Source of the DNA: Sandaracinaceae bacterium
GTDB lineage: Bacteria; Myxococcota_A; Polyangia; Polyangiales; Sandaracinaceae
Reading direction: 5' to 3'
Assembly: GCA_040218145.1 (NCBI GenBank)
Contig: JAVJQK010000110.1
Coordinates: 1-64,000 of the forward strand
DNA length: 64,000 nucleotides
The number at the start of each line of letters is the position of its first letter. Positions within the stretch are counted from its first letter, which is position 1. This document shows positions 1 to 64,000 of the stretch, piece by piece. Under the pieces are notes generated by a model. It did not search any database and was not told the DNA's origin. It saw only the letters and a program-made list of their open reading frames with translations. A program made the translations under genes and the position numbers.

Positions 1-438
1 CGGAGCTGCAATCTCCGGCCCTCACCCTATGCGCGACGACGATCGTCTCCCGGCCCGTCGCGCGTGGCCCACTTTCCGGACGGAGCCCGGGCACCGGTGA
101 CGTCGGTGGGAATGGTCTCCATCGAGGCCGGTGGGGACACCCCCGTCTTCCGCGCCGCACGCGCCATCGCGTACCCGATCCCCGCGTGCAGCAGCGGCGT
201 GTGCGGCGTCAGTAGCAGTTTCCGGAACACGCAACGCGTGGTCAGCGAGTACGTCCTCGCGCCTGCATCTGCGGCGCCGTCATCGCTCGCTTCCACCGAC
301 GGGCACGCCGGCGAGACAAGCAAGCCTCGATCCCGATCACCCGCATGTGATTCCGCGGGCCTACGGCGACGGATCGGCGGGGGTTGGCGGGACGAGGGGT
401 GGCGGACGCCGGGCGACAGGGGGGGACCGGGACCCTGA
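1..438. other. no confident gene
   Basis: This stretch has open frames on both strands of about 70 to 124 codons, but none shows a recognisable domain, a convincing ribosome binding site or a coherent hydrophobicity pattern. It could hold the end of a gene outside the window or a decayed one. Base composition is slightly less GC-rich around 190-290 than nearby. Confidence 0.4.
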
Positions 439-476
439 GTCTCGCTGAGACGAGCGCCGGACGCTATGCTCCCACC

Positions 477-647
477 GTGGCCGACGCTGCGAAGTCAATC
501 TCCCGCGATGACGAGATCGATCGCCTGTGGAGAGACGAGATTCGTCGCCGAATCGAGGCGCTACGTTCGGGTGAGGCGAGTCTCATTGACGGCGACGAAG
601 CGCTCGCCGCGATTCGTGCGCGCATCGTCGAGCGTCAGAAGCGCTGA
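477..647 (+). CDS. orphan addiction-module antitoxin-like protein, short form
   Basis: A GTG start at 477 gives a 56-residue protein ending in the pattern of the unstable-antitoxin family (PF09720, putative addiction module component): DEIDRLWRDEIRRRIEALRS, then a short gap and DEALAAIRARI. Family members usually have about 20 more N-terminal residues (the LxLxPxERxxLA helix), and these are missing, so it may be truncated or its start may lie further upstream. No RelE/ParE-like toxin follows. The last 13 bp overlap the convergent nucleotidyltransferase gene. The family call rests on the C-terminal pattern; antitoxin activity is inference. Confidence 0.6.
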   Translation: MADAAKSISRDDEIDRLWRDEIRRRIEALRSGEASLIDGDEALAAIRARIVERQKR

Positions 648-1177
648 TGAGGCCGTATCGGTTCCTGACCGAGGCCCTCGCCGAAGTCGAGGAGGGAGTC
701 GATTTCTACCTCACGGAAGCCGACTTCGTCGATTTCAGGAGGCTCTGGCGGCCGCTCCGGCGGCTCGAGCGCCGCGTGGACTTCCTCCAGCGTCGGGTCG
801 TCGACCACGAGGAGCAGGTCCCCGTCGCTGGAGGCTGTCGCGGTGGCCTTCGCCTCCGAGCCGAAGATCACGGCGAGCACGATCCGGTCCGCGATGGGCG
901 CCAGGGCCCCCTCGACCTGGTGCCTGATCGCCATTGTCTTCACGAGACAGCGCAGCTCCTCGAACACAGGTGACAGCTTGTTTGCTCGATAGAGGCTTCT
1001 GCCACGATCGCGCCGGGCCTCGACGAGTCCTGCAGTCGACAACTTCCTGAGCTCTCGCTGTACCGATCCCGAGCCGGTGGACGCCAGCGCGATGATCTCG
1101 GAGACGGTGAGCTCCCGCTCGGGCTGACCGTAGAGCAGGGCTAGCACCCGCTGCTGCGTCGCGGCGAACAAACGCAT
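635..1177 (-). CDS. winged-helix/MNT-type nucleotidyltransferase domain protein
   Basis: The 180-residue protein begins with an ArsR/MarR-like winged helix (about residues 1-75; LTVSEIIALASTGSGSVQRE is the HTH). A minimal nucleotidyltransferase domain follows at about 90-130, with the active-site pattern FGSEAKA...SSDGDLLLV (GS plus D-x-D). The usual GSFARG is changed to GSEAKA, so activity is uncertain. Such HTH-NTase fusions resemble the antitoxin half of MNT/HEPN pairs, but no HEPN gene is adjacent. Two palindromes 33-64 bp upstream suggest autoregulation. The C-terminal 50 residues are Pro/Glu-rich and unassigned. Confidence 0.75.
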   Translation of the reverse strand: MRLFAATQQRVLALLYGQPERELTVSEIIALASTGSGSVQRELRKLSTAGLVEARRDRGRSLYRANKLSPVFEELRCLVKTMAIRHQVEGALAPIADRIVLAVIFGSEAKATATASSDGDLLLVVDDPTLEEVHAALEPPERPPEPPEIDEVGFREVEIDSLLDFGEGLGQEPIRPHQRF

Positions 1178-1209
1178 CTGCGATCGTTCCCGAGGCTGAA
1201 GTGCGTGTG

Positions 1210-1241
1210 CCCAGTATGGGTACAGTCTTGCCCATGTTGGG
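1210..1241 (-). promoter_or_regulatory. paired palindromic operator, CCCA-N3-TGGG twice
   Basis: CCCAGTATGGG (1210-1220) and CCCATGTTGGG (1231-1241) are two copies of the same palindrome. Both sit in a TGCCCA-N3-TGGGTA context, and their centres are exactly 21 bp apart, two helical turns. They lie just upstream of the HTH-nucleotidyltransferase start at 1177, as expected for an autoregulatory site bound by two dimers on one face of the DNA. The arrangement is seen directly; the binding protein is inferred. Confidence 0.65.
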
Positions 1242-1334
1242 TAGACGAGCCCTCATGGACGCGGACAACGCGTCAGGCGGCTCCGAGGGGAGCGGGAGAT
1301 CTCACTCGCCCGTCCGGGAACAGGGGGCAGCCGG

Positions 1335-2384
1335 TCAGGCCGCGGCGGGCTCGTTCGCCTGCTGCTCCGAGGCGCGCGTCTCGTGCGCGCCGGGCTCGAT
1401 GGGGCGGAGCCAGCCGCCGATTCGGCCGAGGTAGAGGCCGCCGACGCCGAGGAGCGCGAACACGGCGCCGACCGCGGCGAACGCGCCGTCGCCGTCCGTC
1501 ATCAACGCCGTGACGGCGAGCCAGGGGCCGAGCACGGTGAGCCCGCCGGAGAGCACGACCAGGGCTTCGGCCGTCAGCCAACAGAGCCAGGAGACGAGCA
1601 CGCGCAGGGCGTGGCCGGGGGCGCTGTCGCGCGGCCGCAGTCGGAGCGTCGGCACCCAGCGCTCGGGGTCGGGATTGCGGAGGCGAGGGAGCTGACGGAT
1701 CACGACGACGAACGCGGCCACCACGCCGACCGCCATCAAGCCGGCGTGCACGGCGAGGAGGCCGCGCGCCGCGTCGGCCACGAGCATGAGCGCGAGCGCG
1801 GTGACGACGCCGAAGGCCGACGCGGCGAGCAACGCGAGCGCGGCGAGGAGCCAGAGCGCGACGCCCAGCCAGCGCGCGACGGTCCGGACGCGACGCCAGC
1901 GGGTCTCGAAGGTCTCGCTCCGCTCAGTCCAGATCTGCTCGAGCCAGTCGCCGAGGAGGCTGCCCGTGTGCCCGAGCAGCCACACCGCGCCGAGGAAGAC
2001 GGAGGCGAGCTGCGCGAGCAGAGCCGACAGCGGCGCGATGGTCAGCCACCAGCCCGCGCTGTCCCCCGTGACGATGCCGAGCGCCACGCCGATCGACGCG
2101 AAGCCGGCCAGGGTGAACACGACGACGGCAGCGCTGAAGAGCAGCGGCCGCCCGAGCCAGTGCCCGCGCCGACGCAGGCGGTGTCCGCCGAGCGCGAGCG
2201 AGAGCCCGATCGCGTGGGCCAGGGTGCCGACCAGGATGGCGACGGAGGCCGAGGTGAGGGCGGCGGTCAGCGCGCTCCCCGCGAGCGCCGCCAGGGCGGG
2301 ACCGAAGAGGTAGAGGAGGGCGCCGACCAGCTCGGCCGCCCCGCTGCTGCAGATCGTCGGCAACACGGCGCCCGAGAGTCTCAC
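1335..2384 (-). CDS. polytopic membrane protein of unknown function
   Basis: The 349-residue protein starts at GTG 2384, 30 bp after the stop of the upstream gene. Most of its length consists of long hydrophobic segments rich in Ala, Leu, Val and Gly, enough for about nine or ten membrane spans, separated by short loops. One longer polar loop around residues 135-165 contains an EQIWTERSETFETRWRRVR stretch. No charged residues characteristic of a known transporter family were recognised. Inner-membrane location is inferred from hydrophobicity; function is unknown. Confidence 0.6.
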   Translation of the reverse strand: MRLSGAVLPTICSSGAAELVGALLYLFGPALAALAGSALTAALTSASVAILVGTLAHAIGLSLALGGHRLRRRGHWLGRPLLFSAAVVVFTLAGFASIGVALGIVTGDSAGWWLTIAPLSALLAQLASVFLGAVWLLGHTGSLLGDWLEQIWTERSETFETRWRRVRTVARWLGVALWLLAALALLAASAFGVVTALALMLVADAARGLLAVHAGLMAVGVVAAFVVVIRQLPRLRNPDPERWVPTLRLRPRDSAPGHALRVLVSWLCWLTAEALVVLSGGLTVLGPWLAVTALMTDGDGAFAAVGAVFALLGVGGLYLGRIGGWLRPIEPGAHETRASEQQANEPAAA

Positions 2385-2408
2385 ATCCCCGGCGAGGCGG
2401 TGGCGGGC

Positions 2409-2480
2409 GGCCGGCTACGCGAACACGTCCGCGAGTCGCTCCGCGGTCAGCACCCGCTCGGCCCAGCGATCCAGCTCGAC
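2409..2480. repeat. 72-bp direct repeat, copy 1
   Basis: This is identical base for base to 3053-3124, 644 bp away. It covers the last codons, stop and immediate downstream bases of the DUF4351 fragment gene. The identity includes third codon positions and a few bases past the stop, so it reflects recent duplication or gene conversion rather than protein constraint. Confidence 0.9.
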
Positions 2481-2966
2481 TTCCGAGGCGCTCTGGATAC
2501 GTCGCTCGGTCTCCAGACCCAGCTCGCCGAACTTCAGGCGCAGGACCTCCGAGAGGAGGTCGGCCCCGCACGCGAGGCGCCCCTCCGCGCGTCCGCGCTC
2601 GACGTGGGGGGTCACGAGACCCTGCTCGAACTTCGCGAGCTCTTCTCGCACTCGAGGGCTGAGGTAATGCATCACCTCTTGCACCAGGGTCTCCTCCACG
2701 GGGGAATCCATGCCCTCAGGGTCTCCGGTCGATGGCGCGGAGAGCGGCCCGATCTCCTCTCCGCCGCGGCCGTCGGTCGCCAGCCCTACAGCCCAGCGCT
2801 CGAGCTCGGCTCCCGAGGCGCTCGCAATTCGTCGCTCGATGCCTGCATCCAACTCCCCGACCTCGAGTCGCAGCCACGTCGTGAGGAGCTCCGCCGCGCG
2901 CTCGGCGCGACCCAGCGCTCGTCCCTCCGCCAGCTTCATGGCCGCGAGCATCTCCTCGATCTCCAT
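2415..2966 (-). pseudogene. partial duplicate of the Rpn nuclease C-terminus (two DUF4351 units, no nuclease domain)
   Basis: This 183-residue frame has two copies of the DUF4351-type C-terminal domain. The first is at about 1-60 (MEIEEMLAAMKLAEGRALGR... RRIASASGAELERWA); the second is at about 90-183 and ends in AERVLTAERLADVFA, the same last residues as the upstream nuclease. The PD-(D/E)XK nuclease part is absent. A GGGGGA ribosome binding site before ATG 2966 means a stand-alone C-terminal protein could be made. I treat it as a duplication remnant; a regulatory decoy of the nuclease is also possible. Confidence 0.65.
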
Positions 2967-3052
2967 GGTCTTCCCCCTGGCCGAGTGGCTCTGTCTCGGA
3001 GTCCTCCCGGTCGGCGCACTTCGCCGACGATGGGTCCGGACCCGTGGCGAGT

Positions 3053-3124
3053 GGCCGGCTACGCGAACACGTCCGCGAGTCGCTCCGCGGTCAGCACCCG
3101 CTCGGCCCAGCGATCCAGCTCGAC
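3053..3124. repeat. 72-bp direct repeat, copy 2
   Basis: This is identical to 2409-2480. It contains the final codons and TAG stop of the full-length Rpn-family gene. Confidence 0.9.
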
Positions 3125-4045
3125 CTCGTCGCCGCCCTGAACGCGGCGCTCGGTCTCGGCATCCAGGGCGCCGAATTTCAGTCGAAGGAGCTTCGTGAGG
3201 AGCTCGACTCGCCCCTCCTGACGCCCCAGGGCGTGTCCCTCCTCCTGCCTCTTGCGGCCGAGCATCTCTTCGAGCTCCATGACTTCCTCCCGTACCCGAG
3301 GGCTCAGATGTGTCCGGACCTGCGCGAGGAGGTCCTCACCCGGGCGGCTGATGAATCCAATATAGCCAATGAGGCTCGCCAACGCCTGGGCCGCGTCGTC
3401 GGCCGCGGCGACCTGGTCGAAGAGCCCCGAGAGGTCCGCTGCGGTCGAGACGAAGCCGCGATCGAAGGCGCTCCTCAACGCCCAGATGGCCAGGGTGGCG
3501 AACGCGGGCAGTCCCCGGGCCTTCAGCTCCGCCACGTCCAGCTGGCTGAGGTCGTCCAGCAGGTAGCAGAGCCGCGGCGTGAGCGAGCCGAGCTCCGACG
3601 CGAGGTGAGCGTTGATCGAGAGCGTCGCGCCGAGGTCCAGCGGCACCCTCCAGGGGCGCGCGCCGTGATAGACGACGATCGGGACGATCAGCGGCAGCTC
3701 GAGCCGGCCGTCGACGACTTCGCCGTGGGAGTGCCACAGGCGCACGAGGTACTCGGCGACGCGGTAGGGCATCCGCGGGTCGGGCGTGCTCTGGTGCTCC
3801 ACGAGCACGTGGAAGAGGACCCATCGGTCGGCCATGCGACCCGAGAAGACGAGGTCGCTCGAGAGCCCGCGCAGCTCGGGGCCGACGCTCTCCGACGGTC
3901 GCAGCTCGAGGGTCGACCAGTCGACCGCGCGGGTCAGCGCCTCGGGCAGGAGGGACCGGAGCAGCGCGCCGCCACGCTCGACGTCCCCGAAGACACGCTT
4001 GAAGAGCGCGTCGTGCGGGGAAGGGTGCGTGGCCTCCTCGTCCAT
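3059..4045 (-). CDS. Rpn-family PD-(D/E)XK nuclease with DUF4351
   Basis: The 328-residue protein (ATG 4045) starts with the hallmark THPSPHDALFKRVFGD of the Rpn/transposase_31 family (PF04754). Nuclease core residues are visible: D64 in SSDLVF, and E83/Q85 in FHVLVEHQS. The C-terminal 60 residues form DUF4351 (LLRLKFGALDAETERRV). E. coli Rpn proteins are DNA endonucleases that promote RecA-independent recombination; many homologues are accessory genes and some are linked to phage defence. The adjacent truncated copy shows active local rearrangement. The start was chosen because the family motif begins a few residues after the Met. Confidence 0.85.
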   Translation of the reverse strand: MDEEATHPSPHDALFKRVFGDVERGGALLRSLLPEALTRAVDWSTLELRPSESVGPELRGLSSDLVFSGRMADRWVLFHVLVEHQSTPDPRMPYRVAEYLVRLWHSHGEVVDGRLELPLIVPIVVYHGARPWRVPLDLGATLSINAHLASELGSLTPRLCYLLDDLSQLDVAELKARGLPAFATLAIWALRSAFDRGFVSTAADLSGLFDQVAAADDAAQALASLIGYIGFISRPGEDLLAQVRTHLSPRVREEVMELEEMLGRKRQEEGHALGRQEGRVELLTKLLRLKFGALDAETERRVQGGDEVELDRWAERVLTAERLADVFA

Positions 4046-4086
4046 CGATGACAACCTCGCACGCTTTGTGCGGCGCGTCAACGAGG

Positions 4087-5508
4087 CTATCTGATATCCG
4101 GGAGCTCTTCGTCGTCGTCGAGGCCGGCGAGCACGCGGGCGCGCTGGACCTTCGCGTCCCAGTCGAGGGTGCGCTCGAGCACGATCCGCTGCGCCTGGGG
4201 CGAGCCCGCGCCGTGCATGCACTCGATGCGGAAGGGCACCGCGCCCGCGCCGTAGGTCATGTACTCGACGAGCCGGAGCGCCTTGGCCCGCGCCTCGCTC
4301 CCGAAGGCGGGCGCGAGCAGCTCGGCGAGCTCCGGGTGGGTGCGGTCGGCGAGCGAGGGGAGGGTGCTGATGGCGCCGCCCGCGAGGTCCTCGGCCAGCC
4401 GGCCGATCTCGTACGGCAGGCGCGTGACGTTCTGCTTGCAGACGTTCGCGAGCACGGGGTCGACCTCCCAGATGCCGCTCGCGTGCGCGGTGCTCTTGGC
4501 GCTCGCCGCGAGGCCGACGCCGTGCACGGTCTCGGCGAGGTGCGCCATCTCGACGAGCTTGTCCCGGACGTGGCTCGCGCGCCGCACGCCGTGCTCGCGG
4601 GCGAGGAGATCGCTGGCCCCGATCAGGACGTCGAAGTTGCCCGGCTTGCAGCCGCCGTAGCTCGCGCGATGAAAGCCCGCGAAGCTCTCGACGAGCGTCG
4701 CGCACGCGGGAAGATCGCCGTCGAGGAAGACGCGCTCCTCCGGCACGAAGACGTCGTCGAAGATCACCACGCACTCCTGGCCGCCGAAGCGCGCGTTGCC
4801 GGCGTCGGGGCCGCCCTTGCGCCCGTCCGAGGGCTGGCGGCCGAGCACCATGCGCACGCCCTCGGCGTCGACGGGCATGGCGCAGGCGATCGCGAAGTCC
4901 TCCTCGCCCTCCCGCAGGGCCTGGCCGGGCATGAGCAAGATCTGATGCGCGTTCGCGGCGCCGGTCTGGTGCACCTTCGCGCCGCGGATCACGACGCCGC
5001 CGTCTCTCCGCCCGACGACGCGGACGTAGGCGTCGGGCTGCTCGGGCGGGCGCTTGCCGCGGTCGCCCTTCGGGTCGGTCATGGCGCCGTTGAGCATCTC
5101 GTCCCGACGCTGCACGCCCTCGAGCCACTTCACGAAGCGCGCGTGCTTCTCCTCGCTCGCCTCCCACGTCGCGATGAAGAGGGCGTTGATGCCGTCCATG
5201 CCGACGCAGCGCTGGAAGCAGGTGCCGGTCAGCCTCCCGAGGACGCGCTGGATCTCCACCTTCTTGATGAGGTCGTCGGGCGAGGTGAACAGGTGCGTGA
5301 AGCGGTTCACGGGCGCGTCGATGAGCTCGGAGTGCGCCGAGGCGAGGGCGGCGTGCGGGCCGTGCGCGACGGCGTAGGTGGCCGCGACGGCGTTGATGGC
5401 GGGGCGGACCTTGGGGTGGTCGACGGGATCGGGGATCCGCTCGCCGTCGACCCAGATCTCGAGCGTTCGCGCTCGGAGGCTCGCGATGTATTCGGCGGCG
5501 GTCTTCAT
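4087..5508 (-). CDS. abfD: 4-hydroxybutyryl-CoA dehydratase / vinylacetyl-CoA delta-isomerase-like enzyme
   Basis: The 473-residue protein belongs to the 4-hydroxyphenylacetate 3-hydroxylase fold family. It carries all four ligands of the unusual [4Fe-4S] cluster of AbfD: C97 and C101 in TCFQRCVGMD, then H280 and C287 in FHRASYGGC, with the same seven-residue H-to-C spacing as H292/C299 of the clostridial enzyme. AbfD dehydrates 4-hydroxybutyryl-CoA to crotonyl-CoA through a flavin radical. The N-terminal segment, with DGERIPDPVDHPKVRP, is also typical. No other 4-hydroxybutyrate pathway gene is nearby. Flavin and Fe-S content is inferred from the conserved residues. Confidence 0.85.
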   Translation of the reverse strand: MKTAAEYIASLRARTLEIWVDGERIPDPVDHPKVRPAINAVAATYAVAHGPHAALASAHSELIDAPVNRFTHLFTSPDDLIKKVEIQRVLGRLTGTCFQRCVGMDGINALFIATWEASEEKHARFVKWLEGVQRRDEMLNGAMTDPKGDRGKRPPEQPDAYVRVVGRRDGGVVIRGAKVHQTGAANAHQILLMPGQALREGEEDFAIACAMPVDAEGVRMVLGRQPSDGRKGGPDAGNARFGGQECVVIFDDVFVPEERVFLDGDLPACATLVESFAGFHRASYGGCKPGNFDVLIGASDLLAREHGVRRASHVRDKLVEMAHLAETVHGVGLAASAKSTAHASGIWEVDPVLANVCKQNVTRLPYEIGRLAEDLAGGAISTLPSLADRTHPELAELLAPAFGSEARAKALRLVEYMTYGAGAVPFRIECMHGAGSPQAQRIVLERTLDWDAKVQRARVLAGLDDDEELPDIR

Positions 5509-5536
5509 GGGGTCTCCGTACTCAGAATTGGCCGGT

Positions 5537-7543
5537 TCACGGCGAATACCAAACGGGCGAGGTCCACGCGCGCTCCTGCAGGGTGTGCGGGATCGCGGGG
5601 TCGCAGCACGCGGCGTGGGGCGAGTCCGCGGGGAGCGTCGCGCAGTCGAGGCCGAGCGCGTTGCACGCGTAGCGGCTCCAGCGACAGGTCGGGTTCTCCA
5701 GCACGCGCGCGTAGTAGAAGGCGGGCTGGGTGGGGTCGAAGTCGGGGTCGGTCCACACGTCGCAGAGGCTGTCGAAGCCGTCGCCGGTCGGGGCGCACGT
5801 CGCCTCGTCCACGCTCGCGCCGTTGTCGGGGTCGCCCGCTACCTCGTAGACGCGCTCGCGGGTCTCGCCGCCCTCGAGCCAGCCCTTGATGATCTGGACC
5901 CGCTGGAGCGGCGCCCCCATCGCGTCGCGCAGCGCGCTGACGAAGAAGGTGGGCGCGGCGCCGTCGGGCGCGGAGGACAGAGCGCCGCCCATGGGCACGC
6001 CCTCGTCGTAGCCGGTCTCGAGGGCGTCGGCGCGCTCGCAGAGGTCGGCGGGGTAGGCCCAGCCGGCGAAGAAGCGCACGACCAGGCGCGGGCCGCTCGT
6101 GGCGTAGGTCTCGCGGCGGCGCATGGCGTCGAAGAGCGCCTCGCGGCTGTTCTCCTCGGCCCAGATCACGGCGAGGCCGCCGGGGCTCGCGGTCCGGCCC
6201 CGCACGAGCGCGCCCTCGGGGACCTGGAGCTGATCGGCGGGCTCGTCCTCGTTCTCGCCCGCGTGGCCAGGCCAGCCGTCTTCACGCACGAGGCCGGCGG
6301 TGGAGACGTGGGTGTCGGTGCTGCCGATGAAGCCGAACCGGAACGGGTTGACGCCGACGCGCGCCTCCTCGGCCAGCCCGGTGCGCAGCGCGCCGCGCGC
6401 CAGGTCGCCGGGCCCGACGCAGCCGCCGAGGAAGCCGACGCCGCCGCCGTTGCAGACGCCGACGCAGTCGGGCGGGTCGTCCGCGGCGCCGGTGCAGAGG
6501 TTCGGGTGGAACATCTCGAAGCCGCACAGCTCGTCTTCGCTCGCGAGCGGGTCGTCGAGGCCGGGCACGCACTCGCTGGCGCCCTTGTGCTGGTAGATCT
6601 CGACGAGCGGCTCGAGGCGCGCTCGACGCGCGGCGTCCTCGGCGTCGTACGCGGCCCCATCTTCGGTCACGGGCACGAACATCTGGCCGCCACCCAGGTT
6701 GCCATTGTGCGGGATGCTCAGGAGATCGCAGGGCGTGCCCGTGTCGAGGCAGGTGGCGTCGAGCCGGGTCCAGAGCTCCCCCGCGGTGGGCGCGTCGAGG
6801 TAGCTCACGGGGACGCGCTGCACGCTCCGGCCGCGGAAGAGGATGTTGCGGTGCAGGTTCGTGCCGCCGGCGGAGCCGGTCCACTCGTAGCCGACGAAGG
6901 TCGTGAACTCGCAGTCGGCGCTCCGGTCCTGGAACTCCTCCGCCGCGGCCTGCATGTCCTCCCAGATGGCGATGTCCCGCGCCTCGCAGAGGCCCGGGTT
7001 GCCGCGGCAGACGCGCGCGGTGCGCCCGGGCATGAAGAGGAGGTTGGTCAGCTCGCCGTAGTCGGGGATGGCGCTGTCGCCGTCGCGGTAGGTGCGGCAG
7101 GTGGTGGAGTCGTAGCCGGGCGAGGTCGGGTCGGTGCAGATGTCGATCTCGCCGAAGAACTCGGCGTGGTCGGTCACGGCCGCGAAGTCGAGCGGCCGGT
7201 CGAGCTGCGCGGTGCGGGACGGCGCTCCCGCCGCGTCGTACGGGGGCAGCCCGATCGTCTCGCCGCGCGCGAAGCGGTAGGCGTCGCGGGGCCGCGTGCG
7301 CGTGCCGTAGGCGTTCGCGTCGAAGCTGACGGCGGTGTGCACGTGCAGGTCGCCGAAGTAGGCGTTGCGCAGCGGGTTTTGCTCTCTGCATGGCTCGCGC
7401 TCGTCCGAGCGCACGATCACCGCCGGGCCCGCGTCCACGCCGCCGTCCACGCCACTGTCCTGGGCCGCGTCCGCTCCCGCGTCGAGCTCGGTCGCGCCGT
7501 CGCATCCGAGGACGAGCAGCGACAGCCAGAGGGCGCGTCTCAC
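5537..7543 (-). CDS. DUF3604 (PHP-like) lipoprotein
   Basis: The 668-residue protein starts at GTG 7543, which overlaps the stop of the upstream isomerase gene as GTGA. VRRALWLSLLVLGC is a short lipoprotein signal with lipobox LVLGC, followed by a D/A/G-rich linker (ELDAGADAAQDSGVDGG). The rest matches DUF3604 (PF12228): YFGDLHVHTAVSFDANAYGT near residue 62, then FAAVTDHAEFFGE. The D-L-H-V-H-T and TDHAE motifs are the metal-ligand patterns of PHP-type phosphoesterases. It is expected on the outer membrane or periplasmic face; the substrate is unknown. Confidence 0.85.
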   Translation of the reverse strand: MRRALWLSLLVLGCDGATELDAGADAAQDSGVDGGVDAGPAVIVRSDEREPCREQNPLRNAYFGDLHVHTAVSFDANAYGTRTRPRDAYRFARGETIGLPPYDAAGAPSRTAQLDRPLDFAAVTDHAEFFGEIDICTDPTSPGYDSTTCRTYRDGDSAIPDYGELTNLLFMPGRTARVCRGNPGLCEARDIAIWEDMQAAAEEFQDRSADCEFTTFVGYEWTGSAGGTNLHRNILFRGRSVQRVPVSYLDAPTAGELWTRLDATCLDTGTPCDLLSIPHNGNLGGGQMFVPVTEDGAAYDAEDAARRARLEPLVEIYQHKGASECVPGLDDPLASEDELCGFEMFHPNLCTGAADDPPDCVGVCNGGGVGFLGGCVGPGDLARGALRTGLAEEARVGVNPFRFGFIGSTDTHVSTAGLVREDGWPGHAGENEDEPADQLQVPEGALVRGRTASPGGLAVIWAEENSREALFDAMRRRETYATSGPRLVVRFFAGWAYPADLCERADALETGYDEGVPMGGALSSAPDGAAPTFFVSALRDAMGAPLQRVQIIKGWLEGGETRERVYEVAGDPDNGASVDEATCAPTGDGFDSLCDVWTDPDFDPTQPAFYYARVLENPTCRWSRYACNALGLDCATLPADSPHAACCDPAIPHTLQERAWTSPVWYSP

Positions 7544-8304
7544 GCTTTCTTCTTGCGCGACAGGATGGCGGTGACGGCCGCGACGTTCTCCGGCGAGCCG
7601 TAGCGGGTGGCCAGCACGTCGTCCTCGGCGCGGCAGGCCTCGTCGAAGCTCGCCATCACGCCCACGTCGAGCAGCCGCTTGGCCTGCGCCACCGCGCCGG
7701 GCGGGTTGCCGGCCAGCTCGGTCGCGATCTTCAGCGCCTCCTCGCGCAGGGTCGCGGCGGGGAACAGGCGCGTGACCAGGCCCCAGTCGGCGGCGGTCTG
7801 CGCGTCGAGCGGCGTCGCGCGCAGCAGCAGCTCCTTCGCGCGCTGCAGGCCGATGAGCCGGGGCAATGTGTGCGAGCTGCCGTACTCCTGCACGAGCCCG
7901 ATCTTCACGAACGGCGTGGTGAAGGTGACGTGGTCCGCCGCGTAGACGAGGTCGAAGCTCGGCAGCATGGTCACGCCCATGCCGACGCAGTGCCCCTGGA
8001 GGATGGCCACCGTCGGCTTGGTGCACGCGCGCAGCGGCTCGTAGAGCCCCGCGACCTGCTTGACCGAGTCGGGGTCGAGCGAGGCGAAGTCGCGGAAGAT
8101 CGTGATGTCGGCGCCGCCGGTGAAGTAGTCGCCCTCGGCGGTGACCGCGATGACCCGCACCGCGTCGTCCGCCTCCGCCGCCTCGATCGCCGCCCAGAGC
8201 TGCTCCGCCTGGGTCACGTCGAACGCGTTCTTCTTCTCCGGCCGGCTCAGCGTCAGCAGCCGCACCCCGCTCAGGTCGTCGGTCTTCACCCGCGTCTCGG
8301 TCAT
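7540..8304 (-). CDS. enoyl-CoA hydratase/isomerase family protein, isomerase-like
   Basis: The 254-residue crotonase-fold protein (ATG 8304) has the N-terminal LTLSRPEKKNAFD and the oxyanion-hole segments FTGGADI and GHCVGMGV. Neither classical hydratase glutamate is present: the GGGCE position reads VGMGVT and QPEI reads TPFV. VQEYGSS instead resembles the segment carrying the catalytic Glu in delta3,delta2-enoyl-CoA isomerases. An isomerase acting on unsaturated acyl-CoAs is therefore more likely than a hydratase, by inference. Translation is probably coupled to the DUF3604 lipoprotein through the GTGA overlap, although no functional link is obvious. Confidence 0.85.
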   Translation of the reverse strand: MTETRVKTDDLSGVRLLTLSRPEKKNAFDVTQAEQLWAAIEAAEADDAVRVIAVTAEGDYFTGGADITIFRDFASLDPDSVKQVAGLYEPLRACTKPTVAILQGHCVGMGVTMLPSFDLVYAADHVTFTTPFVKIGLVQEYGSSHTLPRLIGLQRAKELLLRATPLDAQTAADWGLVTRLFPAATLREEALKIATELAGNPPGAVAQAKRLLDVGVMASFDEACRAEDDVLATRYGSPENVAAVTAILSRKKKA

Positions 8305-8323
8305 CGCGAGGAGCCTAGAGGAC

Positions 8324-10009
8324 TCACGGGCGGCGGTCGATCGTGAGCGTTTGGTCGGCCGGTATCGGACCCGCGAGGCGGGTGACGCCGCCGTCGGGCC
8401 AGGTGACCTCGATGCGGTCCGCGTGCATCCGCGCGCCGAGGCCGAAGTGCAGGACCGGCTCCGACGACGAGAAGAACGAGCCGCCGGCGTCGAGCACGCG
8501 GAGCTGCGCTCCGTCGGTGGTCTCGAGGTGGACGCGCGCACCGATGGCCGTGGCGTTGGGTCCCCGGTCTCGAAGCTGCACACGCAGCCAGTGCCCCGCC
8601 GACGGGTGGCGGTTGTAGAAACGACGCACCATCGCGACGGAGCCAGCCCGCGGGCCTCGCTCCCAGATCCAGAAGACGAGATCCAGGCGGCCGTCGCCGT
8701 CCAGGTCTGCCGTGGCCAATCCGACCTGCCCCTCCTCGGGGAGACTCGAGGCGATCTCGCCGATCTCGACCAGCGCGCCTCCGACGTTCTCCGCCATCCA
8801 GACCTCGCGGGGCTGTGTCCCCGCCACGATCGCGTCGAGGTCACCGTCGTTGTCGTAGTCGATCAGGAGGTTTCCCCACCCGTACCAGCGAGTCGCCTGC
8901 GCGTGCCACTCGGCGGCCGCGTCCTCGAAGCCCTCCTCGCGTCCGAGGAACAGCATCTGTCCGCCGTCCAGATACCCGATGGTCGTCACGTGGAGGTCCA
9001 GGCGGAGGTCGCCGTCGAGGTCTCCCACCGCCACCCCCATCGCGTTCGCCAGGCGCTCGAGGCCGAGCGCGGCGGTCACGTCGGTGAAGCGTCCAGCGTC
9101 GTTGCGAAAGAGCCGAGACGGGATGCCCGTGGTCACGCCCTTGTCGTTGGCGACGAAGAGGTCGGGGTCGCCGTCCTCGTCGTAGTCGAGCCAGTGCGCC
9201 TGGAGCGACGCGGCCTCTGGATCGGACACGCCCGCTTCGACGGCCACGTCGACGAAGGTCCCGCCGTCGTTGCGGAGGAGGAGTGACGGCTCGTCCAGGT
9301 AGCAGGGCACGAACACGTCGAGGTCGCCGTCCCCGTCGTAGTCCGCCCAGGCGGGACCGCCGGGCGAGGTCACCGAGACACCGCGGAGCGCGCTCGGGTC
9401 GCGGAAGTACTCGGCCGCCGCCTCGGTGCGTCGGAGGAGATGCACGCCGCCGTTCGGCGGTTGGGTCGTGGCGAGGATCTCGCGCAGCCCGTCTCCGTCC
9501 GCGTCGATGATCGTCACCGCGGCGACGTGCGCCAGCCGTTCGTCGTGCGAGAGTCGCGCGGAGGTCCCGCCGCCTCGGCCCCACGAGACCCACAGCCCAT
9601 CGGGCGCGCCGCTGACGATGTCCAAACGGCCGTCGTCGTCGAGGTGTCCGATCGCCACGCCGCTCCCCCACTCGTCGGCCGGCGTGTCGCGCGGCCACGC
9701 GATCGGGGTGCCCTCCTCGAAGAGCAGGCAGGGAGCCTCCGCGTGACACGTCGGCCAGTCGGCGATGCACTCCAACACGCCACAGCTCGCGCACGCGCCG
9801 CCTTCGACGATCCCGCACGCCGAAGGGGGCGCGCCGCCGTCGCTGCCAGGCCGCGGCGAGGAGATCCGTGCCTCCGCGTGCGCCCCGAGGAGCGGTGCTG
9901 GGTCGAGGGCGGCGCTGGCGTCCCGTTGAGGGAGCTCCGCGTCGGCGGCTCTGGGCGTGGGTGGCGTGCACGCCGCCAGCACGAACGCCAAGGAGAGCCG
10001 ACCGATCAT
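8324..10009 (-). CDS. FG-GAP/VCBS repeat lipoprotein with C-terminal ASPIC/UnbV domain
   Basis: The 561-residue protein begins MIGRLSLAFVLAAC, a lipoprotein signal with LAAC lipobox, then a Pro/Ala/Asp linker and a small Cys cluster (CGIVEGGACASCGVLEC). Several beta-propeller repeats follow with Ca-binding D-x-D-G-D-G-x-x-D loops (DADGDGLRE, DYDGDGDLDVF, DYDEDGDPDLF, DLDGDGRLDLV). The last 100 residues match ASPIC/UnbV (PF07593): ATAIGARVHLETTDG and HFGLG near the end. This CRTAC1-like architecture is common in secreted proteins of myxobacteria and planctomycetes. A Ca-dependent surface adhesion or binding role is inference. Confidence 0.85.
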   Translation of the reverse strand: MIGRLSLAFVLAACTPPTPRAADAELPQRDASAALDPAPLLGAHAEARISSPRPGSDGGAPPSACGIVEGGACASCGVLECIADWPTCHAEAPCLLFEEGTPIAWPRDTPADEWGSGVAIGHLDDDGRLDIVSGAPDGLWVSWGRGGGTSARLSHDERLAHVAAVTIIDADGDGLREILATTQPPNGGVHLLRRTEAAAEYFRDPSALRGVSVTSPGGPAWADYDGDGDLDVFVPCYLDEPSLLLRNDGGTFVDVAVEAGVSDPEAASLQAHWLDYDEDGDPDLFVANDKGVTTGIPSRLFRNDAGRFTDVTAALGLERLANAMGVAVGDLDGDLRLDLHVTTIGYLDGGQMLFLGREEGFEDAAAEWHAQATRWYGWGNLLIDYDNDGDLDAIVAGTQPREVWMAENVGGALVEIGEIASSLPEEGQVGLATADLDGDGRLDLVFWIWERGPRAGSVAMVRRFYNRHPSAGHWLRVQLRDRGPNATAIGARVHLETTDGAQLRVLDAGGSFFSSSEPVLHFGLGARMHADRIEVTWPDGGVTRLAGPIPADQTLTIDRRP

Positions 10010-10062
10010 GTCCGGATCCGTAGTCGCACGCGGGGCGCGCGTCCACGCCCGCCCCGAAATGA

Positions 10063-10096
10063 GAAGGCCCCACGAGCCAGAGCTCGCGGGGCCTTC
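10063..10096 (-). terminator. hairpin terminator of the first Cys-rich lipoprotein gene
   Basis: A stem of about 15 bp (GAAGGCCCC, one mismatch, CGAGC; loop CAGA) is followed on the minus strand by TTCTCATTTC. It lies just after the stop at 10118 in that gene's reading direction. Confidence 0.75.
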
Positions 10097-10117
10097 CGAT
10101 GAGGATCTACGAGCGCC

Positions 10118-12994
10118 TCAGGGAGCGGTGCAGTCGGTGAGGACGACGTCGTCGATCCACACCGTGTCCGCGCCGGAGCTCGTGCTGCTGTCCTTGTTGT
10201 ACTGCCAGCGGAGCGTGTGCGTTCCGCCCATCAGCGGGTAGCTCGCCGACGTCGTGGTGCCGCCGAGATCCGAGTAGGAGTCCACGATCGAGCCGTCCAC
10301 GATGAAGTCGAGGTAGTCCCACCCCGCCTCCACGTCGGTCCGATAGTTGAACTGGACCGTCGCGCCAGGCGCGCAGGTCACCATGAGGTCGAGGTTGCTG
10401 ACCTCGCTGTCGTTGATGTCACCCGACTCGGCCGAGAACAACCCGTTGAGCGGGGTGGTCATCGACACGAACCAGCTGGCGTCGCCCGAGGTGCTCCACA
10501 CGGAGGAGAACATCCCGGTCTCGAAGTTGTCGCTGAACATGGCCGCCGTGCACGAGCCAGCCACGCAGAGCCCGCTGAGGCAGTCCGCGTTGCCGGTGCA
10601 GGAGTCCCCGCCGCCGCAGAGGCCGCAGCCGCTGGCCGCTCCACCGCAGTCGACGTCGGTCTCCATGCCGTTCTGCACGCCGTCCGTGCACGAGCGGCAG
10701 GTGCCGGTGTCGCAGCTCCCGCTCACGCAGTCGCCGTCTACCGAGCAGCTGTCCAGGTCCGCGCAGCGGTCCGCGCAGTCCGGTCCACCGCAGTCGACGT
10801 CGGTCTCGGCCGCGTTCTGCGCGCCGTCCGAGCACGAGACGCACGCGCTCGCCTCACACGCCGTGCCCGAGCAGTCGGCGTCCGCGACGCACATGAGCCC
10901 GTCGCCGCACGGGCCGCAGCCCGGTCCGCCACAGTCCACGTCGGTCTCGGCGCCGTTCATCACGCCGTCGGTGCACGAGGTGCACGTGCCGCTCGTGCAG
11001 CCGCCGCTCACGCAGTCGGTGCCGGTGGAGCACATCTCGCCGTCGGCGCAGGGCGCACACTCGGCGCCGCCGCAGTCGACGTCGGTCTCCATGCCGTTGA
11101 GCGTCGTGTCGCTGCAGGTCGCCGCCTGGCAGAGGCCGTCGGTGCAGACCGCGCCGGTGACGCAGTCACTGTCCGCCGCGCAGCCGTCGAGCAGCGCACA
11201 CGCCGAGCAGGTGGAGCCGCCGCAGTCGGTGTCGGTCTCGTCCTGGTTCTGGATTCCGTCCATGCAGAGCGGGCGCATGCCGCTCTCCACGCGCCCGAGC
11301 GCGCCGTCACCGCCGACCGCGTCGTTCGACGCGCTGCCGCCGGTGCCGCCGTCCGCGTTGAGCGCCGCGCCCGCGAGGGTCGGGAGCGCGGTGCCCGCGT
11401 AGAGGCGGATCCAGCCGCCGGAGCCGCCGCCGCCGCCCGCAGCGCTGCAGTCGGTCGATCCGCCGTCGCCGGCGTTGGAGTTGATGGTGCTGGTCACGGT
11501 GAGGGTAGCCGAGGAGTCGAAGAACACCTCGCCGCCGCCGGCGCCGCCGCCGCCGCCGCCGTCGTCGACCGAGCCGGCGCTGTCGTCGTCGGCCGAGCCG
11601 CCGCCGCCGCCCGAGCCGCCCTGGAAGTTGTCGGGCGTGAAGTAGAAGAGGCCGGCCGCGCCGACCATGCCGCCGCTCGAGGACGTGCTCGCCTCGCCGG
11701 GCTCACCGTCCGCGATGTGGCCTGCGCCGCCGCCGCCGTTGTTGTCGACCGTGCCGCCGCCGCCGCTGCCCGGGCCCATGCCCGCGGCGCCGTCGAAGGG
11801 CGTGTCGCTCGCGGGGTTCGGCCCGCCGCCGTCTCCACCGGCGAACCCACCGGGGCCGCCCGCGCCGCCGAGGCCACCCGCCTCGTCGCAGCCGATGTCG
11901 CCCACGCCGTCCTGGCCGCTGGCTTCGATCGTGCCGTTGATGATCACGTCACCGTCGGTCACGACGAGGAACGCGTTCGCCCCGGTCACGGTGAGCGTCG
12001 CGCCCGCCGCGAGGGTCCACGTGTTGGCGTACCAGGTGTTGATCGCCGCGCTCCAGCCCGCGACCGCGGTGCCGTCGAGCGTGCCGGCGTCGGTGTCGAA
12101 GGTCGCGTCGGCCGTGATCATCACGTCCTCGCGCGGCACGGTGCAGTCGGACTCGCAGCCGTCGCCGTCGGTCGTGTTGCCGTCGTCGCAGTCCTCGCCC
12201 GCGGTGAGGTTGAGCACGCCGTCGCCGCACATGTGGGCGGTGCAGTCGGAGTTGCAGGTGGCGGTCTCGCCGCCGGTGCCCGCGCCGTCGCCGTCGCAGT
12301 CCTCGCCGGCCGTGGTGTTGGTCACGCCGTCACCGCACATCACGAGGGTGCAGTCCACGTCGCAGGTGGCGGTCTCGCCGCCCATGCCCGCTCCGTCGCC
12401 GTCGCACTCCTCGAGCGCGCTGATGTTCTGGAGGCCGTCGCCGCACATCACGGCGGTGCAGTCCAGGTCGCAGTCGGCCGTCTCCATCGGGGTGCCGTCG
12501 CTGCCTTCGTCGCAGGTCTCGAGGCCCTCGACCGCGCCATCACCGCAGACCGGCGTGGTGCAGGTGCCGCCGTCGCAGAGAGCGGTGCTGCAGTCGTCGT
12601 CCTCGCCGCACATCTCGCCCTCGTCGCAGGTCGCGCACATCATGCCGCCACAGTCGACGTCGGTCTCCATGCCGTTCATGGTGCCGTCGTCGCAGGTCGG
12701 CAGGGGCTGACAGGCGCCCATGTCGCAGAGCATCGTGGTGCAGTCGCTCTCGGCGTCGCACATCTCGCCCACGCGACAGGCGTCACAGGTGGAGCCGCCG
12801 CAGTCGACGTCGGTCTCGTCCTGGTTCATCTCGCCGTCGTCGCAGCTCTCCGTCGGACCCGCGTCGGTGCCGCCGTCGGTCATCATCGGGCCGCTGTCGG
12901 TGTCGTCCACGCCGTCATCGCAGCCGATGGCCGCGAGCGCCGTGACGAGCGCGAGGCACAGGGGCCAGCTCGTCTTCCAAGTCAGTTTCATCAT
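10118..12994 (-). CDS. large Cys/Gly-rich repeat lipoprotein (paralogue A)
   Basis: The 958-residue protein starts at one of two consecutive ATGs after a GGAGGG site; I use 12994. WPLCLALVTALAAIGC is a lipoprotein signal. In order: two CDDG..N..ETDVDCGG..C units, four CGDG units of DUF4215 type (for example CGDGVLNLTAGEDCDDGNTT), a beta-rich segment, a Gly-rich region of about 200 residues with GG-repeat loops, five more ETDVDCGG units, and a C-terminal beta domain (NFETGMFSSVW...LRWQYNKDSS) resembling a MAM or jelly-roll fold. It is likely an outer-surface, disulphide-rich protein. Its tandem paralogue follows upstream with a different C-terminus. Confidence 0.8.
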   Translation of the reverse strand: MMKLTWKTSWPLCLALVTALAAIGCDDGVDDTDSGPMMTDGGTDAGPTESCDDGEMNQDETDVDCGGSTCDACRVGEMCDAESDCTTMLCDMGACQPLPTCDDGTMNGMETDVDCGGMMCATCDEGEMCGEDDDCSTALCDGGTCTTPVCGDGAVEGLETCDEGSDGTPMETADCDLDCTAVMCGDGLQNISALEECDGDGAGMGGETATCDVDCTLVMCGDGVTNTTAGEDCDGDGAGTGGETATCNSDCTAHMCGDGVLNLTAGEDCDDGNTTDGDGCESDCTVPREDVMITADATFDTDAGTLDGTAVAGWSAAINTWYANTWTLAAGATLTVTGANAFLVVTDGDVIINGTIEASGQDGVGDIGCDEAGGLGGAGGPGGFAGGDGGGPNPASDTPFDGAAGMGPGSGGGGTVDNNGGGGAGHIADGEPGEASTSSSGGMVGAAGLFYFTPDNFQGGSGGGGGSADDDSAGSVDDGGGGGGAGGGEVFFDSSATLTVTSTINSNAGDGGSTDCSAAGGGGGSGGWIRLYAGTALPTLAGAALNADGGTGGSASNDAVGGDGALGRVESGMRPLCMDGIQNQDETDTDCGGSTCSACALLDGCAADSDCVTGAVCTDGLCQAATCSDTTLNGMETDVDCGGAECAPCADGEMCSTGTDCVSGGCTSGTCTSCTDGVMNGAETDVDCGGPGCGPCGDGLMCVADADCSGTACEASACVSCSDGAQNAAETDVDCGGPDCADRCADLDSCSVDGDCVSGSCDTGTCRSCTDGVQNGMETDVDCGGAASGCGLCGGGDSCTGNADCLSGLCVAGSCTAAMFSDNFETGMFSSVWSTSGDASWFVSMTTPLNGLFSAESGDINDSEVSNLDLMVTCAPGATVQFNYRTDVEAGWDYLDFIVDGSIVDSYSDLGGTTTSASYPLMGGTHTLRWQYNKDSSTSSGADTVWIDDVVLTDCTAP

Positions 12995-13006
12995 CAATCA
13001 CCCTCC

Positions 13007-13200
13007 AAGGTCCGAAGGGGCGCTACGTCACGTCAGCCAGATGCCCGATCCGCAGATCGCGACCCTCACCGACGCGGCGTCACCCCCTCGACACACACAT
13101 CCGGAGTGACCTAGACGCTCTGGGGACGATCGTAAAGGTCTTTCTTGGACCGTCCACGTTCTGCACTTTATCGATCGGCTTTGTGGGAAACGCCGCGGGC
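13007..13200 (-). promoter_or_regulatory. duplicated upstream region of paralogue A
   Basis: The sequence before paralogue A is clearly homologous to that before paralogue B (about 15997-16207). Shared blocks include CGATCCGCAGATC, GGCGTCACCCCCTCGA and AGGTCTTTCTT in the same order. The duplication therefore took the promoter with the gene, and the conserved blocks are the best guess for control elements. No clear -35/-10 pair could be fixed by eye. Confidence 0.5.
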
Positions 13201-13233
13201 CGCGTCCGCGTTGCCAGTCCCCCAAAGAGAAAA

Positions 13234-13263
13234 CCGGCGGGGAGCACGAGGCTCACCCGCCGG
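13234..13263 (-). terminator. rho-independent terminator of paralogue B
   Basis: The hairpin has outer arms CCGGCGGG/CCCGCCGG and inner arms GAGC/GCTC around the loop ACGAG. On the minus strand it is followed by TTTTCTCTTT. It sits 25 bp past the stop at 13288. Confidence 0.85.
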
Positions 13264-13287
13264 CGTTCGGTGTGGGCTATGGCTCGA

Positions 13288-15984
13288 TCAGGGCTCGCGG
13301 ACCCAGATGTGCCACTCGCCGCCGCTCAGGCCGCTCGTGCCGCACTTGCGGCTCCCGTCGTCCTCGCCCCAGTCGGTGCCGTCCGACTGGTTGCCGTCCA
13401 TGCCGCGATCGGAGAAGTCGACGGTGAAGTCGTCCGTAGAGCCGCAGCCGTCCTCACCCTCGAGGAAGCCTGCGGACCAGGGCGTCCCGTCCGGCACGCA
13501 CATGCCCGCGATGTTGTCGCAGCGAGCGCCGTCGCCGTCGTGGCCGCTCCCGTTGCCTTCGCTGAAGCAGCTGTCCGCGTCGGTCCCGGTGGTGATCTCG
13601 CGATACCAGGGGCGGTCACGGAACGAGAGGTCCACGTCATAGGCGCCGAGCCCCGGGGTCTGGCGACAGGTGAAGCGGATATCGCTGTTGGCGGCAATGA
13701 CGGTGCGCATGCCCGTCCAGACGCCCGTGTTGGGCATGGTCGGGCTCGGGAGGGCCAGGTCCGAGTAGTACATGCCCGCCTCGTCGTTGAGGGTCGTGTC
13801 GAGGCTGGACGCGACCAACGTCCAGCCGCCGCCGTCCGTCGTCATGTCGCAGTACACCATCACGGCCGGCGCGGATGCGTCCGGGCGGATGGAGTAGGCG
13901 CCGTCCGGCGCGCCGGGGGAGGCCGCCAAGATGGCGGCGCAGCTCACCGGGAGGGCTTCGCAGACCGCTCCCGTGCATGCGCCCGACACGCAGTCGGTGT
14001 CGGCTGCACAGCTCTCTCCGGCCTCGCACGGGAGGCACTCCGGCCCGCCGCAGTCGACGTCCGTCTCCATGCCGCTGAGGACCGTGTCGGAGCAGGTGGC
14101 GGCGAGGCAGACGCCAGCCGTGCAGGCAGCGCCGGCGACGCAATCGGTGTCTACCGAACACGTGTCCCGCAACGCACACGGCGCGCACGTCGTGCCGCCG
14201 CAATCGATGTCGGTCTCCTCGCCGTTCCGGATGCCGTCCATGCAGAGCGGACGCATGCCCGTCTCGAGGCGGCCGCCGGCGCCGGCGCCGCCGTCGGCGT
14301 TGCTGCCGGGGCCGCCCACGCCGCCGGAGACGTCGAGGGTCGCGCCGAGCGTGGTGGGCAGGCCCATCCCGCTGTAGAGGCGGATCCAGCCGCCCGAGCC
14401 GCCGCCGCCGCCGGCCGCGCCGCAGCCGTCGTCGCCGCCGTCGCCGCCGCTGGCGTCGATGGTGCCGGTGACGGTGATCGCGCCGGTCGCGTCGAACCAG
14501 ACGGCGCCACCGCCGCCGCCGCCGCCGCCGCCGCCGTCGTCACCGCTGTCCCACATGCCCACCGGGCCGTCGTCGTCGACGGAGCCGCCGCCGCCGCCCG
14601 AGCCGCCCTGGAACGTGGTCGGGGTGAAGTAGAAGAGGCCGGCCGCGCCGGGCATGCCGCTCGTCGAGGACGAGGACCCCTCGCCGGGCGTCCCGTCGGC
14701 GATGTGGCCAGCGCCGCCGCCGCCGTTGTTGTCACCCGTGCCCGCGCCACCCGCGCCGGGGCCCGCGCCGGGCGCCCCGTCGAGGGTCGGCATCCCGCCG
14801 CCCACGCCGAGACCGCCGCCGGCTCCGCCGGCGAAGCCGCCCGGGCCGCCCGCGCCACCGACGCCGCCGACCGCGTTGCAGCCGGTGCCGTCTTCGCCGA
14901 CCGCGCCGGAGACGTCGACCGCGCCGTCGATGGTCACGTCACCGCTGGCGTTCACGAGGAACGGGTTGGCGCCCGTGACCGTGAGGGTCGCGCCCGCGCT
15001 CACGGTGAAGCCCGCCACGAACCACGTGGTGCTGCCGGGGACCCAGCCATCGACCGCGGCGCCGTCGAGGGTGCCCGCGTCGGTGTCGAAGGTCGCGTCG
15101 GCCGCGATGGTGACGTCGAGCCGCGAGACGGTGCAGTCGGACTCACATCCGTCGCCGTCGACGGTGTTGCCGTCGTCGCAGTCCTCGCCCGCCGTCATGT
15201 TCAGCACTCCGTCGCCGCACATGTGGGCGGTGCAGTCGGAGTTGCAGGTGGCGGTCTCGCCGCCGGTGCCCGCGCCGTCGCCGTCGCAGTCCTCGCCGGC
15301 CGTGGCGTTGACGACGCCGTCGCCGCACATCACGAGGGTGCAGTCCACGTCGCAGGTGGCGGTCTCGCCGCCCATGCCCGCGCCGTCGCCGTCGCACTCC
15401 TCGAGCGCGCTGATGTTCTGGAGGCCGTCGCCGCACATCACGGCGGTGCAGTCCACGTCGCAGTCGGCCGTCTCCATCGGGGTGCCGCCGCTGCCTTCGT
15501 CGCAGGTCTCGAGGCCCTCGACCGCGCCATCACCGCAGACCGGCGTGGTGCAGGTGCCGCCGTCGCAGAAGGCGGTGGTGCAGTCGTCGTTCTCGCCGCA
15601 CATCTCGCCCTCGTCGCAGGCCGCGCACATCATGCCGCCGCAGTCGACGTCGGTCTCCATGCCGTTCATGGCGCCGTCGTCGCAGGTCGGCATGGGCTGA
15701 CAGGCGCCCATGTCGCAGAGCATCGTCGTGCAGTCGCTCGGGGCGCCGCACATCTCGCCCACGCGACAGGCGTCACAGGTGGAGCCGCCGCAGTCGACGT
15801 CGGTCTCGTCCTGGTTCATCTCGCCGTCGTCGCAGCTCTCTGTCGGACCCGCGTCGGTGCCGCCGTCGGTCATCATCGGGCCGCTGTCGCTGTCGTCCAC
15901 GCCGTCATCGCAGCCGATGGCCGCGAGCGTCGTGACGAGCGCGAGGCACAGGGGCCAGCTCGTCTTCCAAGTCAGTTTCATCAT
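13288..15984 (-). CDS. large Cys/Gly-rich repeat lipoprotein with fibrinogen-like C-terminus (paralogue B)
   Basis: The 898-residue protein (ATG 15984; GTG and another ATG are adjacent) has the same signal peptide, two ETDVDCGG units and four CGDG/DUF4215 units as paralogue A, nearly residue for residue. A Gly-rich middle and only two more ETD-type units follow. The end differs: from about residue 680 a fibrinogen/COLF1-like domain begins (SCAAILAASPGAPDGAYSIR, then VMVYCDMTTDGGGWTLVASS), with DGNQSDGTDW near the C-terminus. Such domains often bind carbohydrate or protein ligands. A surface location is inferred from the lipobox IGC. Confidence 0.8.
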   Translation of the reverse strand: MMKLTWKTSWPLCLALVTTLAAIGCDDGVDDSDSGPMMTDGGTDAGPTESCDDGEMNQDETDVDCGGSTCDACRVGEMCGAPSDCTTMLCDMGACQPMPTCDDGAMNGMETDVDCGGMMCAACDEGEMCGENDDCTTAFCDGGTCTTPVCGDGAVEGLETCDEGSGGTPMETADCDVDCTAVMCGDGLQNISALEECDGDGAGMGGETATCDVDCTLVMCGDGVVNATAGEDCDGDGAGTGGETATCNSDCTAHMCGDGVLNMTAGEDCDDGNTVDGDGCESDCTVSRLDVTIAADATFDTDAGTLDGAAVDGWVPGSTTWFVAGFTVSAGATLTVTGANPFLVNASGDVTIDGAVDVSGAVGEDGTGCNAVGGVGGAGGPGGFAGGAGGGLGVGGGMPTLDGAPGAGPGAGGAGTGDNNGGGGAGHIADGTPGEGSSSSTSGMPGAAGLFYFTPTTFQGGSGGGGGSVDDDGPVGMWDSGDDGGGGGGGGGGAVWFDATGAITVTGTIDASGGDGGDDGCGAAGGGGGSGGWIRLYSGMGLPTTLGATLDVSGGVGGPGSNADGGAGAGGRLETGMRPLCMDGIRNGEETDIDCGGTTCAPCALRDTCSVDTDCVAGAACTAGVCLAATCSDTVLSGMETDVDCGGPECLPCEAGESCAADTDCVSGACTGAVCEALPVSCAAILAASPGAPDGAYSIRPDASAPAVMVYCDMTTDGGGWTLVASSLDTTLNDEAGMYYSDLALPSPTMPNTGVWTGMRTVIAANSDIRFTCRQTPGLGAYDVDLSFRDRPWYREITTGTDADSCFSEGNGSGHDGDGARCDNIAGMCVPDGTPWSAGFLEGEDGCGSTDDFTVDFSDRGMDGNQSDGTDWGEDDGSRKCGTSGLSGGEWHIWVREP

Positions 15985-15996
15985 CACGCACCCTCC

Positions 15997-16207
15997 AGGG
16001 TTCGAAGGGGGCCTCCGTCGCGTCAGATGGCCCGATCCGCAGATCACGACCTACGCCGACGTGGCGTCACCCCCTCGATACACATCCGAACTGAAGTAGG
16101 CCCCGGGGAGACGTTCGTCTAGGTCTTTCTTCTACGACGGGGGGCGGCGAAAGGCGTACGCGTTCTGCGCTGTGTCGGTCGCGTCGTCGCGAAAACGCCG
16201 CGCCGCG
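15997..16207 (-). promoter_or_regulatory. duplicated upstream region of paralogue B
   Basis: This is the counterpart of 13007-13200, with the same ordered conserved blocks. It also separates paralogue B from the stop of the glutamate-cysteine ligase fusion at 16208. No open frame here looks genuine. Confidence 0.5.
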
Positions 16208-18139
16208 TCAGCGTTCGCCCTTCAAGAACTTCTCCAGGAGGTGCGCGGAGACGCGGATCAGGTCGCTCTGCGTGATGATGCCGACGAGGCGGTTGTCCTC
16301 GATCACGGGCAGGCAACCCACACCCTCGCTGCGCATCAGGTTCATCGCGTCGAGGGTGGGTGTGTCGGGGCTCACGCAGCGGGGCGTCTCGATCATGATG
16401 TCCGAGACGATCACCGGCTCCTTGCCCTCGTGCCCGCCTCGCGCGACCAGCCGCAGGAGCGAGCGGTGCGTGACCAGGCCGAGCAGCCTGCCCGCGTCGT
16501 CCTCCACGGGGACGTGCTTGATGTGCTCCCACTCCATGACGCTCGCCGCGAGGTCCACCAGATCGGTCGGCTGCACGGTGAACAGATCGGTGCTCATGAA
16601 CTGGCCGACGCGCTGGAGGCCGCGCCGCCACTCGTCCTCCTGCTCGCTCATCGCGCCGATGGTGGGGACGGCCCACTCGTGCACGGGCGTGCCCGCGCGC
16701 TGGTGCTCGAGCATGGTCTGCAGGAGCTTGCGCTCGCGCATGTCGTCGGAGATGTCCTTGCCCATCGCGGTCACGGACTCGAGCATCCAGCCCGCGCCGG
16801 TCCGGCCGACGCCCACGCGCGCGGCGATGACGCCGAGGTAGCGGTCGATGTCCTCGGGGGCGATCTTCACGTGCTCGAGGCCCTCGCGCGCCAGCGGGAG
16901 CAGTCGATCGCGGATCAGCTCCGCCGCGGTGAGCGTCTCGCCGTCCAGCCAGGTGAACTGGGCCTTGAGCCCGTGTCGCGCGGCGGCGAAGAAGTTGTCC
17001 TTCGCGACGTCGAAGTCGAGCGCGTGCTTGGGATCGCCGATGCGCTCCACGACGCCGCTCATGAGGCCGAAGAAGAAGGCCGCGTTGGCGACCTCGTCGA
17101 GGATGGTGGGCCCCGCCGGCAGCACGCGGTTCTCGATGCGGAGATGGGCCAGGCCGTCGTCGTTGATGCCGTAGCAGGCGCGGTTCCAGCGATAGACCGT
17201 GCCGTTGTGCAGCCGGAGCGCGCTGAGCTTGGGCGCCTCGCCCCGCTCGACCGCCGCCATCGGGTCGCCGTTGGCCGGAGCGCTCAGCACCACGCGGAAG
17301 CGCGCGATCTGCTCGCGGAAGATCTCGAGCACCGAGTCCTTCACCCAGTCGTCCCCGAAGGTCACGCGCGGTCGGAACCCGCGCGCCTGCTTCGAGCTGG
17401 AGCGCTCGTCGATCGAGCTCGAGAAGAGCGCGACGCGGGTCTCGTGCCAGAGGCGCGACCCGAACAGGAGCGGCGAGTTCACCGCCGCCGCGAGCACGGG
17501 CGCCGTGACGAGCTGCGCGACGTTGTAGAGCTTGGCGAACTCCTTCGGCGCCACCTGGAAGTGGACCTGGAAGCTGGTGTTGCAGGCCTCGAACATCACG
17601 TTGTCGTGCGTGACGTTGAGCTCGTCGATGCCCTTGATCGAGATGTGGAAGTCGCCGCCGCGCATCCCGAGCAGGGTGTCGTTCAGGGCCCGGTAGCGCG
17701 GGCTCGGCGTCATGTTCTTCAGGGTCAGATCGCTCCGTCGCAGGGTCGGGAGGATGCCCGTCAGCAGCACCCGCGCGCCGTGCTCGTGCGCCTGGCCGTC
17801 CGCGATGCCCACGAGGGTGCGGATCTCCGTCTCGAGCTCGCTCAGCGCCGAGCCGCCGAAGTAGCGGGGGTCGACGTTGGCCTCGAGGTTGAACTGGGCC
17901 AGCTCGTTCGTGAGCCGTGGCTCCGTGGACGCCTCCAGGATCTGGCAAGCGACCGACGCGGGGCGCATGTCCGCGTCGACCAGAAACATCTCCTGCTCGG
18001 CCCCCACGCGCCTTCGCCCCTCGTCGAACATGCCGCGCTCGAGCATGACCTCGAGCGCCCTCACGTCCGCGAGGAGAGCCTTCATGAAGGCTCGTGTTTC
18101 CTGGTGGTCGAGCTTCTCCGAGACCGAGTGGTCACCCAT
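16208..18139 (-). CDS. glutamate-cysteine ligase family protein fused to two CBS domains
   Basis: The 643-residue protein (ATG 18139) has a GCS2-type catalytic domain at about 30-420, recognised from RRVGAEQEMFLVDAD, FNLEANVDP, DFHISIKGIDELN and HLRIENRVLPAGPT (acidic metal-binding residues and substrate loop). Two CBS domains follow at about 518-570 and 580-637 (MSTDLFTVQP...LGLVTHRSLL and VSDIMIETPR...LVGIITQSDLI). The catalytic family makes gamma-glutamyl bonds; CBS pairs usually sense adenine nucleotides, which suggests energy-state control. It is monocistronic. Whether the acceptor is cysteine cannot be told from sequence. Confidence 0.85.
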   Translation of the reverse strand: MGDHSVSEKLDHQETRAFMKALLADVRALEVMLERGMFDEGRRRVGAEQEMFLVDADMRPASVACQILEASTEPRLTNELAQFNLEANVDPRYFGGSALSELETEIRTLVGIADGQAHEHGARVLLTGILPTLRRSDLTLKNMTPSPRYRALNDTLLGMRGGDFHISIKGIDELNVTHDNVMFEACNTSFQVHFQVAPKEFAKLYNVAQLVTAPVLAAAVNSPLLFGSRLWHETRVALFSSSIDERSSSKQARGFRPRVTFGDDWVKDSVLEIFREQIARFRVVLSAPANGDPMAAVERGEAPKLSALRLHNGTVYRWNRACYGINDDGLAHLRIENRVLPAGPTILDEVANAAFFFGLMSGVVERIGDPKHALDFDVAKDNFFAAARHGLKAQFTWLDGETLTAAELIRDRLLPLAREGLEHVKIAPEDIDRYLGVIAARVGVGRTGAGWMLESVTAMGKDISDDMRERKLLQTMLEHQRAGTPVHEWAVPTIGAMSEQEDEWRRGLQRVGQFMSTDLFTVQPTDLVDLAASVMEWEHIKHVPVEDDAGRLLGLVTHRSLLRLVARGGHEGKEPVIVSDIMIETPRCVSPDTPTLDAMNLMRSEGVGCLPVIEDNRLVGIITQSDLIRVSAHLLEKFLKGER

Positions 18140-18220
18140 CGCTCCCGAGATCATACCGGAAATCGGAGCGGAGGTGAGGTTCCTCACGAGAACGTCATCT
18201 TCTCCGGCTACCTTGGCGCC

Positions 18221-18931
18221 ATGGCACGCACCGGATTGGCCGCCGTCTTCGCGCTCTCGCTCCTCTCGGCGCCCGCCGGAGCGGCGGCCCAGACCGAGGG
18301 TCCGACGTTCCAGGACACGACGGGCCTGACCTGGGCGGTGGCCTCGCTCGAGGCGGGGCTGCTGCTCACGGCCGCGATCTCCGCGGCGGTGGATCAGGGC
18401 TCGTCGGGGCTGGTGGCGGGGAGCCTGCTGCTCGCGACCGTCATCTCGAGCGCGGTGCTCTCCGGGGTGACCCAGGCGTACGGCGTCATCGTCGAGCCGG
18501 CGATGGTCTTCCACCACGGGGTGGTCGGCGCGGCGCTCGTCGGCGGCCTGCTCTCGTTCTCGCTCCGGGCGGCGGGGGAGCGCGGGGACGCGCCGGCCAT
18601 CTTCGGGGTGGCGGGCTTGATCGCCGGCGCGGGCGGGGCCGTGACCTACGCCCTGCTCCGCATGGAGCGCCTCGCCTACGACCCGCAGCTCGTCGAGGAG
18701 GCGCACTTCTTGAGCTGGGGCCCGATCGCGACCGCGGCCCTGCTCGGCACGGTGCTGACGGCGCTGGGCCTCGAGGACCTCTCCGGCGTGATCGCCACCG
18801 GCACGGGCCTGGTCGTGCTCGGGGTCGCGGTCCTGCTGGCCGAGATCGCGATCGCCGAGCACCCCGCGCCCACGCCAGAGCCGCCGATGGAGATGACGAT
18901 GCCGCTCTTCGGCTACGCGGGGACGTTCTGA
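18221..18931 (+). CDS. membrane protein with N-terminal signal, unknown
   Basis: The 236-residue protein (ATG 18221) begins with a probable signal peptide (MARTGLAAVFALSLLSAPAGAAAQ). Six or seven hydrophobic segments follow, for example VASLEAGLLLTAAISAAV, VAGSLLLATVISSAVLSGV and LVVLGVAVLLAEIAIA, and a short Pro-rich acidic tail. It diverges from the ligase fusion with about 80 bp between starts. No family was recognised. Confidence 0.65.
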   Translation: MARTGLAAVFALSLLSAPAGAAAQTEGPTFQDTTGLTWAVASLEAGLLLTAAISAAVDQGSSGLVAGSLLLATVISSAVLSGVTQAYGVIVEPAMVFHHGVVGAALVGGLLSFSLRAAGERGDAPAIFGVAGLIAGAGGAVTYALLRMERLAYDPQLVEEAHFLSWGPIATAALLGTVLTALGLEDLSGVIATGTGLVVLGVAVLLAEIAIAEHPAPTPEPPMEMTMPLFGYAGTF

Positions 18932-18938
18932 GCCATTC

Positions 18939-19772
18939 TCAGCGCACGACGAGGAAGTCCGCGTGGGCGCGGCTCTCGGCCAGCTCGTCCGCGGTCACCG
19001 GGAGCACGATGGCGTAGGGCGCGGCCCCGCGTCGCGCGGCGCGGGCGGGGATGGCGGGCCGCCGCACGTGCATGACGCCCGCGAAGACGATCACCCTGCC
19101 GCCCCGGCCGTCGAGCCAGCGCGCGACGCTCTCCGCCATCGTCTCGTCCCAGATCACCTGCGCGGCGTAGAAGCGGTCCCGCATCGCGTCGTCCATGCCG
19201 GGGTGGCCCGTCATCGCCGCGTCGAACATGGCGCGGTGGTCCGCGGCCTCGAGGTCCAGCTCGGGGAGGCCGGCGCGGGTCTCCTCGTCGAGCGCGTCGA
19301 GCCCCTCGCGCGCGACCCGACGGGTCAGCTCGCGCGGCGCGTTCAGGGCGACGAGCGGCGCCCCGGTTTCGCGGCCGAGCCGGACCAGGTCGCGATAGAG
19401 CCCGAAGTCGAAGCCCCAGCGGGTCTCCCACTCGGTGCGCGCGAGCAGCTCCGGCTCGTCGATCTCCTCGGCCACATACGCGTCGAGCGCGCTCTGGTAG
19501 GGGCGCTGGAACATCTCGAACCCGAGCGCGAGGTCGTCCCCGGCGAGGGCGCGGGCCACGCGCAGCTGGACGGCGTGGTCGGCCGCGTCGTCGTGTCGCT
19601 CTCCGACGTAGACCACGCGCGCGTCCTGGAGCTGCGCGACCATCGCCTCGAACGGGACGCGCTCCCCCGTCTGGGCGTCGACGAAGGTCTCGGACGCGGG
19701 CGCGGGCGTGGCCGCGGCGGGCGGCGCGCCGCAGGCAGCGAGGGACAGGGCGAGGAGAGCGATCCGATGCAC
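18939..19772 (-). CDS. ChaN-family lipoprotein
   Basis: The 277-residue protein begins MHRIALLALSLAAC, a lipobox LAAC signal. The body matches the haem-binding-uptake/Tiki-like family (PF04187): VVYVGERHDDAADHAVQ at about 53-69, LALGFEMFQRPYQ, and a C-terminal FAGVMHVR. In Campylobacter ChaN binds haem dimers; related Tiki proteins are metallopeptidases, and the GERHD...H motif is shared by both. It is convergent with the gene ending at 18931. Substrate or ligand is not determined by sequence. Confidence 0.8.
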   Translation of the reverse strand: MHRIALLALSLAACGAPPAAATPAPASETFVDAQTGERVPFEAMVAQLQDARVVYVGERHDDAADHAVQLRVARALAGDDLALGFEMFQRPYQSALDAYVAEEIDEPELLARTEWETRWGFDFGLYRDLVRLGRETGAPLVALNAPRELTRRVAREGLDALDEETRAGLPELDLEAADHRAMFDAAMTGHPGMDDAMRDRFYAAQVIWDETMAESVARWLDGRGGRVIVFAGVMHVRRPAIPARAARRGAAPYAIVLPVTADELAESRAHADFLVVR

Positions 19773-19787
19773 GCCCCGACCGTAGTC

Positions 19788-20453
19788 TCAACTGCGCGGC
19801 AGCGCCTCCGGCCGATGCGCGGCGAGGGCCTCGCCGACCGGCGCGTCGTCGCGGAAGAAGCCCGCCGCGTGATCCGCCCAGTGCACGTAGCCGCGCCCGG
19901 TGAAGTGAATCCCGTCGACCCCATGCCCCTCGTGCGTGACGGGGCGCGAGTCGATCCACTCCACGCCGAGCTCCCCCATCATCTCCGACTGCAGATCCGC
20001 GTTGTTCTCGTGCCAGCGCCGGGTCATCTCGGCGCGCGGGCCGCGGCTCGCGTCGGACGACGCCGGGCCGAGCCAGAGGACGCGCTCCGCGCCGGCCTCG
20101 CGGGCCTGGCGCACGATCCAGGCGAGCTGTCGCTGGTAGCGCGCGCGGTTCCGCGGGCGATCGTTGCCGCCGAGCGAGACGACGACCACCTCGGGGCGGC
20201 CGCGGGCCTCGAGCTGCGCCGCGAGATCACCCTCCCGCACGTAGCGCGACGTCGACCAGCCGCGGCGCGCGAGCCAGCCCGCGCTCTGTAGCCCCGCGGC
20301 CTCGGCGCGCCGCGCGAGCATCGGCCCGAGCCGCTCGACGTGCGAGTCGCCGACCACGATCAGGCGAGGCGCGTCTCCCTGCGCCTGCGCCGACGACGTG
20401 GCGAAGAGGAGCGCACAGAGGCAGAGGGCGGCGGCGACGATCAGGCGGGTCAT
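19788..20453 (-). CDS. secreted SGNH/GDSL-type hydrolase
   Basis: The 221-residue protein has a cleavable signal peptide (LIVAAALCLCALLFATSSAQAQ). Catalytic blocks are GDSH (block I Ser), a Gly residue in LARRGWS, GGND (block III) and DGIHFTGRGY (block V with Asp and His). It is probably a periplasmic or secreted esterase or polysaccharide deacetylase; the exact substrate is unknown. It lies 15 bp upstream of the ChaN-like gene on the same strand, so the two may be cotranscribed. Confidence 0.8.
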   Translation of the reverse strand: MTRLIVAAALCLCALLFATSSAQAQGDAPRLIVVGDSHVERLGPMLARRAEAAGLQSAGWLARRGWSTSRYVREGDLAAQLEARGRPEVVVVSLGGNDRPRNRARYQRQLAWIVRQAREAGAERVLWLGPASSDASRGPRAEMTRRWHENNADLQSEMMGELGVEWIDSRPVTHEGHGVDGIHFTGRGYVHWADHAAGFFRDDAPVGEALAAHRPEALPRS

Positions 20454-20656
20454 GGGGCGAGGTACAGCAGGCGCCGTTCCGTCCGCGGTCAGTCCACGTG
20501 GATCGCGGATTTCGCCATGATTTCAGGGCGACAAAGGCAGGGAAGAAAGACGCCTCGCCCACGTAGCCCCCGCTCGCGCGTGTCACCCGCGCCGCGCGCC
20601 GTGGAGCGAGGCACGCGATCCTGGTCAGTCTCGCGTAGCGCGCCTACCTCGCGCTC

Positions 20657-22612
20657 ATGCCCGACAACGTCACTCGCAAGCTCATCGCGGCGCACCTGGT
20701 CCCCTTTGAGCGGGTCCCCTCGGAGCTCGCAGATGGGGACCTGTCACCGGGGACCGAGATCGCGCTCCGCATCGATCAGACCCTGACCCAGGACGCCACC
20801 GGCACGCTGGTCATGCTGGAGCTGGAGGCGCTCGGGCTCGATCGCGTCAAGACGGAGCTGTCGGCGCAGTACGTCGATCACAACCTCATCCAGTCGGACC
20901 ACAAGAACCCCGACGACCACCTCTTCCTGCGGAGCGCGTGTCGGCGCTGGGGCATCCAGTTCAGCCGCGCCGGCGGCGGGGTCAGCCACCCCGTGCACAT
21001 GCAGCGCTTCGGAAAGCCGGGCAAGACCCTGCTCGGCTCGGACAGCCACACCCCCGCCGCGGGCTCGCTGGGCATGCTCGCCATCGGCGCGGGCGGGCTC
21101 GACGTGGCCCTCGCGATGGCGGGCGAGCCGTACGCGCTCCGCATGCCCGAGGTGTGGGGGATCCGGCTGACGGGCGCGCTGCCGCCCTGGGTCAGCGCCA
21201 AGGACGTGATCCTCGAGCTGCTGCGCCGGCACGGGGTGAGCGGCGGCAAGGGGAGGGTGCTCGAGTACCACGGGCCCGGGCTCGCGGGGCTGAGCGCGAT
21301 GGACCGACACGTCATCGCGAACATGGGGACGGAGCTCGGCGCGACGAGCACGGTGTTCCCGAGCGACGCGGAGGTGCGGCGCTATCTCGAGGCGCAGGGC
21401 CGGGGCGAGGACTGGACGGAGCTCGTGGCGGACGAGGGGGCGACCTTCGACGTGGAGGAGGAGATCGATCTCGGGTCGCTCGAGCCGCTCATCGCGAGGC
21501 CCTCGAGCCCCGGCGACGTGGTGCCGGTGGCGGAGGTCGCGGGCGAGCCGATCTACCAGGCCTACGTGGGGAGCTCCGCGAACCCGGGCTTCCGCGACTT
21601 CGCGATCTGCGCCCTCGCGCTCCGCGGCAAAGAGGTGCACCCGGAGGTGAGCTTCGACGTGAACCCGACCTCGCGGCAGCTCCTCGATCAGCTCCTCGAG
21701 GCGGGGCTGCTGGTGGAGCTCGTGCGCGGCGGAGGGCGTCTGCACCAGGCGGGCTGCAACGGGTGCATCGGCATGGGGCAGGCGCCGGCCACGGGCCGCA
21801 ACAGCCTGCGCACGACGCCGCGCAACTTCCCCGGTCGGAGCGGCACGGTCGAAGACAGCGTCTGGCTCTGCAGCCCGGAGACCGCGATCGCGTCGGCGCT
21901 GACGGGCGTGATCACCGACCCGCGCACGCTCGGAGACGCGCCCGACGTCCCCGACGCGCCCACGGCCGAGCCGACGAAGGTGGAGGCCCCGCCCGAGGAC
22001 GGCCGGGACATCCCGCTGAACAAGGGCCCGAACATCGTCAGCCTGCCCGAGCTCGACCCGCTCCCGGAGCGGCTGGAGCTGCCCGTGCTGCTCGCGGTGG
22101 GGGACGACATCAGCACGGACGAGATCATGCCGGCCGGCAGCGAGGTGCTCCCGTTCCGGAGCAACATCCCGAAGATCGCCGAGTTCTGTTTCGGGGCGGT
22201 GGATGAGACCTACCCGGCGCGCGCGAGGGAGGCGTCGGGGGGGCACGCGCTCGTGGGAGGAGACAACTACGGGCAGGGCTCGAGCCGCGAGCACGCGGCC
22301 CTGGCGCCGCGCCACCTCGGGCTCCGCCTCGTGCTCGCCCGGAGCTTCGCGCGCATCCACCGCAACAACCTGGTCAACTACGGCGTGCTGCCCCTCCGCT
22401 GGGAGCCCGGCGACGTCACGCTCGAGCAAGGCGACGTGCTGGTGATCGACGACCTCGCGTCCATCGGAGAGGGCTCCGTGAAGATCGAGGTGCGCGGCAA
22501 GGGCGCGATCGAGGCGCGCAGCGATCTGAGCCCCCGAGAGGTCGAGATGATCCGCGTCGGTGGACGCATCCCCCAGGTGCGCGCGCGCGTCGCGTCAGAG
22601 GGCGGGCAGTGA
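20657..22612 (+). CDS. aconitate hydratase, short (Aquifex-like) type
   Basis: The 651-residue protein matches the roughly 650-residue aconitase type. SDSHTPAAGSLGMLAIGAGG (129-148) is the substrate loop, GCNGCIGMG (366-374) gives two Fe-S cysteines C367 and C370, and GGDNYGQGSSREHAALAPR is the swivel-domain motif. The first cluster ligand of mitochondrial aconitase, in GSCTN, is replaced by Ser: the segment reads YVGSSANPGFRDF, with S307 at that position. The reaction is interconversion of citrate and isocitrate in the TCA cycle; a homoaconitase-like role is not excluded. The last 18 bp overlap the convergent kinase gene. Confidence 0.85.
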   Translation: MPDNVTRKLIAAHLVPFERVPSELADGDLSPGTEIALRIDQTLTQDATGTLVMLELEALGLDRVKTELSAQYVDHNLIQSDHKNPDDHLFLRSACRRWGIQFSRAGGGVSHPVHMQRFGKPGKTLLGSDSHTPAAGSLGMLAIGAGGLDVALAMAGEPYALRMPEVWGIRLTGALPPWVSAKDVILELLRRHGVSGGKGRVLEYHGPGLAGLSAMDRHVIANMGTELGATSTVFPSDAEVRRYLEAQGRGEDWTELVADEGATFDVEEEIDLGSLEPLIARPSSPGDVVPVAEVAGEPIYQAYVGSSANPGFRDFAICALALRGKEVHPEVSFDVNPTSRQLLDQLLEAGLLVELVRGGGRLHQAGCNGCIGMGQAPATGRNSLRTTPRNFPGRSGTVEDSVWLCSPETAIASALTGVITDPRTLGDAPDVPDAPTAEPTKVEAPPEDGRDIPLNKGPNIVSLPELDPLPERLELPVLLAVGDDISTDEIMPAGSEVLPFRSNIPKIAEFCFGAVDETYPARAREASGGHALVGGDNYGQGSSREHAALAPRHLGLRLVLARSFARIHRNNLVNYGVLPLRWEPGDVTLEQGDVLVIDDLASIGEGSVKIEVRGKGAIEARSDLSPREVEMIRVGGRIPQVRARVASEGGQ

Positions 22613-24145
22613 CACGACGAAGCGCGACCAGGGGGCCGCTCGCTCGAAGCGCACCTCGCCGCCGTGCGCCTCGACGATCTGCTTGACGATCGCGAGCCCG
22701 AACCCAGAGCCAGACTCCTTGTCGGAGACGAGGGACTCGAAGAGCGAGTCGGCGATGTCCGCGCTGGGCCCTGGGCCGTTGTCTTCGACGCAGATGAGCA
22801 CGCGCTCGTCCGCGCCCTCGACGCGCACGCGCACGGTGGGAGACTCGACCTCCGCGCACGCCTCCACCGCGTTCTTGACCAGGTTCCAGAGTGCGCGCTC
22901 GAGCTTCTCCGGGTCGATCGACGCCCGGAGCTCGTCCGGCACGTCCTCCTCGAGGGTGACGCTCCGGCGGGCGAGCTCCTCGCGCCAGAGGCCGGCCTCG
23001 CCCAGCGCGTCCTTCACGCTCATCGGGCGCGCCTCGATCGTCATCTGCCCGCGGCAGAGCGCGAGGGTGTCCGAGAGCATGTCGATCGCGCGCTGCGTGT
23101 AGTGCTCGATCTTCTCGACGTGCGTGTGCTCGCTCTGGCCCTCGCGCGCGAGCAGGCGCGCGTACATCTGGGCCAGCCCGATCGGGCCACGCACGTCGTG
23201 CAGCAGGAAGCCCACCGCCTGGCCGACGGTCGCGAGGCGCATGTTCCGCATGAGCCGCTCGCGCATCTTGGAGTGCTCCACGGCGAGCCCCACGTGCTGG
23301 AGGAACACGCTGAGGAGCGCCACGCGGTCGGGGGTCACGGGGCGCCGCCCCGAGAACGCCATCGCGACGCCGTGGCGGGAGAGCGGGAAGACCCGCAGGT
23401 TCTCCTGGAACGAGATCTCTCCCGTCCGGAGCACCGAGCCGTGCACCGTCTCGAGCGCCCGCGTCGCGGCTTCGGCGTCCGCCAGCGCGCCGACGCCGAG
23501 GTGGAATCGCGGCTCCTGGGCGTCCTCGTCGTAGGTGAAGATGGCGGCCGAGTCGGTCTCGAGCCACACGCACACCTGCTCGAGTAGATGGTGCAAGAGG
23601 CGCTGCATGTCCTCCTTGCTGCCGTGGATCGCGGTGACGATCTTGATGAGCGCCTCGAGCTCGCGCGCCTTGTTCCAGTCGTGCACGAGCTTGTTCGCGA
23701 GCTGGCGGACCTCCTCGTTGGCGAACGGCTTGACGAAGTAGCCGACGTTCTCGCCCACCTTCGCCGCGATGGTCTCGATGCTGTGGTCGCTGTACGCGGT
23801 GACGAAGACCACCTCGGCCTTGTCGTCCACCTCGCGGATGGCCTCCACGGTCTGGAGGCCGTCCCAGCCCGGCATGCGCATGTCACAGAAGATCGCGGCG
23901 TAGGGGCGTCCGTCGCGCAGGGCCTCCTTCACCAGCGCCAGGCCGTCACGGCCGTTCTCCGCGAGGTCGACCTCGAACGCCAGCTCCGCCATGCCCACGG
24001 CGTCGCTCTCCGCTTCGTCGAAGAGGAGCCTCGCCGCCGCCCCGGCCGCGTCTCCCCGCGCCCGAGGGGCGAGCACGGCGTGGAAGCTGTCGCGGACGGC
24101 CTCTTCGTCGTCGATCACGAGCACCCGGGTGTTCAGCGAACGCAT
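22595..24145 (-). CDS. hybrid receiver-GAF-like sensor histidine kinase
   Basis: The 516-residue protein starts at ATG 24145 behind a perfect AGGAGG. The receiver domain (about 1-160) has VLVIDDEE and the phospho-acceptor region AAIFCDMRMPG, with an unusual insertion of about 40 residues after the first helix. A GAF-like region and a HisKA-type kinase follow, with the H box FLLHDVRGPI, the N box LWNLVKNAVEA and G boxes VEDNGPGPS and GSGFGLAI. There is no output domain. The start overlaps the upstream kinase stop by one base (TGATG), so the two are probably translated together. Confidence 0.85.
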   Translation of the reverse strand: MRSLNTRVLVIDDEEAVRDSFHAVLAPRARGDAAGAAARLLFDEAESDAVGMAELAFEVDLAENGRDGLALVKEALRDGRPYAAIFCDMRMPGWDGLQTVEAIREVDDKAEVVFVTAYSDHSIETIAAKVGENVGYFVKPFANEEVRQLANKLVHDWNKARELEALIKIVTAIHGSKEDMQRLLHHLLEQVCVWLETDSAAIFTYDEDAQEPRFHLGVGALADAEAATRALETVHGSVLRTGEISFQENLRVFPLSRHGVAMAFSGRRPVTPDRVALLSVFLQHVGLAVEHSKMRERLMRNMRLATVGQAVGFLLHDVRGPIGLAQMYARLLAREGQSEHTHVEKIEHYTQRAIDMLSDTLALCRGQMTIEARPMSVKDALGEAGLWREELARRSVTLEEDVPDELRASIDPEKLERALWNLVKNAVEACAEVESPTVRVRVEGADERVLICVEDNGPGPSADIADSLFESLVSDKESGSGFGLAIVKQIVEAHGGEVRFERAAPWSRFVVSLPAL

Positions 24146-25737
24146 CAGCGCGCGCCTCCTTTCCATTCGATTCGCGCCGTCGCGCCCTGGCCCGGCCCTT
24201 CGCTGCGCATCTCCAGCGTCCCGCCGATCGACTCGATCACGCGGCGCGCCGCGCCCAGGCCCACCCCGGAGCCGCGGCGCTTGGTGGTGAACCCGTCCTC
24301 GAAGACGCGCCCGAGCTTGTCGCCCTCGATCCCGGGCCCGTTGTCGCGCACCTCGATCCAGGTGGCGCCGTCCGCGCGGCCGCTCTCCAGGCGCACCATC
24401 GGGACGGCCTCCCCGTCGGTCTGGTCGAAGGCCTCGGCGGCGTTCTTGAGCAGGTTCAAAAGGACCTGCATGAGCTTGCTGCGCTCGACCTCGATGGACA
24501 GGTCGGGGGGATCCACGCGCAGGTCGAGCCGCCCGTGCCGGCGGGCGAACGCGTCGCTCATCATCAGCTGGGCGTCCGCGAGGATGCGCCGCATCGGCGT
24601 CGCCTCGCGCCGCGGGCCGCTCCCCGCGTAGCCGCGGTGCGCCTGCAGCACCTCCTGCGCGTGCTGCGTGAAGGCGAGCGCCTTGCTGAGGGCAGCCCCG
24701 ACCATGCGCTGCTCGCCCTCGAGATCCTGCGCCATGCCGACGATGAGCTCCCGCAGCGCCGCCGCGCGCTCCTCTCCCAGCGCGCCCGCGAGCCGGTCTT
24801 GCTCGCGCTCGAGGAGGCCGGAGGTCTTCTGAAGCCGGGACACGACCTTCGAGCCCTGGAGCCGGTCCGCCGCCTCCACGGACTGCGAGATCACCCCGGT
24901 CAGGGCGTTGCCGAGGTCGTGGAGCAGGCCGCTGACGCTCTCCGCGCGGCCGGTCTCGTGGGCGATGCTCGCGAGCAGCTCGCGGCGCTCGATCGCGTCC
25001 GTGCGCCGCGCGGTGATGTCCCGCACCACGGCGAGCGAGCCGGCGCGGTCGGGCAGCTCCACGCGGGAGAACGTCACCTCCATCGGGAAGGTCTCGCCGT
25101 CCGCGCGGCGCCCCACGATCTCGCGGATCGTGGATGGGGCCTGCCCCGCGACGAACCCCTCCCCGACCTCGGTCGCGTAGGGCTCGGGCACCAGCTCGGA
25201 CAGGCGCGCGCCGAGCAGGTCCGCGGTGGGCATGCCGAAGACCTCGCTCGCGGCGCGGTTGGTCCGCTCCACGCGCCCGTCGGCGTCGAACGCGAGGAGT
25301 CCGTCGCTGACGCTCTCCACGATGGCCTCGAGCTGCGCCTCGCGCGCGGCCAGCGCCTGCGCGGCGATCTTCTGCGCGGTGACGTCGCGCGCGACGGCGT
25401 AGATGAGCCCGCTCTCGGCGTCGGCGCTCGCCCGCCACGCCATCCAGCACCACGTCCCGTCGGCCCTCGCGTAGCGGTTCTCGAAGTGGATCGTGGGCTC
25501 GCCGCGCCCGAGCCGCTCGACCTCCGCCAACGTGGCCGCGATGTCGTCCGGGTGGACGAGGTCCAGGAACGGGCGCCGGAGCAGCTCCTCCACCGTGTAT
25601 CCGAGGGTCTCCACGAACGCCGGATTGACCCGCTTGAAGTACCCGTCCGTCCCCGCCAGACAGATCATGTCGAGCGACATCGTGAAGAGCCGCTCGAGAT
25701 CGAGCACGTCCGTCGTCTGCGACGTCGGTTCCCCCAT
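24145..25737 (-). CDS. two-PAS sensor histidine kinase
   Basis: The 530-residue soluble protein has PAS domains at about 10-130 (DMICLAGTDGYFKRVNPAF, then NRYARADGTWCW) and 135-250 (VESVSDGLLAFDADG). An H box of HDLGN type (GLLHDLGNALTGV) is followed by an ATPase domain with NLLKNAAEAF, VRDNGPGIEG and GSGVGLGA. No transmembrane segment is visible, so it probably senses a cytoplasmic signal. It is the first gene of a TGATG-coupled pair with the hybrid kinase. Confidence 0.85.
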   Translation of the reverse strand: MGEPTSQTTDVLDLERLFTMSLDMICLAGTDGYFKRVNPAFVETLGYTVEELLRRPFLDLVHPDDIAATLAEVERLGRGEPTIHFENRYARADGTWCWMAWRASADAESGLIYAVARDVTAQKIAAQALAAREAQLEAIVESVSDGLLAFDADGRVERTNRAASEVFGMPTADLLGARLSELVPEPYATEVGEGFVAGQAPSTIREIVGRRADGETFPMEVTFSRVELPDRAGSLAVVRDITARRTDAIERRELLASIAHETGRAESVSGLLHDLGNALTGVISQSVEAADRLQGSKVVSRLQKTSGLLEREQDRLAGALGEERAAALRELIVGMAQDLEGEQRMVGAALSKALAFTQHAQEVLQAHRGYAGSGPRREATPMRRILADAQLMMSDAFARRHGRLDLRVDPPDLSIEVERSKLMQVLLNLLKNAAEAFDQTDGEAVPMVRLESGRADGATWIEVRDNGPGIEGDKLGRVFEDGFTTKRRGSGVGLGAARRVIESIGGTLEMRSEGPGQGATARIEWKGGAR

Positions 25738-25933
25738 CGCCCGACTGTATCCGAAAACGACCCGTCACCTCCCGGGACCCGAGCGTCGAATGCCCAGATC
25801 GCCCCGGGCGCGGTCGATCGACGTGGGGATCCGCACCTCGATCGACCAGATAGTGCCTCCAGCGGCTTGACGAGGGTGGGTACCAGGGTTCAAGGTCAGG
25901 GACGCTGAGAACGATTATCGGAACCATTCTCCG

Positions 25934-26842
25934 TTGGACCCTCTCCAGTCAGAGACGGCCTTGAACCACCCCTCCGCGCTGCATTCCGGCCCTCACGCAA
26001 GGGCGACCGTCGCCACCCCGGTGCCTACCGCGCCCGAGGTCGCGAGCGCTCCGTCGGTGCCGCGCGGGGCGATGCCGGTGGTGGTCGGGCTCTCCGTCGC
26101 GGCCCACGTCGGGGTGCTCATGCTCGCCGCGATGCTCCCGGCGCCCGCGCCGGCCGCGCAGCGGATCGACGAGGTCGAGGTGACCTTCATCGCCCCTCGC
26201 GAGCTCGAGGCGCCGACGCCGGAGCCGATCGAGGAGACGGTCCAGGAGACGGTCGAAGTGACGGAGGCGCCCGAGCCCACGCCGCGCCCCGCCGCCATGC
26301 TGCCTCCGCCCCGCCGCGAGCGCGTCCGCGAGCCGGAGCCCGAGCCCGCGCCGCCCCCGCCCGTCATCGTCGCCGAGGCCGAGCCCACCGGCGCCGAGGG
26401 CGAGTGGACCCACCCCGAGAGCGAGGAGGGCGGCCTCCCTGGCGGCGTGCCCGGCGGAGAAGGCACCGGCACGTCGGGACACATCCTGGGCACGGGGAGC
26501 CAGCCCGCGCCGGTTCGCCAGGGCATCAGCCGCGCCGAGCTCCGCCGGCGGCTGCGCGGCTACGTGCGCGGGACCCTGTCCGCCTTCGTCAACGGCCGCA
26601 TCGACTATCCCCTCGCCGCGCGCCGCGAGCACCTGCAGGGGGTCGTCGTGCTGCGCATCCGGCTCGCGTCCGACGGTCGCCTGCTCGGCGTGCGGCTCTC
26701 TCGCTCGAGCGGGCACGACACGCTCGATCGCGCCGCGCTCGCCTCCGTCCAGCGGCTCGACTCCATGCCCGCGCCCCCGTCCGGCATCCCGTGGGGCGAC
26801 GAGCGGGAGCTGCCGCTTCCCGTCACCTACGTGCTTCAGTAG
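25934..26842 (+). CDS. TonB-like energy-transducing protein
   Basis: The 302-residue protein has one N-terminal membrane anchor (VVVGLSVAAHVGVLMLAAML, about 48-67). A Pro/Glu-rich linker spans the periplasm (PTPEPIEETVQETVEV, EPEPEPAPPPP). The TonB C-terminal domain is at about 200-300, with IDYPLAARREHLQGVVVLRI and DGRLLGVRLSRSSGH. It would couple the proton motive force to outer-membrane receptors, but no ExbB/ExbD genes are near. The start is uncertain: 25934 is TTG, a second TTG lies at 25961, and an ATG occurs just before the membrane segment. Confidence 0.75.
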   Translation: MDPLQSETALNHPSALHSGPHARATVATPVPTAPEVASAPSVPRGAMPVVVGLSVAAHVGVLMLAAMLPAPAPAAQRIDEVEVTFIAPRELEAPTPEPIEETVQETVEVTEAPEPTPRPAAMLPPPRRERVREPEPEPAPPPPVIVAEAEPTGAEGEWTHPESEEGGLPGGVPGGEGTGTSGHILGTGSQPAPVRQGISRAELRRRLRGYVRGTLSAFVNGRIDYPLAARREHLQGVVVLRIRLASDGRLLGVRLSRSSGHDTLDRAALASVQRLDSMPAPPSGIPWGDERELPLPVTYVLQ

Positions 26843-26865
26843 GACCCGGCTTCAGTAGGAGCCGG
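26834..26865. repeat. 16-bp tandem duplication at convergent stops
   Basis: CTTCAGTAGGACCCGG and CTTCAGTAGGAGCCGG are adjacent copies with one mismatch. The TAG of the tonB-like gene lies in the first copy, and the C-terminal codons of the convergent DUF218 gene run through both. Confidence 0.8.
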
Positions 26866-27459
26866 GCAGGCGGGCGCGAACGCGCGGTAGATGCCGACCG
26901 CGTACTCGTAGGCGGTGAACGAGGCCTGGTAGCCGACCTCGTCCGGGATCGGCGTGGGCGCGGGGATCGGGCGCGCGCCGGCGCATCGGAAGAGGCGCAG
27001 GGCGCGCCGCAGGTGGTAGGGCGAGCTCACCACGAGGAGGGTCGGCGCGCACCCGTCGTCGTCCTCCTCCCCGCAGAGCAGCGCCATCGTGAAGCGCGCG
27101 TTCTCGGCCGTGTCGCGTGAGCGGCGCTCGCGCAGGATCACAGCCTCAGGCACCCCCAGAGACATGGCGTGGGCAGCCATGACGTCCGCCTCCGTGCCGC
27201 CGCCGGGGGCCGGGCCGCCGGCCATCACGATGCGCTCGGCCAGGCCGCGCCGATAGAGCGCCACGCCGTGCGCGACGCGCCGCGCGGTCTCGGGCGCGAC
27301 CCGGCCCTCGGCGTCGGTGGGGGGCCGGTTGCCCAGCACCACGATCGCGTCGGCGTGGCGCAGCGGCTCGCGCGGCGCGAAGAGCTCCCGGCCGAGCGGC
27401 CGGCCGCACCCGAGGGCGCACGTCACGGCGAGCAGGACGACGACGCGTCGGGAGCTCAC
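26836..27459 (-). CDS. DUF218/ElyC-like lipoprotein
   Basis: The 207-residue protein (GTG 27459) begins VSSRRVVVLLAVTCALGC, a lipobox signal. The DUF218 core is clear: ADAIVVLGNRP, MAGGPAPGGGTEADVMAAH, LRERRSRDTAENA and LLVVSSPYHLRRALRLF. E. coli ElyC, of this family, affects peptidoglycan precursor metabolism. The start overlaps the cyclophilin stop as GTGA, suggesting cotranslation. The end overlaps the convergent tonB-like gene by 7 bp. Confidence 0.8.
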   Translation of the reverse strand: MSSRRVVVLLAVTCALGCGRPLGRELFAPREPLRHADAIVVLGNRPPTDAEGRVAPETARRVAHGVALYRRGLAERIVMAGGPAPGGGTEADVMAAHAMSLGVPEAVILRERRSRDTAENARFTMALLCGEEDDDGCAPTLLVVSSPYHLRRALRLFRCAGARPIPAPTPIPDEVGYQASFTAYEYAVGIYRAFAPACPAPTEAGSY

Positions 27460-28019
27460 TTGCGGAAGACTTCGACCTCTTGCAGCACGATGTCGCTCTT
27501 CGGCCGGTCGTTGTGATCGGTGTCGACGTGCGTGATCGTCGGGATCAGCTCGGCGTTCTCGACGACCTCGCCGAAGATGGCGTGCTTGCCGTCCAGCCAC
27601 GGGGTGGCGACCTCCGTGATGAAGAACTGCGAGCCGTTCGTGTTGGGGCCCGCGTTGGCCATCGAGAGCAGCCCGCCCTTGTCGTGGCGCAGGGACGGGT
27701 GGATCTCGTCTCCCCAGCGATAGCCGGGGCCGCCGCGCCCGCTGCCCAGCGGGTCGCCGCCCTGGATCATGAACTCGGGGATCACGCGGTGGAAGATCGT
27801 CCCGGAGTAGAGCGGGCGAGTCGTCTTGCCGCCCTTCGGGTCGTCCCACTCGACGTTGCCGGCCGCGAGCGCGACGAAGTTGGCGACCGTCCGGGGCGCC
27901 TCGGCCTCGAAGAGCTTGGCGACCATCTCACCCATGCTGGTCTTGAAGCGGGCGTAGAGCTGTCCGTCGCCCGGCACGGTCTCGCTCGCGGGCGGGGCGG
28001 GGGTGTCCGGCTGAACCAT
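27456..28019 (-). CDS. peptidyl-prolyl cis-trans isomerase, cyclophilin type
   Basis: The 187-residue protein (ATG 28019) has cyclophilin signatures: YSGTIFHRVIPEFMIQGGDP with the catalytic Arg and the Phe/Met/Gln of the active site, LSMANAGPNTNGSQFFIT, and FGEVVE. No signal peptide is present, so it is probably cytoplasmic. It catalyses proline isomerisation during folding. It is coupled to the DUF218 lipoprotein by a GTGA overlap. Confidence 0.9.
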   Translation of the reverse strand: MVQPDTPAPPASETVPGDGQLYARFKTSMGEMVAKLFEAEAPRTVANFVALAAGNVEWDDPKGGKTTRPLYSGTIFHRVIPEFMIQGGDPLGSGRGGPGYRWGDEIHPSLRHDKGGLLSMANAGPNTNGSQFFITEVATPWLDGKHAIFGEVVENAELIPTITHVDTDHNDRPKSDIVLQEVEVFRK

Positions 28020-28108
28020 TGCGTAGACTCCTGTGTTCTTGGGGGGCGAAAGTGAAGCGCGGAGCATGCCCAAGGGGCGGCTTCTCGCGCAAGGTCGCGG
28101 CGTGGCCG

Positions 28109-29608
28109 TCAGAGGGTCGCCGCGCGCTCTCGTGTGGGGGGCCGGCGCGCGCCCCGGCCGAAGTCTGCGACGAGGGCGTCCGCGGCCGCGCGACCCGACA
28201 GCACGCAGAGCGGCATGCCGCCGCCCGGGTGCGCCGTGCCGGACGCGAGGTAGAGGCCCCTCACGCCGCGCACGCGGTTGGGGGGGCGCTTGAAGGCGGC
28301 GAGTCGGCTCGTGCTGGCGGCGCCATAGAGCGCGCCCCGGCTCCCGGGGAAGCGGCGCGCCAGATCGGCGGGGGTCCTCGACCAGACCAGCCTGTCGCCT
28401 TCGCCCCAGAGCCCGTTTGCCCGCAGCCGCGCCTCGACCGACGCCCGCACGCGGTCCCACACCGCCGGATCGCGCGACCCCGACGCGGGCTCGGCCGGCG
28501 CGTTGACCATGACGAAGACCGCCTCGCGGTCGGCCCACCCCGCCCTCGCGTGCGCGCTCGACTGGGCGCAGAGGTAGATGGTGGGGTCCTCGGGCGGCCG
28601 GTCCCGGTCGAAGAGATCCGCGAACTCCGCCTCGTAGCGCGCGGGGAAGAGCACGGTGTGGGGCGCCCCATCCGCGCGGCGCCGCGCCGCGAGGATGCAG
28701 TTCCACGCCGACGTGGAGGGGGGCCCGCCGCGGCCCGGCGCGCGCGCGTCGGGCAGGAGCGTCTCTCTCAGGTGGGCCACGTCCGCGTTCACCACGACGG
28801 CGTCGGCGTCGAGCGCGCGGCCGTCGACCACCACGCCGCGCACGCGGCCGTCGCGCACGCGGACGCGCTCGACCCAGCTCCGGGTGCGGATCTCCACCCC
28901 GAGCCGCTCCGCGCCCTGCACGAGCGCGCGGACGAGCGCGGCCACGCCGCCCTCGATCCCGAGGCCCCCGAGCGCGAGGTCCACGTACGCGATGCAGAGC
29001 AGCGTCGCGGGCGCGCGCCGCGGGTCGGAGCCGTTGTAGGTCGCGTAGCGCATCAGGACGTCCCGCAGGTGCGGCGAGCGGACGCGCGCGTGGATCGCTC
29101 CGCGCATCGTGCGCAGCGGGTCGATGCGGGGCAGGGCCGAGAGGTGCTCGACCATGCGCGAGAGGCGCGGCGCGGGCCCCTCCACGAAGTGCGGGGCCGC
29201 CACGTCCCAGATCCCCTTCGCGTAGCCGACGAACGCGCGGAAGTCCTCGGCCGCCTCCGCCCCGAGCGCCTCTCGCACGGAGCGCTCCGACGCGCGCACG
29301 TCGTGATGCAGGTCGAGCTGCGTGCCGTCCGGCCAGAGATAGCGGAACGCGGGGCTGAGCGGGCGCAAGGTCAGGGCGCGCTCGAGCGACGTGCCCGCGG
29401 CGCGGAAGAGCCCGTCGAAGACGTGGGGCAAGGTGAGCAGGCTCGGGCCGGTGTCGGCCTCGACCCCACCCGGGAGCGTCACCACGCCCGCCTTGCCGCC
29501 GGGGCGCGCCGCCCCCTCGAGCACCGTCACCCGGTGACCCGCCACGGCGAGATGGATGGCGGCGGAGAGCCCCCCCAGCCCGGCGCCGACGATGGCGACG
29601 TGGCTCAT
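28109..29608 (-). CDS. crtD: carotenoid desaturase (CrtD/CrtI family)
   Basis: The 499-residue FAD enzyme starts VAIVGAGLGGLSAAIHLA, the dinucleotide-binding GxGxxGG. Family features are RPGGKAGVV...DTGPSLLTLP and, at the end, GLYLASGTAHPGGGMPLC. The ATGA overlap with the adjacent 1,2-hydratase gene makes a 3,4-desaturase of hydroxylated carotenoids (CrtD) the best call. By sequence alone it could be another member of the CrtI family, such as a phytoene desaturase. It probably acts at the membrane after CrtC. Confidence 0.75.
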   Translation of the reverse strand: MSHVAIVGAGLGGLSAAIHLAVAGHRVTVLEGAARPGGKAGVVTLPGGVEADTGPSLLTLPHVFDGLFRAAGTSLERALTLRPLSPAFRYLWPDGTQLDLHHDVRASERSVREALGAEAAEDFRAFVGYAKGIWDVAAPHFVEGPAPRLSRMVEHLSALPRIDPLRTMRGAIHARVRSPHLRDVLMRYATYNGSDPRRAPATLLCIAYVDLALGGLGIEGGVAALVRALVQGAERLGVEIRTRSWVERVRVRDGRVRGVVVDGRALDADAVVVNADVAHLRETLLPDARAPGRGGPPSTSAWNCILAARRRADGAPHTVLFPARYEAEFADLFDRDRPPEDPTIYLCAQSSAHARAGWADREAVFVMVNAPAEPASGSRDPAVWDRVRASVEARLRANGLWGEGDRLVWSRTPADLARRFPGSRGALYGAASTSRLAAFKRPPNRVRGVRGLYLASGTAHPGGGMPLCVLSGRAAADALVADFGRGARRPPTRERAATL

Positions 29609-30714
29609 CCCAGCAGCGTCCCCAGCTGACGGCGCCAGCGCCCCCGACGGGGGCCGAGGAAGAGCGGGTTCAGGCGTGAGGTGGGCGCCTCGGTGTGGTG
29701 CACGCGCATCTTCACGAACGGGCGCATCGGGGCGAGATCGACGCGCCCGGGGCGCACCAGCTCCCCCGTCCCGTGCGCGCGCGCGCCGCCCCGCGTCGCC
29801 TCCGTGCCGAAGCGGAGGTAGAACGGGCCGTCGTCGAGGAGCGCGCCGTGCCGCACGTCGAGCCACGCGCCGCCGTCGGGATCGAGCAGCTCCACGCGGT
29901 CCCAGTAAGGCATGCCGTAGCGCGCCCTCCGCTCGCCGGTGAGGCGCGCGCGCACGGGGACGTCGCGCGTTTGCCCCGCGTCGTCGATCTCGAGCGCGAG
30001 CGCCTCCGGGGCGCCGCCGCCCTCGGGCCAGAGCACGTAGTAGATGAGCTCCCGGTCGGGCATCGGCACGCGTCCCCAGACCCAGTGATCGATCCCCAGG
30101 CGGTCGAACGGCGTGCGGCTGCCGTTGCGGTCGTGGTAGCCGCGCCCCGCGAAGTCGAGGATCGACCGGCTCCCCACGCGGAGGGAGGCGTCGACGGTCG
30201 CCGGCCCGGTCAGCGGGCTCCAGTCGTGGTCGTCGAGGGTGGGCTGGGCGGACGCGGTCGGACGGCGCGGGACTCCGTCGAGCGCGATCCGCCCGCGCAG
30301 GCGGTCGCGCGTCCCCGGGAGTGGGCAGTCGAGCGAGAGCGAGGCCTGGCGTCGGCCGCCGCGGACCTCGCTCCGCAGCACGCTGTCTCCGAATCGCCAC
30401 TCTTCGCCGTCCCAGCTCGCGTCGTGCGTCGGGTACTCCTGCAGCAGGTAGAACGCCTCGCGTCCCTCGCGGTACACGGCCACGTTCAAGCTGGGCCGCT
30501 CGCGGGCCGAGGGCGCCTCGCCCCGCCGGCTCGCCGCGCGGTAGCCGGGCAGGAACGGCAGACCGAACGACCAGATCACCACCACGCCGTTCCCCTGCGG
30601 ATCGATCGCGTCGAGGTACCACCACGCGAATCCGCCCGCCGCGTGCAGCAGCTCACGATCGAGGGGGCGGTCCGGCGAGGTGAGTCGGACGAGCCGGGTT
30701 GCGCTTCGAAGCAT
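29605..30714 (-). CDS. crtC: carotenoid 1,2-hydratase
   Basis: The 369-residue protein (ATG 30714, strong GGGAGGGGAGG site) matches the CrtC family: GGFAWWYLDAIDPQGNGVV at about 26-44, LDFAGRGYHDRNGS, and DHWVWGRVPMPDRELIYYVL. CrtC adds water to the terminal 1,2 double bond of acyclic carotenoids such as neurosporene or lycopene ends. It is first in a two-gene unit with crtD and divergent from the CarH-like regulator, so it is very likely under light control. Confidence 0.85.
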   Translation of the reverse strand: MLRSATRLVRLTSPDRPLDRELLHAAGGFAWWYLDAIDPQGNGVVVIWSFGLPFLPGYRAASRRGEAPSARERPSLNVAVYREGREAFYLLQEYPTHDASWDGEEWRFGDSVLRSEVRGGRRQASLSLDCPLPGTRDRLRGRIALDGVPRRPTASAQPTLDDHDWSPLTGPATVDASLRVGSRSILDFAGRGYHDRNGSRTPFDRLGIDHWVWGRVPMPDRELIYYVLWPEGGGAPEALALEIDDAGQTRDVPVRARLTGERRARYGMPYWDRVELLDPDGGAWLDVRHGALLDDGPFYLRFGTEATRGGARAHGTGELVRPGRVDLAPMRPFVKMRVHHTEAPTSRLNPLFLGPRRGRWRRQLGTLLG

Positions 30715-30791
30715 GTTTCCTCCCCTCCCGATCTGGGCGCGTTCCTCGTTTCGGCCACATCGACCGCGAAAAAAGGACGGTAGCGCGGTTC

Positions 30792-30811
30792 TCGGGTGAA
30801 CATTCGCCCGA
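30792..30811. promoter_or_regulatory. candidate operator between crtC and the CarH-like gene
   Basis: TCGGGTGAACATTCGCCCGA is an inverted repeat with nine-base arms and a 2-bp centre; eight of nine pairs match. It lies in the 118-bp divergent intergenic region, 22 bp before the regulator start and about 80 bp before crtC, and could serve both promoters. The palindrome is seen directly; binding by the CarH-like protein is inferred. Confidence 0.5.
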
Positions 30812-30832
30812 ACCGGCCCATGATGGGCGCGA

Positions 30833-31723
30833 GTGATGCGCGAGGATCGGGCCGTTTTCTTGGCGAACGACAACCAACGAGACCTTCTGACCAGCACCGA
30901 GGCCGCCGAGCTGCTCGGCGCGAGCCCCACCAGCGTCAAGCGCTGGGCCGACGAGGGCATCTTGCCGTGCGTCCGCACCGCGGGCCGTCACCGCCGCTTC
31001 GCCCGCGACGACCTGGAGCGCTTCCACCGGGAGAAGATGGGCGCTCCGCCAGACGAGGGCGTCGGCGGCCCCGACACGTTCGACGCGTGGCTCTCGGACC
31101 TGCTCGAGGGCCGGCCTTATCGCGTCCAGGCGCGCCTCTTCGAGCTCCGCTCGAGCGTCGGCTCCTGGCGCGCGGTGGGGGAGCGCGTGGGCGAGCTGGT
31201 CACCGAGGTGGGCGAGCGCTGGGCGCGGGGCGAGCTGTCGGTCGTGGAGGAGCACCTCGCCACCGAGCGCCTCGGCCGTGCGCTCGCGCGCGTCAGCGAG
31301 ACGCTCCCGCTCAGCCCCGACGCCCCTCGCGCGCTGCTGCTGACCCCGCAGCACGAAGAGCACACGCTGGGCCTCTCCATGCTCGAGCTCGCGCTCCGCG
31401 AGCTGGGCTGGCAGCCCGTGTGGTCCGGTCGCCGCACGCCGGTCGAGCACTTCGACGAGGCGCTGGCCGAGCTCGACGTGCAGCTCGTCGCGGCCAGCGC
31501 GTCGGCCTACGCGGACGATCCGGTGGAGATGGCGCGGGTCGCGCGCGCGCTCGCCGACGCCTGCTCGGCCCGGGGCGTCACGCTCCTCTTCGGCGGCAAC
31601 GGGGCGTGGCCCGACCCACCGCCCTACGGGAGACGCCTGCACGGGTTCCGTGAGATGACCGGCGCGTTGCCCCCGGCCGAGGCGGCCCGACGTCAGAGGA
31701 AGCAGCCGCCCTCGCCCCGATAG
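30833..31723 (+). CDS. carH: CarH-like adenosylcobalamin photoreceptor repressor
   Basis: The 296-residue protein (GTG 30833, or ATG 30836) has a MerR-type DNA-binding domain (STEAAELLGASPTSVKRWAD and GRHRRFARDDLERF). A helical cobalamin-cap domain carries the diagnostic W-x9-EH motif (W130, E140, H141), and the B12-binding domain has E-x-H-x-x-G with H177. These positions almost coincide with W131/E141/H142/H177 of Thermus CarH. In that family AdoCbl drives tetramerisation and repression, and light breaks the Co-C bond to release DNA. It is divergent from crtC-crtD, its likely target. It ends in a 31-bp overlap with the convergent gene. Confidence 0.88.
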   Translation: MMREDRAVFLANDNQRDLLTSTEAAELLGASPTSVKRWADEGILPCVRTAGRHRRFARDDLERFHREKMGAPPDEGVGGPDTFDAWLSDLLEGRPYRVQARLFELRSSVGSWRAVGERVGELVTEVGERWARGELSVVEEHLATERLGRALARVSETLPLSPDAPRALLLTPQHEEHTLGLSMLELALRELGWQPVWSGRRTPVEHFDEALAELDVQLVAASASAYADDPVEMARVARALADACSARGVTLLFGGNGAWPDPPPYGRRLHGFREMTGALPPAEAARRQRKQPPSPR

Positions 31724-32892
31724 GTCGGCTCCCGCGCGACGACCTCTCCGCTCCGGACGAGCAGATACTCCGTGAAGCGCTCGGCCAGCTCGCCGGCCTT
31801 CGCGTGGCGAAAGATCACCGGCTCGCCGACGCGCGGGCGCGGACCGTGCCCGGAGAGGCGCAGCGGTGTTTGCACCTCTCCTGCGCCCTCCATCGAGATG
31901 TAGGAGAGCCCTGGGGGCATCCACGGGACGGGCAGTCGATCCCAGCCCGGCTCTCCGCTCGCGACGTAGCCGCCGCCGAGGCAGGTGATCACGTCGTCCG
32001 TGGGCGCGCGCGAGACCTCGAGCGCGAAGAAGGCGGCGGGCTCGAAGTGGGCGGCGCGGAAGTAGTCGAAGAGGTGCGAGCAGAGGAAGCCCGAGCCCGC
32101 CGTCACCTCGGTCACGCACGCCTCGGCGGTGGTGGTGTCGAGCGAGCCGCTCCCGCCCCCGTTGACGAGCCGGAGGTCCACGCCCGCCTGGCGCAGCGCG
32201 CTCACCGCCTCGGCGCGCGCCCTCGCGACCTGCGGGACGGCCAGGCGCTTCAGCGCGCGGCGCGCCGGGTTGAGGGCGCGGCTGAAGGGGCTGTCGTCCG
32301 GGAGGCCGGCGACGTGCGCCTCGTAGCCCATCAGGCCGGCCACCTCCACGCCCTCCATCGAGGCGGCCTCTCGCGCGAGCGCGACCAGCTGTCTGGCGGT
32401 GCGGAGGGGGCTGCGCAGCGCGCCGAGGTGGACACGGCGCGCTGGCTGGTAGGCCACGTCCAGCTCGAGCACGACCTCCAGCGTGGTGCCCGCCGCCCGG
32501 GCCGCGCGCGCGCACGCCTCGAGGTGCTCGCGCGCGTCCACCATCGGACGGATCGTCGCTCCCTGCGCCACGCGCCTCGCGACGTCGGCCAGCGCGCTCG
32601 CCTGGAGGCTGGGGTAGGCGACGAGCAGGTCGTCGAAGCCTCGATCGTGGAGGAAGCAGGCCTCCTCGAGCGTGAAGCACATCAGCCCGCGGAAGCGCGC
32701 GCCGCCGCGCTCGAGGATGCGACGCAGCAGGCCCACGTGGCGCACGGACTTCGAGGCGACGCGACATGTCTTGTCGGTGCCGGCCAGGGCATCCAGCACC
32801 CGGTCGACGTTCCGGTCCATCGCGTCGAGGTCGACGATCGCGGCCGGGAGGCGCTCGGACGAGAGCAGGTTCGCGAAGGCGCGCCAGTCCAT
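31693..32892 (-). CDS. PLP-dependent amino acid deaminase/aldolase (alanine racemase-like fold)
   Basis: The 399-residue protein (ATG 32892) resembles the D-threonine aldolase/D-serine dehydratase family with an alanine-racemase N-domain. LPAAIVDLDAMDRNVDRV and CRVASKSVRHV contain the probable PLP lysine (AxK). A C-terminal beta domain follows, with GGYVASGEPGWDRLP and HGPRPRVGEPVIFRHAKAGEL. Substrate stereochemistry and reaction cannot be set from sequence. It stands alone and is convergent with the CarH-like gene. Confidence 0.75.
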   Translation of the reverse strand: MDWRAFANLLSSERLPAAIVDLDAMDRNVDRVLDALAGTDKTCRVASKSVRHVGLLRRILERGGARFRGLMCFTLEEACFLHDRGFDDLLVAYPSLQASALADVARRVAQGATIRPMVDAREHLEACARAARAAGTTLEVVLELDVAYQPARRVHLGALRSPLRTARQLVALAREAASMEGVEVAGLMGYEAHVAGLPDDSPFSRALNPARRALKRLAVPQVARARAEAVSALRQAGVDLRLVNGGGSGSLDTTTAEACVTEVTAGSGFLCSHLFDYFRAAHFEPAAFFALEVSRAPTDDVITCLGGGYVASGEPGWDRLPVPWMPPGLSYISMEGAGEVQTPLRLSGHGPRPRVGEPVIFRHAKAGELAERFTEYLLVRSGEVVAREPTYRGEGGCFL

Positions 32893-32934
32893 GCCGCGAG
32901 CATCGCACGGTTCGAGCGACGGGTTGAGAGGGGC

Positions 32935-33480
32935 TCAGTAGACGACGGGCGCCGGCGCGGTGGAGGTCCACACCTCGACCCCGCGCGAGCTGGCGTGCGC
33001 GGGCTCCCACGCGTGCTCGTCGACCTGCTCGTCGACCTGCGCCTCGACGGGATCCGCGGTCTCGACGCGGGCACGGATGGGCTCGCGAGCGCCCTCGAAC
33101 GGCGCGGCGGGCGCGAACACGAAGTCCGTCTCGGCCAGCCGGTTGAGGTCCTCCTGGAGGATCGCCATCGCGACGACCCACGCCCAGCCGGTGGCCAGGC
33201 TCAGCGCGGAGATCACGCCGACCGCCATCGAGCGGTCCAGGTGCTCTTCGCCGCGCTCCAGCATCTCCTCGTGCACGATCTTGGAATTCCGGTACCCGGC
33301 CCAGATCCCCCACAGGCCCACGGTGACGACGGCGAGGAGCACGTCGAGGAGCGGCCGCAGGTCGTCTCGATCGGTCTCTCGCTGCAGCTCTTTGGTGGTT
33401 CGATACAGCCACCAGTAGGCGTACAACCCGAAGGTCACGACGGTGAGAACGACGACGGCGAGCGGAGAGCGCTTGGTCAC
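32935..33480 (-). CDS. DUF4234-like small membrane protein
   Basis: The region VVVLTVVTFGLYAYWWLYRTTKELQ, which overlaps the first of about three hydrophobic segments, is the DUF4234 hallmark. I chose GTG 33480 (181 residues, VTKRSPLAVVV) because AAAGGAG lies 11 bp upstream and homologues begin just before this helix. The frame stays open upstream to an ATG at 33531 and a GTG at 33546. The C-terminal 60 residues are acidic and probably cytoplasmic. Function is unknown. Confidence 0.65.
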   Translation of the reverse strand: MTKRSPLAVVVLTVVTFGLYAYWWLYRTTKELQRETDRDDLRPLLDVLLAVVTVGLWGIWAGYRNSKIVHEEMLERGEEHLDRSMAVGVISALSLATGWAWVVAMAILQEDLNRLAETDFVFAPAAPFEGAREPIRARVETADPVEAQVDEQVDEHAWEPAHASSRGVEVWTSTAPAPVVY

Positions 33481-33612
33481 GACGAGGGGGGCTCCTTTGA
33501 ACTGTCCGTACGCGGGGCGAGGGCCGCACATTTCAACCAACGCCACCCGTCATGTGGGCGCGGCCGAAATGGGCTCAAGTCGGCCCGCACGTCGCCGTTT
33601 GCCCCGCATCGG

Positions 33613-34404
33613 ATGTCCAATGTCTATCGACTGCACCCCGAGCGGGACGGCTGGTCCGAGGTTCCGGCGACGGTGACCTCGTCGGGCACCCTCGCGAAGG
33701 AGGCGGACGACGAGCTGCGGCGGCTGCGTGACGCGCTCGCGGACCGTGACGCGGAGCTCTCGCTGCTGGCGCACGTCGTCTCCCACGATCTCCGCGCCCC
33801 GCTGAGGGCCATCACCGGCTTCGGCGAGCTGCTGCAGGACGAGCTGGGCGCGCGCCTCGAGCCCGAGGCGGCGGACTACCTCGAGCGCATGACGGGCGGC
33901 GCCGAGCGGCTCCAGAGCATGATCGACGCGCTCGTGCGGTACCTGCGGCTCGGCCCGCCGTCGTTCGAGACGGTGGACCTGGGGACCGTCGTCGAGAGCG
34001 TGCTCGCAGACCGGACGGACGCGCCGGAGATCGAGCTGGGGGCGCTGCCGCGCGTCGAGGGGGATCCCGCGATGCTGACGACCCTCCTGGAGGCGCTCAT
34101 CGACAACGGGCTGAAGTTCGCCGATCCGGATCGCGCGTGTCGCGTCCACGTCGGCGCGCGCCTCGAGGGCGAGCGCTGGGTGGTCGAGGTACGCGACACG
34201 GGCATCGGGTTCGAGCCGCACCTCGAGGAGCGCGCGCGGGCGATGTTCGTCCAGCTGCACCCCCGCGGTCGCTTCCCGGGGCTGGGCTTCGGACTCGCGC
34301 TCGCGGCGAAGATCCTCGCTCTGCACGACTCCGAGCTTTGGTTCGAGTCGGTGCCCGGGGAGGGGACGACCGTGCGGTTCCATCTGGCTCCGGCTGCTTT
34401 CTAA
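33613..34404 (+). CDS. soluble sensor histidine kinase
   Basis: The 263-residue protein (ATG 33613) has a short coiled-coil-like N-terminus, then a HisKA domain with H box LLAHVVSHDLRAPLRAITGF (phytochrome-kinase type) and an ATPase domain with ALIDNGLKFAD, VRDTGIGFEP and GLGFGLALAAKI. No sensory or membrane domain is present, so it probably receives signals from a partner. The REC-REC-GGDEF-EAL gene starts 32 bp downstream and is its likely target. Confidence 0.85.
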   Translation: MSNVYRLHPERDGWSEVPATVTSSGTLAKEADDELRRLRDALADRDAELSLLAHVVSHDLRAPLRAITGFGELLQDELGARLEPEAADYLERMTGGAERLQSMIDALVRYLRLGPPSFETVDLGTVVESVLADRTDAPEIELGALPRVEGDPAMLTTLLEALIDNGLKFADPDRACRVHVGARLEGERWVVEVRDTGIGFEPHLEERARAMFVQLHPRGRFPGLGFGLALAAKILALHDSELWFESVPGEGTTVRFHLAPAAF

Positions 34405-34436
34405 AGTCCGCCCGCTCGCGACCGTTGCGAGAGGTG

Positions 34437-36581
34437 ATGTCGGACGCCGAAACACGCCGAACACGCCGCCGGCGACGCTCGGATCAGGGGATCGTCGCGC
34501 AGCCTGCGGCCGTGGCCAGGCCGTCCATCCTCTTCGTCGACGACGACGAGGTGCTCGCCCGCGCCTTCGCCCGTCGGTTCCAGCGCGAGGGCTTCGAGGT
34601 GGTGGTCACGCACTCGCCCATCGAGGCGATCAAGCTGACGCAGCGTCGACTCTTCTCCACCGTCGTGACCGACCTGCGCATGCCCGTCATGAACGGGGTG
34701 GAGCTCATCGAGCACGTCGCGGGCGTTCAGCCGGACGTGTCCTTCGTGGTGGTCACCGGCGTGCCCAACCTCGACCTGAAGCGCAGCCCCCCGGCCGAGG
34801 TGTCCACCGTGGGCATCGTGGCGAAGCCGTGGGACGACGAGGAGCTCCTCGAGGTCATCCGGCGCGCGGTCGAGCTGACCAACCGCCGCCGCGCCGAGAC
34901 GCAGGCGGCCGAGAGCGTCGAGCCGATCGCGCTGGTGGTCGAGGACGACCCGGACGACGCCGCGCTGCTCGCGCAGCGGCTGCGCCGCAATGGGTGGCGC
35001 AGCCACGCCGTGCATCGTCTCCAGGACGCGCAGCTCGTCGCGGCCTCCACCCGCTTCGACGCGATGCTGGTGGACCTCTCGCTCCCGGACGCGCGCGGGC
35101 TCGACGCGGTGGTGAAGCTCCGCCAGGTGGCCCCGAACGTCCCGCTCCTCGTCTACAGCGGCATCGACGACGACACGATGGCCTGTCAGGCGATCCGCGC
35201 CGGCGCGCACGACTACCTCGTCAAAGGCGTCGAGGATCGCCGCCTCTGTCGCGCCCTGGTGCTCGGGGTCGAGCGCGCGCACTACACACGGCGGCTCACG
35301 TCGCTCGCGCACTTCGACCAGCTGACGGGCCTCGCCAACCGCCTCACCCTCCGCGAGGAGGTGCGGCGCGCGCAGACCGCCTCGGCCGCGAGCGGGCAAG
35401 CGACCGCGCTCCTCTATGTGGACCTCGACCGCTTCAAGACGGTCAACGACTCACTCGGTCACGAGGCCGGCGACGCGCTGCTCCAGAACGTCGCCGAGCG
35501 CCTTCGCCAGAGCATCCGAGACCACGACACCGCCGCGCGGCTCGGGGGCGACGAGTTCGCCATCGTGCTCCGGCAGCTCGACCACCCCGACGAGGCCTCC
35601 ATCGTCGCCGAGCGGCTCCTCGACGCGCTGCGGCGCCCGTTCGAGCTCCCGCAGGCGACCGTGCGCGTGACCTGCAGCGTCGGCGTGGTGGTCAAGCGCC
35701 CGGGGGACACGTGCTCCCTCGACGACCTCCTGCGCGAGGCGGACACGGCCATGTACGACGCGAAGCGGAGCGGCCGCAATCGGCTGGCCCGCCCCAAGCG
35801 CGACAGCGCGCGCCCGGGCGTCGCCCGCATCGCGCTCGAGAACGAGCTCCGCGACGCCGTGGCCGAGGAGCGCTTCACCCTCGCGTTCCAGCCGCAGTTC
35901 TCGGTCCCTGCGCGCGAGGTGATCGGCTACGAGGCGCTCCTCCGCTGGACGCGGCTCGACGGCACGAAGGTCTCGCCGGGCACGTTCATCCCGCTGCTCG
36001 AGGACATGGGGCTCGTCTCGCAGGTCGGCCGCTGGGTGCTCCGCGCGTCCTGCCGCCAGCTCGCGGTGTGGCGAGAGGCGGGGATGCCCCGACACGTGCG
36101 CATGGCGGTGAACGTCAGCGGCCAGGACTTCGAGCGCGACGACCTGGTGGGGAGCGTGATGGGTGCGCTCGCGGAGTTCGGCATCGAGCCGTCCGCGCTC
36201 GAGCTCGAGATCACCGAGAGCATCCTGATGCGCGACACCGAGCGCACCAACGTGACCCTCGAGGCCTTGAAGCGAGAGGGCGTCCCGATCGCCATCGACG
36301 ACTTCGGCACGGGCTACTCGTCGCTCGCGTACCTCCAGCGCTTCGCGGTCAGTCGGCTGAAGATCGACCGCGTCTTCGTCCAGGCGCTCGAGGAGACGCA
36401 GGATGGGACCATCGCGGAGGCGGTCATCGCGCTCGGGCACCGGATGGGCATGGAGGTCCTCGCCGAGGGAGTGGAGACGGAAGCGCAGCTCGCTTCCCTC
36501 GCCAGCGTCGGCTGCGATCTCGTGCAAGGATTCTTGCTGGGTCGCCCGGAGGCTGCGTCGCAGATCGCGCTCGTCGCCTGA
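34437..36581 (+). CDS. REC-REC-GGDEF-EAL cyclic-di-GMP protein
   Basis: The 714-residue protein (ATG 34437, GAGAGGTG upstream) has two receivers, at about 30-150 (phospho-Asp in VVTDLRMPVMNG) and 165-285 (MLVDLSLPDARG). A GGDEF domain with an intact active site (ARLGGDEFAIV) and an RDHD inhibitory I-site five residues before it follows, then an EAL domain with YEALLRW, ELEITES and DDFGTGYSSLAYL. Both synthesis and hydrolysis of c-di-GMP look possible. It is probably phosphorylated by the histidine kinase encoded just upstream. Confidence 0.9.
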   Translation: MSDAETRRTRRRRRSDQGIVAQPAAVARPSILFVDDDEVLARAFARRFQREGFEVVVTHSPIEAIKLTQRRLFSTVVTDLRMPVMNGVELIEHVAGVQPDVSFVVVTGVPNLDLKRSPPAEVSTVGIVAKPWDDEELLEVIRRAVELTNRRRAETQAAESVEPIALVVEDDPDDAALLAQRLRRNGWRSHAVHRLQDAQLVAASTRFDAMLVDLSLPDARGLDAVVKLRQVAPNVPLLVYSGIDDDTMACQAIRAGAHDYLVKGVEDRRLCRALVLGVERAHYTRRLTSLAHFDQLTGLANRLTLREEVRRAQTASAASGQATALLYVDLDRFKTVNDSLGHEAGDALLQNVAERLRQSIRDHDTAARLGGDEFAIVLRQLDHPDEASIVAERLLDALRRPFELPQATVRVTCSVGVVVKRPGDTCSLDDLLREADTAMYDAKRSGRNRLARPKRDSARPGVARIALENELRDAVAEERFTLAFQPQFSVPAREVIGYEALLRWTRLDGTKVSPGTFIPLLEDMGLVSQVGRWVLRASCRQLAVWREAGMPRHVRMAVNVSGQDFERDDLVGSVMGALAEFGIEPSALELEITESILMRDTERTNVTLEALKREGVPIAIDDFGTGYSSLAYLQRFAVSRLKIDRVFVQALEETQDGTIAEAVIALGHRMGMEVLAEGVETEAQLASLASVGCDLVQGFLLGRPEAASQIALVA

Positions 36582-36592
36582 GGCGGTCGCGA

Positions 36593-37003
36593 CTACCGAG
36601 AGCGCAGCAGGAGCGGCACGTAGAGCACCTCCCGCGAGGCGTCGGACAGCTCGACGCGCCCGCCCTGGCGCGAGACCGTGATCACCGCCGGGGCGAAGCT
36701 CCCCTTGGTCGGCAGCCGCGTCGCGCCGCGGCGCAGCGAGTCGGGATCCACGAGGGACGCGATCGGGAAGCGGTCCGGCGCGCGCTGCCCGGTCTCGTGC
36801 ACGACCATCGCGCCGTCGCGCTGGAAGTGACCGACGTCCCGCCCGTTCACGGTGAGCGCCCAGCGGGCGTCTTCGCCGCGGGTCCAGACCAGCGTCTCAT
36901 CAGGGTGGGCGCCGTTGACCAGGGTGACCTCGCGCGCGTCGGCCGGGGCGAGCGTGGTGGCGACGGCGAAGAGGAGCGCGAAGAAAGCGTAGTCGAAGCC
37001 CAT
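36593..37003 (-). CDS. small secreted protein, unknown
   Basis: The 136-residue protein has a signal peptide (FFALLFAVATTLAPADA). Its body is polar and beta-rich with no cysteines and no recognised motif (ETLVWTRGEDARWALTVNG). It follows the ferritin-like gene by 17 bp on the same strand, so the two may be cotranscribed. Confidence 0.6.
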   Translation of the reverse strand: MGFDYAFFALLFAVATTLAPADAREVTLVNGAHPDETLVWTRGEDARWALTVNGRDVGHFQRDGAMVVHETGQRAPDRFPIASLVDPDSLRRGATRLPTKGSFAPAVITVSRQGGRVELSDASREVLYVPLLLRSR

Positions 37004-37020
37004 GGGAGCGGCTTAGCAGC

Positions 37021-37992
37021 TCACTGCGGCTGCTGGTACTTCACGCCGATCGCCTCCTGCGCCATCTCGTCGAAGGTCATCGCGCGGTAGCGGCGCACGT
37101 CCTCCTCGGTGTAGAGGCGGTTGATCACCCGGGGATCCAGCCCGATGACGCGCTGGAGGAGCGGCCCGAAGATCGCGCCGAGGATCGGGTCGTTGAAGGC
37201 GTCCTGGATGGTGCGGATGAACTTCGTGAACGGCCGGTCGCCGACCCCGGGGCGCTCGCCGAGGAGCTGGATGCGCTTGAACGCCTCGAAGAGGCGCTTG
37301 CCGCTCGGGTCGGTCAGATCCATCGGCGCGAAGAAGACGTCCCGGAAGAACGGGCCCGCGTGCCAGAGCATCACCGCCAGCGCGAAGAGCGAGCGGGCCT
37401 GCTCGTCCAGCGACTTCTCGGGCCGCGCCTCGAGCCAGCGGTCGTAGCCCTCCGACGCGTAGAACTCGACCATGTGGTAGTCGACCGCGATGTGCCGGGA
37501 CTCGTCGCGGTTGATCAGGCGCATCGCCCGGTGGCTCATGTCGTCGTCGACGAAGTCGTCCAGGGAGCGGAGGAGCGCGACGTCCAGCAGCAGCTCGCCC
37601 GTGGTGATGTAGGCGCTGGCGATGTCGGGCGGCAGGTGGTGGACCGCCTCCACGAAGGGCTCCCGGAAGCGGACGAGGTGCGGGTTGAGCTGGTAGTCCC
37701 GGTAGTGGTGCACGTCGTAGTGCGCGGCGAGCCGCGTGGCGACCTCGGAGTGGCGCGCCTCGTCCTCGATGAACGTCGTGAAGATCTCCTTCAACACCGG
37801 GTCGTCGGTCTGCGCGCGCTGCGCCCGGAACAGCTCGCCCGCCAGCAGCTCGATGCCGCTCATGTCCGTGAAGTACTGGCAGACCGCGATCTCGTGTTCC
37901 CTGGGGAGCGGCCGAGGGGTCACGTCCCAGTCGAGGTCGTCGATGCGCCACTGATCTCGGCGGCACATGCCGAGCATGCGGTCGAGGTCCAT
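37021..37992 (-). CDS. ferritin-like diiron protein (AurF-like)
   Basis: The 323-residue all-helical protein (ATG 37992) has paired E-x-x-H iron-binding patterns: FIEDEARHSEVA at about 75-86 and NRDESRHIAVDYH at about 161-173, plus Glu in VCQYFTDMSGIELLAGE and ITTGELLLD. This is the pattern of diiron oxygenases such as the p-aminobenzoate N-oxygenase AurF family. The substrate is unknown. It may be the second gene of a unit that starts with the 60-residue protein upstream. Confidence 0.7.
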   Translation of the reverse strand: MDLDRMLGMCRRDQWRIDDLDWDVTPRPLPREHEIAVCQYFTDMSGIELLAGELFRAQRAQTDDPVLKEIFTTFIEDEARHSEVATRLAAHYDVHHYRDYQLNPHLVRFREPFVEAVHHLPPDIASAYITTGELLLDVALLRSLDDFVDDDMSHRAMRLINRDESRHIAVDYHMVEFYASEGYDRWLEARPEKSLDEQARSLFALAVMLWHAGPFFRDVFFAPMDLTDPSGKRLFEAFKRIQLLGERPGVGDRPFTKFIRTIQDAFNDPILGAIFGPLLQRVIGLDPRVINRLYTEEDVRRYRAMTFDEMAQEAIGVKYQQPQ

Positions 37993-38020
37993 GGGGACAG
38001 AGTAGCCCCGCCCGGTCGCG

Positions 38021-38203
38021 TCAAGAAGTCCGGCCGCGCGGACGCTTGAAGCGCCGCGTCGGGCGCGTGCGCAGCTCGCGGGTCGCGTCTTCGGCCAGCT
38101 GCACGGCGCCCTCCTCGCTCAGCGCGATCTTCGGCTCCGACGCCGTGGGCGCGTCGGTGTGCAGGTAGGTCTGGAGCAGGGCGTCGAGCTCGGGTCGTGA
38201 CAC
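38021..38203 (-). CDS. possible 60-residue protein
   Basis: GTG 38203 opens a short frame encoding a charged, soluble peptide (MSRPELDALLQTYLHTDAPT at the start, a basic RRFKRPRGR end). It ends 28 bp before the ferritin-like gene on the same strand. Amphipathic N-terminal pattern and position favour a real gene, but the ribosome site is weak. Confidence 0.4.
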   Translation of the reverse strand: MSRPELDALLQTYLHTDAPTASEPKIALSEEGAVQLAEDATRELRTRPTRRFKRPRGRTS

Positions 38204-38322
38204 GTCCCCGGAGAACGACGCACCGCGTCGTGGCTGAAGCCGACCCGTTCGGTCAGCGGGTGGGAGCGCCGGTCACCGCGCCTCGTGACGCCGCCTCGAA
38301 TCCGTGGCATTCGACCCACGCG

Positions 38323-39243
38323 ATGGCGCACCTCCCTGGTCGAGTGCTCAAGAGTCAGAGCGGGCAGCACTGGGTCCTCACCGACACCGGGGTGGTGCAC
38401 TGCACGCTGCGCGGCCGGCTCAAGAAGGAGAAGAAGGCCCGCACCGACCTCGTGGTGATCGGCGATCGGGTGCGCGTCTCCGTGCAGACGGGCCAGCCGG
38501 GCGAGGGCGTCATCGAGGAGGTCGAGCCGCGCGAGAACCGCTTCGCCCGTCGGCAGCCGGGCGGGCGCGGGCGGTACAAAGAGCACGTGATGGTGGCGAA
38601 CCTCGACTGGCTCGCCCTCGTGTTCGCGTGCGGCAGCCCTCCGCCCAACCCGCGGCTGCTCGACCGCTTCCTCGTCGTGGCGGAGCTGGACCGGCTGGAC
38701 GCGATCATCGTCGCCAACAAGATCGATCAGGTCTCGCGGGAGGCGGCGGAGGCGGTCTTCGCGCCCTATGCCGAGCTGGGATACCCGGTCTGCTACACGA
38801 GCGCGGCGAGCGGGGAGGGCGTCGCGGCCCTCCGCGAGCGCCTCGTGGGCAAGGTCAGCGCGTTCGTCGGCCCCTCCGGCGTCGGCAAGAGCAGCCTCCT
38901 GAACGCGCTCGAGCCCGGCCTGGGGAAGACCATCGGCGAGCTCAGCGAGACGCTCGACAAGGGGCGGCACACCACGCGGGTGGCGGAGCTCCACCCGCTC
39001 GCGGGCGGCGGCTGGGTGGCGGACACGCCGGGGATCCGCGAGCTCGCGTCGTTCGAGCTGCCCCCCCGCGAGCTGCCCGCGTGCTTCCCGGAGATGCGCC
39101 CGCTCCTCGGTCGCTGTCGCTTCCCCGACTGCGTCCACGTGCACGAGCCCGGCTGCGTGGTGCGCGAAGCCGTGAGCCGGGGAGAGATCCGCGCCGAGCG
39201 CTACGACAGCTACAAGCGCATCCTCGCCGCCGACGAGCGGTGA
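38323..39243 (+). CDS. rsgA: ribosome small-subunit biogenesis GTPase RsgA
   Basis: The 306-residue circularly permuted GTPase shows the expected motif order. An OB-fold comes first, then G4 ANKID (131-135), G1 GPSGVGKSS (183-191) and G3 DTPG (234-237). The C-terminal zinc site is C265, C270, H272 and C278 in CRFPDCVHVHEPGC. It acts in 30S maturation. ATG 38323 was chosen because the OB-fold starts there; the frame extends 42 codons further up without family similarity. Confidence 0.92.
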   Translation: MAHLPGRVLKSQSGQHWVLTDTGVVHCTLRGRLKKEKKARTDLVVIGDRVRVSVQTGQPGEGVIEEVEPRENRFARRQPGGRGRYKEHVMVANLDWLALVFACGSPPPNPRLLDRFLVVAELDRLDAIIVANKIDQVSREAAEAVFAPYAELGYPVCYTSAASGEGVAALRERLVGKVSAFVGPSGVGKSSLLNALEPGLGKTIGELSETLDKGRHTTRVAELHPLAGGGWVADTPGIRELASFELPPRELPACFPEMRPLLGRCRFPDCVHVHEPGCVVREAVSRGEIRAERYDSYKRILAADER

Positions 39244-39320
39244 GCCTGGCCGCTCGGCCGCGCCGTCGAGCGTCCCAGGCGGCGCGGCGCCAGGCCGAGA
39301 GACTGATCTATCCTCGGCGA

Positions 39321-41696
39321 ATGAGAGATCACCTCCTCGTCGCCGCGCTCACCCTGACCGTGCTCGCCTGCGGAGGCGACCCGGCCGCCCCGTGCGACAC
39401 CGACGCCGACTGCGTCGAAGGGGTCTGCCTCGATGGCGTGTGCCGACCGAGATCGGACGGCGGCGGAGTGGACGCAGGGGACGCGGGTCGCGACCGGGAC
39501 GCGGGGGTCGGCGACGCCGGCACGTGCGCCGAGGACTGTGGAGACGGGACCTGCATCGCGGGCGTCTGCTGCGACGCGGACCGGAGCTGCGACGGAACCT
39601 GCTGCGGAGACGCGCAGGTCTGCTCGTTCAATCGCTGCGTCGACATCGGCGGGCCCTGCTCCGGCGAGGAGGACTGCGGCGAGGGCGGCTACTGCGAGCC
39701 GCGGCTCGGCGACGAGACGATGACCTGTGGGGACGCGCCCGCCGCGACCGGTCGGTGCCTGCCGCGCCCGCCCACCTGTGAGCCGGGCACGACCCCCGAC
39801 CCGGCCGACCCCCGCTGCGTCGCCTCTTGCAGCTTCGTCCCGCCGGGGGGCGCGCTGAACGTCGTGGAGCGCTACGCCTGGGGCAGCTTCGACGGCGACC
39901 CGGCGGCGCCCAACGTGGACGACGTGCGCAACTCGCCCATCGTCATCAACCTCGACGACGACGACTGCGACGGCCGGATCACCGCCCGCGACGTCCCGGA
40001 GATCGTCGTGATCACGAGCCCCGACGACGTGAACCGACCCGACGGAAGCAACGCGATCGGCGACCTCGTGGTGCTCGGCGTCCAGGAGGGCGCGCTGGTC
40101 GAGAAGCTCCGCGTGCCGGCCATCGCGAACCCGTGGACCTACCCGGCGGCGGGCGAGGTGGACGGCGCGCCGGGCAACGAGATCGTCGTCTGCTCGGTCG
40201 ATCGACGGACCGTGCGCGCCTACGGCGTGGACGCGACCGACGGCCTCGTGGAGCGCTGGCAGAGCGAAGACCTGGGTGGCGCGCTCTGCACGATGCCCTC
40301 GCTCGCCGATCTGGATCAGGACGGCGACGTGGAGGTGATCACGCGCGGCGCGGTGCTGGACGGAGCCACGGGCGCGATCGAGCTCCGGTACGACGCGCCG
40401 CCCGACGGACACGTGGTGGTGAGCGACGTGGACGGCGACCCCGCGCACACGCTCGAGATCGTCTCCTCGAGCCGCGTCTGGGGGCTCGTGGGAGGCGCGC
40501 TGGTCACCCTCGCCGACACGGGCCTGCGCGGCAATCACCCGATCGTCGTGCAGCTCGACGGGGTGGGGAACCCCGAGATCGTCGGCATGGACGTCTCCAC
40601 GCACGCGATGACCGTCTGGCGCTACGCGCCGGGAGAGCCCGGGGACCACGTCGTCATCCGCCGAGAGATCGACATCAACGGTCCCCTCGATCCAGGCCGG
40701 TGTGCGGCCAGCTCGGCCGGGCGAACGCGGGGCGGCGGGCCGCCCACGGCGGGAGACGTCAACGCCGACGGAACGCCCGACATCGCGGTGGCGGGCGGCG
40801 TCGGCTACGCGGTGCTCGACGGTGCGCGGATCATGGACGCGACCCTGACCGATCCGCTCGCGCTCTTCTTCTGGACGCAGGACACGGTCGACTGCTCGAG
40901 CGCTCAGACGGGCAGCAGCGTCTTCGACTTCAACGGCGACGGGCGCGCCGAGGTGCTCTACGCCGACGAGCACACCTTCCGCATCTACCGGGGCGAGACG
41001 GGCGAGGTGCTCTTCGAGGCGTGCAATACGAATGGCACCATCCTCGAGCAGCCCATCGTGGCGGACGTCGACGGCGACGCCCAGGCGGACATCGTGGTCG
41101 CCTCGAACGCGCGCTACCGCGCGTGCCTCGACGATCCGTCGACGCGGACCTCGGGCATCCGTGTCTACGGGAGTCGAGACGGCGACTGGGTGCGGACCCG
41201 GCGCGTCTGGAACCAGCACGCCTACCACATCACCAACGTGGAGGAGGACGGGACGATCCCGCGCCAGGAGGCGCCGAGCTGGCTCGATCCGGAGCTCAAC
41301 AACTTCCGACTGAACCGCCAGCCCGGCAACGCGCTCGCCGCCGTCGACGCGGTGGTGGCGCTCGAGCCGCGCTGCACGGGCGCCTTCGGTCTCTTCGCCA
41401 CGGTGCGGAACCTCGGCGAGTCGGTCCTGCCCGCGGGCGCGACGGTGCGGATCTATCGCGGCGCGCCGAGCGCGAGCCCGCCCGCGTCGGACGCGCTGGG
41501 GGAGCTCGTCACGACCCGCAGCCTCTTCCCCGCCCAGTCGGAGCGGCTCGTGCTCACCCTCGACGACGCGGACGCGCGCGCGATCCTGCTGGAGGCCACG
41601 GAGGCCGCGTTCGCCGTGGTCGACGTCCCGGCCGGGGTGCAGGAGTGTCGCTCGGACAATGTCGGGGTGCTCGAGCGGACCTGCTCGCTGATGTAG
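39321..41696 (+). CDS. Cys-rich FG-GAP repeat lipoprotein
   Basis: The 791-residue protein begins MRDHLLVAALTLTVLAC (lipobox VLAC). A Cys-rich head follows (CDTDADCVEGVCLDGVC...CCGDAQVC), interrupted by a GGGVDAGDAGRDRDAG linker. From about residue 190 come FG-GAP/VCBS beta-propeller repeats with Asp-rich loops (NLDDDDCDGRI, DLDQDGDVEVI, DFNGDGRAEVLY, DVDGDAQADIVV). A final beta domain (LFATVRNLGESVLPAGATV) resembles a CARDB-type domain. It is probably surface-exposed and Ca-binding. Partner unknown. Confidence 0.8.
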   Translation: MRDHLLVAALTLTVLACGGDPAAPCDTDADCVEGVCLDGVCRPRSDGGGVDAGDAGRDRDAGVGDAGTCAEDCGDGTCIAGVCCDADRSCDGTCCGDAQVCSFNRCVDIGGPCSGEEDCGEGGYCEPRLGDETMTCGDAPAATGRCLPRPPTCEPGTTPDPADPRCVASCSFVPPGGALNVVERYAWGSFDGDPAAPNVDDVRNSPIVINLDDDDCDGRITARDVPEIVVITSPDDVNRPDGSNAIGDLVVLGVQEGALVEKLRVPAIANPWTYPAAGEVDGAPGNEIVVCSVDRRTVRAYGVDATDGLVERWQSEDLGGALCTMPSLADLDQDGDVEVITRGAVLDGATGAIELRYDAPPDGHVVVSDVDGDPAHTLEIVSSSRVWGLVGGALVTLADTGLRGNHPIVVQLDGVGNPEIVGMDVSTHAMTVWRYAPGEPGDHVVIRREIDINGPLDPGRCAASSAGRTRGGGPPTAGDVNADGTPDIAVAGGVGYAVLDGARIMDATLTDPLALFFWTQDTVDCSSAQTGSSVFDFNGDGRAEVLYADEHTFRIYRGETGEVLFEACNTNGTILEQPIVADVDGDAQADIVVASNARYRACLDDPSTRTSGIRVYGSRDGDWVRTRRVWNQHAYHITNVEEDGTIPRQEAPSWLDPELNNFRLNRQPGNALAAVDAVVALEPRCTGAFGLFATVRNLGESVLPAGATVRIYRGAPSASPPASDALGELVTTRSLFPAQSERLVLTLDDADARAILLEATEAAFAVVDVPAGVQECRSDNVGVLERTCSLM

Positions 41697-41705
41697 GGCT
41701 CGGGG

Positions 41706-42860
41706 TCAGCCCGAGGAGACGGCGCGGAGCAGCCCGAAGGCGCTGGTGTAGCCGTGCAAGTGGGTGGCGCCGTGCACGGGGCCGATCTCGCCGTTGCCGA
41801 AGAAGCCCGCGACGGGCAGCGGGCCCAGCGCCTCGAACAACAGGCGGCTGTCGTGATCGGGCTCGCCGTAGAGGTGCTCGCCGCGCCCGAGGCACGAGAA
41901 CAAGAGCGCGCAGGCGGCGTCCCCGTGCGCCTCTCGATAGGTCTCGAGGTGGGTGCGCAGATCGGCGGCCGAGGTCTCCGCGTCTCGCACGTGGAGCTGC
42001 ACGACCGGGTAGCCCTCGAAGCGGCTCGCGACCACCAGCGCGCCGCGATCCTTCTCGACGCCGACCACGTTGCGGATCAGGAAATCGCCCGGGTGGTACT
42101 CGAGCTGTCCCTCCCGCATCTGCACGCCGCAGAAGAGCGCCTTCTGCATGCGCTCGCGGTCGGGGCCGTCGAGCGCGTCGTAGGTGTCGCGCAGCACGTC
42201 GAGCGGCTTGCCGCGGTCCAGCTCGAGGATGCGTGGCCCCTCCGCGCGCACGACGATCATCGGCTCGCCGATGGGCTTGCAGCCCTGCGCGACGACGGCG
42301 TCGAGCGTGACGTCGCCCTCGAAGGCCACGCCGACCGCGCCGTCGTCGAAGATCGCCCCGTCGACGAAGAGCGTGTTCTCGTTCGGCTGCTGGCCCCCGC
42401 TCGCCAGCCCGCCGACCAGGGACACGCCCGGGTTCGCCGCGTCGAACGCGCCGAGCATCGCCTCCACGTCGCAGCTGAAGGGATCGGCGAGGAGCACGAC
42501 CCCGCGCGGGGCGTCGCCGGCCTCGAGCGTGTTCGCGCCCGCCTCGATCCGGAGCGGCCTCGCGCGGGCCTTCTCCGGCAGCGCGATGGCGAGGAGCCCG
42601 AGCGCGGGCTTGCGCTCCCGCTCGAGGCCGCCCGCGATCACGCCGTCGCCGCTGCAGCCACAGACCACCGCGCCGCCGAACCGGTCGCGGATCCGCCTCG
42701 CGACGATCGTCGGGTCGCCCTCGGTCTTCGGGGAGACGAAGGCGAACACCACGGAGGCGTCCGACAGCTCGACCGCCAGCGCGTCCAGCGCCTCCGTGAG
42801 CGCCGCCTCGAGCGTGAGCCGTTCACTCAGCGCGGCCGCGGCTCGAAGGGGGGAGCTCAT
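41706..42860 (-). CDS. FIST-domain sensor protein
   Basis: The 384-residue protein has FIST_N (about 25-225; VVFAFVSP, VVCGCSGDGVIAGG, SLVGGLASGG) and FIST_C (about 230-375; EYHPGDFLIRNVVG, LLFSCLGRGEHLYG, VAGFFGNGEIGPV). FIST domains are thought to bind small ligands such as amino acids in signalling. It begins 9 bp after Fur on the same strand and is the last gene of a seven-gene run. Confidence 0.85.
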   Translation of the reverse strand: MSSPLRAAAALSERLTLEAALTEALDALAVELSDASVVFAFVSPKTEGDPTIVARRIRDRFGGAVVCGCSGDGVIAGGLERERKPALGLLAIALPEKARARPLRIEAGANTLEAGDAPRGVVLLADPFSCDVEAMLGAFDAANPGVSLVGGLASGGQQPNENTLFVDGAIFDDGAVGVAFEGDVTLDAVVAQGCKPIGEPMIVVRAEGPRILELDRGKPLDVLRDTYDALDGPDRERMQKALFCGVQMREGQLEYHPGDFLIRNVVGVEKDRGALVVASRFEGYPVVQLHVRDAETSAADLRTHLETYREAHGDAACALLFSCLGRGEHLYGEPDHDSRLLFEALGPLPVAGFFGNGEIGPVHGATHLHGYTSAFGLLRAVSSG

Positions 42861-42869
42861 CGGCTCTCG

Positions 42870-43292
42870 CTACTTCTTCGCCTTCGTGTCGAGCTTGACG
42901 CCGTAGAGCTCGAGCCGGTGATCGACGAGTCGGTAGCCCAGCTCCTCGGCCACCTTCTTCTGGAGCTTCTCGATCGCCTCGTTGGTGAACTCGACCACGT
43001 CGCCGCTCTGCACGTCGATGAGGTGGTCGTGGTGCTCCTGCGGAGCCTCCTCGTACCGCGCGCGTCCGTCCCCGAAGTCGTGCCGCTCGAGGATGTTCGC
43101 CTCCTCGAACAAGCGCAGGGTCCGGTACACGGTGGCGAGGCCGATCCCGGGGTCGACCTCCGAGGCGCGCTGATAGACCGTCTCGACGTCCGGGTGGTCG
43201 GTCGAGTCGGACAGCACGCGGGCGATCACGCGCCGCTGCTCGGTCATGCGGAGCCCCTTGTCGAGGCAGAGTTGTTCGAGACGCGATGGCAT
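42870..43292 (-). CDS. Fur-family regulator lacking the CxxC zinc site
   Basis: The 140-residue protein (ATG 43292, AGGGG upstream) has the Fur winged helix (GLATVYRTLRLFEEANILER) and HHDH metal ligands at 87-90. The structural-zinc CxxC after it is absent; positions 93 and 96 are Asp and Ser (LIDVQSGDVVEF). It is therefore of the Fur type that does without that zinc site. Iron, peroxide or another metal signal cannot be separated by eye. It is placed between the unknown gene at 43314 and the FIST gene, all on the same strand. Confidence 0.85.
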   Translation of the reverse strand: MPSRLEQLCLDKGLRMTEQRRVIARVLSDSTDHPDVETVYQRASEVDPGIGLATVYRTLRLFEEANILERHDFGDGRARYEEAPQEHHDHLIDVQSGDVVEFTNEAIEKLQKKVAEELGYRLVDHRLELYGVKLDTKAKK

Positions 43293-43313
43293 GGCTGACC
43301 CCTCGGAGAAAGA

Positions 43314-44147
43314 CTACTCGGGCCCCGTGGACGACGCCAAGCACAGATCCAGCGTCCACGCGTGCGTGACCTCGCCGACGTGCAGCACCGCCTCGAGGGT
43401 CTCCACTCCGTCGGCGACGAGGCCGATCCAGTAGCCTTCGCGCACGTCCTCCGTGGTGAGCCCCTCCCCCACGAGCCGGAGCGGCGCGGCGTCTTCGGCG
43501 TAGACCGCCAGCCTGCGATCGATGTCGGGATCGACCGGGCCCTCGAAGAGCACGGCCTCGGCCCCGATGTCGTCGAGCGCCCCCACGGTGCGACCCGCCG
43601 CGGGATCCAGCACGCGCGCCGCCTCGGCCGCGGCGAGGGACAGCGTGCGCCCCGTCGCCCCGCTCGCGCGCTGGGAGTGGCCCGCGGCCAGCGAGAGCAT
43701 GGCGCGCACCTCGCGCAGCGCGACGTCGGAGCGGCGCGCGCGCATCGCCAGGGCGCCCGCCGCGAACCCGTCGAGCTCGCCCTCGATCAGGCGCCGCAGG
43801 TCGCTCACCGGCAAGGTGGGCCGCGCGTCGCGCCGGGGCGCCTCCTCGCGAGGGAGCGGGCGGCCCGAGAGCGCTCGCAGACCGTCCCGCGCGATCGCCG
43901 CGCTCATGCGGAGCGCCTCCAGCTCGTCCTCGTCGAGGTCGCGGCCCCCGACGTTGAGCAGCGCGCGCTGCCCGGTCTTGCGGAGCGCGTCGCGCTCGGC
44001 GCTGGGCACCGCGGCCAGGGCTCCGGTCAGCTCGAGCGCCACGCTCATGGCGAGCGCCTCCAGCACCGGCTCCGGGTCTGCGCCCGGCGCCCAGCTGGCG
44101 GCCCTCTCGGCGCGGGTCCGCCACCCTCGAATCAACGCGTCAGTCAT
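43314..44147 (-). CDS. unknown soluble protein downstream of the repeat ORF
   Basis: The 277-residue protein starts at ATG 44147 with GGGAG six bases upstream. It is Ala/Arg/Glu-rich and mostly helical, with LRRLIEGELDGFAAGALAMR near the middle (an anti-sigma-like zinc-finger-free pattern cannot be excluded) and a beta-rich end (EGYWIGLVADGVETLEAVLH). No family was recognised. The frame stays open upstream through the 15-bp repeats to 44516, where the repeat would read RDEQV; the ribosome site favours the shorter form. Gene order suggests a partner of the sigma-like protein. Confidence 0.65.
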   Translation of the reverse strand: MTDALIRGWRTRAERAASWAPGADPEPVLEALAMSVALELTGALAAVPSAERDALRKTGQRALLNVGGRDLDEDELEALRMSAAIARDGLRALSGRPLPREEAPRRDARPTLPVSDLRRLIEGELDGFAAGALAMRARRSDVALREVRAMLSLAAGHSQRASGATGRTLSLAAAEAARVLDPAAGRTVGALDDIGAEAVLFEGPVDPDIDRRLAVYAEDAAPLRLVGEGLTTEDVREGYWIGLVADGVETLEAVLHVGEVTHAWTLDLCLASSTGPE

Positions 44148-44581
44148 CGTCTGCTCCCGTCGCCCGCTGAGGACTCGTCGCCGCTGCGTACCGACCTGCT
44201 CATCACGGGGGACCTGCTCATCACGGACCCGCTCATCACGAACCTGCTCATCACGGACCTGCTCATCACGGACCTGCTCATCACGAACCTGCTCATCACG
44301 GACCTGCTCATCACGGACCTGCTCATCACGGACCTGCTCATCACGGACCTGCTCATCACGGGGAGCCTGGCGCCGGCTCCGGCGCACCTTCGACGAAGGG
44401 GCTCCTGCGGCTCGGGACCTTCGCTGGCCCGTGCGATGGCCCGCCCGGGCGTCTGCCGTTCGGTGGCTTCGGCGCGTCGCGCCCTGCCACGTGGACCGAG
44501 ACGGGGGCGATCCCACGCAACTGACGCTTTTGGAGAAAAAACGCGCTCGACGTCGAGAGAGGCCGACTTCGCGCCGCTCAC
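44144..44581 (-). CDS. possible protein with eleven VMSRS pentapeptide repeats
   Basis: The 145-codon frame starts at GTG 44581, overlapping the stop of the sigma-like gene as GTGA. It ends in a TGA that overlaps the next gene's ATG as ATGA, so both junctions look like translational coupling. It has an Arg-rich N-terminal half of no known family, then VMSRS repeated about eleven times with VMSRF and VMSGS variants, then SGDESSAGDGSRR. Against it: all three variant repeat units change the amino acid in this frame, and the other frames are open too. Confidence 0.4.
   Translation of the reverse strand: MSGAKSASLDVERVFSPKASVAWDRPRLGPRGRARRAEATERQTPGRAIARASEGPEPQEPLRRRCAGAGARLPVMSRSVMSRSVMSRSVMSRSVMSRFVMSRSVMSRSVMSRFVMSGSVMSRSPVMSRSVRSGDESSAGDGSRR
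44193..44360. repeat. 15-bp tandem repeat, 11 units
   Basis: The unit GACCTGCTCATCACG (plus strand) is repeated eleven times. Seven or eight units are identical; two begin AAC, one has CCG for CTG, and a GGG insertion follows the first unit. Unit and insertion are multiples of three, so length changes never shift a frame. It lies between the sigma-like gene and the gene at 44147 and may be translated. Confidence 0.95.
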
Positions 44582-45339
44582 GAGGGCTCCTCGGGGCGAT
44601 CGCGCCGACGCTCCGGTCGGGGTTTGCCCGCGTCGGCGCGGCGCTCCTCGATCAGCTCCCGGATCACCGCGATCACGTCGTGCGCCTCGGCGTCCTCGGC
44701 CGCCCAGCGCTCGAGCCCTCTCAGCGCGGGCTCACGCCCTCGCTCGATCCACTTGTAGAGGCGGTCCTTGCCGATGGGCTCGCCGACCTCGAGCGCGTCC
44801 GTGATCTCCTCCGAGTCCCATCCGCAGACCACACGGAGCAGCGTCGCCTGCGCCTGCGTGCGCCGCAGGAGCCGCCGGCTCGCGCTCCGCACGTCCTCCT
44901 CGAGGGCTCGGTGCACGTGACCCATGCAGGTCTCCACCAGCTGCTCGAGCGCGCCGGGAGGGAGCACGCGCGCGTCGCTCGCCTCGAGCCGGTCGATCAG
45001 CGGCGGCCCGGGCGTGCGGGGCTCGTTCCGCATCCCCTCGAGCAGCGGGTCGTTCTTGCGGGCGCGCAGGGCGTCGACGCGCTTGCGCCGGACGATGGTG
45101 GCCACCCACTTCGCGCACTGGAGCGGCGCCTCCGCCCGCATCCCGCCCACGTGCCGGACGAGGCTGAAGAGGGCCTCCTGGCGCGCGTCGGCCAGGCCCT
45201 CTCGCTCTCCCGGGAAGGCGGCGTCGAGCCAGTCCGAGACCGCACGCCAGCGCGCGGCGTGCCGCGGATCGGTCGGATCCGCGGCTTCCTTCAGCGCGCT
45301 CAGGTGCGCGAACAACGGCTCGGCTGGGGGCAGGGCCAC
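44578..45339 (-). CDS. sigma-70-like (ECF-type) regulator
   Basis: The 253-residue protein (GTG 45339, 34 bp after the previous stop) has a region-2-like segment, FPGEREGLADARQEALFSLV...APLQCAKWVATIVRRKRVDALRARK, and a region-4-like helix-turn-helix, LLRVVCGWDSEEITDALEV...DRLYKWIERGREPALRGL. Similarity to classical ECF factors is modest and the linker is long, so it may be a divergent sigma factor or a sigma-derived regulator. The ends are charged. Its gene follows the Lon-domain/TPR gene and precedes the repeat ORF by a GTGA overlap. Confidence 0.6.
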   Translation of the reverse strand: MALPPAEPLFAHLSALKEAADPTDPRHAARWRAVSDWLDAAFPGEREGLADARQEALFSLVRHVGGMRAEAPLQCAKWVATIVRRKRVDALRARKNDPLLEGMRNEPRTPGPPLIDRLEASDARVLPPGALEQLVETCMGHVHRALEEDVRSASRRLLRRTQAQATLLRVVCGWDSEEITDALEVGEPIGKDRLYKWIERGREPALRGLERWAAEDAEAHDVIAVIRELIEERRADAGKPRPERRRDRPEEPS

Positions 45340-45373
45340 GCGCCGGGCATCCTCGTCAGCGCGGGCGGCGGAG

Positions 45374-47239
45374 TCAACCGAGGCGTGCGCAGAGGGCCAA
45401 CAGGTCGTCGAGGCGCTCCGCGGTCGGCGGGCCCACCTCGATCTGCGCGCGGACCTCACGCAGGGGCGCACCGAGGAACGCGTCCGCGTGCCCGTGACGC
45501 GGGACGTGGGCCAGGGCGCGCGCGGCCCGGCCGGCGACGTCGCTGCTCCACGCACCCCGCGCGAGCCGCGCCCGGGCCTCGAAGAGCACGTTGAGGTGCG
45601 CGAGGAACGAGAGGTGGGGCTCGAGCGCGCGCCCGTGAACGACCGGGGAGGCCGCGAGGACCTCGAAGCCGTGCTCGCGATCGGGACCCTGGGCCAGCGC
45701 CACGCCGAGGTGCCGGCGCGCGAGCAGGCCCGGGAGCGGCTCTTCTTCCAGGCTCGCGCGCACCGCGGGCACGTCGAGCGCGGCGATCGCCTCCTCCGGC
45801 CGATCGAGGGTCACGAGCGCGCCGGCCCAGCTCGTGCGCACCCAGCTCTCCCGCGACCCGCCGTCGTCCCCGCCGACCACCAGGGCGTCGAGCGCGGCCT
45901 TCGCCTGGATCCGGGCGCCGGGCTCGTCTCCCGCCGCCGCGTGGGCCTCGATCAGGTAGGCGCGGGTGCGCGCGTTCCGGCTCGGGTCGTGTCGCTCCGC
46001 CACCTCGAGCGACTCGGCGAACGCCTCGATCGCGCCCTCGGTCTCGCCCCGCGCCATCGCCACGAGCCCCGCGCAGCCGAGCGCCTTGATCAGCTCGCCG
46101 CGCAGCCGTGCGGAGCGCGCGATCTCGACCGCCCGCGCCGCCGCCGTCGCCGCGTCCTCGAAGCGGCACAGCTGACGGTGCGTCATCGCGGTCTGCTGGA
46201 AGAGGTAGGTCAGCGGGCCGTCGGGCACCGCGCGCCGGCCCTCCTCGGAGAGCGCGATCAGCTCCGCCTCGTGCAACAGGTCGAGGCTCCTCGCCGGGTC
46301 GCCCAGGTGTCGGTGGGCCGCCGCCGAGCGCGCGAGCGCCTCGACGCGCAGGTCCAACCGGCCCTCCGGCAGGGTGCCGCCGAGCCGCGAGAGGGTCTCG
46401 CGCACGGTCGGCCAGCGGTAGCCACGCCAGCCGGTCGAGAAGACGCGACGGGCTTCGTCCATCGCGCGGTCCGGGTGCGCGCGCGCCTTCGCGGGCGAGA
46501 GCGTCTCCGCGATCAAGGCCTCGAGAGTGCCGACGCCGACCACCGCCACGCGCCCCGCCGCGCAGCGACGCGCCTCGGCCGCGTCGCTGGCGGGCACGAC
46601 GATGCGGTCCGCCCCGTGCTGCGCCGCCGCGTCGACCTTCGCCTCCATCTCCCCCACGGGCAGGACCGCGTCTCCTCGCACCGCGCCCGTGACGACCGTT
46701 CGCGCTCGGATCGGCCGCTCGCTCCAGAGCGAGATCGCGGACACGAGCGCCGCCGCGCCGAGGGAGGGGCCGTCGATCTGTGAGCGGAGGAGCGCGGCGG
46801 GCTGGGCGGCCACCAGGCGATACTGCTCGAGCGCCCGCGGCGGAGCGGTGTGTCGCGCCGCGGCGCCGAGCGCGTCTCCCAGCGCGCGGCGCGCGCGCGG
46901 GTGCAACCAGGCGTCGTCGACCCAGAGCCCGACCGGGTCGAACGCGACGTGCACCTGGCGCACGAAGCCGACCCCGTGGTCCTTCGCCACGAGTGGGACG
47001 GCGACGGCGTGCGGGAGCCGTGGGGCCGACGCGGCGGCCACCGTGGACGGGTCGACCCGCAGGCTCGCCGCCGCCTCTCGCTCGGCCTCGGAGACCGCGC
47101 CCGGGTCGGCGCTCATCAGGCCGCGGGCCAAGGCGTCGAGGGCGAACCGACGGGCGGCGATCCCGCGCGCGTCCCGGACGCCCTGGAGCAAGAGATCGAT
47201 CCGACCGGCGACGATCGCGAGCTCGGCGTCCCAGCGCAC
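45374..47239 (-). CDS. stand-alone Lon-type (S16) protease domain fused to TPR-like repeats
   Basis: The 621-residue protein (GTG 47239 behind GGGGAG) has a Lon proteolytic domain at about 80-240. The catalytic Ser is S159 in SQIDGPSLGAAALV and the Lys is K201 in VLPVGEMEAKVDAAAQHGAD; they are 42 residues apart (43 in E. coli Lon). No AAA+ or Lon N-domain is present. The C-terminal 350 residues are Ala-rich helical pairs typical of TPRs (TAMTHRQLCRFEDAATAAARAVEIAR, EGAIEAFAESLEVAERHD). It could be a protease delivered to partners through the TPRs, perhaps acting on a regulator encoded downstream. Confidence 0.75.
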   Translation of the reverse strand: MRWDAELAIVAGRIDLLLQGVRDARGIAARRFALDALARGLMSADPGAVSEAEREAAASLRVDPSTVAAASAPRLPHAVAVPLVAKDHGVGFVRQVHVAFDPVGLWVDDAWLHPRARRALGDALGAAARHTAPPRALEQYRLVAAQPAALLRSQIDGPSLGAAALVSAISLWSERPIRARTVVTGAVRGDAVLPVGEMEAKVDAAAQHGADRIVVPASDAAEARRCAAGRVAVVGVGTLEALIAETLSPAKARAHPDRAMDEARRVFSTGWRGYRWPTVRETLSRLGGTLPEGRLDLRVEALARSAAAHRHLGDPARSLDLLHEAELIALSEEGRRAVPDGPLTYLFQQTAMTHRQLCRFEDAATAAARAVEIARSARLRGELIKALGCAGLVAMARGETEGAIEAFAESLEVAERHDPSRNARTRAYLIEAHAAAGDEPGARIQAKAALDALVVGGDDGGSRESWVRTSWAGALVTLDRPEEAIAALDVPAVRASLEEEPLPGLLARRHLGVALAQGPDREHGFEVLAASPVVHGRALEPHLSFLAHLNVLFEARARLARGAWSSDVAGRAARALAHVPRHGHADAFLGAPLREVRAQIEVGPPTAERLDDLLALCARLG

Positions 47240-47270
47240 GTCTCTCCCCAATCGGGCCGGCGGGCGGGGC

Positions 47271-47597
47271 TCAGGTCAGGAGCTGCTCGAGGAGCTCGAA
47301 GTTCTCGACCTCTTCTTCGGCGATGTCTCCATCGACCTCGATCATCTCCCGGACCGTGGTGAGGAAGAGCGCGCGGTGCTCCTGCGGGATCTGCGTCGGG
47401 TCGAGCTCCTCCGCCGTGGGCGGCAGCTCGAGCCACTGCTCCACTTGCTTCCGCTCGTCGTCGTCGAGCTTGAGCTTTCGCACGAGCTTCTGGACCATCT
47501 TCACTTCGCTCTCGGCGATCTGGAGGTCCGCCCAGGCGAACGAGCAGACGAACTTCATGAGGCGAAGACGTTCTTCTTTGTCCAGCTGCTTCAGCAT
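47271..47597 (-). CDS. TerB-like protein
   Basis: The 108-residue all-helical protein (ATG 47597, GGAG upstream) has the TerB-fold pattern: LMKFVCSFAWADLQIAESEV near the start and REMIEVDGDIAEEEVENFEL near the end, each with the acidic D-G/L-x-I-x-x-x-E loop. TerB domains bind metal in tellurite-resistance and membrane-stress systems. It starts the minus-strand run, 31 bp before the Lon/TPR gene. Confidence 0.75.
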   Translation of the reverse strand: MLKQLDKEERLRLMKFVCSFAWADLQIAESEVKMVQKLVRKLKLDDDERKQVEQWLELPPTAEELDPTQIPQEHRALFLTTVREMIEVDGDIAEEEVENFELLEQLLT

Positions 47598-47694
47598 CTC
47601 GGCTCCGGTTCCAGGGGCGCGGTCAGGGCCGCGTCGCGTGCGGCGGGACTCTACCCCGGTCCTCGGCTCAGATCGACCACATCGTCCGGGGGCG

Positions 47695-47877
47695 TCACTC
47701 GGGGGCGGTCGTCCCCGTCACGCCGCCGAAGGACTGCGCCGCGCAGCCGGCCACCCGCTCCCCGGTGAGCTCCGCGAACATCCAGAGCCCTGCCAGGGCG
47801 CCGAGGATCAGGACGAGGACGAGCCGCCAGAGGAAGCGTCGATCCCGCCTGAAGGCTTCTTCCTCCAGATTTGCCAT
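47695..47877 (-). CDS. small single-span membrane protein
   Basis: The 60-residue protein (ATG 47877) has a charged N-terminus (MANLEEEAFRRDRRF), one transmembrane helix (LWRLVLVLILGALAGLWMFA) and a short periplasmic tail with one Cys. It is divergent from the acyltransferase gene. No family recognised. Confidence 0.6.
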   Translation of the reverse strand: MANLEEEAFRRDRRFLWRLVLVLILGALAGLWMFAELTGERVAGCAAQSFGGVTGTTAPE

Positions 47878-48028
47878 TCGGTGCCTCACTGTGAAACCTC
47901 CCGCCCCGCTTGCAAAGCGGACCTCTGAGGACCAGGGAAGGTTCCGTACGCGAGATGTGCTCTTGAGCCCCGCGCCTTTTTGCGCGATACCGCGCAGCAC
48001 ATCCGCACCCGCTCTGGAGGACTCTGCG

Positions 48029-49348
48029 ATGGCGACCACGGTGACCATGCCTCAGCTCGGCGAGAGCATCGTCGAGGGAGAGATCGGCGACTGGCTCGTG
48101 AAGGAAGGCGAGAAGGTCTCGCGAGATCAACCCCTCGTCACGATCCTCACCGACAAGACGGACACCGAGATCCCGGCGCCCGAAGACGGCGTCGTGACCA
48201 CGATCATCGCGCAGACCGGCGAGACCGTCTCGGTCGGCGCGGAGCTCTGCACGATCGACGCGAGCGCCGAAGCGAGCGCGGGCGGGAGCGGGGAGGCGGC
48301 GCCTGCGCCCGAGCCTGAGCCCGAAGCGTCCGGCGGCGGCGAGCCGCCCGCGGCGACCCCGTCGGTGCGGAAGCTGGCCCGCGAGCGCGACGTGGATCTC
48401 GAGCGCGTGACCGGGACCGGCGAGCACGGCCGCATCACGCGCGAGGACGTGATGAAGGCCGCGGAGGGCGGCCCCACGGGCCCGCAGCAGGCGGCTCCCG
48501 CCTCGCAGCAGGCCCCGACCCAGACCCGCCGCGCGGACGTGCCTCCCGCGCCCCGCCAGGCCCCCGCGCGGCCCGCCCAGGGCGGCGGCGCCCAGACGGC
48601 CATGAAGTTCGACGCCGGCTCCTTCCGGGTGCCCGGCTACCAGGAGCGGCCGGGCGACGAGGTCGTCCCGTGGAGCCGCCGGCGGCGCATCATCGCCGAT
48701 CACATGGTCTACTCGAAGCTGACCTCGCCCCACGTGGTCACCTTCGCCGAGACCGACATCCACGCCACGAACCGCCTCCGCGAGACGCACAAGAAGGCGC
48801 TGCGGGCCGAGGGGATCAACCTCTCGCATCTCGCCTTCGTCGCCGCCGCCACGTGCCGCGCGCTCCGGGAGCACCGCGCGATGAACGCGCGCGTCCTCGA
48901 CGAGAGCACGGCGCTGCTGAAGGAGATCAACCTCGGCATCGCGGTGGAGACCGAGGACGGCCTCGTCGTCCCCGTCATCAAGCACGCCGACGAGCTGAGC
49001 GTGCGCGGCCTCGCGCGGGCCATCGGCGAGATCGCCGACAAGGCGCGCGACGGCAAGCTCACGCCCGACGACCTCAGCGGCAAGACGTTCACGATCTCGA
49101 ACCCCGGTCGGAAGGGGAACCTCGTGGGCGGCGCCATCATCAGCCAGCCCAACGTCGGCATCCTGCGGATGGGGGAGATCAAGAAGCGCGTCGTGGTCAT
49201 CGACCAGGACGGCGTCGACGCGATGGCGATCCACCCGGTGATGTTCATGGCGCTCAGCTACGACCACCGCGTGGTCGACGGCGTCGAGGCGAACAGCTTC
49301 CTCTACCGCATCCACGAGCTGCTCGAGGCGGGCGACTTCGAGGTCTGA
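48029..49348 (+). CDS. 2-oxo acid dehydrogenase E2 (dihydrolipoyl acyltransferase)
   Basis: The 439-residue protein (ATG 48029, GGAGG upstream) has an N-terminal lipoyl domain with modified lysine K43 in LTDKTDTEIPAP, a Pro/Ala/Glu linker, and the E1/E3-binding domain (ATPSVRKLARERDVDLERVTG). After a second Pro/Gln-rich linker comes the catalytic domain ending with YDHRVVDGV (active-site His and Asp). It transfers acyl groups to CoA in pyruvate, branched-chain or 2-oxoglutarate dehydrogenase complexes. No E1 or E3 genes are adjacent, so the complex type is undetermined. Confidence 0.88.
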   Translation: MATTVTMPQLGESIVEGEIGDWLVKEGEKVSRDQPLVTILTDKTDTEIPAPEDGVVTTIIAQTGETVSVGAELCTIDASAEASAGGSGEAAPAPEPEPEASGGGEPPAATPSVRKLARERDVDLERVTGTGEHGRITREDVMKAAEGGPTGPQQAAPASQQAPTQTRRADVPPAPRQAPARPAQGGGAQTAMKFDAGSFRVPGYQERPGDEVVPWSRRRRIIADHMVYSKLTSPHVVTFAETDIHATNRLRETHKKALRAEGINLSHLAFVAAATCRALREHRAMNARVLDESTALLKEINLGIAVETEDGLVVPVIKHADELSVRGLARAIGEIADKARDGKLTPDDLSGKTFTISNPGRKGNLVGGAIISQPNVGILRMGEIKKRVVVIDQDGVDAMAIHPVMFMALSYDHRVVDGVEANSFLYRIHELLEAGDFEV

Positions 49349-49387
49349 GCCCCGGCGTCGACGGCCCGAAGAGCGACGGAACGAAGA

Positions 49388-49417
49388 AAGGGCACCTGCC
49401 TCACGGCGGGTGCCCTT
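49388..49417. terminator. bidirectional hairpin between convergent genes
   Basis: The 13-bp stem AAGGGCACCTGCC / GGCGGGTGCCCTT has loop TCAC and one G-T pair. It lies between the E2 stop (49348) and the HU stop (49469) and could end transcription from both sides. The flanks are short T/A-rich runs. Confidence 0.8.
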
Positions 49418-49468
49418 CTCCAATTCTCACCGACCTCTCTCGAGAGAGAGCTCAGCGAGGACGGTCGC

Positions 49469-49807
49469 TCACTTGAGCGCCATCTCCTTGAGCTTCTTGA
49501 GGGGCTGGACCTTGACCTTGGTGGTCGCCGGCTTCGCCGCCACGTCCATGACCTCGCCCGGACGGAACGGGTTCGGCACGCCCTTGCGCGCCTTCTGCGC
49601 CGGCTTCTTGACCGTCTTGATCTTGAGAAGGCCGGGGAGGGTGAAGGTGCCCGCGCCGCGCTTGCGCACGTGGCGGTCGATCACGTTCGACAGCTCGTCG
49701 AACACGGCCTGCACGTCCTTCTTGGCAACCCCGGTGTTCTCCGAGATCTCCTTGTAGAGCTGGGTCTTGGTCATCGGGTCCTTGACTGCCGTCGTCTTGC
49801 TCGTCAT
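49469..49807 (-). CDS. HU-family DNA-binding protein
   Basis: The 112-residue basic protein has the HU fold: MTKTQLYKEISENTGVAKKD, AVFDELSNVIDRHV, GAGTFTLPGLLKI, and the arm signature KKPAQKARKGVPNPFRPGE. A second Met at residue 12 would give a form closer to the usual 90-100 residues. It packages DNA as a nucleoid protein. The 248-bp region upstream (49808-50055) holds no gene, is the least GC-rich part nearby and presumably contains its promoter. Confidence 0.9.
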   Translation of the reverse strand: MTSKTTAVKDPMTKTQLYKEISENTGVAKKDVQAVFDELSNVIDRHVRKRGAGTFTLPGLLKIKTVKKPAQKARKGVPNPFRPGEVMDVAAKPATTKVKVQPLKKLKEMALK

Positions 49808-50055
49808 GGCGTCTCCTTCTTCGACTCGGAACCCCCATCGGGTCCGTGTTTCTTCGGATCTGATTGGCTCGGGACGCCTGACTGACGCCCTCGCTATCGG
49901 GGCGCGATTCTGCGCAGCAAATCAGGGAAAGCAACGAGAATTCGGCTCCCGCGAGGGGAATTCGTCATTTTTCACCCCAAATAGGGGCTCTAACCCGGCT
50001 CTCAGGCCAATTTCCGAGGATCGCACGCGCGATCGCCCGGCCAGAGCGCGGACCC

Positions 50056-51819
50056 TCAGAATGGCTGGTAGTAGACGGCGTAGCTGGTGCGTCCGCCGTC
50101 GACGAAGAGCCAGAGCCGATCTCCCGCCGTCACCGTCTCGTTCAGCGACGCGCCGTTGATCCCGCCACCCACGCTCGAGCCGTTGACGCAGTCGAGCTCG
50201 CTCGCGCCGGGGCCGTCGCAGGCGGCGCGCCGCAGGTAGAGGTCGGGCGTGAAGTCCGCGCTGTACGCGTCGAACTCCACGCGGCCGCTGGACGGCGCGG
50301 TGAGCGACAGGATGGCCTCGGGTGGGTTGAAGGCGCCCGGCGTGCAGGTGCCCCGCTGGTTGCCCACGAAGCTCGACTGGAAGCCCACGAGGGCGCCGCC
50401 GCCGGTGATGTCGAGCTGACCGCCCGGGGCCGAGCAGCCGTCGACGGCGGGAGCGTCCACGCGCACGTTGAGCGTGTAGCTCCCGGTCACGCTCGAGTCG
50501 TACGCGTCGACGAGGATGTAGACGCGCGTGCTGGTGGCGCCGCTCCCCACGCGGTGCAGCCACAGGCGGCTGTCGGTGGTGCTCCGGCGATCGTAGTCGT
50601 CGTTGCAGAGCGTCTGGAAGCCGCGCATGTCGCAGGTGAAGCCCAGCCCGAGCACGGTGTCCGCGGTCGACCCGATCGTGTCGATGGTGACGTCGTGCTG
50701 GCCGCGCGGGACGTCGATGAAGTAGACGGCGTCGCGGCCGCCGCTCTGCGCGCCGCAGATGGCGTTGGTCCGGTAGTCGTCGGCGAGCGCGCCGAACGTG
50801 CCGGTCACCGTCGCGGTGCCCGCCGGGCCGACCGTGATCTGCCGCGCCGAGCCGCAGTCGTCGGGCGTCGTGGAGCAGCCCTCATCGATGACGCCATCGC
50901 AGTTGTCGTCGATGCCGTTGCACAGCTCGGGCGCGCCCGGGTACTTGCCCGCGTTCATGTCGTCGCAGTCGGGGCCGCCGCACATGACGACGCTCCCGCC
51001 GGCGATGACGGACGCCGCCCCGAAGCCGTCGCCGTCCTCGTCGCGGAGCGTGGAGATGCACATGTCGCCGACCTCGTCGCAGCTGTCCGCGGTGCACGGG
51101 TCGCCGTCGCGGCAGTCTCGGTCGGTGCCGCCCACGCAGCCCGCGGTGGGGTTGCAGCGCCGGCCGACGGTGCAGAAGTCACCCGCGCACATGGCGTCGT
51201 TCGGCGTCGACACGCAGCCGGTGGGGCTGCTGGACGCGGCGGGGTCGCAGCGATCGACGGTGCAGTCCACCGCGTCGGCGCACGCCGAGTCGTCGGGCGT
51301 GGCCACGCAGCGGTCGGCGTCCTCGTCGCACCGGTCGGCGCTGCAGCTCGCGCCGTCGTCACACACGACCGGATCGCCGGCGACGCAGCCCGTGCCTGGC
51401 GCGTCACCGTCGCAGCGCTCGACGCCGTTGCAGAAGACGCCGTCGTCACACTCGGGGTCGCTCGTGCAGCGGATCGGCACGCAGCCGAGCACGGGGTTGC
51501 AGCGCTCTCCGTCCGCGCACGCGCCGTCGTCGGCGGTGTGGGCGCAGCGGCCTTCCTCGCACGCGTCGACGGTGCAGGCGACGTCGTCGTCGCAGCTCGG
51601 CGGGCAAACGGGGCCGCCGTCGCCCGGGACGGCGCCGTCGGGCCCTGCGTCGCCGCGACCCGCGTCGTCGTCTCCGCCGCCGTCCATGCGCCCGGCGTCT
51701 CGCCCCGCGGCGCCGGCGTCGTCGTCACCGCCGAGGCGGCCGTCGTCCGGGTTGATCAAGGCGCTGCAACCCGCGAGCGCCAGCGCACAAATCAAGCAAG
51801 CAATCTTCTCGAACGACAT
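50056..51819 (-). CDS. Cys-rich lipoprotein with MopE-type motif
   Basis: The 587-residue protein (ATG 51819) begins MSFEKIACLICALALAGC (lipobox). A D/G/A-rich linker (GGDDDAGAAGRDAGRMDGGG) follows, then many short Cys repeats (CDDDVACTVDACEEGRC, CDDGASCSADRC). A MopE/PF11617 metal-binding motif, GGPDCDDMNAGKYPGAPELC then NGIDDNCDGVIDEGC, lies at about 275-310. Two beta-rich domains resembling bacterial pre-peptidase or jelly-roll domains end the protein. MopE-type motifs bind copper in methanotrophs. It is surface-located by inference, 51 bp downstream of the PEGA/TPR gene. Confidence 0.8.
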   Translation of the reverse strand: MSFEKIACLICALALAGCSALINPDDGRLGGDDDAGAAGRDAGRMDGGGDDDAGRGDAGPDGAVPGDGGPVCPPSCDDDVACTVDACEEGRCAHTADDGACADGERCNPVLGCVPIRCTSDPECDDGVFCNGVERCDGDAPGTGCVAGDPVVCDDGASCSADRCDEDADRCVATPDDSACADAVDCTVDRCDPAASSSPTGCVSTPNDAMCAGDFCTVGRRCNPTAGCVGGTDRDCRDGDPCTADSCDEVGDMCISTLRDEDGDGFGAASVIAGGSVVMCGGPDCDDMNAGKYPGAPELCNGIDDNCDGVIDEGCSTTPDDCGSARQITVGPAGTATVTGTFGALADDYRTNAICGAQSGGRDAVYFIDVPRGQHDVTIDTIGSTADTVLGLGFTCDMRGFQTLCNDDYDRRSTTDSRLWLHRVGSGATSTRVYILVDAYDSSVTGSYTLNVRVDAPAVDGCSAPGGQLDITGGGALVGFQSSFVGNQRGTCTPGAFNPPEAILSLTAPSSGRVEFDAYSADFTPDLYLRRAACDGPGASELDCVNGSSVGGGINGASLNETVTAGDRLWLFVDGGRTSYAVYYQPF

Positions 51820-51870
51820 CTCGCCCCCACCGTCTTCCGCACTCCCGCACCCGCACACCCGGCAGACCGC

Positions 51871-53001
51871 TCAGAAGCGGCCGGACAGGACGACGCCGCC
51901 GCCGTCGCGACCCGCGCTGGGCGCGGCCTGAAGCTCGAAGCCCTGTCCCGCCAGCTGGTCTTCGTCGCCGCCGTCCAGGCCTCCGATGATCACGAAGAAC
52001 GCCGTGGCCGCGGCGCCCGCGACGGCGCCGATGATGAACACGTCGGTGAGCACGCTGGTCGTGTTCGCGAGCCCCGCCGCGTCGAGCCCCTCCTGGCGAG
52101 CCGCGTTGCGCTCGGCCTGCGAGAGCGAGCCGTCGTTGCTGCGCAGGACCGCGTCCTCGAAGCTCGAGTTGGCGCTGATCGCGACGATGCCCGTCACCAC
52201 GGCGGCCACGGTGAACGCGGCCGTCACGCTGCCGGCGATGATGACCGGCGTGGTGAGCCGGAGCTCGAACCCGCCGCCCTCGCTCGGCGCCTCGTCGAAG
52301 ACGGCTTCGTCCGCCTCGGCCGTCGCGTCGAGCTCCGCGCCCGCCTCGACGGGGTCACCGGTCTCCGCCGCCGCCTCACTCGGGCCGGTGTCCGGGGCCG
52401 CGTCCGCCACCGCCGCGGGCTCGTCCGCGCCGCGCTCGAGCCGGATCGAGATGCGCTCGTCCGAGCCGCCGGTCACCTCGACCTCGCGGTGCTCGGTGCG
52501 GTAGCCGTCCATGCGCACCGTCAGGTGGTGCGTGCCGGCCACGAGACGCACGGGCTCGAGGACCGGCGCGACCCGCGTCTCGGCGTTGTCGATGACGACC
52601 CGCGCGCCGTCCGGCGCGATCGCCAGCCGCACCTGCCCCAGCTGGCCCTCGAGGCGTCGGAGCGCGGCCTGGACCTCGCGGCGCTGCTGGCGGGAGGCGC
52701 CCTCCGCCTCGGCGAGGAAGCGCTCGAAGTGGTGCATCGCCTCGAGCGGTCGCTCGAGGTGCTCGTAGCAGTTGGCCATGTTCACCCGCACCGTCGGGTG
52801 GGGCGCGAGCCGGTAGGCTTCCTGGAACGCCTCGAGGGCGCCCTGGTAGTTGCCGTCCTCGTAGCGCTCGACCCCGAGGCCGAATTGCTCTCGCGCGCGA
52901 GCGCGATCGTCTTCGGACGGTGTGGAGCTCTGGGCGTACGCGCCCGCGGTGAGGGCGAAGGCGAAAGCGAAGGCCGTGAGGCCGAGAAGGCGCCGGATCA
53001 T
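51871..53001 (-). CDS. TPR and PEGA domain membrane-associated protein
   Basis: The 376-residue protein (ATG 53001, GGGAGG upstream) has a signal peptide (MIRRLLGLTAFAFAFALTAGAYAQ) and TPR-like repeats at about 30-115 (EDGNYQGALEAFQEAYRLAP, NMANCYEHLERPLEAMHHFE). A PEGA-type beta domain is at about 120-190 (RVVIDNAE...LVAGTHHLTVRMDGY), followed by an acidic Ala/Glu linker and two C-terminal membrane segments (IIAGSVTAAFTVAAVVTGIV, DVFIIGAVAGAAATAFFVII). This architecture is common in myxobacterial envelope proteins. Role unknown. Confidence 0.75.
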   Translation of the reverse strand: MIRRLLGLTAFAFAFALTAGAYAQSSTPSEDDRARAREQFGLGVERYEDGNYQGALEAFQEAYRLAPHPTVRVNMANCYEHLERPLEAMHHFERFLAEAEGASRQQRREVQAALRRLEGQLGQVRLAIAPDGARVVIDNAETRVAPVLEPVRLVAGTHHLTVRMDGYRTEHREVEVTGGSDERISIRLERGADEPAAVADAAPDTGPSEAAAETGDPVEAGAELDATAEADEAVFDEAPSEGGGFELRLTTPVIIAGSVTAAFTVAAVVTGIVAISANSSFEDAVLRSNDGSLSQAERNAARQEGLDAAGLANTTSVLTDVFIIGAVAGAAATAFFVIIGGLDGGDEDQLAGQGFELQAAPSAGRDGGGVVLSGRF

Positions 53002-53066
53002 CGTGGGTTCCTCCCGATCCGGGGCAACATACGGAGTCCCGTGAGGCGAGAGCAAGTGTCGCGCGA

Positions 53067-54275
53067 TCAGGCGACCACGGAGCGACGCGCGAGGCGGTCC
53101 ACGATGTGTGTCACCTGCGCCGGCTCGACGTGCTCCTCGGCCAGGGCCGACAGGGCGCCCTGGACGTCCGGATCGGTGCTGACGTCGGCGGCGACGCGGA
53201 TGCGCGCGAGGCCGCCTTCGGTGTGACGCAGGGCGAGGGCGGCGGCGACGCGCTGGCGCGGCTCGGCGGCCGGGTTGCGCAGGAGCGACAGGAGCCGCTG
53301 CGCGTCGATGGCCACGGCGCGATAGGCCTGGGTCTCCGTCAGGTGCCGGAGCCGCTCCGTCCAGGCGCGCGGATCGGCCTCGGTCGGGTCGAGCTCCGCG
53401 ACGTGTGCGCCCGCCGCGGCGCCGCTGCGCACCATCGCCATGCCCTCCTCGAGCAGCGCCGCGAGCAGCCGCGCGCGGCGCGTCGGGATGAAGCTCCCGA
53501 GCCAGATCCGCTCGGTCGGCGTCTGGATCGCCAGCGAGGTGGTGGCGGCGTCGGCGGTGCCCACGTGGACCCGCTGGACGTCGCGATACGAGACGTAGCG
53601 GGAGCGGAACCGGCCCTGCACGTGGACGCCGTCGGCGCCGAAGCGGATCGCGCCGCGCCCGTGCCCGACGAAGCCCGCGAGGGCCGCGCCGAGCAAGGCC
53701 GCGGGCACCAGCTCGGGGCCGAAGAGGAGCGGCATCGCCGATGCGCCGAGGACCCAGCCCGCCATGGCCGCCCGCATGACGCGCGCCTCGCCGGTGCCGA
53801 GGGAGACCGCGTAGCTGCGCGTGCGCGGAGCGACGGAGCGGATCCGCGCGAGCAGCCGCTCCCCAGCCGCCTGATGGCCGACGGTGACGACGTGCTCGTC
53901 TCCGTCACGCCCGACGATCTCGACCTTGGTGGGCTTGGGCATCCAGGCCACCGCCACGTCCTCGGTCCGCATCCGGAGCGAGTCGCCGAGCAAGACCCGC
54001 TCCTCGTCGACGAAGGCGCCCCGCGCGGCTCCCTCGCGGCGCCGCAGGAGCAGCAGCGCGAGCGGGGAGAGCCCGAGCCCGATCGTCCAGGCCACGAGCG
54101 CCAGCGCGATCGAGAAGCCGACGACCAGGGTCCCGTTGGTCGACATGGACCAGGTCGCGGCCGCGGCGAGCACGAAGGCCGCGCCGATGAGCGGGGGGAG
54201 CGCGGCGGCGGCGCCGACCCGCTTCGCGGGCGTGGACTCGACCTCGAGGACTCCGTCGTCGCTCACTTCGGTCAT
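53067..54275 (-). CDS. membrane protein with PH-like segments, unknown
   Basis: The 402-residue protein (ATG 54275) has two N-terminal membrane spans (PPLIGAAFVLAAAATW and VGFSIALALVAWTIGLGL), a beta-rich region (EERVLLGDSLRMRTEDVAVAW), and a second hydrophobic pair (MAGWVLGASAMPLLFGPELV, ALLGAALAGFVG). A further beta-rich segment resembles bacterial PH-like YcxB domains (IRFGADGVHVQGRFRSRYVS). The C-terminal 120 residues are helical pairs that could be HEAT-like. No precise family. Confidence 0.6.
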   Translation of the reverse strand: MTEVSDDGVLEVESTPAKRVGAAAALPPLIGAAFVLAAAATWSMSTNGTLVVGFSIALALVAWTIGLGLSPLALLLLRRREGAARGAFVDEERVLLGDSLRMRTEDVAVAWMPKPTKVEIVGRDGDEHVVTVGHQAAGERLLARIRSVAPRTRSYAVSLGTGEARVMRAAMAGWVLGASAMPLLFGPELVPAALLGAALAGFVGHGRGAIRFGADGVHVQGRFRSRYVSYRDVQRVHVGTADAATTSLAIQTPTERIWLGSFIPTRRARLLAALLEEGMAMVRSGAAAGAHVAELDPTEADPRAWTERLRHLTETQAYRAVAIDAQRLLSLLRNPAAEPRQRVAAALALRHTEGGLARIRVAADVSTDPDVQGALSALAEEHVEPAQVTHIVDRLARRSVVA

Positions 54276-55147
<872 letters not shown>

Positions 55148-55735
55148 CTACAGCGCCCAGGGGTCCAGTACCTCGCTCCAGACCTCGGTGACCGAGGCGC
55201 GCGGGGTGCGGTCCACGAACGGGTCGACGACCTCGCTCCAGAGCACCGTGATCGGCCCTTCGCGCTCACGAGGCGGGTCGTCGGCGAACGGGTCGACGAT
55301 CTCGTCGGCGAGGGCGATGACCACGTCCTCGTCCCACGCGCGTCGGCGGCGCTCGGCGCTCGCGTCGACGCGCCCGAGCACGTCGGCGCTCAGCGCGGCC
55401 AGCCGGCCTCGCAGCGCGCGCGGCTCGCGGATCCGGTCGCTCGTCCACGCGACCTGACCCGCCGACTCGTAGCGGAGCACCCAGCGATCCGGGCGCGAGA
55501 ACGCGATGGTGAGGCGGTCGTGCGCGCTGGGGGCGCGCTCGTCCGTCATGCGGATCACCGTGCGCTCGGTCGCGCGGGCGATGGCGCGGAGGAGCGCGGT
55601 CTGGTTCACGCGCGTCGGCCCGGGGTCGACGATCACGACGAGCGGGCCCTGCGCGCCGTTGGTCTGCGCGTACGAGGTCTGCGCCGCGGCGGCGGAGGCC
55701 ACCAGGATCGCGATGGAGATCAGGGCGCGCGTCAC
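55148..55735 (-). CDS. secreted protein, unknown
   Basis: The 195-residue protein (ATG 55735) has a signal peptide (LISIAILVASAAAAQTSYAQ), then a mixed alpha/beta body with charged segments and two similar C-terminal motifs, DEIVDPFADDPP and WSEVVDPFVDRTP, followed by WSEVLDPWAL. The DP-F/W repeats at the end are unusual. No family recognised. The repeat tract begins after its stop. Confidence 0.6.
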   Translation of the reverse strand: MTRALISIAILVASAAAAQTSYAQTNGAQGPLVVIVDPGPTRVNQTALLRAIARATERTVIRMTDERAPSAHDRLTIAFSRPDRWVLRYESAGQVAWTSDRIREPRALRGRLAALSADVLGRVDASAERRRRAWDEDVVIALADEIVDPFADDPPREREGPITVLWSEVVDPFVDRTPRASVTEVWSEVLDPWAL

Positions 55736-55777
55736 GCCCGGAGCCTACCGCGTCTCCGCCACCCGATCACCGCTCCG

Positions 55778-56383
55778 TCAGCAGTGACGCGTGTAGCAGC
55801 CGGTGCGGACCGCGTCGCGGAGCGAGCTGGCGATGCTGCGCGTGAGCGACGCGATGGCGTCCTCGGAGTCGCGCGGCCGATCGATCTCGCGCCACGCGAA
55901 CTGGTCCTCGTCGCCACAGCCGGACCAGAGCGAGTAGCCCCAGCGAGACGGCGCGGTGGCGTCCCAGAGGTCCACGTACACGTGGCGAGCCGCGCACGAG
56001 AGGTGATTGCTCGGGTCGCTCATCGCCTGGGAGTAGTGGACCTCGCCCGGCAACGAGAGCGCGGCGTCGTGACCCAGCTCCACCGCGAGGGACTCGGCGA
56101 TGGCCTCGTAGACCCCTTCGCGGTCGGGCGCGGGCACGCTCATCAGGCCCACGTCCTTGAAGGAGATCTCCGAGAAGCGCGCGCGCTCGTCGTCGACGCG
56201 CACCACCCACGGCGAGTAGAGCGGGCCGCGGGGCGCGTCGGCGGCCGCGGGATGTTCCTGCGCCGGGCGATCGACTGCGAGGCGCGCGACGGGGCGCTCG
56301 GGCGCGCAGCCCAGCAGCGACGAGGCGGCGAACCCGAAGAGGAAGGCGCGGAGAAAGAGAGCGCGGTGCATCAGAGCGTCCAT
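55778..56383 (-). CDS. lipoprotein, unknown
   Basis: The 201-residue protein begins MDALMHRALFLRAFLFGFAASSLLGC (lipobox LLGC; a second Met at residue 5 is an alternative start). The body contains three or four Cys residues (SGCGDEDQFAW, RTGCYTRHC) but no known domain. It lies 42 bp upstream of the gene at 55735 on the same strand, so the pair may be cotranscribed. Confidence 0.6.
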   Translation of the reverse strand: MDALMHRALFLRAFLFGFAASSLLGCAPERPVARLAVDRPAQEHPAAADAPRGPLYSPWVVRVDDERARFSEISFKDVGLMSVPAPDREGVYEAIAESLAVELGHDAALSLPGEVHYSQAMSDPSNHLSCAARHVYVDLWDATAPSRWGYSLWSGCGDEDQFAWREIDRPRDSEDAIASLTRSIASSLRDAVRTGCYTRHC

Positions 56384-56405
56384 ACGGCGAACGGGTCGGC
56401 GAAGG

Positions 56406-56621
56406 TTACCGCTGCGTCGGCTTCTCCGAAAGGGTTCGTGCGCGTTCCACGACGCGGGCCAGCGTGGAGACGCACGGATCGCAGAACCCCCCGCAGCACG
56501 GCAGCCACTGCTCGCGTGGCGTCCGGAGCATGGCGAGCACGTCCGGCCGGTGCTCGGGGTCGAGGCCGGCTTCGCTGAGCGCCGTGTCGACCGCCTCCAG
56601 CTCTCCGAGCGCGCGCGTCAT
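56406..56621 (-). CDS. 71-residue Cys-motif protein
   Basis: ATG 56621 lies two bases after the antiporter stop. The protein is helical with one compact motif, WLPCCGGFCDPC, near residue 45, which looks like a metal or Fe-S binding or redox site. The tight junction suggests cotranslation with the antiporter. No family recognised. Confidence 0.6.
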   Translation of the reverse strand: MTRALGELEAVDTALSEAGLDPEHRPDVLAMLRTPREQWLPCCGGFCDPCVSTLARVVERARTLSEKPTQR

Positions 56622-56623
56622 CG

Positions 56624-57580
56624 TCAGGAGGTCAGGGCGACGGCGGCCTGGTAGGCGACGAAGGCGAACAGGAGCACGCCGCCCTCCACGCGCGACACGT
56701 GGCTCGGCCGCAGGAAGAAGCGCGTCATCGCGAAGAGCAGGAGCGTGACGCCGAACATCACCGGCAGATCGCGGCGCAGCACCGCGAGCGGGACCGGGCC
56801 CGGCGCGATCAGGCCCGGCAGCGCGAGCACGCCGAGGGTGTTGAACATGTTGGACCCGATGACGTTGCCGACCGCGAGGTCGTGCTCGCCACGCCGGGCC
56901 GCCATCACGCTCGCGGCGAGCTCGGGCAGGCTCGTCCCGATCGCCACCACCGACAGGCCGACGACGAGCTCGGGCACCGCGAGCTGCTCCGCGAGCTGCA
57001 CCGCGCCCCAGACGAGCAGGCGGGAGCTGCCGAGCAGGAGCGCGAGGCCGACCACGACCCAGAAGACGGCGCGCCACGTGGACATGCCCTCGGGGATGTC
57101 GCCCTCGATCTCCTCCGGCTCGTCCGCCCGCAGGCCGAGCCACACCACCCAGCCCATCATGCCGATGAGCGCCCCGCCGAGGATCACCCCGTCCACGACG
57201 CCGAGGTCGCCGTCGAGCATGAGGACCGTGGCGAGCAGCATGCAGCCGACGAGGATCGGCAGCTCCCGACGCAACACGGTCCCGCGCACGGCCATGGGCG
57301 CCACGAGCGCCGAGGCCCCGAGCACGAGGGTCACGTTGGTGATGTTGGACCCCAGCGCGTTGCCGATGCAGAGATCCCCGCCCTCCGTCGCGGCCGCGAT
57401 CGCCGAGACGAGGAACTCGGGCGCGGAGGTGCCGAAGCCCACGATCGTCAGCCCGATGATCAGCGTGGAGACCCCGAAGTTCCGCGCCGCGGCGGCCGCG
57501 CCCAGCACGAACCGGTCCGCGGCCCAGACGAGCACGACGAATCCGACCGCGATGGCCGAGATGGACGAGAGCCAAACCAG
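56624..57580 (-). CDS. calcium/sodium antiporter (CaCA family), probable CTG start
   Basis: The protein has the two inverted alpha-repeats of the YrbG/CaCA family: GFGTSAPEFLVSAIAAA followed by GNALGSNITNVTLVLG, and AIGTSLPELAASVMAA followed by GNVIGSNMFNTLGVLA, with about ten membrane spans. The first ATG/GTG/TTG in frame is GTG 57535, which would cut off half of the first helix. CTG 57580, seven bases after GGGGAGG (57588-57594), restores LVWLSSISAIAVGFVVLVWAADRF, giving 318 residues. It exchanges Ca2+ for Na+ or H+ across the inner membrane. Confidence 0.82.
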   Translation of the reverse strand: MVWLSSISAIAVGFVVLVWAADRFVLGAAAAARNFGVSTLIIGLTIVGFGTSAPEFLVSAIAAATEGGDLCIGNALGSNITNVTLVLGASALVAPMAVRGTVLRRELPILVGCMLLATVLMLDGDLGVVDGVILGGALIGMMGWVVWLGLRADEPEEIEGDIPEGMSTWRAVFWVVVGLALLLGSSRLLVWGAVQLAEQLAVPELVVGLSVVAIGTSLPELAASVMAARRGEHDLAVGNVIGSNMFNTLGVLALPGLIAPGPVPLAVLRRDLPVMFGVTLLLFAMTRFFLRPSHVSRVEGGVLLFAFVAYQAAVALTS

Positions 57581-57659
57581 GATGAAGCCTCCCCGGCGAT
57601 CTTGCGCCGGCGAGGCGAACTATAGACATTCGAAGTCGATTCGCACGGAAAGCGACGGG

Positions 57660-59072
57660 ATGGAAGAGCACACGGCGCACGGTCCTTGGACGCGCGCGGA
57701 CCTGGCGTTGCCTGTCGGAAGCGCGCGCGCGGTCTGGCGTGGGCGCGGCGGCGTCATCGCGCTCGAACACGGGGCGGCGCGTCTGGACGCGGAGCGGGCG
57801 GGCTACGAGGCGCTCTCGGCCCACCCGGCCCGCCCGACGGTGCTCGCGTGGGGAGAGCGCTCGGTGGTGCTCGCGCCGCTGGGCGAGCCCGACGCGCCGA
57901 GCCCGCCGCCCGGTCGCTGGGTGAGGCGGATCGACACGCGCCGCGCGCTGCTGCGGGAGCTGTCCGACGAGATCCGGCTGGATCGCGCGCTCGGCAAGCT
58001 GGGCGCGAAGCGGCGGGACGTGGACCGGTTCCTCGACGCGGAGCTCGACGTGGCCATCCACCTCGGCCCGAGCTTCGGCGGGCTGGCGCCCGGGCTCTGG
58101 CGGGAGCAGGAGGGGCGGGTCGTGGGGCTGCGGCTGGATCGGGCGCGCGCCGAGGGCTGGACCGCGCTGGACGCGCCGAGCCTCGAGGGCGCGCCGAGCC
58201 CGGACGCGGCGGAGGAGGGCCTCGCGCTGGCGCACCAGGCGTGGCTCGCGCGCGAGGCGGCGCACGGGGACGCGGACGCGCGGGCGGCGCTGCTCGAGCT
58301 GCTGGCCAGCGGGCCGGAGCCGACGCGGGCGCGGGTGTGGATCGAGGGGCCGACCTTCCTTGACCCGGACCTCTGGGAGCGGCCGGGGGCCGAGGTCTCG
58401 GCCTCGCGCGCGCGCTGGCTGCTCGGGCACCTCGACGGGCTCGCGGTGGGCGGGGAGCGTCTGCGCGTGCGCACGGACCCGCCGGTGCGCCGAGGTCGGC
58501 GCCCCCCGCCGCGAGAGCCTCGCGCGGTCCGCCGTCGGCGCGTCTTCTCGCGCTGGGACGAGGGCGTGCGCGTGGATGACGAGGGGCTCTTCAGCGCGAC
58601 GCCCGAGGCGCTCGCGATGCGCATCGCCGACGGAGCGCGCGGGGTGGTGCTGGACGCGACCTGCGGCGCGGGCGCGCTCTCGATCGCGCTCGCCCGCCAG
58701 CCCGGGGTGGAGCGGGTGATCGCGGTCGACGTGGATCGCGCGCGCCTGGCGATGGCGGCCCACAACGCGACGCTCTACGGCGTGGGCGAGCGCATCGACT
58801 GGGTCCACGGCGACGCGGCCGACGTCGTGCGCGCGCGCCGCGCCGACCTGCTCGTGATCGATCCGCCCTGGGGAGGGCGCGACTACGTCCGCGACGCGAT
58901 CGACCTCGACGGGCTCGACATGGACGTCCGGGCCCTCCTGGACGCGTTCGCGGGGCCGGTGATCCTGAAGCTCCCCCGCAGCTTCGACGCCCGCGCGCTC
59001 CCCGAGTTCGCCTTCGAGGCGCTCGTCGACGAGCGCGGCGTGCTCAAGATGCTCGTCGCGCGGCGGGCCTGA
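57660..59072 (+). CDS. TGS1-like methyltransferase with unknown N-terminal domain
   Basis: The 470-residue protein (ATG 57660) has a C-terminal Rossmann methyltransferase at about 315-470: VLDATCGAGALSIALAR (SAM loop), IAVDVDRARLAMAAHNA and LLVIDPPWGGRDYV (D401-P-P-W404). The DPPWGG and ATCGAG motifs are those of the RNA cap guanine-N2 methyltransferase (TGS1, PF09445) family. The N-terminal 280 residues (VIALEHGAARLDAERAGYEA... WVRRIDTRRALLRELSDEIR) somewhat recall a degenerate kinase-like fold, but this is weak. The bacterial substrate is unknown; rRNA or tRNA guanine is a guess. Confidence 0.75.
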   Translation: MEEHTAHGPWTRADLALPVGSARAVWRGRGGVIALEHGAARLDAERAGYEALSAHPARPTVLAWGERSVVLAPLGEPDAPSPPPGRWVRRIDTRRALLRELSDEIRLDRALGKLGAKRRDVDRFLDAELDVAIHLGPSFGGLAPGLWREQEGRVVGLRLDRARAEGWTALDAPSLEGAPSPDAAEEGLALAHQAWLAREAAHGDADARAALLELLASGPEPTRARVWIEGPTFLDPDLWERPGAEVSASRARWLLGHLDGLAVGGERLRVRTDPPVRRGRRPPPREPRAVRRRRVFSRWDEGVRVDDEGLFSATPEALAMRIADGARGVVLDATCGAGALSIALARQPGVERVIAVDVDRARLAMAAHNATLYGVGERIDWVHGDAADVVRARRADLLVIDPPWGGRDYVRDAIDLDGLDMDVRALLDAFAGPVILKLPRSFDARALPEFAFEALVDERGVLKMLVARRA

Positions 59073-59081
59073 GCGCCGCTG

Positions 59082-59157
59082 GTCTCGCCGTGAGACGTCA
59101 GGCGCGCGTCTCAGCGCGAGACGCCGCGAAGACGGCCTCGCTGTCTCAGGGCGAGAC
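59082..59157 (+). promoter_or_regulatory. three GTCTC-N5-GAGAC palindromes
   Basis: GTCTCGCCGTGAGAC (59082-59096), GTCTCAGCGCGAGAC (59108-59122) and GTCTCAGGGCGAGAC (59143-59157) are three perfect 5-bp-arm inverted repeats with a 5-bp spacer, 26 and 35 bp apart. They lie after the methyltransferase stop and about 107 bp before the receiver gene start, consistent with a multi-site operator. The regulator is not identified. Confidence 0.65.
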
Positions 59158-59263
59158 GGAGGCGGGCGTGACCTCCACCAGAGCATGCAACCGTGCGTTG
59201 GCACGTTCGATGAAGAGCCCTCTGTCAGACGCGCCGTGGCGGCGGCGTCTCGGAGGAAGAGAA

Positions 59264-59734
59264 GTGAAGCGAGAAAACCCCGTTCGAGTGTTGTTGGTCG
59301 ATGACGACCCCCTCATGCGTCGCACCGGGAGCCGCGTGATCCGGCGCCGGCTCGCGGTGGAGGTCGTGGTCGCCGACGGCGCCTTCGACGCGGTGGCGCG
59401 CCTCCGTTGCGGTGAGCGCTACGACCTCATCGTCGCGGATCTCGAGATGCCCGGCATGGACGGCTTCGAGCTCATCGAGCGGGTCGCGGAGATCGCCCCC
59501 GACCTGCCCATCGGGGTCTGGTCGGGCAGCGATCGCGTCTCCCTCGCCGAGCAGCGCAAGCTCGCCTTCGTGGTCCGGAAGACCCGCCCCATCGGCGAGC
59601 TCATCGACGCGATGGCCTACCTGCTCGCCGAGCGCGGGGCGCGGATGGAGACGCTCCGCCGGTCGGGCTTCCGCTCGCGCGCGCGCATCGACACGCCCTC
59701 GCACGAAGGAAACGGGAACGGGAATGGAGCGTGA
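59264..59734 (+). CDS. single-domain response regulator
   Basis: The 156-residue protein starts at GTG 59264, seven bases after GGAGG. It has a CheY-like receiver (VRVLLVDDDPLMRR, phospho-Asp in LIVADLEMPGMDG, Lys near VVRKTRPI; the usual T/S position reads VWSGS). An Arg-rich, then Asn/Gly tail (EGNGNGNGA) replaces any output domain. It probably relays a signal by protein contact. Its TGA overlaps the next gene's GTG. Confidence 0.85.
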   Translation: MKRENPVRVLLVDDDPLMRRTGSRVIRRRLAVEVVVADGAFDAVARLRCGERYDLIVADLEMPGMDGFELIERVAEIAPDLPIGVWSGSDRVSLAEQRKLAFVVRKTRPIGELIDAMAYLLAERGARMETLRRSGFRSRARIDTPSHEGNGNGNGA

Positions 59735-59949
59735 GCCCCCTGTGCGACCGACTGGTCGTGCTCCTCTCGGGGACGGTGGGCGAGGAGGTCGCGCGCGACA
59801 CCGTGCAAGACGCGCTGAGCGCGCTGGGACGAGACCCGCGGCTCCTCGATCGGCCGGCCGCGCTGGAGGTGCTCGAGCACATCGCGCAACGCCCCGGGCT
59901 GGTCGGCGTCACGGCGCGCTTCGCCAAGTCGCGCTTGCACCTGGGCTGA
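59731..59949 (+). CDS. 72-residue protein coupled to the response regulator
   Basis: GTG 59731 overlaps the response-regulator stop as GTGA. The product is a small helical protein (LVVLLSGTVGEEVARDTVQD, ALEVLEHIAQRPGLVGVTAR) without known domain. The overlap suggests equal production and a functional link with the receiver. Confidence 0.65.
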   Translation: MSPLCDRLVVLLSGTVGEEVARDTVQDALSALGRDPRLLDRPAALEVLEHIAQRPGLVGVTARFAKSRLHLG

Positions 59950-59967
59950 CGGACGGGCTGACGGACC

Positions 59968-61152
59968 TCACTCGGCCGTCGCGGCCCGTGGCTCGACGCG
60001 TCTGTCCCAGAGCCAGAAGACGACCGCGCCGAACAGCGGCAGCGCCGCGGCCGAGAGGTACATCGTGCGGAAGCCCGCGGCCTCGGCCACCCAGCCCAGC
60101 ACCGGTCCGCCCGCGAAGATCCCCGCGTCGAAGACGGCGGTGAAGAGGGACACGGCGGAGCCGCGGTCCGACGGGTTGGCGCGGTCGACCACCATCGCGC
60201 TCAGGATCGGGAACGCGTAGCCGTGTCCGATGCCGGCCAGCACGCCGGCGATCGCGATGTCGAGGTCCGAGTGGGCGATGGAGACCATGCCCATCGCGAA
60301 GCCGATGCCGAGCATCGACGGGAAGAACACGCGTTTGGGCCCCAGGCGGTCGGGCACCCAGCCGAAGAAGACGCGCAGCAGGATGGCGGCCGCGGCGTAG
60401 GTGGAGAAGAAGAGCCCGACGCTGCCGATCTGCTCCTCCTCGACGAAGCGCTTGAGGAAGACGAAGCCCGCCGCGAGCGCGGTCGCGAAGGCGGAGCCGA
60501 CGAACCAGATCGGCATCAGGTCGCGCTGGCGGAGCGCGGCGAAGAAGCCCTCCCCGCGCGGGGCTCCGCGCGGCTTCTCCGGCTCGGTGAGCGGGAGCGA
60601 CGCGAGCAGCGCGACCGTCGCGATGGCCACGCTGACCATGAACAGCTCGCGGTAGCCCGCGTGGGCCAGGACCACGTCCCCGAGCAGGCCGCCGAGGGAG
60701 ATGGGCAGCATGCCGCTCACGCCGAACAGCCCCATGCCCTCGGTGCGGCGCGAGGCGGGCACGATGTCGGCGGCGTAGGTGAAGAGCGAGCTGAAGATCG
60801 CGCCCTCCGCGAAGCCCTGCAGCACGCGGACCGCGACCAGCCACGGCCCCACGTCCACGACGGTGAGGTAGAGCGCGCAGGCCGCGAGGTGCGCCACGCC
60901 GCCGGCGAGGATCACCGGGCGCCGTCCCCAGACGTCCATCACGCGGCCCGCGAACGGCCGGATGAAGATGGCCGCGCCGCTCATGACGCCGAAGACGAAG
61001 CCGATGGTCGCCTCCGCGGCGCCGAGGTCGGCCAGGAAGCCCGGCAGGTGCAGGTATCCGTGCAGCGCCAGGCCCTGCAGCAGGTTGGCGACGAAGGCGA
61101 TGACGAACGGGACGGTGATGAGGCGCTCGCGAGAGCGCGCGGGGGGATTCAT
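59968..61152 (-). CDS. MFS transporter
   Basis: The 394-residue protein has about twelve membrane helices. Loop motifs of the major facilitator superfamily are visible (FAGRVMDVWGRRPVIL between helices 2 and 3, DRLGPKRVFF in the second half). The first helices (FVANLLQGLALHGYLHLPGFLADLGAAEATIGFVFG) resemble drug or metabolite exporters. The substrate is unknown. It lies 72 bp after the DUF1704 gene on the same strand. Confidence 0.85.
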   Translation of the reverse strand: MNPPARSRERLITVPFVIAFVANLLQGLALHGYLHLPGFLADLGAAEATIGFVFGVMSGAAIFIRPFAGRVMDVWGRRPVILAGGVAHLAACALYLTVVDVGPWLVAVRVLQGFAEGAIFSSLFTYAADIVPASRRTEGMGLFGVSGMLPISLGGLLGDVVLAHAGYRELFMVSVAIATVALLASLPLTEPEKPRGAPRGEGFFAALRQRDLMPIWFVGSAFATALAAGFVFLKRFVEEEQIGSVGLFFSTYAAAAILLRVFFGWVPDRLGPKRVFFPSMLGIGFAMGMVSIAHSDLDIAIAGVLAGIGHGYAFPILSAMVVDRANPSDRGSAVSLFTAVFDAGIFAGGPVLGWVAEAAGFRTMYLSAAALPLFGAVVFWLWDRRVEPRAATAE

Positions 61153-61224
61153 CCAACCTCGGGGGCGGCCGGAAGCATTGGACCCCGCGGCGCTCCCCGC
61201 CAGTGACCATCTCGGCCCGGGCTC

Positions 61225-62493
61225 TCAGTGTCCGTCGGCGAGCAGGCCCTCGAGCTCCACCGTGCCCAGATCGACGCGGTTCACGATCGCGCTGAAGGCG
61301 AGGTAGGCGGCGAGCCGGTGGAGGTCGGTCGCCCAGTCCGGCACATAGCGCGGCTCGATCACGTCCCCGCGGGCGAAGGCGCCGTCGAGCAGGAAGACGT
61401 CGGGCAGCGCGAGCCGGCCCGCGAAGAGGCGGCGCACCAGGTGCGGGCGGCTCTCGGCGATGGCCTTGCGCAGGAAGGTGTGCACGGCGACCAGGCCGCA
61501 GAGGTAGACGACGTCCTTGGTGAACGCGACGCGGCCGCGCACGTCGCCGCCGCGGAAGACGCGCATGGCCGAGCGCGCGCTCTCGGCCTCCGACTGCCCC
61601 TCCTCCAGGAAGAAGCGGAAGATGTCGATGTAGTCGGCCCCCTCGAGCGCCTGGTGGATGGCGACGGTGCGGAGCGCGAGCCGCCGCAGCCGCGCGATGT
61701 CGATGGCGCGGGTGGTCAGCTCCGCGAGGGTGGCGATGCCCTCCTGGGTGGCCGTGGTGCGGGGCGCGTTGAGCGCCATGCACGCGAGGTTCGGCTGCGC
61801 GCGCCCGTTGAGCGCGGTGGCGGTGTGCACGAAGCCCTCGTGCTCGATCAGCTGCGCCAGGTCGAGCTCGCTGAACGTGGTCGTGCCCCGGATGCGGACC
61901 CGGCGCGATCCCGCGGCCGCCTTCGAGGCGAGCTCCGGGTCGATCTCCACCGTCGGCGCGTCGGGCCCGAAGAAGCTCTCGAACGCGTGGCGCATGCGCA
62001 CGGCCGCCTCCTCGGCAGGGCACGTTCGCTCGGACTGCGGGATGACGCCCGCGGCCACGAGGTTCTCGGTGTTCTCGAGCAGCAGCTCCGCGGCGCGGCG
62101 GTGGGAGAGCTGGCTGCCCGGCATGAGATCGTCCGGCACGCCGTAGAGGAGGCGCGAGCACAGGGTCATGTCCGGGGTCCCGACCGCCTCGAGCATGCGC
62201 GCGGCCGTCGCGTAGCTGTCGGCGGTGCGCGCGACGAAGACCTGCATCGGGTCCGACGGATCGACCGCGTCACAGATCGCGTCCAGCTCTCGCCGCACGT
62301 CGCCGAGGTCTCGCGGCGTCGGGGTGACGTCGGGGAGCTGCGGCTCGCCCTGCCGCCACGAGATCAGGAAGCGGCGGAGCGTGCCCTCGGGCCAGCTGAG
62401 CGAGCTGAGGACGCGCACCTCCCGGGCCACGCTCACGAGGCGCGCGTCGAGGTCTCGGAGATGCTCGAGGGTCACCCGCGTGGAGTGTGTCAA
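61225..62493 (-). CDS. DUF1704 metallopeptidase-like protein (QEGLA family)
   Basis: The 422-residue protein has the family's zinc motif HEGFVH (218-223) and QEGIA (250-254), where Glu is the third ligand. Bacterial members are annotated as flavohaemoglobin-expression-modulating QEGLA proteins (PF08014); the eukaryotic relatives MATCAP1/2 are tubulin tyrosine carboxypeptidases. The activity of the bacterial protein is unproven. Its ATG overlaps the stop of the small anchored protein upstream (ATGA). Confidence 0.8.
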   Translation of the reverse strand: MTHSTRVTLEHLRDLDARLVSVAREVRVLSSLSWPEGTLRRFLISWRQGEPQLPDVTPTPRDLGDVRRELDAICDAVDPSDPMQVFVARTADSYATAARMLEAVGTPDMTLCSRLLYGVPDDLMPGSQLSHRRAAELLLENTENLVAAGVIPQSERTCPAEEAAVRMRHAFESFFGPDAPTVEIDPELASKAAAGSRRVRIRGTTTFSELDLAQLIEHEGFVHTATALNGRAQPNLACMALNAPRTTATQEGIATLAELTTRAIDIARLRRLALRTVAIHQALEGADYIDIFRFFLEEGQSEAESARSAMRVFRGGDVRGRVAFTKDVVYLCGLVAVHTFLRKAIAESRPHLVRRLFAGRLALPDVFLLDGAFARGDVIEPRYVPDWATDLHRLAAYLAFSAIVNRVDLGTVELEGLLADGH

Positions 62494-63032
62494 GTGCGAC
62501 CGCGGGTCAAGAGCGGGGCTGCTTCTTCCCCGCTCTCGGAGCCCTCGGCGGCGCCTCCCTCTTCGGTCGGTCCGTCCTCGGCGTCTGCGTCAGCGTCTTC
62601 GGCGTCTGCGCCCTCGGCGTCTGCGCCCTCGGCGTCCTCCGCGAGCTCGTCCTCCGACGTCTCCGCCTCTTCCGCCGCCGCCTCTTCCGCCGCCGCCTCC
62701 TCCTCGGCCGCGCGCTCGCCGCGGCGCACCGAGAGGATCGGCACGTCGTCCGCGAACGGGCTGTCGGCGCGCACGAAGAGGGTGACCGTGTCCCCGGGCG
62801 CCACGAGCTGCGCGACGTCGTCCGGGCGCTCCGAGAACGTGGCGAGGATCGTCTCGTCTTCGGCCTGCAGCATGAGCACGAGCCGCTCGTCCTCACGGCG
62901 CTCCTCGAGCACCACCGCCTCGATCTCGTCGCCGTCGAGGCCCAGGCCCTCGGCGAAGTGCGCGTTGCCGAACCACCCGCCCGGGAGCCCGGCCGCGAGC
63001 CCCACGAGCGCGCCGATGAGGATCTTCTTCAC
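62490..63032 (-). CDS. membrane-anchored protein with acidic tail
   Basis: The 180-residue protein has an N-terminal signal or anchor (MKKILIGALVGLAAGLPGGW), a small beta domain (IEAVVLEERREDERLVLMLQ, GDTVTLFVRADSP), and a C-terminal 70 residues made almost only of Glu, Ala, Asp and Gly in short repeats (EEEAAAEEAAAEEAE, EGADAEGADAED). It is translationally coupled to the DUF1704 gene. Function unknown. Confidence 0.65.
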   Translation of the reverse strand: MKKILIGALVGLAAGLPGGWFGNAHFAEGLGLDGDEIEAVVLEERREDERLVLMLQAEDETILATFSERPDDVAQLVAPGDTVTLFVRADSPFADDVPILSVRRGERAAEEEAAAEEAAAEEAETSEDELAEDAEGADAEGADAEDADADAEDGPTEEGGAAEGSESGEEAAPLLTRGRT

Positions 63033-63073
63033 GCCCTCCGAGAACGGACGCCGGGCGGGAAACCTTTAGCGAG

Positions 63074-64000
63074 TCAGAAGTACAGGGCGGAGCCGATGTG
63101 GAGGCCGAGCTCGTGGATCGTCGTGCCGACCGGGAACGTCTCGCGCGCGGTGCCGTTGCTGGGGTCGAAGCGCAGGCCGCCCACCTGTCCCCACCCGATC
63201 GCGTAGCGCAGGGCGGCGGTGGTGCTGAAGATGAGCGACGAGGCGTCCTCGTTCTCGCCCAGCTGGTGCGGGGTCCGGTACTCGAAGCCCGCGGTCCACC
63301 CCACGAAGTCGACCTGGGTCTGGCCGAGGCCCTCGATGGGCTCGCCCTCCGAGAGATCGGTGAAGAAGCCCGCGCCGATCCCCAGCCGCTCGTCGATCTC
63401 GTAGCGGCCGCCGACGCGCACGTTCCACACGAACCGTCGACGCGGGAGCGGCTCGAGCTCGCGCGGCAGCTGCAGGTCCAGCTCCGCCGCGACCCAGCCG
63501 CGCGCGAAGCGATGGCCGAACGAGAGGTTGAAGCGCCCGGTGGTGAGCACCGTGACCGCAGGGTCGAGGGTCTCCGCGTCCTCGGGCCGGAACTCGAGCA
63601 TGTCCGCCGCCCCGTCGCTCACCGTCAGGTCGAGATCGGTCTCCGTCGCCCGGATCTGCGTCAGCAGCTCGAGCCCGGGGCTCCTCCCGGTCAGCCCGAT
63701 GATCACGCCCGGGTGCGGCTCCCACTGGAGGCCCAGCCCCAGCTCGAGCCCGGCGCTGCGCACCTGCACGATGCCGCCCTGGGACCGGACGCGGGTCCGC
63801 CCGTCGCCCAGCTCGAACGCGCCCGAGCTCTGGTAGGTGTCCGAGCTCTCGCGGTACACGCCGAAGAGGCTGACGCCGAAGCGGAGCTGGTCGGAGATGC
63901 GCACGCCGAGCGCGCCGCCCGCGTGGTAGGTCGCGCGGAACTCCGCGCTGCTGAGCGTCCAGCGGGCGCGGTTGTCGCCGCTGTCCGCGTCCAGGCCGGT
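63074..64000 (-). CDS. outer-membrane beta-barrel protein, N-terminus beyond the window
   Basis: The visible 308 residues enter from the window edge (TGLDADSGDNRARWTLSSAE). They are alternating amphipathic strands typical of OmpP1/FadL-like barrels (ISDQLRFGVSLFGVYRESSD, GLELGLGLQWEPHPGVIIGL, GRYEIDERLGIGAGFFTD). The protein ends ...SALYF, with the terminal aromatic residue that barrel assembly recognises. Length and substrate of the full protein cannot be judged. Confidence 0.7.
   Translation of the reverse strand, partial: TGLDADSGDNRARWTLSSAEFRATYHAGGALGVRISDQLRFGVSLFGVYRESSDTYQSSGAFELGDGRTRVRSQGGIVQVRSAGLELGLGLQWEPHPGVIIGLTGRSPGLELLTQIRATETDLDLTVSDGAADMLEFRPEDAETLDPAVTVLTTGRFNLSFGHRFARGWVAAELDLQLPRELEPLPRRRFVWNVRVGGRYEIDERLGIGAGFFTDLSEGEPIEGLGQTQVDFVGWTAGFEYRTPHQLGENEDASSLIFSTTAALRYAIGWGQVGGLRFDPSNGTARETFPVGTTIHELGLHIGSALYF

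Follow-up and report, generated by a model that had tools for sequence, protein, structure and literature searches.

Three genes that lie side by side on the minus strand of the DNA analysed here, a 64-kb stretch (the window) of the 11.06-Mb draft genome of a Sandaracinaceae bacterium, encode a Lon-type protease with a TPR solenoid, an ECF sigma factor and a putative soluble anti-sigma factor. We propose that the TPR-gated protease cleaves the anti-sigma factor, freeing the sigma factor, and give this reading a probability of roughly 0.6. Regulated proteolysis controlling transcription had already been suggested in a first-pass annotation of the window, and the idea is now supported by the joint occurrence of the three genes in 10 of 379 genomes, mostly as neighbours, by the alignment of the sigma protein with ECF factors and by the anti-sigma-like domain in the third protein.

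Read along the minus strand, the region carries genes for a TerB-like protein (47271..47597, 108 aa; Pfam TerB, E 2e-6), the Lon(S16)-TPR protease (45374..47251, 625 aa; Pfam Lon_C, E 3e-6, and TPR_2, E 1e-5, with an NCBIfam match), the ECF-type sigma factor (44578..45339, 253 aa; Sigma70_r2, PDB and ECF profile matches), the putative anti-sigma factor, previously listed as an unknown (43314..44147, 277 aa; assigned from its place beside the sigma gene and from a zf-HC2 profile match), a Fur-family regulator (42870..43292, E 3e-39) and a FIST-domain protein (41706..42860, E 3e-37). The successive gaps are 19, 34, 430, 21 and 9 bp. For the protease gene, the GTG at 47239 is another likely start. 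Upstream of TerB, the minus strand encodes a short protein with a single probable membrane helix (47695-48048), which adjoins a divergent dehydrogenase E2 gene and has the same place in several close relatives. All the genes named in the first-pass annotation are real and were correctly placed on the minus strand, except for a "repeat ORF". The single strand stands. Since this ORF is no gene, the stated gaps of 34 bp or less do not hold at its position, where 430 bp separate the sigma gene from the former unknown. Known RNA elements were not found within 37-52 kb of the window. The earlier view also depended on the absence of promoters between the genes; no sigma70-type promoter was seen in the gene run, a result that says little at this G+C.

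The supposed repeat ORF is a non-coding 15-bp minisatellite located between the sigma and anti-sigma genes (44193..44361, about 11 tandem copies of the minus-strand unit GTGATGAGCAGGTCC). The G+C content of its three codon positions is 0.55/0.66/0.81, compared with approximately 0.8/0.5/0.9 in the neighbouring genes, and no protein matching its product was found in the relatives. The array occurs at a single site in the whole genome, which rules it out as a dispersed regulatory element. Read in the frame of the anti-sigma gene, the minisatellite would encode RDEQV repeats, so there is a slight chance that the anti-sigma protein extends N-terminally through it.

The predicted structure of the protease (AlphaFold2, pLDDT 90.7) consists of a helical N-terminus, an S16 domain (residues ~80-252) and a TPR solenoid (~260-625). 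The protein matched archaeal Lon in a PDB profile search (E 7e-12), and in structure comparisons the S16 part superposed on Lon protease domains over ~170 residues (Z 22, 2.1-2.8 Å) while the TPR part matched LGN, NprR, MalT and other TPR proteins (Z 21-22); the closest solved folds for the solenoid include LGN, MalT domain III and the peptide receptors NprR and Rap. Ser163 and Lys205 are invariant in all 11 alignment rows that span both positions, and also in L092 and L094. By its fold and its Ser-Lys dyad, the protein is a member of peptidase family S16. The first-pass annotation had described a Lon dyad without ATPase but with TPRs, and this description proved right: the dyad is kept in every ortholog that covers it, and no AAA+ ATPase was found on the chain, Pfam detecting Lon_C and TPR only and the model containing no such domain. 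The absence of the AAA+ domain rules out an ATP-dependent Lon (LonA or LonB). The protease shares with LonA, LonB and LonC the S16 catalytic fold and the dyad, and differs from them in having no AAA+ ATPase and in carrying a TPR C-terminus. The same genome holds a second Lon_C match (L007; contig C54 of G000, 3969-4289), in a 500-aa open frame that is possibly another Lon domain without a full ATPase.

The sigma-like protein of the first-pass annotation was confirmed as such. Sigma70_r2 was found in all nine orthologs and sigma4, weakly by Pfam, in one of the nine; the PDB matches were SigL, SigE and SigH, and the profile of the protein aligned with 19 ECF factors across both sigma2 and sigma4 (probability 98.5). 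On these sequence comparisons, we classify it as an ECF sigma factor, containing sigma2 and sigma4 only. Its C-terminus is a private tail, RRADAGxxRPxRR (also written RRADAGKxRPxRR), near-invariant in the orthologs and present in none of the 19 other ECF factors compared. In other systems, terminal tags mark regulators for turnover by Lon proteases, and the tail, which is basic, could be such a tag; the protease would then act as an off-switch by degrading the sigma factor, and the anti-sigma factor would protect or inhibit the latter. We consider this unlikely. A role of the tail in binding promoters or the anti-sigma factor is just as plausible, and processive degradation is improbable for the Lon-TPR protease, because it has no unfoldase; a limited cut in a linker would fit better. 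Moreover, in the known sigma circuits with Lon-like and TPR-bearing proteases, it is the anti-sigma factor that is cut (PMC11417357, PMC10028731).

The third protein is probably a soluble anti-sigma factor with a zinc-less anti-sigma-like domain, because its profile matches zf-HC2 domains modestly but in register and one of its orthologs carries the motif HVAHCTPC. The model (AlphaFold2, pLDDT 87.2) comprises a helical bundle (residues 3-93), a middle domain of three helices (114-161; GELDGFAAGALAMRARRSDVALREV) and an Ig-like beta sandwich (186-267), with no evident membrane helix in either sequence or model. The middle domain was aligned without gaps, over 37 columns, to 19 authentic zf-HC2 domains of the same genome group. 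With the L042 ortholog omitted, the two profiles scored 20.1, against a maximum of 11.1 in 98 valid column shuffles; two further shuffles, not among the 98, reached 132 with only 7-9 columns aligned, which is an hhalign artefact of a numerical kind. The hhalign probability was 24 percent without L042 and 86 percent with it. In L042, and in this ortholog only, HVAHCTPC supplies a full HxxxCxxC in register at the zinc positions. The HxxxCxxC motif is absent from the protein of the window, which therefore does not belong to the zinc anti-sigma (zf-HC2/ZAS) family.

Pfam and PDB family searches with the protein of the window gave no match, and the N-terminal bundle and the C-terminal beta domain are large additions to the middle domain. 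Both observations would suit a different role, such as that of a co-activator or scaffold, with the protease processing this protein or something else. Against it stand the in-register zf-HC2 match, the HxxxCxxC of the one ortholog and the fact that the gene always lies beside an ECF sigma gene, where anti-sigma genes are usually found, and we regard such a role as quite unlikely. A fold search of the model found no anti-sigma structure, which excludes nothing, the middle domain being barely tested; only the C-terminal beta sandwich was matched, to adaptin-ear-like folds at Z up to 7, within chance.

To see how the three genes are distributed, we searched one set of 379 genomes from the phylum with a profile of the protease, a profile of the sigma factor and a profile of the anti-sigma factor. 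Sigma matches were called strong below 1e-14, the ordinary ECF factors of many genomes starting at 3e-11. Strong matches to the three proteins fell in an identical set of 10 of the 379 genomes. The chance of the trio falling on one ten-genome subset is ~7e-20 per pair under the assumption of independent genomes, which does not hold; the patchy family f4, in which four of the 18 genomes, from four genera, have the complete trio and the rest have none of it, gives a fairer estimate of 1/3060 per pair. Five more protease-bearing genomes, outside the 379-genome sample, all have the anti-sigma gene. G013, a fragmented draft, has the protease and the anti-sigma gene with no sigma gene detected, and is too fragmented for judging the linkage of the protease to the sigma pair; G005 has neither a true protease ortholog nor an anti-sigma gene. 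The trio was found in a single order of Myxococcota only, and a scan of named genomes returned five matches, all in uncultured Deltaproteobacteria or Sandaracinaceae-type bins.

The sigma gene has the anti-sigma gene beside it in 10 of 10 genomes, and likewise wherever both were found. The protease gene is next to this pair or one gene away from it in 8 of the 10 genomes (11 of 15 in the wider set). The order protease, sigma, anti-sigma occurs in six genomes (G000, G001, G006, G024, G238 and G377). One gene separates the protease from the sigma gene in G002 and G004 (a coiled-coil protein) and in G015 (PrsW), the sigma/anti-sigma pair is inverted to face the protease gene in G008 and G042, and in G003, G007 and G010 all three genes are present with the pair on a separate contig. 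That the protease gene lies apart from the pair in G003 and G010, and that Fur, FIST and TerB illustrate how neighbours turn over here, might suggest that the protease gene came to lie by chance beside a functionally unrelated sigma/anti-sigma pair in one lineage. We find this highly improbable, as the trio co-occurs exactly even where it is unlinked, and in L041 and L047 the genes stay together even though their order is rearranged and convergent. The intervening protein of G002 and G004 (L038:11408-12835 and L044:1218-2636; related stretches are present in L048 and L049) combines a coiled coil with repeated beta domains and a single probable membrane helix, and has no Pfam family. In G015, contig C326 (L134/L127) carries a second sigma/anti-sigma pair; the examined part of the contig contains no protease gene.

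The remaining genes of the region behave differently. Only in close relatives does TerB precede the protease gene, and it is accessory or merely co-located; Fur is a neighbour in only two other genomes and FIST in none of the relatives examined, and both are outside the conserved core. The expected conservation of the protease's neighbours in related genomes was therefore seen for the sigma gene and the former unknown, and not for Fur and FIST. With these two not conserved and the repeat ORF non-coding, the seven-gene operon envisaged at first is ruled out. The joint sensing of metals or small molecules by TerB, Fur and FIST as parts of one system is not supported by this distribution. A shared promoter motif upstream of the module was not apparent in the relatives, where dyad counts were no better than in shuffles.

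In two relatives, G015 and G010, a gene for a PrsW-type membrane protease lies directly upstream of the sigma gene (match in G015, E 1e-48; identity between the two, 59 percent). The source genome has a copy 57 percent identical, unlinked to the trio. The PrsW loci form one orthologous group (L042:7950-9062, minus strand; L093:7120-8232, plus strand; and L111). A Bacillus relative of PrsW starts RsiW cleavage, and the presence of PrsW beside the sigma gene is, by analogy, a further hint of proteolytic release of the sigma factor. The RsiW/PrsW processing pathway is the subject of PMC3498285. The systems of regulated intramembrane proteolysis, RsiW/PrsW/SigW and RseA/DegS/RpoE, resemble ours in that PrsW homologs adjoin the sigma gene in these two relatives; however, the anti-sigma factor described here has no evident membrane helix, and the linked protease is the Lon-TPR protein.

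Two CRISPR-associated circuits follow the logic proposed here. In the type III CRISPR system CalpL/CalpT/CalpS, cleavage of an anti-sigma factor by a Lon protease releases an ECF sigma factor (PMC11417357, PMC12751052). As here, a Lon-type protease without ATPase is fused to a sensor domain, a presumed one in our case, and accompanied by an anti-sigma and an ECF sigma factor. However, CalpL has a SAVED domain, which binds cA4, whereas the C-terminus of our protease is a TPR solenoid; because it has no SAVED domain, it is not CalpL. The anti-sigma factor also differs, combining an anti-sigma-like domain with a beta sandwich. Finally, CalpL comes from type III CRISPR, whereas the present trio was found only in one Myxococcota order and PADLOC detected no CRISPR or defence genes among ten neighbouring proteins. 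In the type III-E system Csx29/Csx30/CASP-sigma, the TPR-CHAT protease Csx29 cuts the inhibitor of an ECF sigma factor (PMC10028731). The two systems share a TPR-bearing protease and an inhibited ECF sigma factor, the inhibition and its relief by cleavage being proposed in our case. Csx29, however, is a caspase-like CHAT protease, RNA-guided through Cas7-11, whereas ours is a Lon (S16) protease by sequence and structure; because its protease domain is not CHAT, it is not Csx29. Text searches of the open literature (subscription papers being outside their scope) gave no description of a Lon-TPR/sigma/anti-sigma system.

In the proposed switch, the anti-sigma factor would, at rest, bind the ECF sigma factor through its zinc-less anti-sigma domain and hold it away from RNA polymerase. 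The TPR solenoid, which we infer to be the sensor, would recognize a signal, probably a protein or a peptide, and the signal-bound TPR part would then draw the S16 domain, which works without ATP, into an active assembly. Cleavage of the anti-sigma factor, the presumed substrate, would follow, and the freed sigma factor would transcribe a regulon of its own.

Sigma release by cleavage of an inhibitor is known as membrane cascades and, more recently, from CRISPR effectors. On balance, we lean towards the view that the trio represents a class of stand-alone, non-CRISPR, protease-gated sigma circuits, composed of an ATP-independent Lon-TPR protease, a soluble zinc-less anti-sigma factor and a tailed ECF sigma factor, in which the signal is received by the TPR in place of a nucleotide-binding domain. 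A circuit of this kind that is built on Lon-TPR, and lacks CRISPR genes in the regions inspected, would mean that the design is more broadly used. The trio would also supply a defined substrate pair for a Lon protease without ATPase, in a three-protein system that is directly testable. If the reading is true, the sigma circuits of CRISPR Lon and TPR-CHAT would each be one particular form of a more general design.
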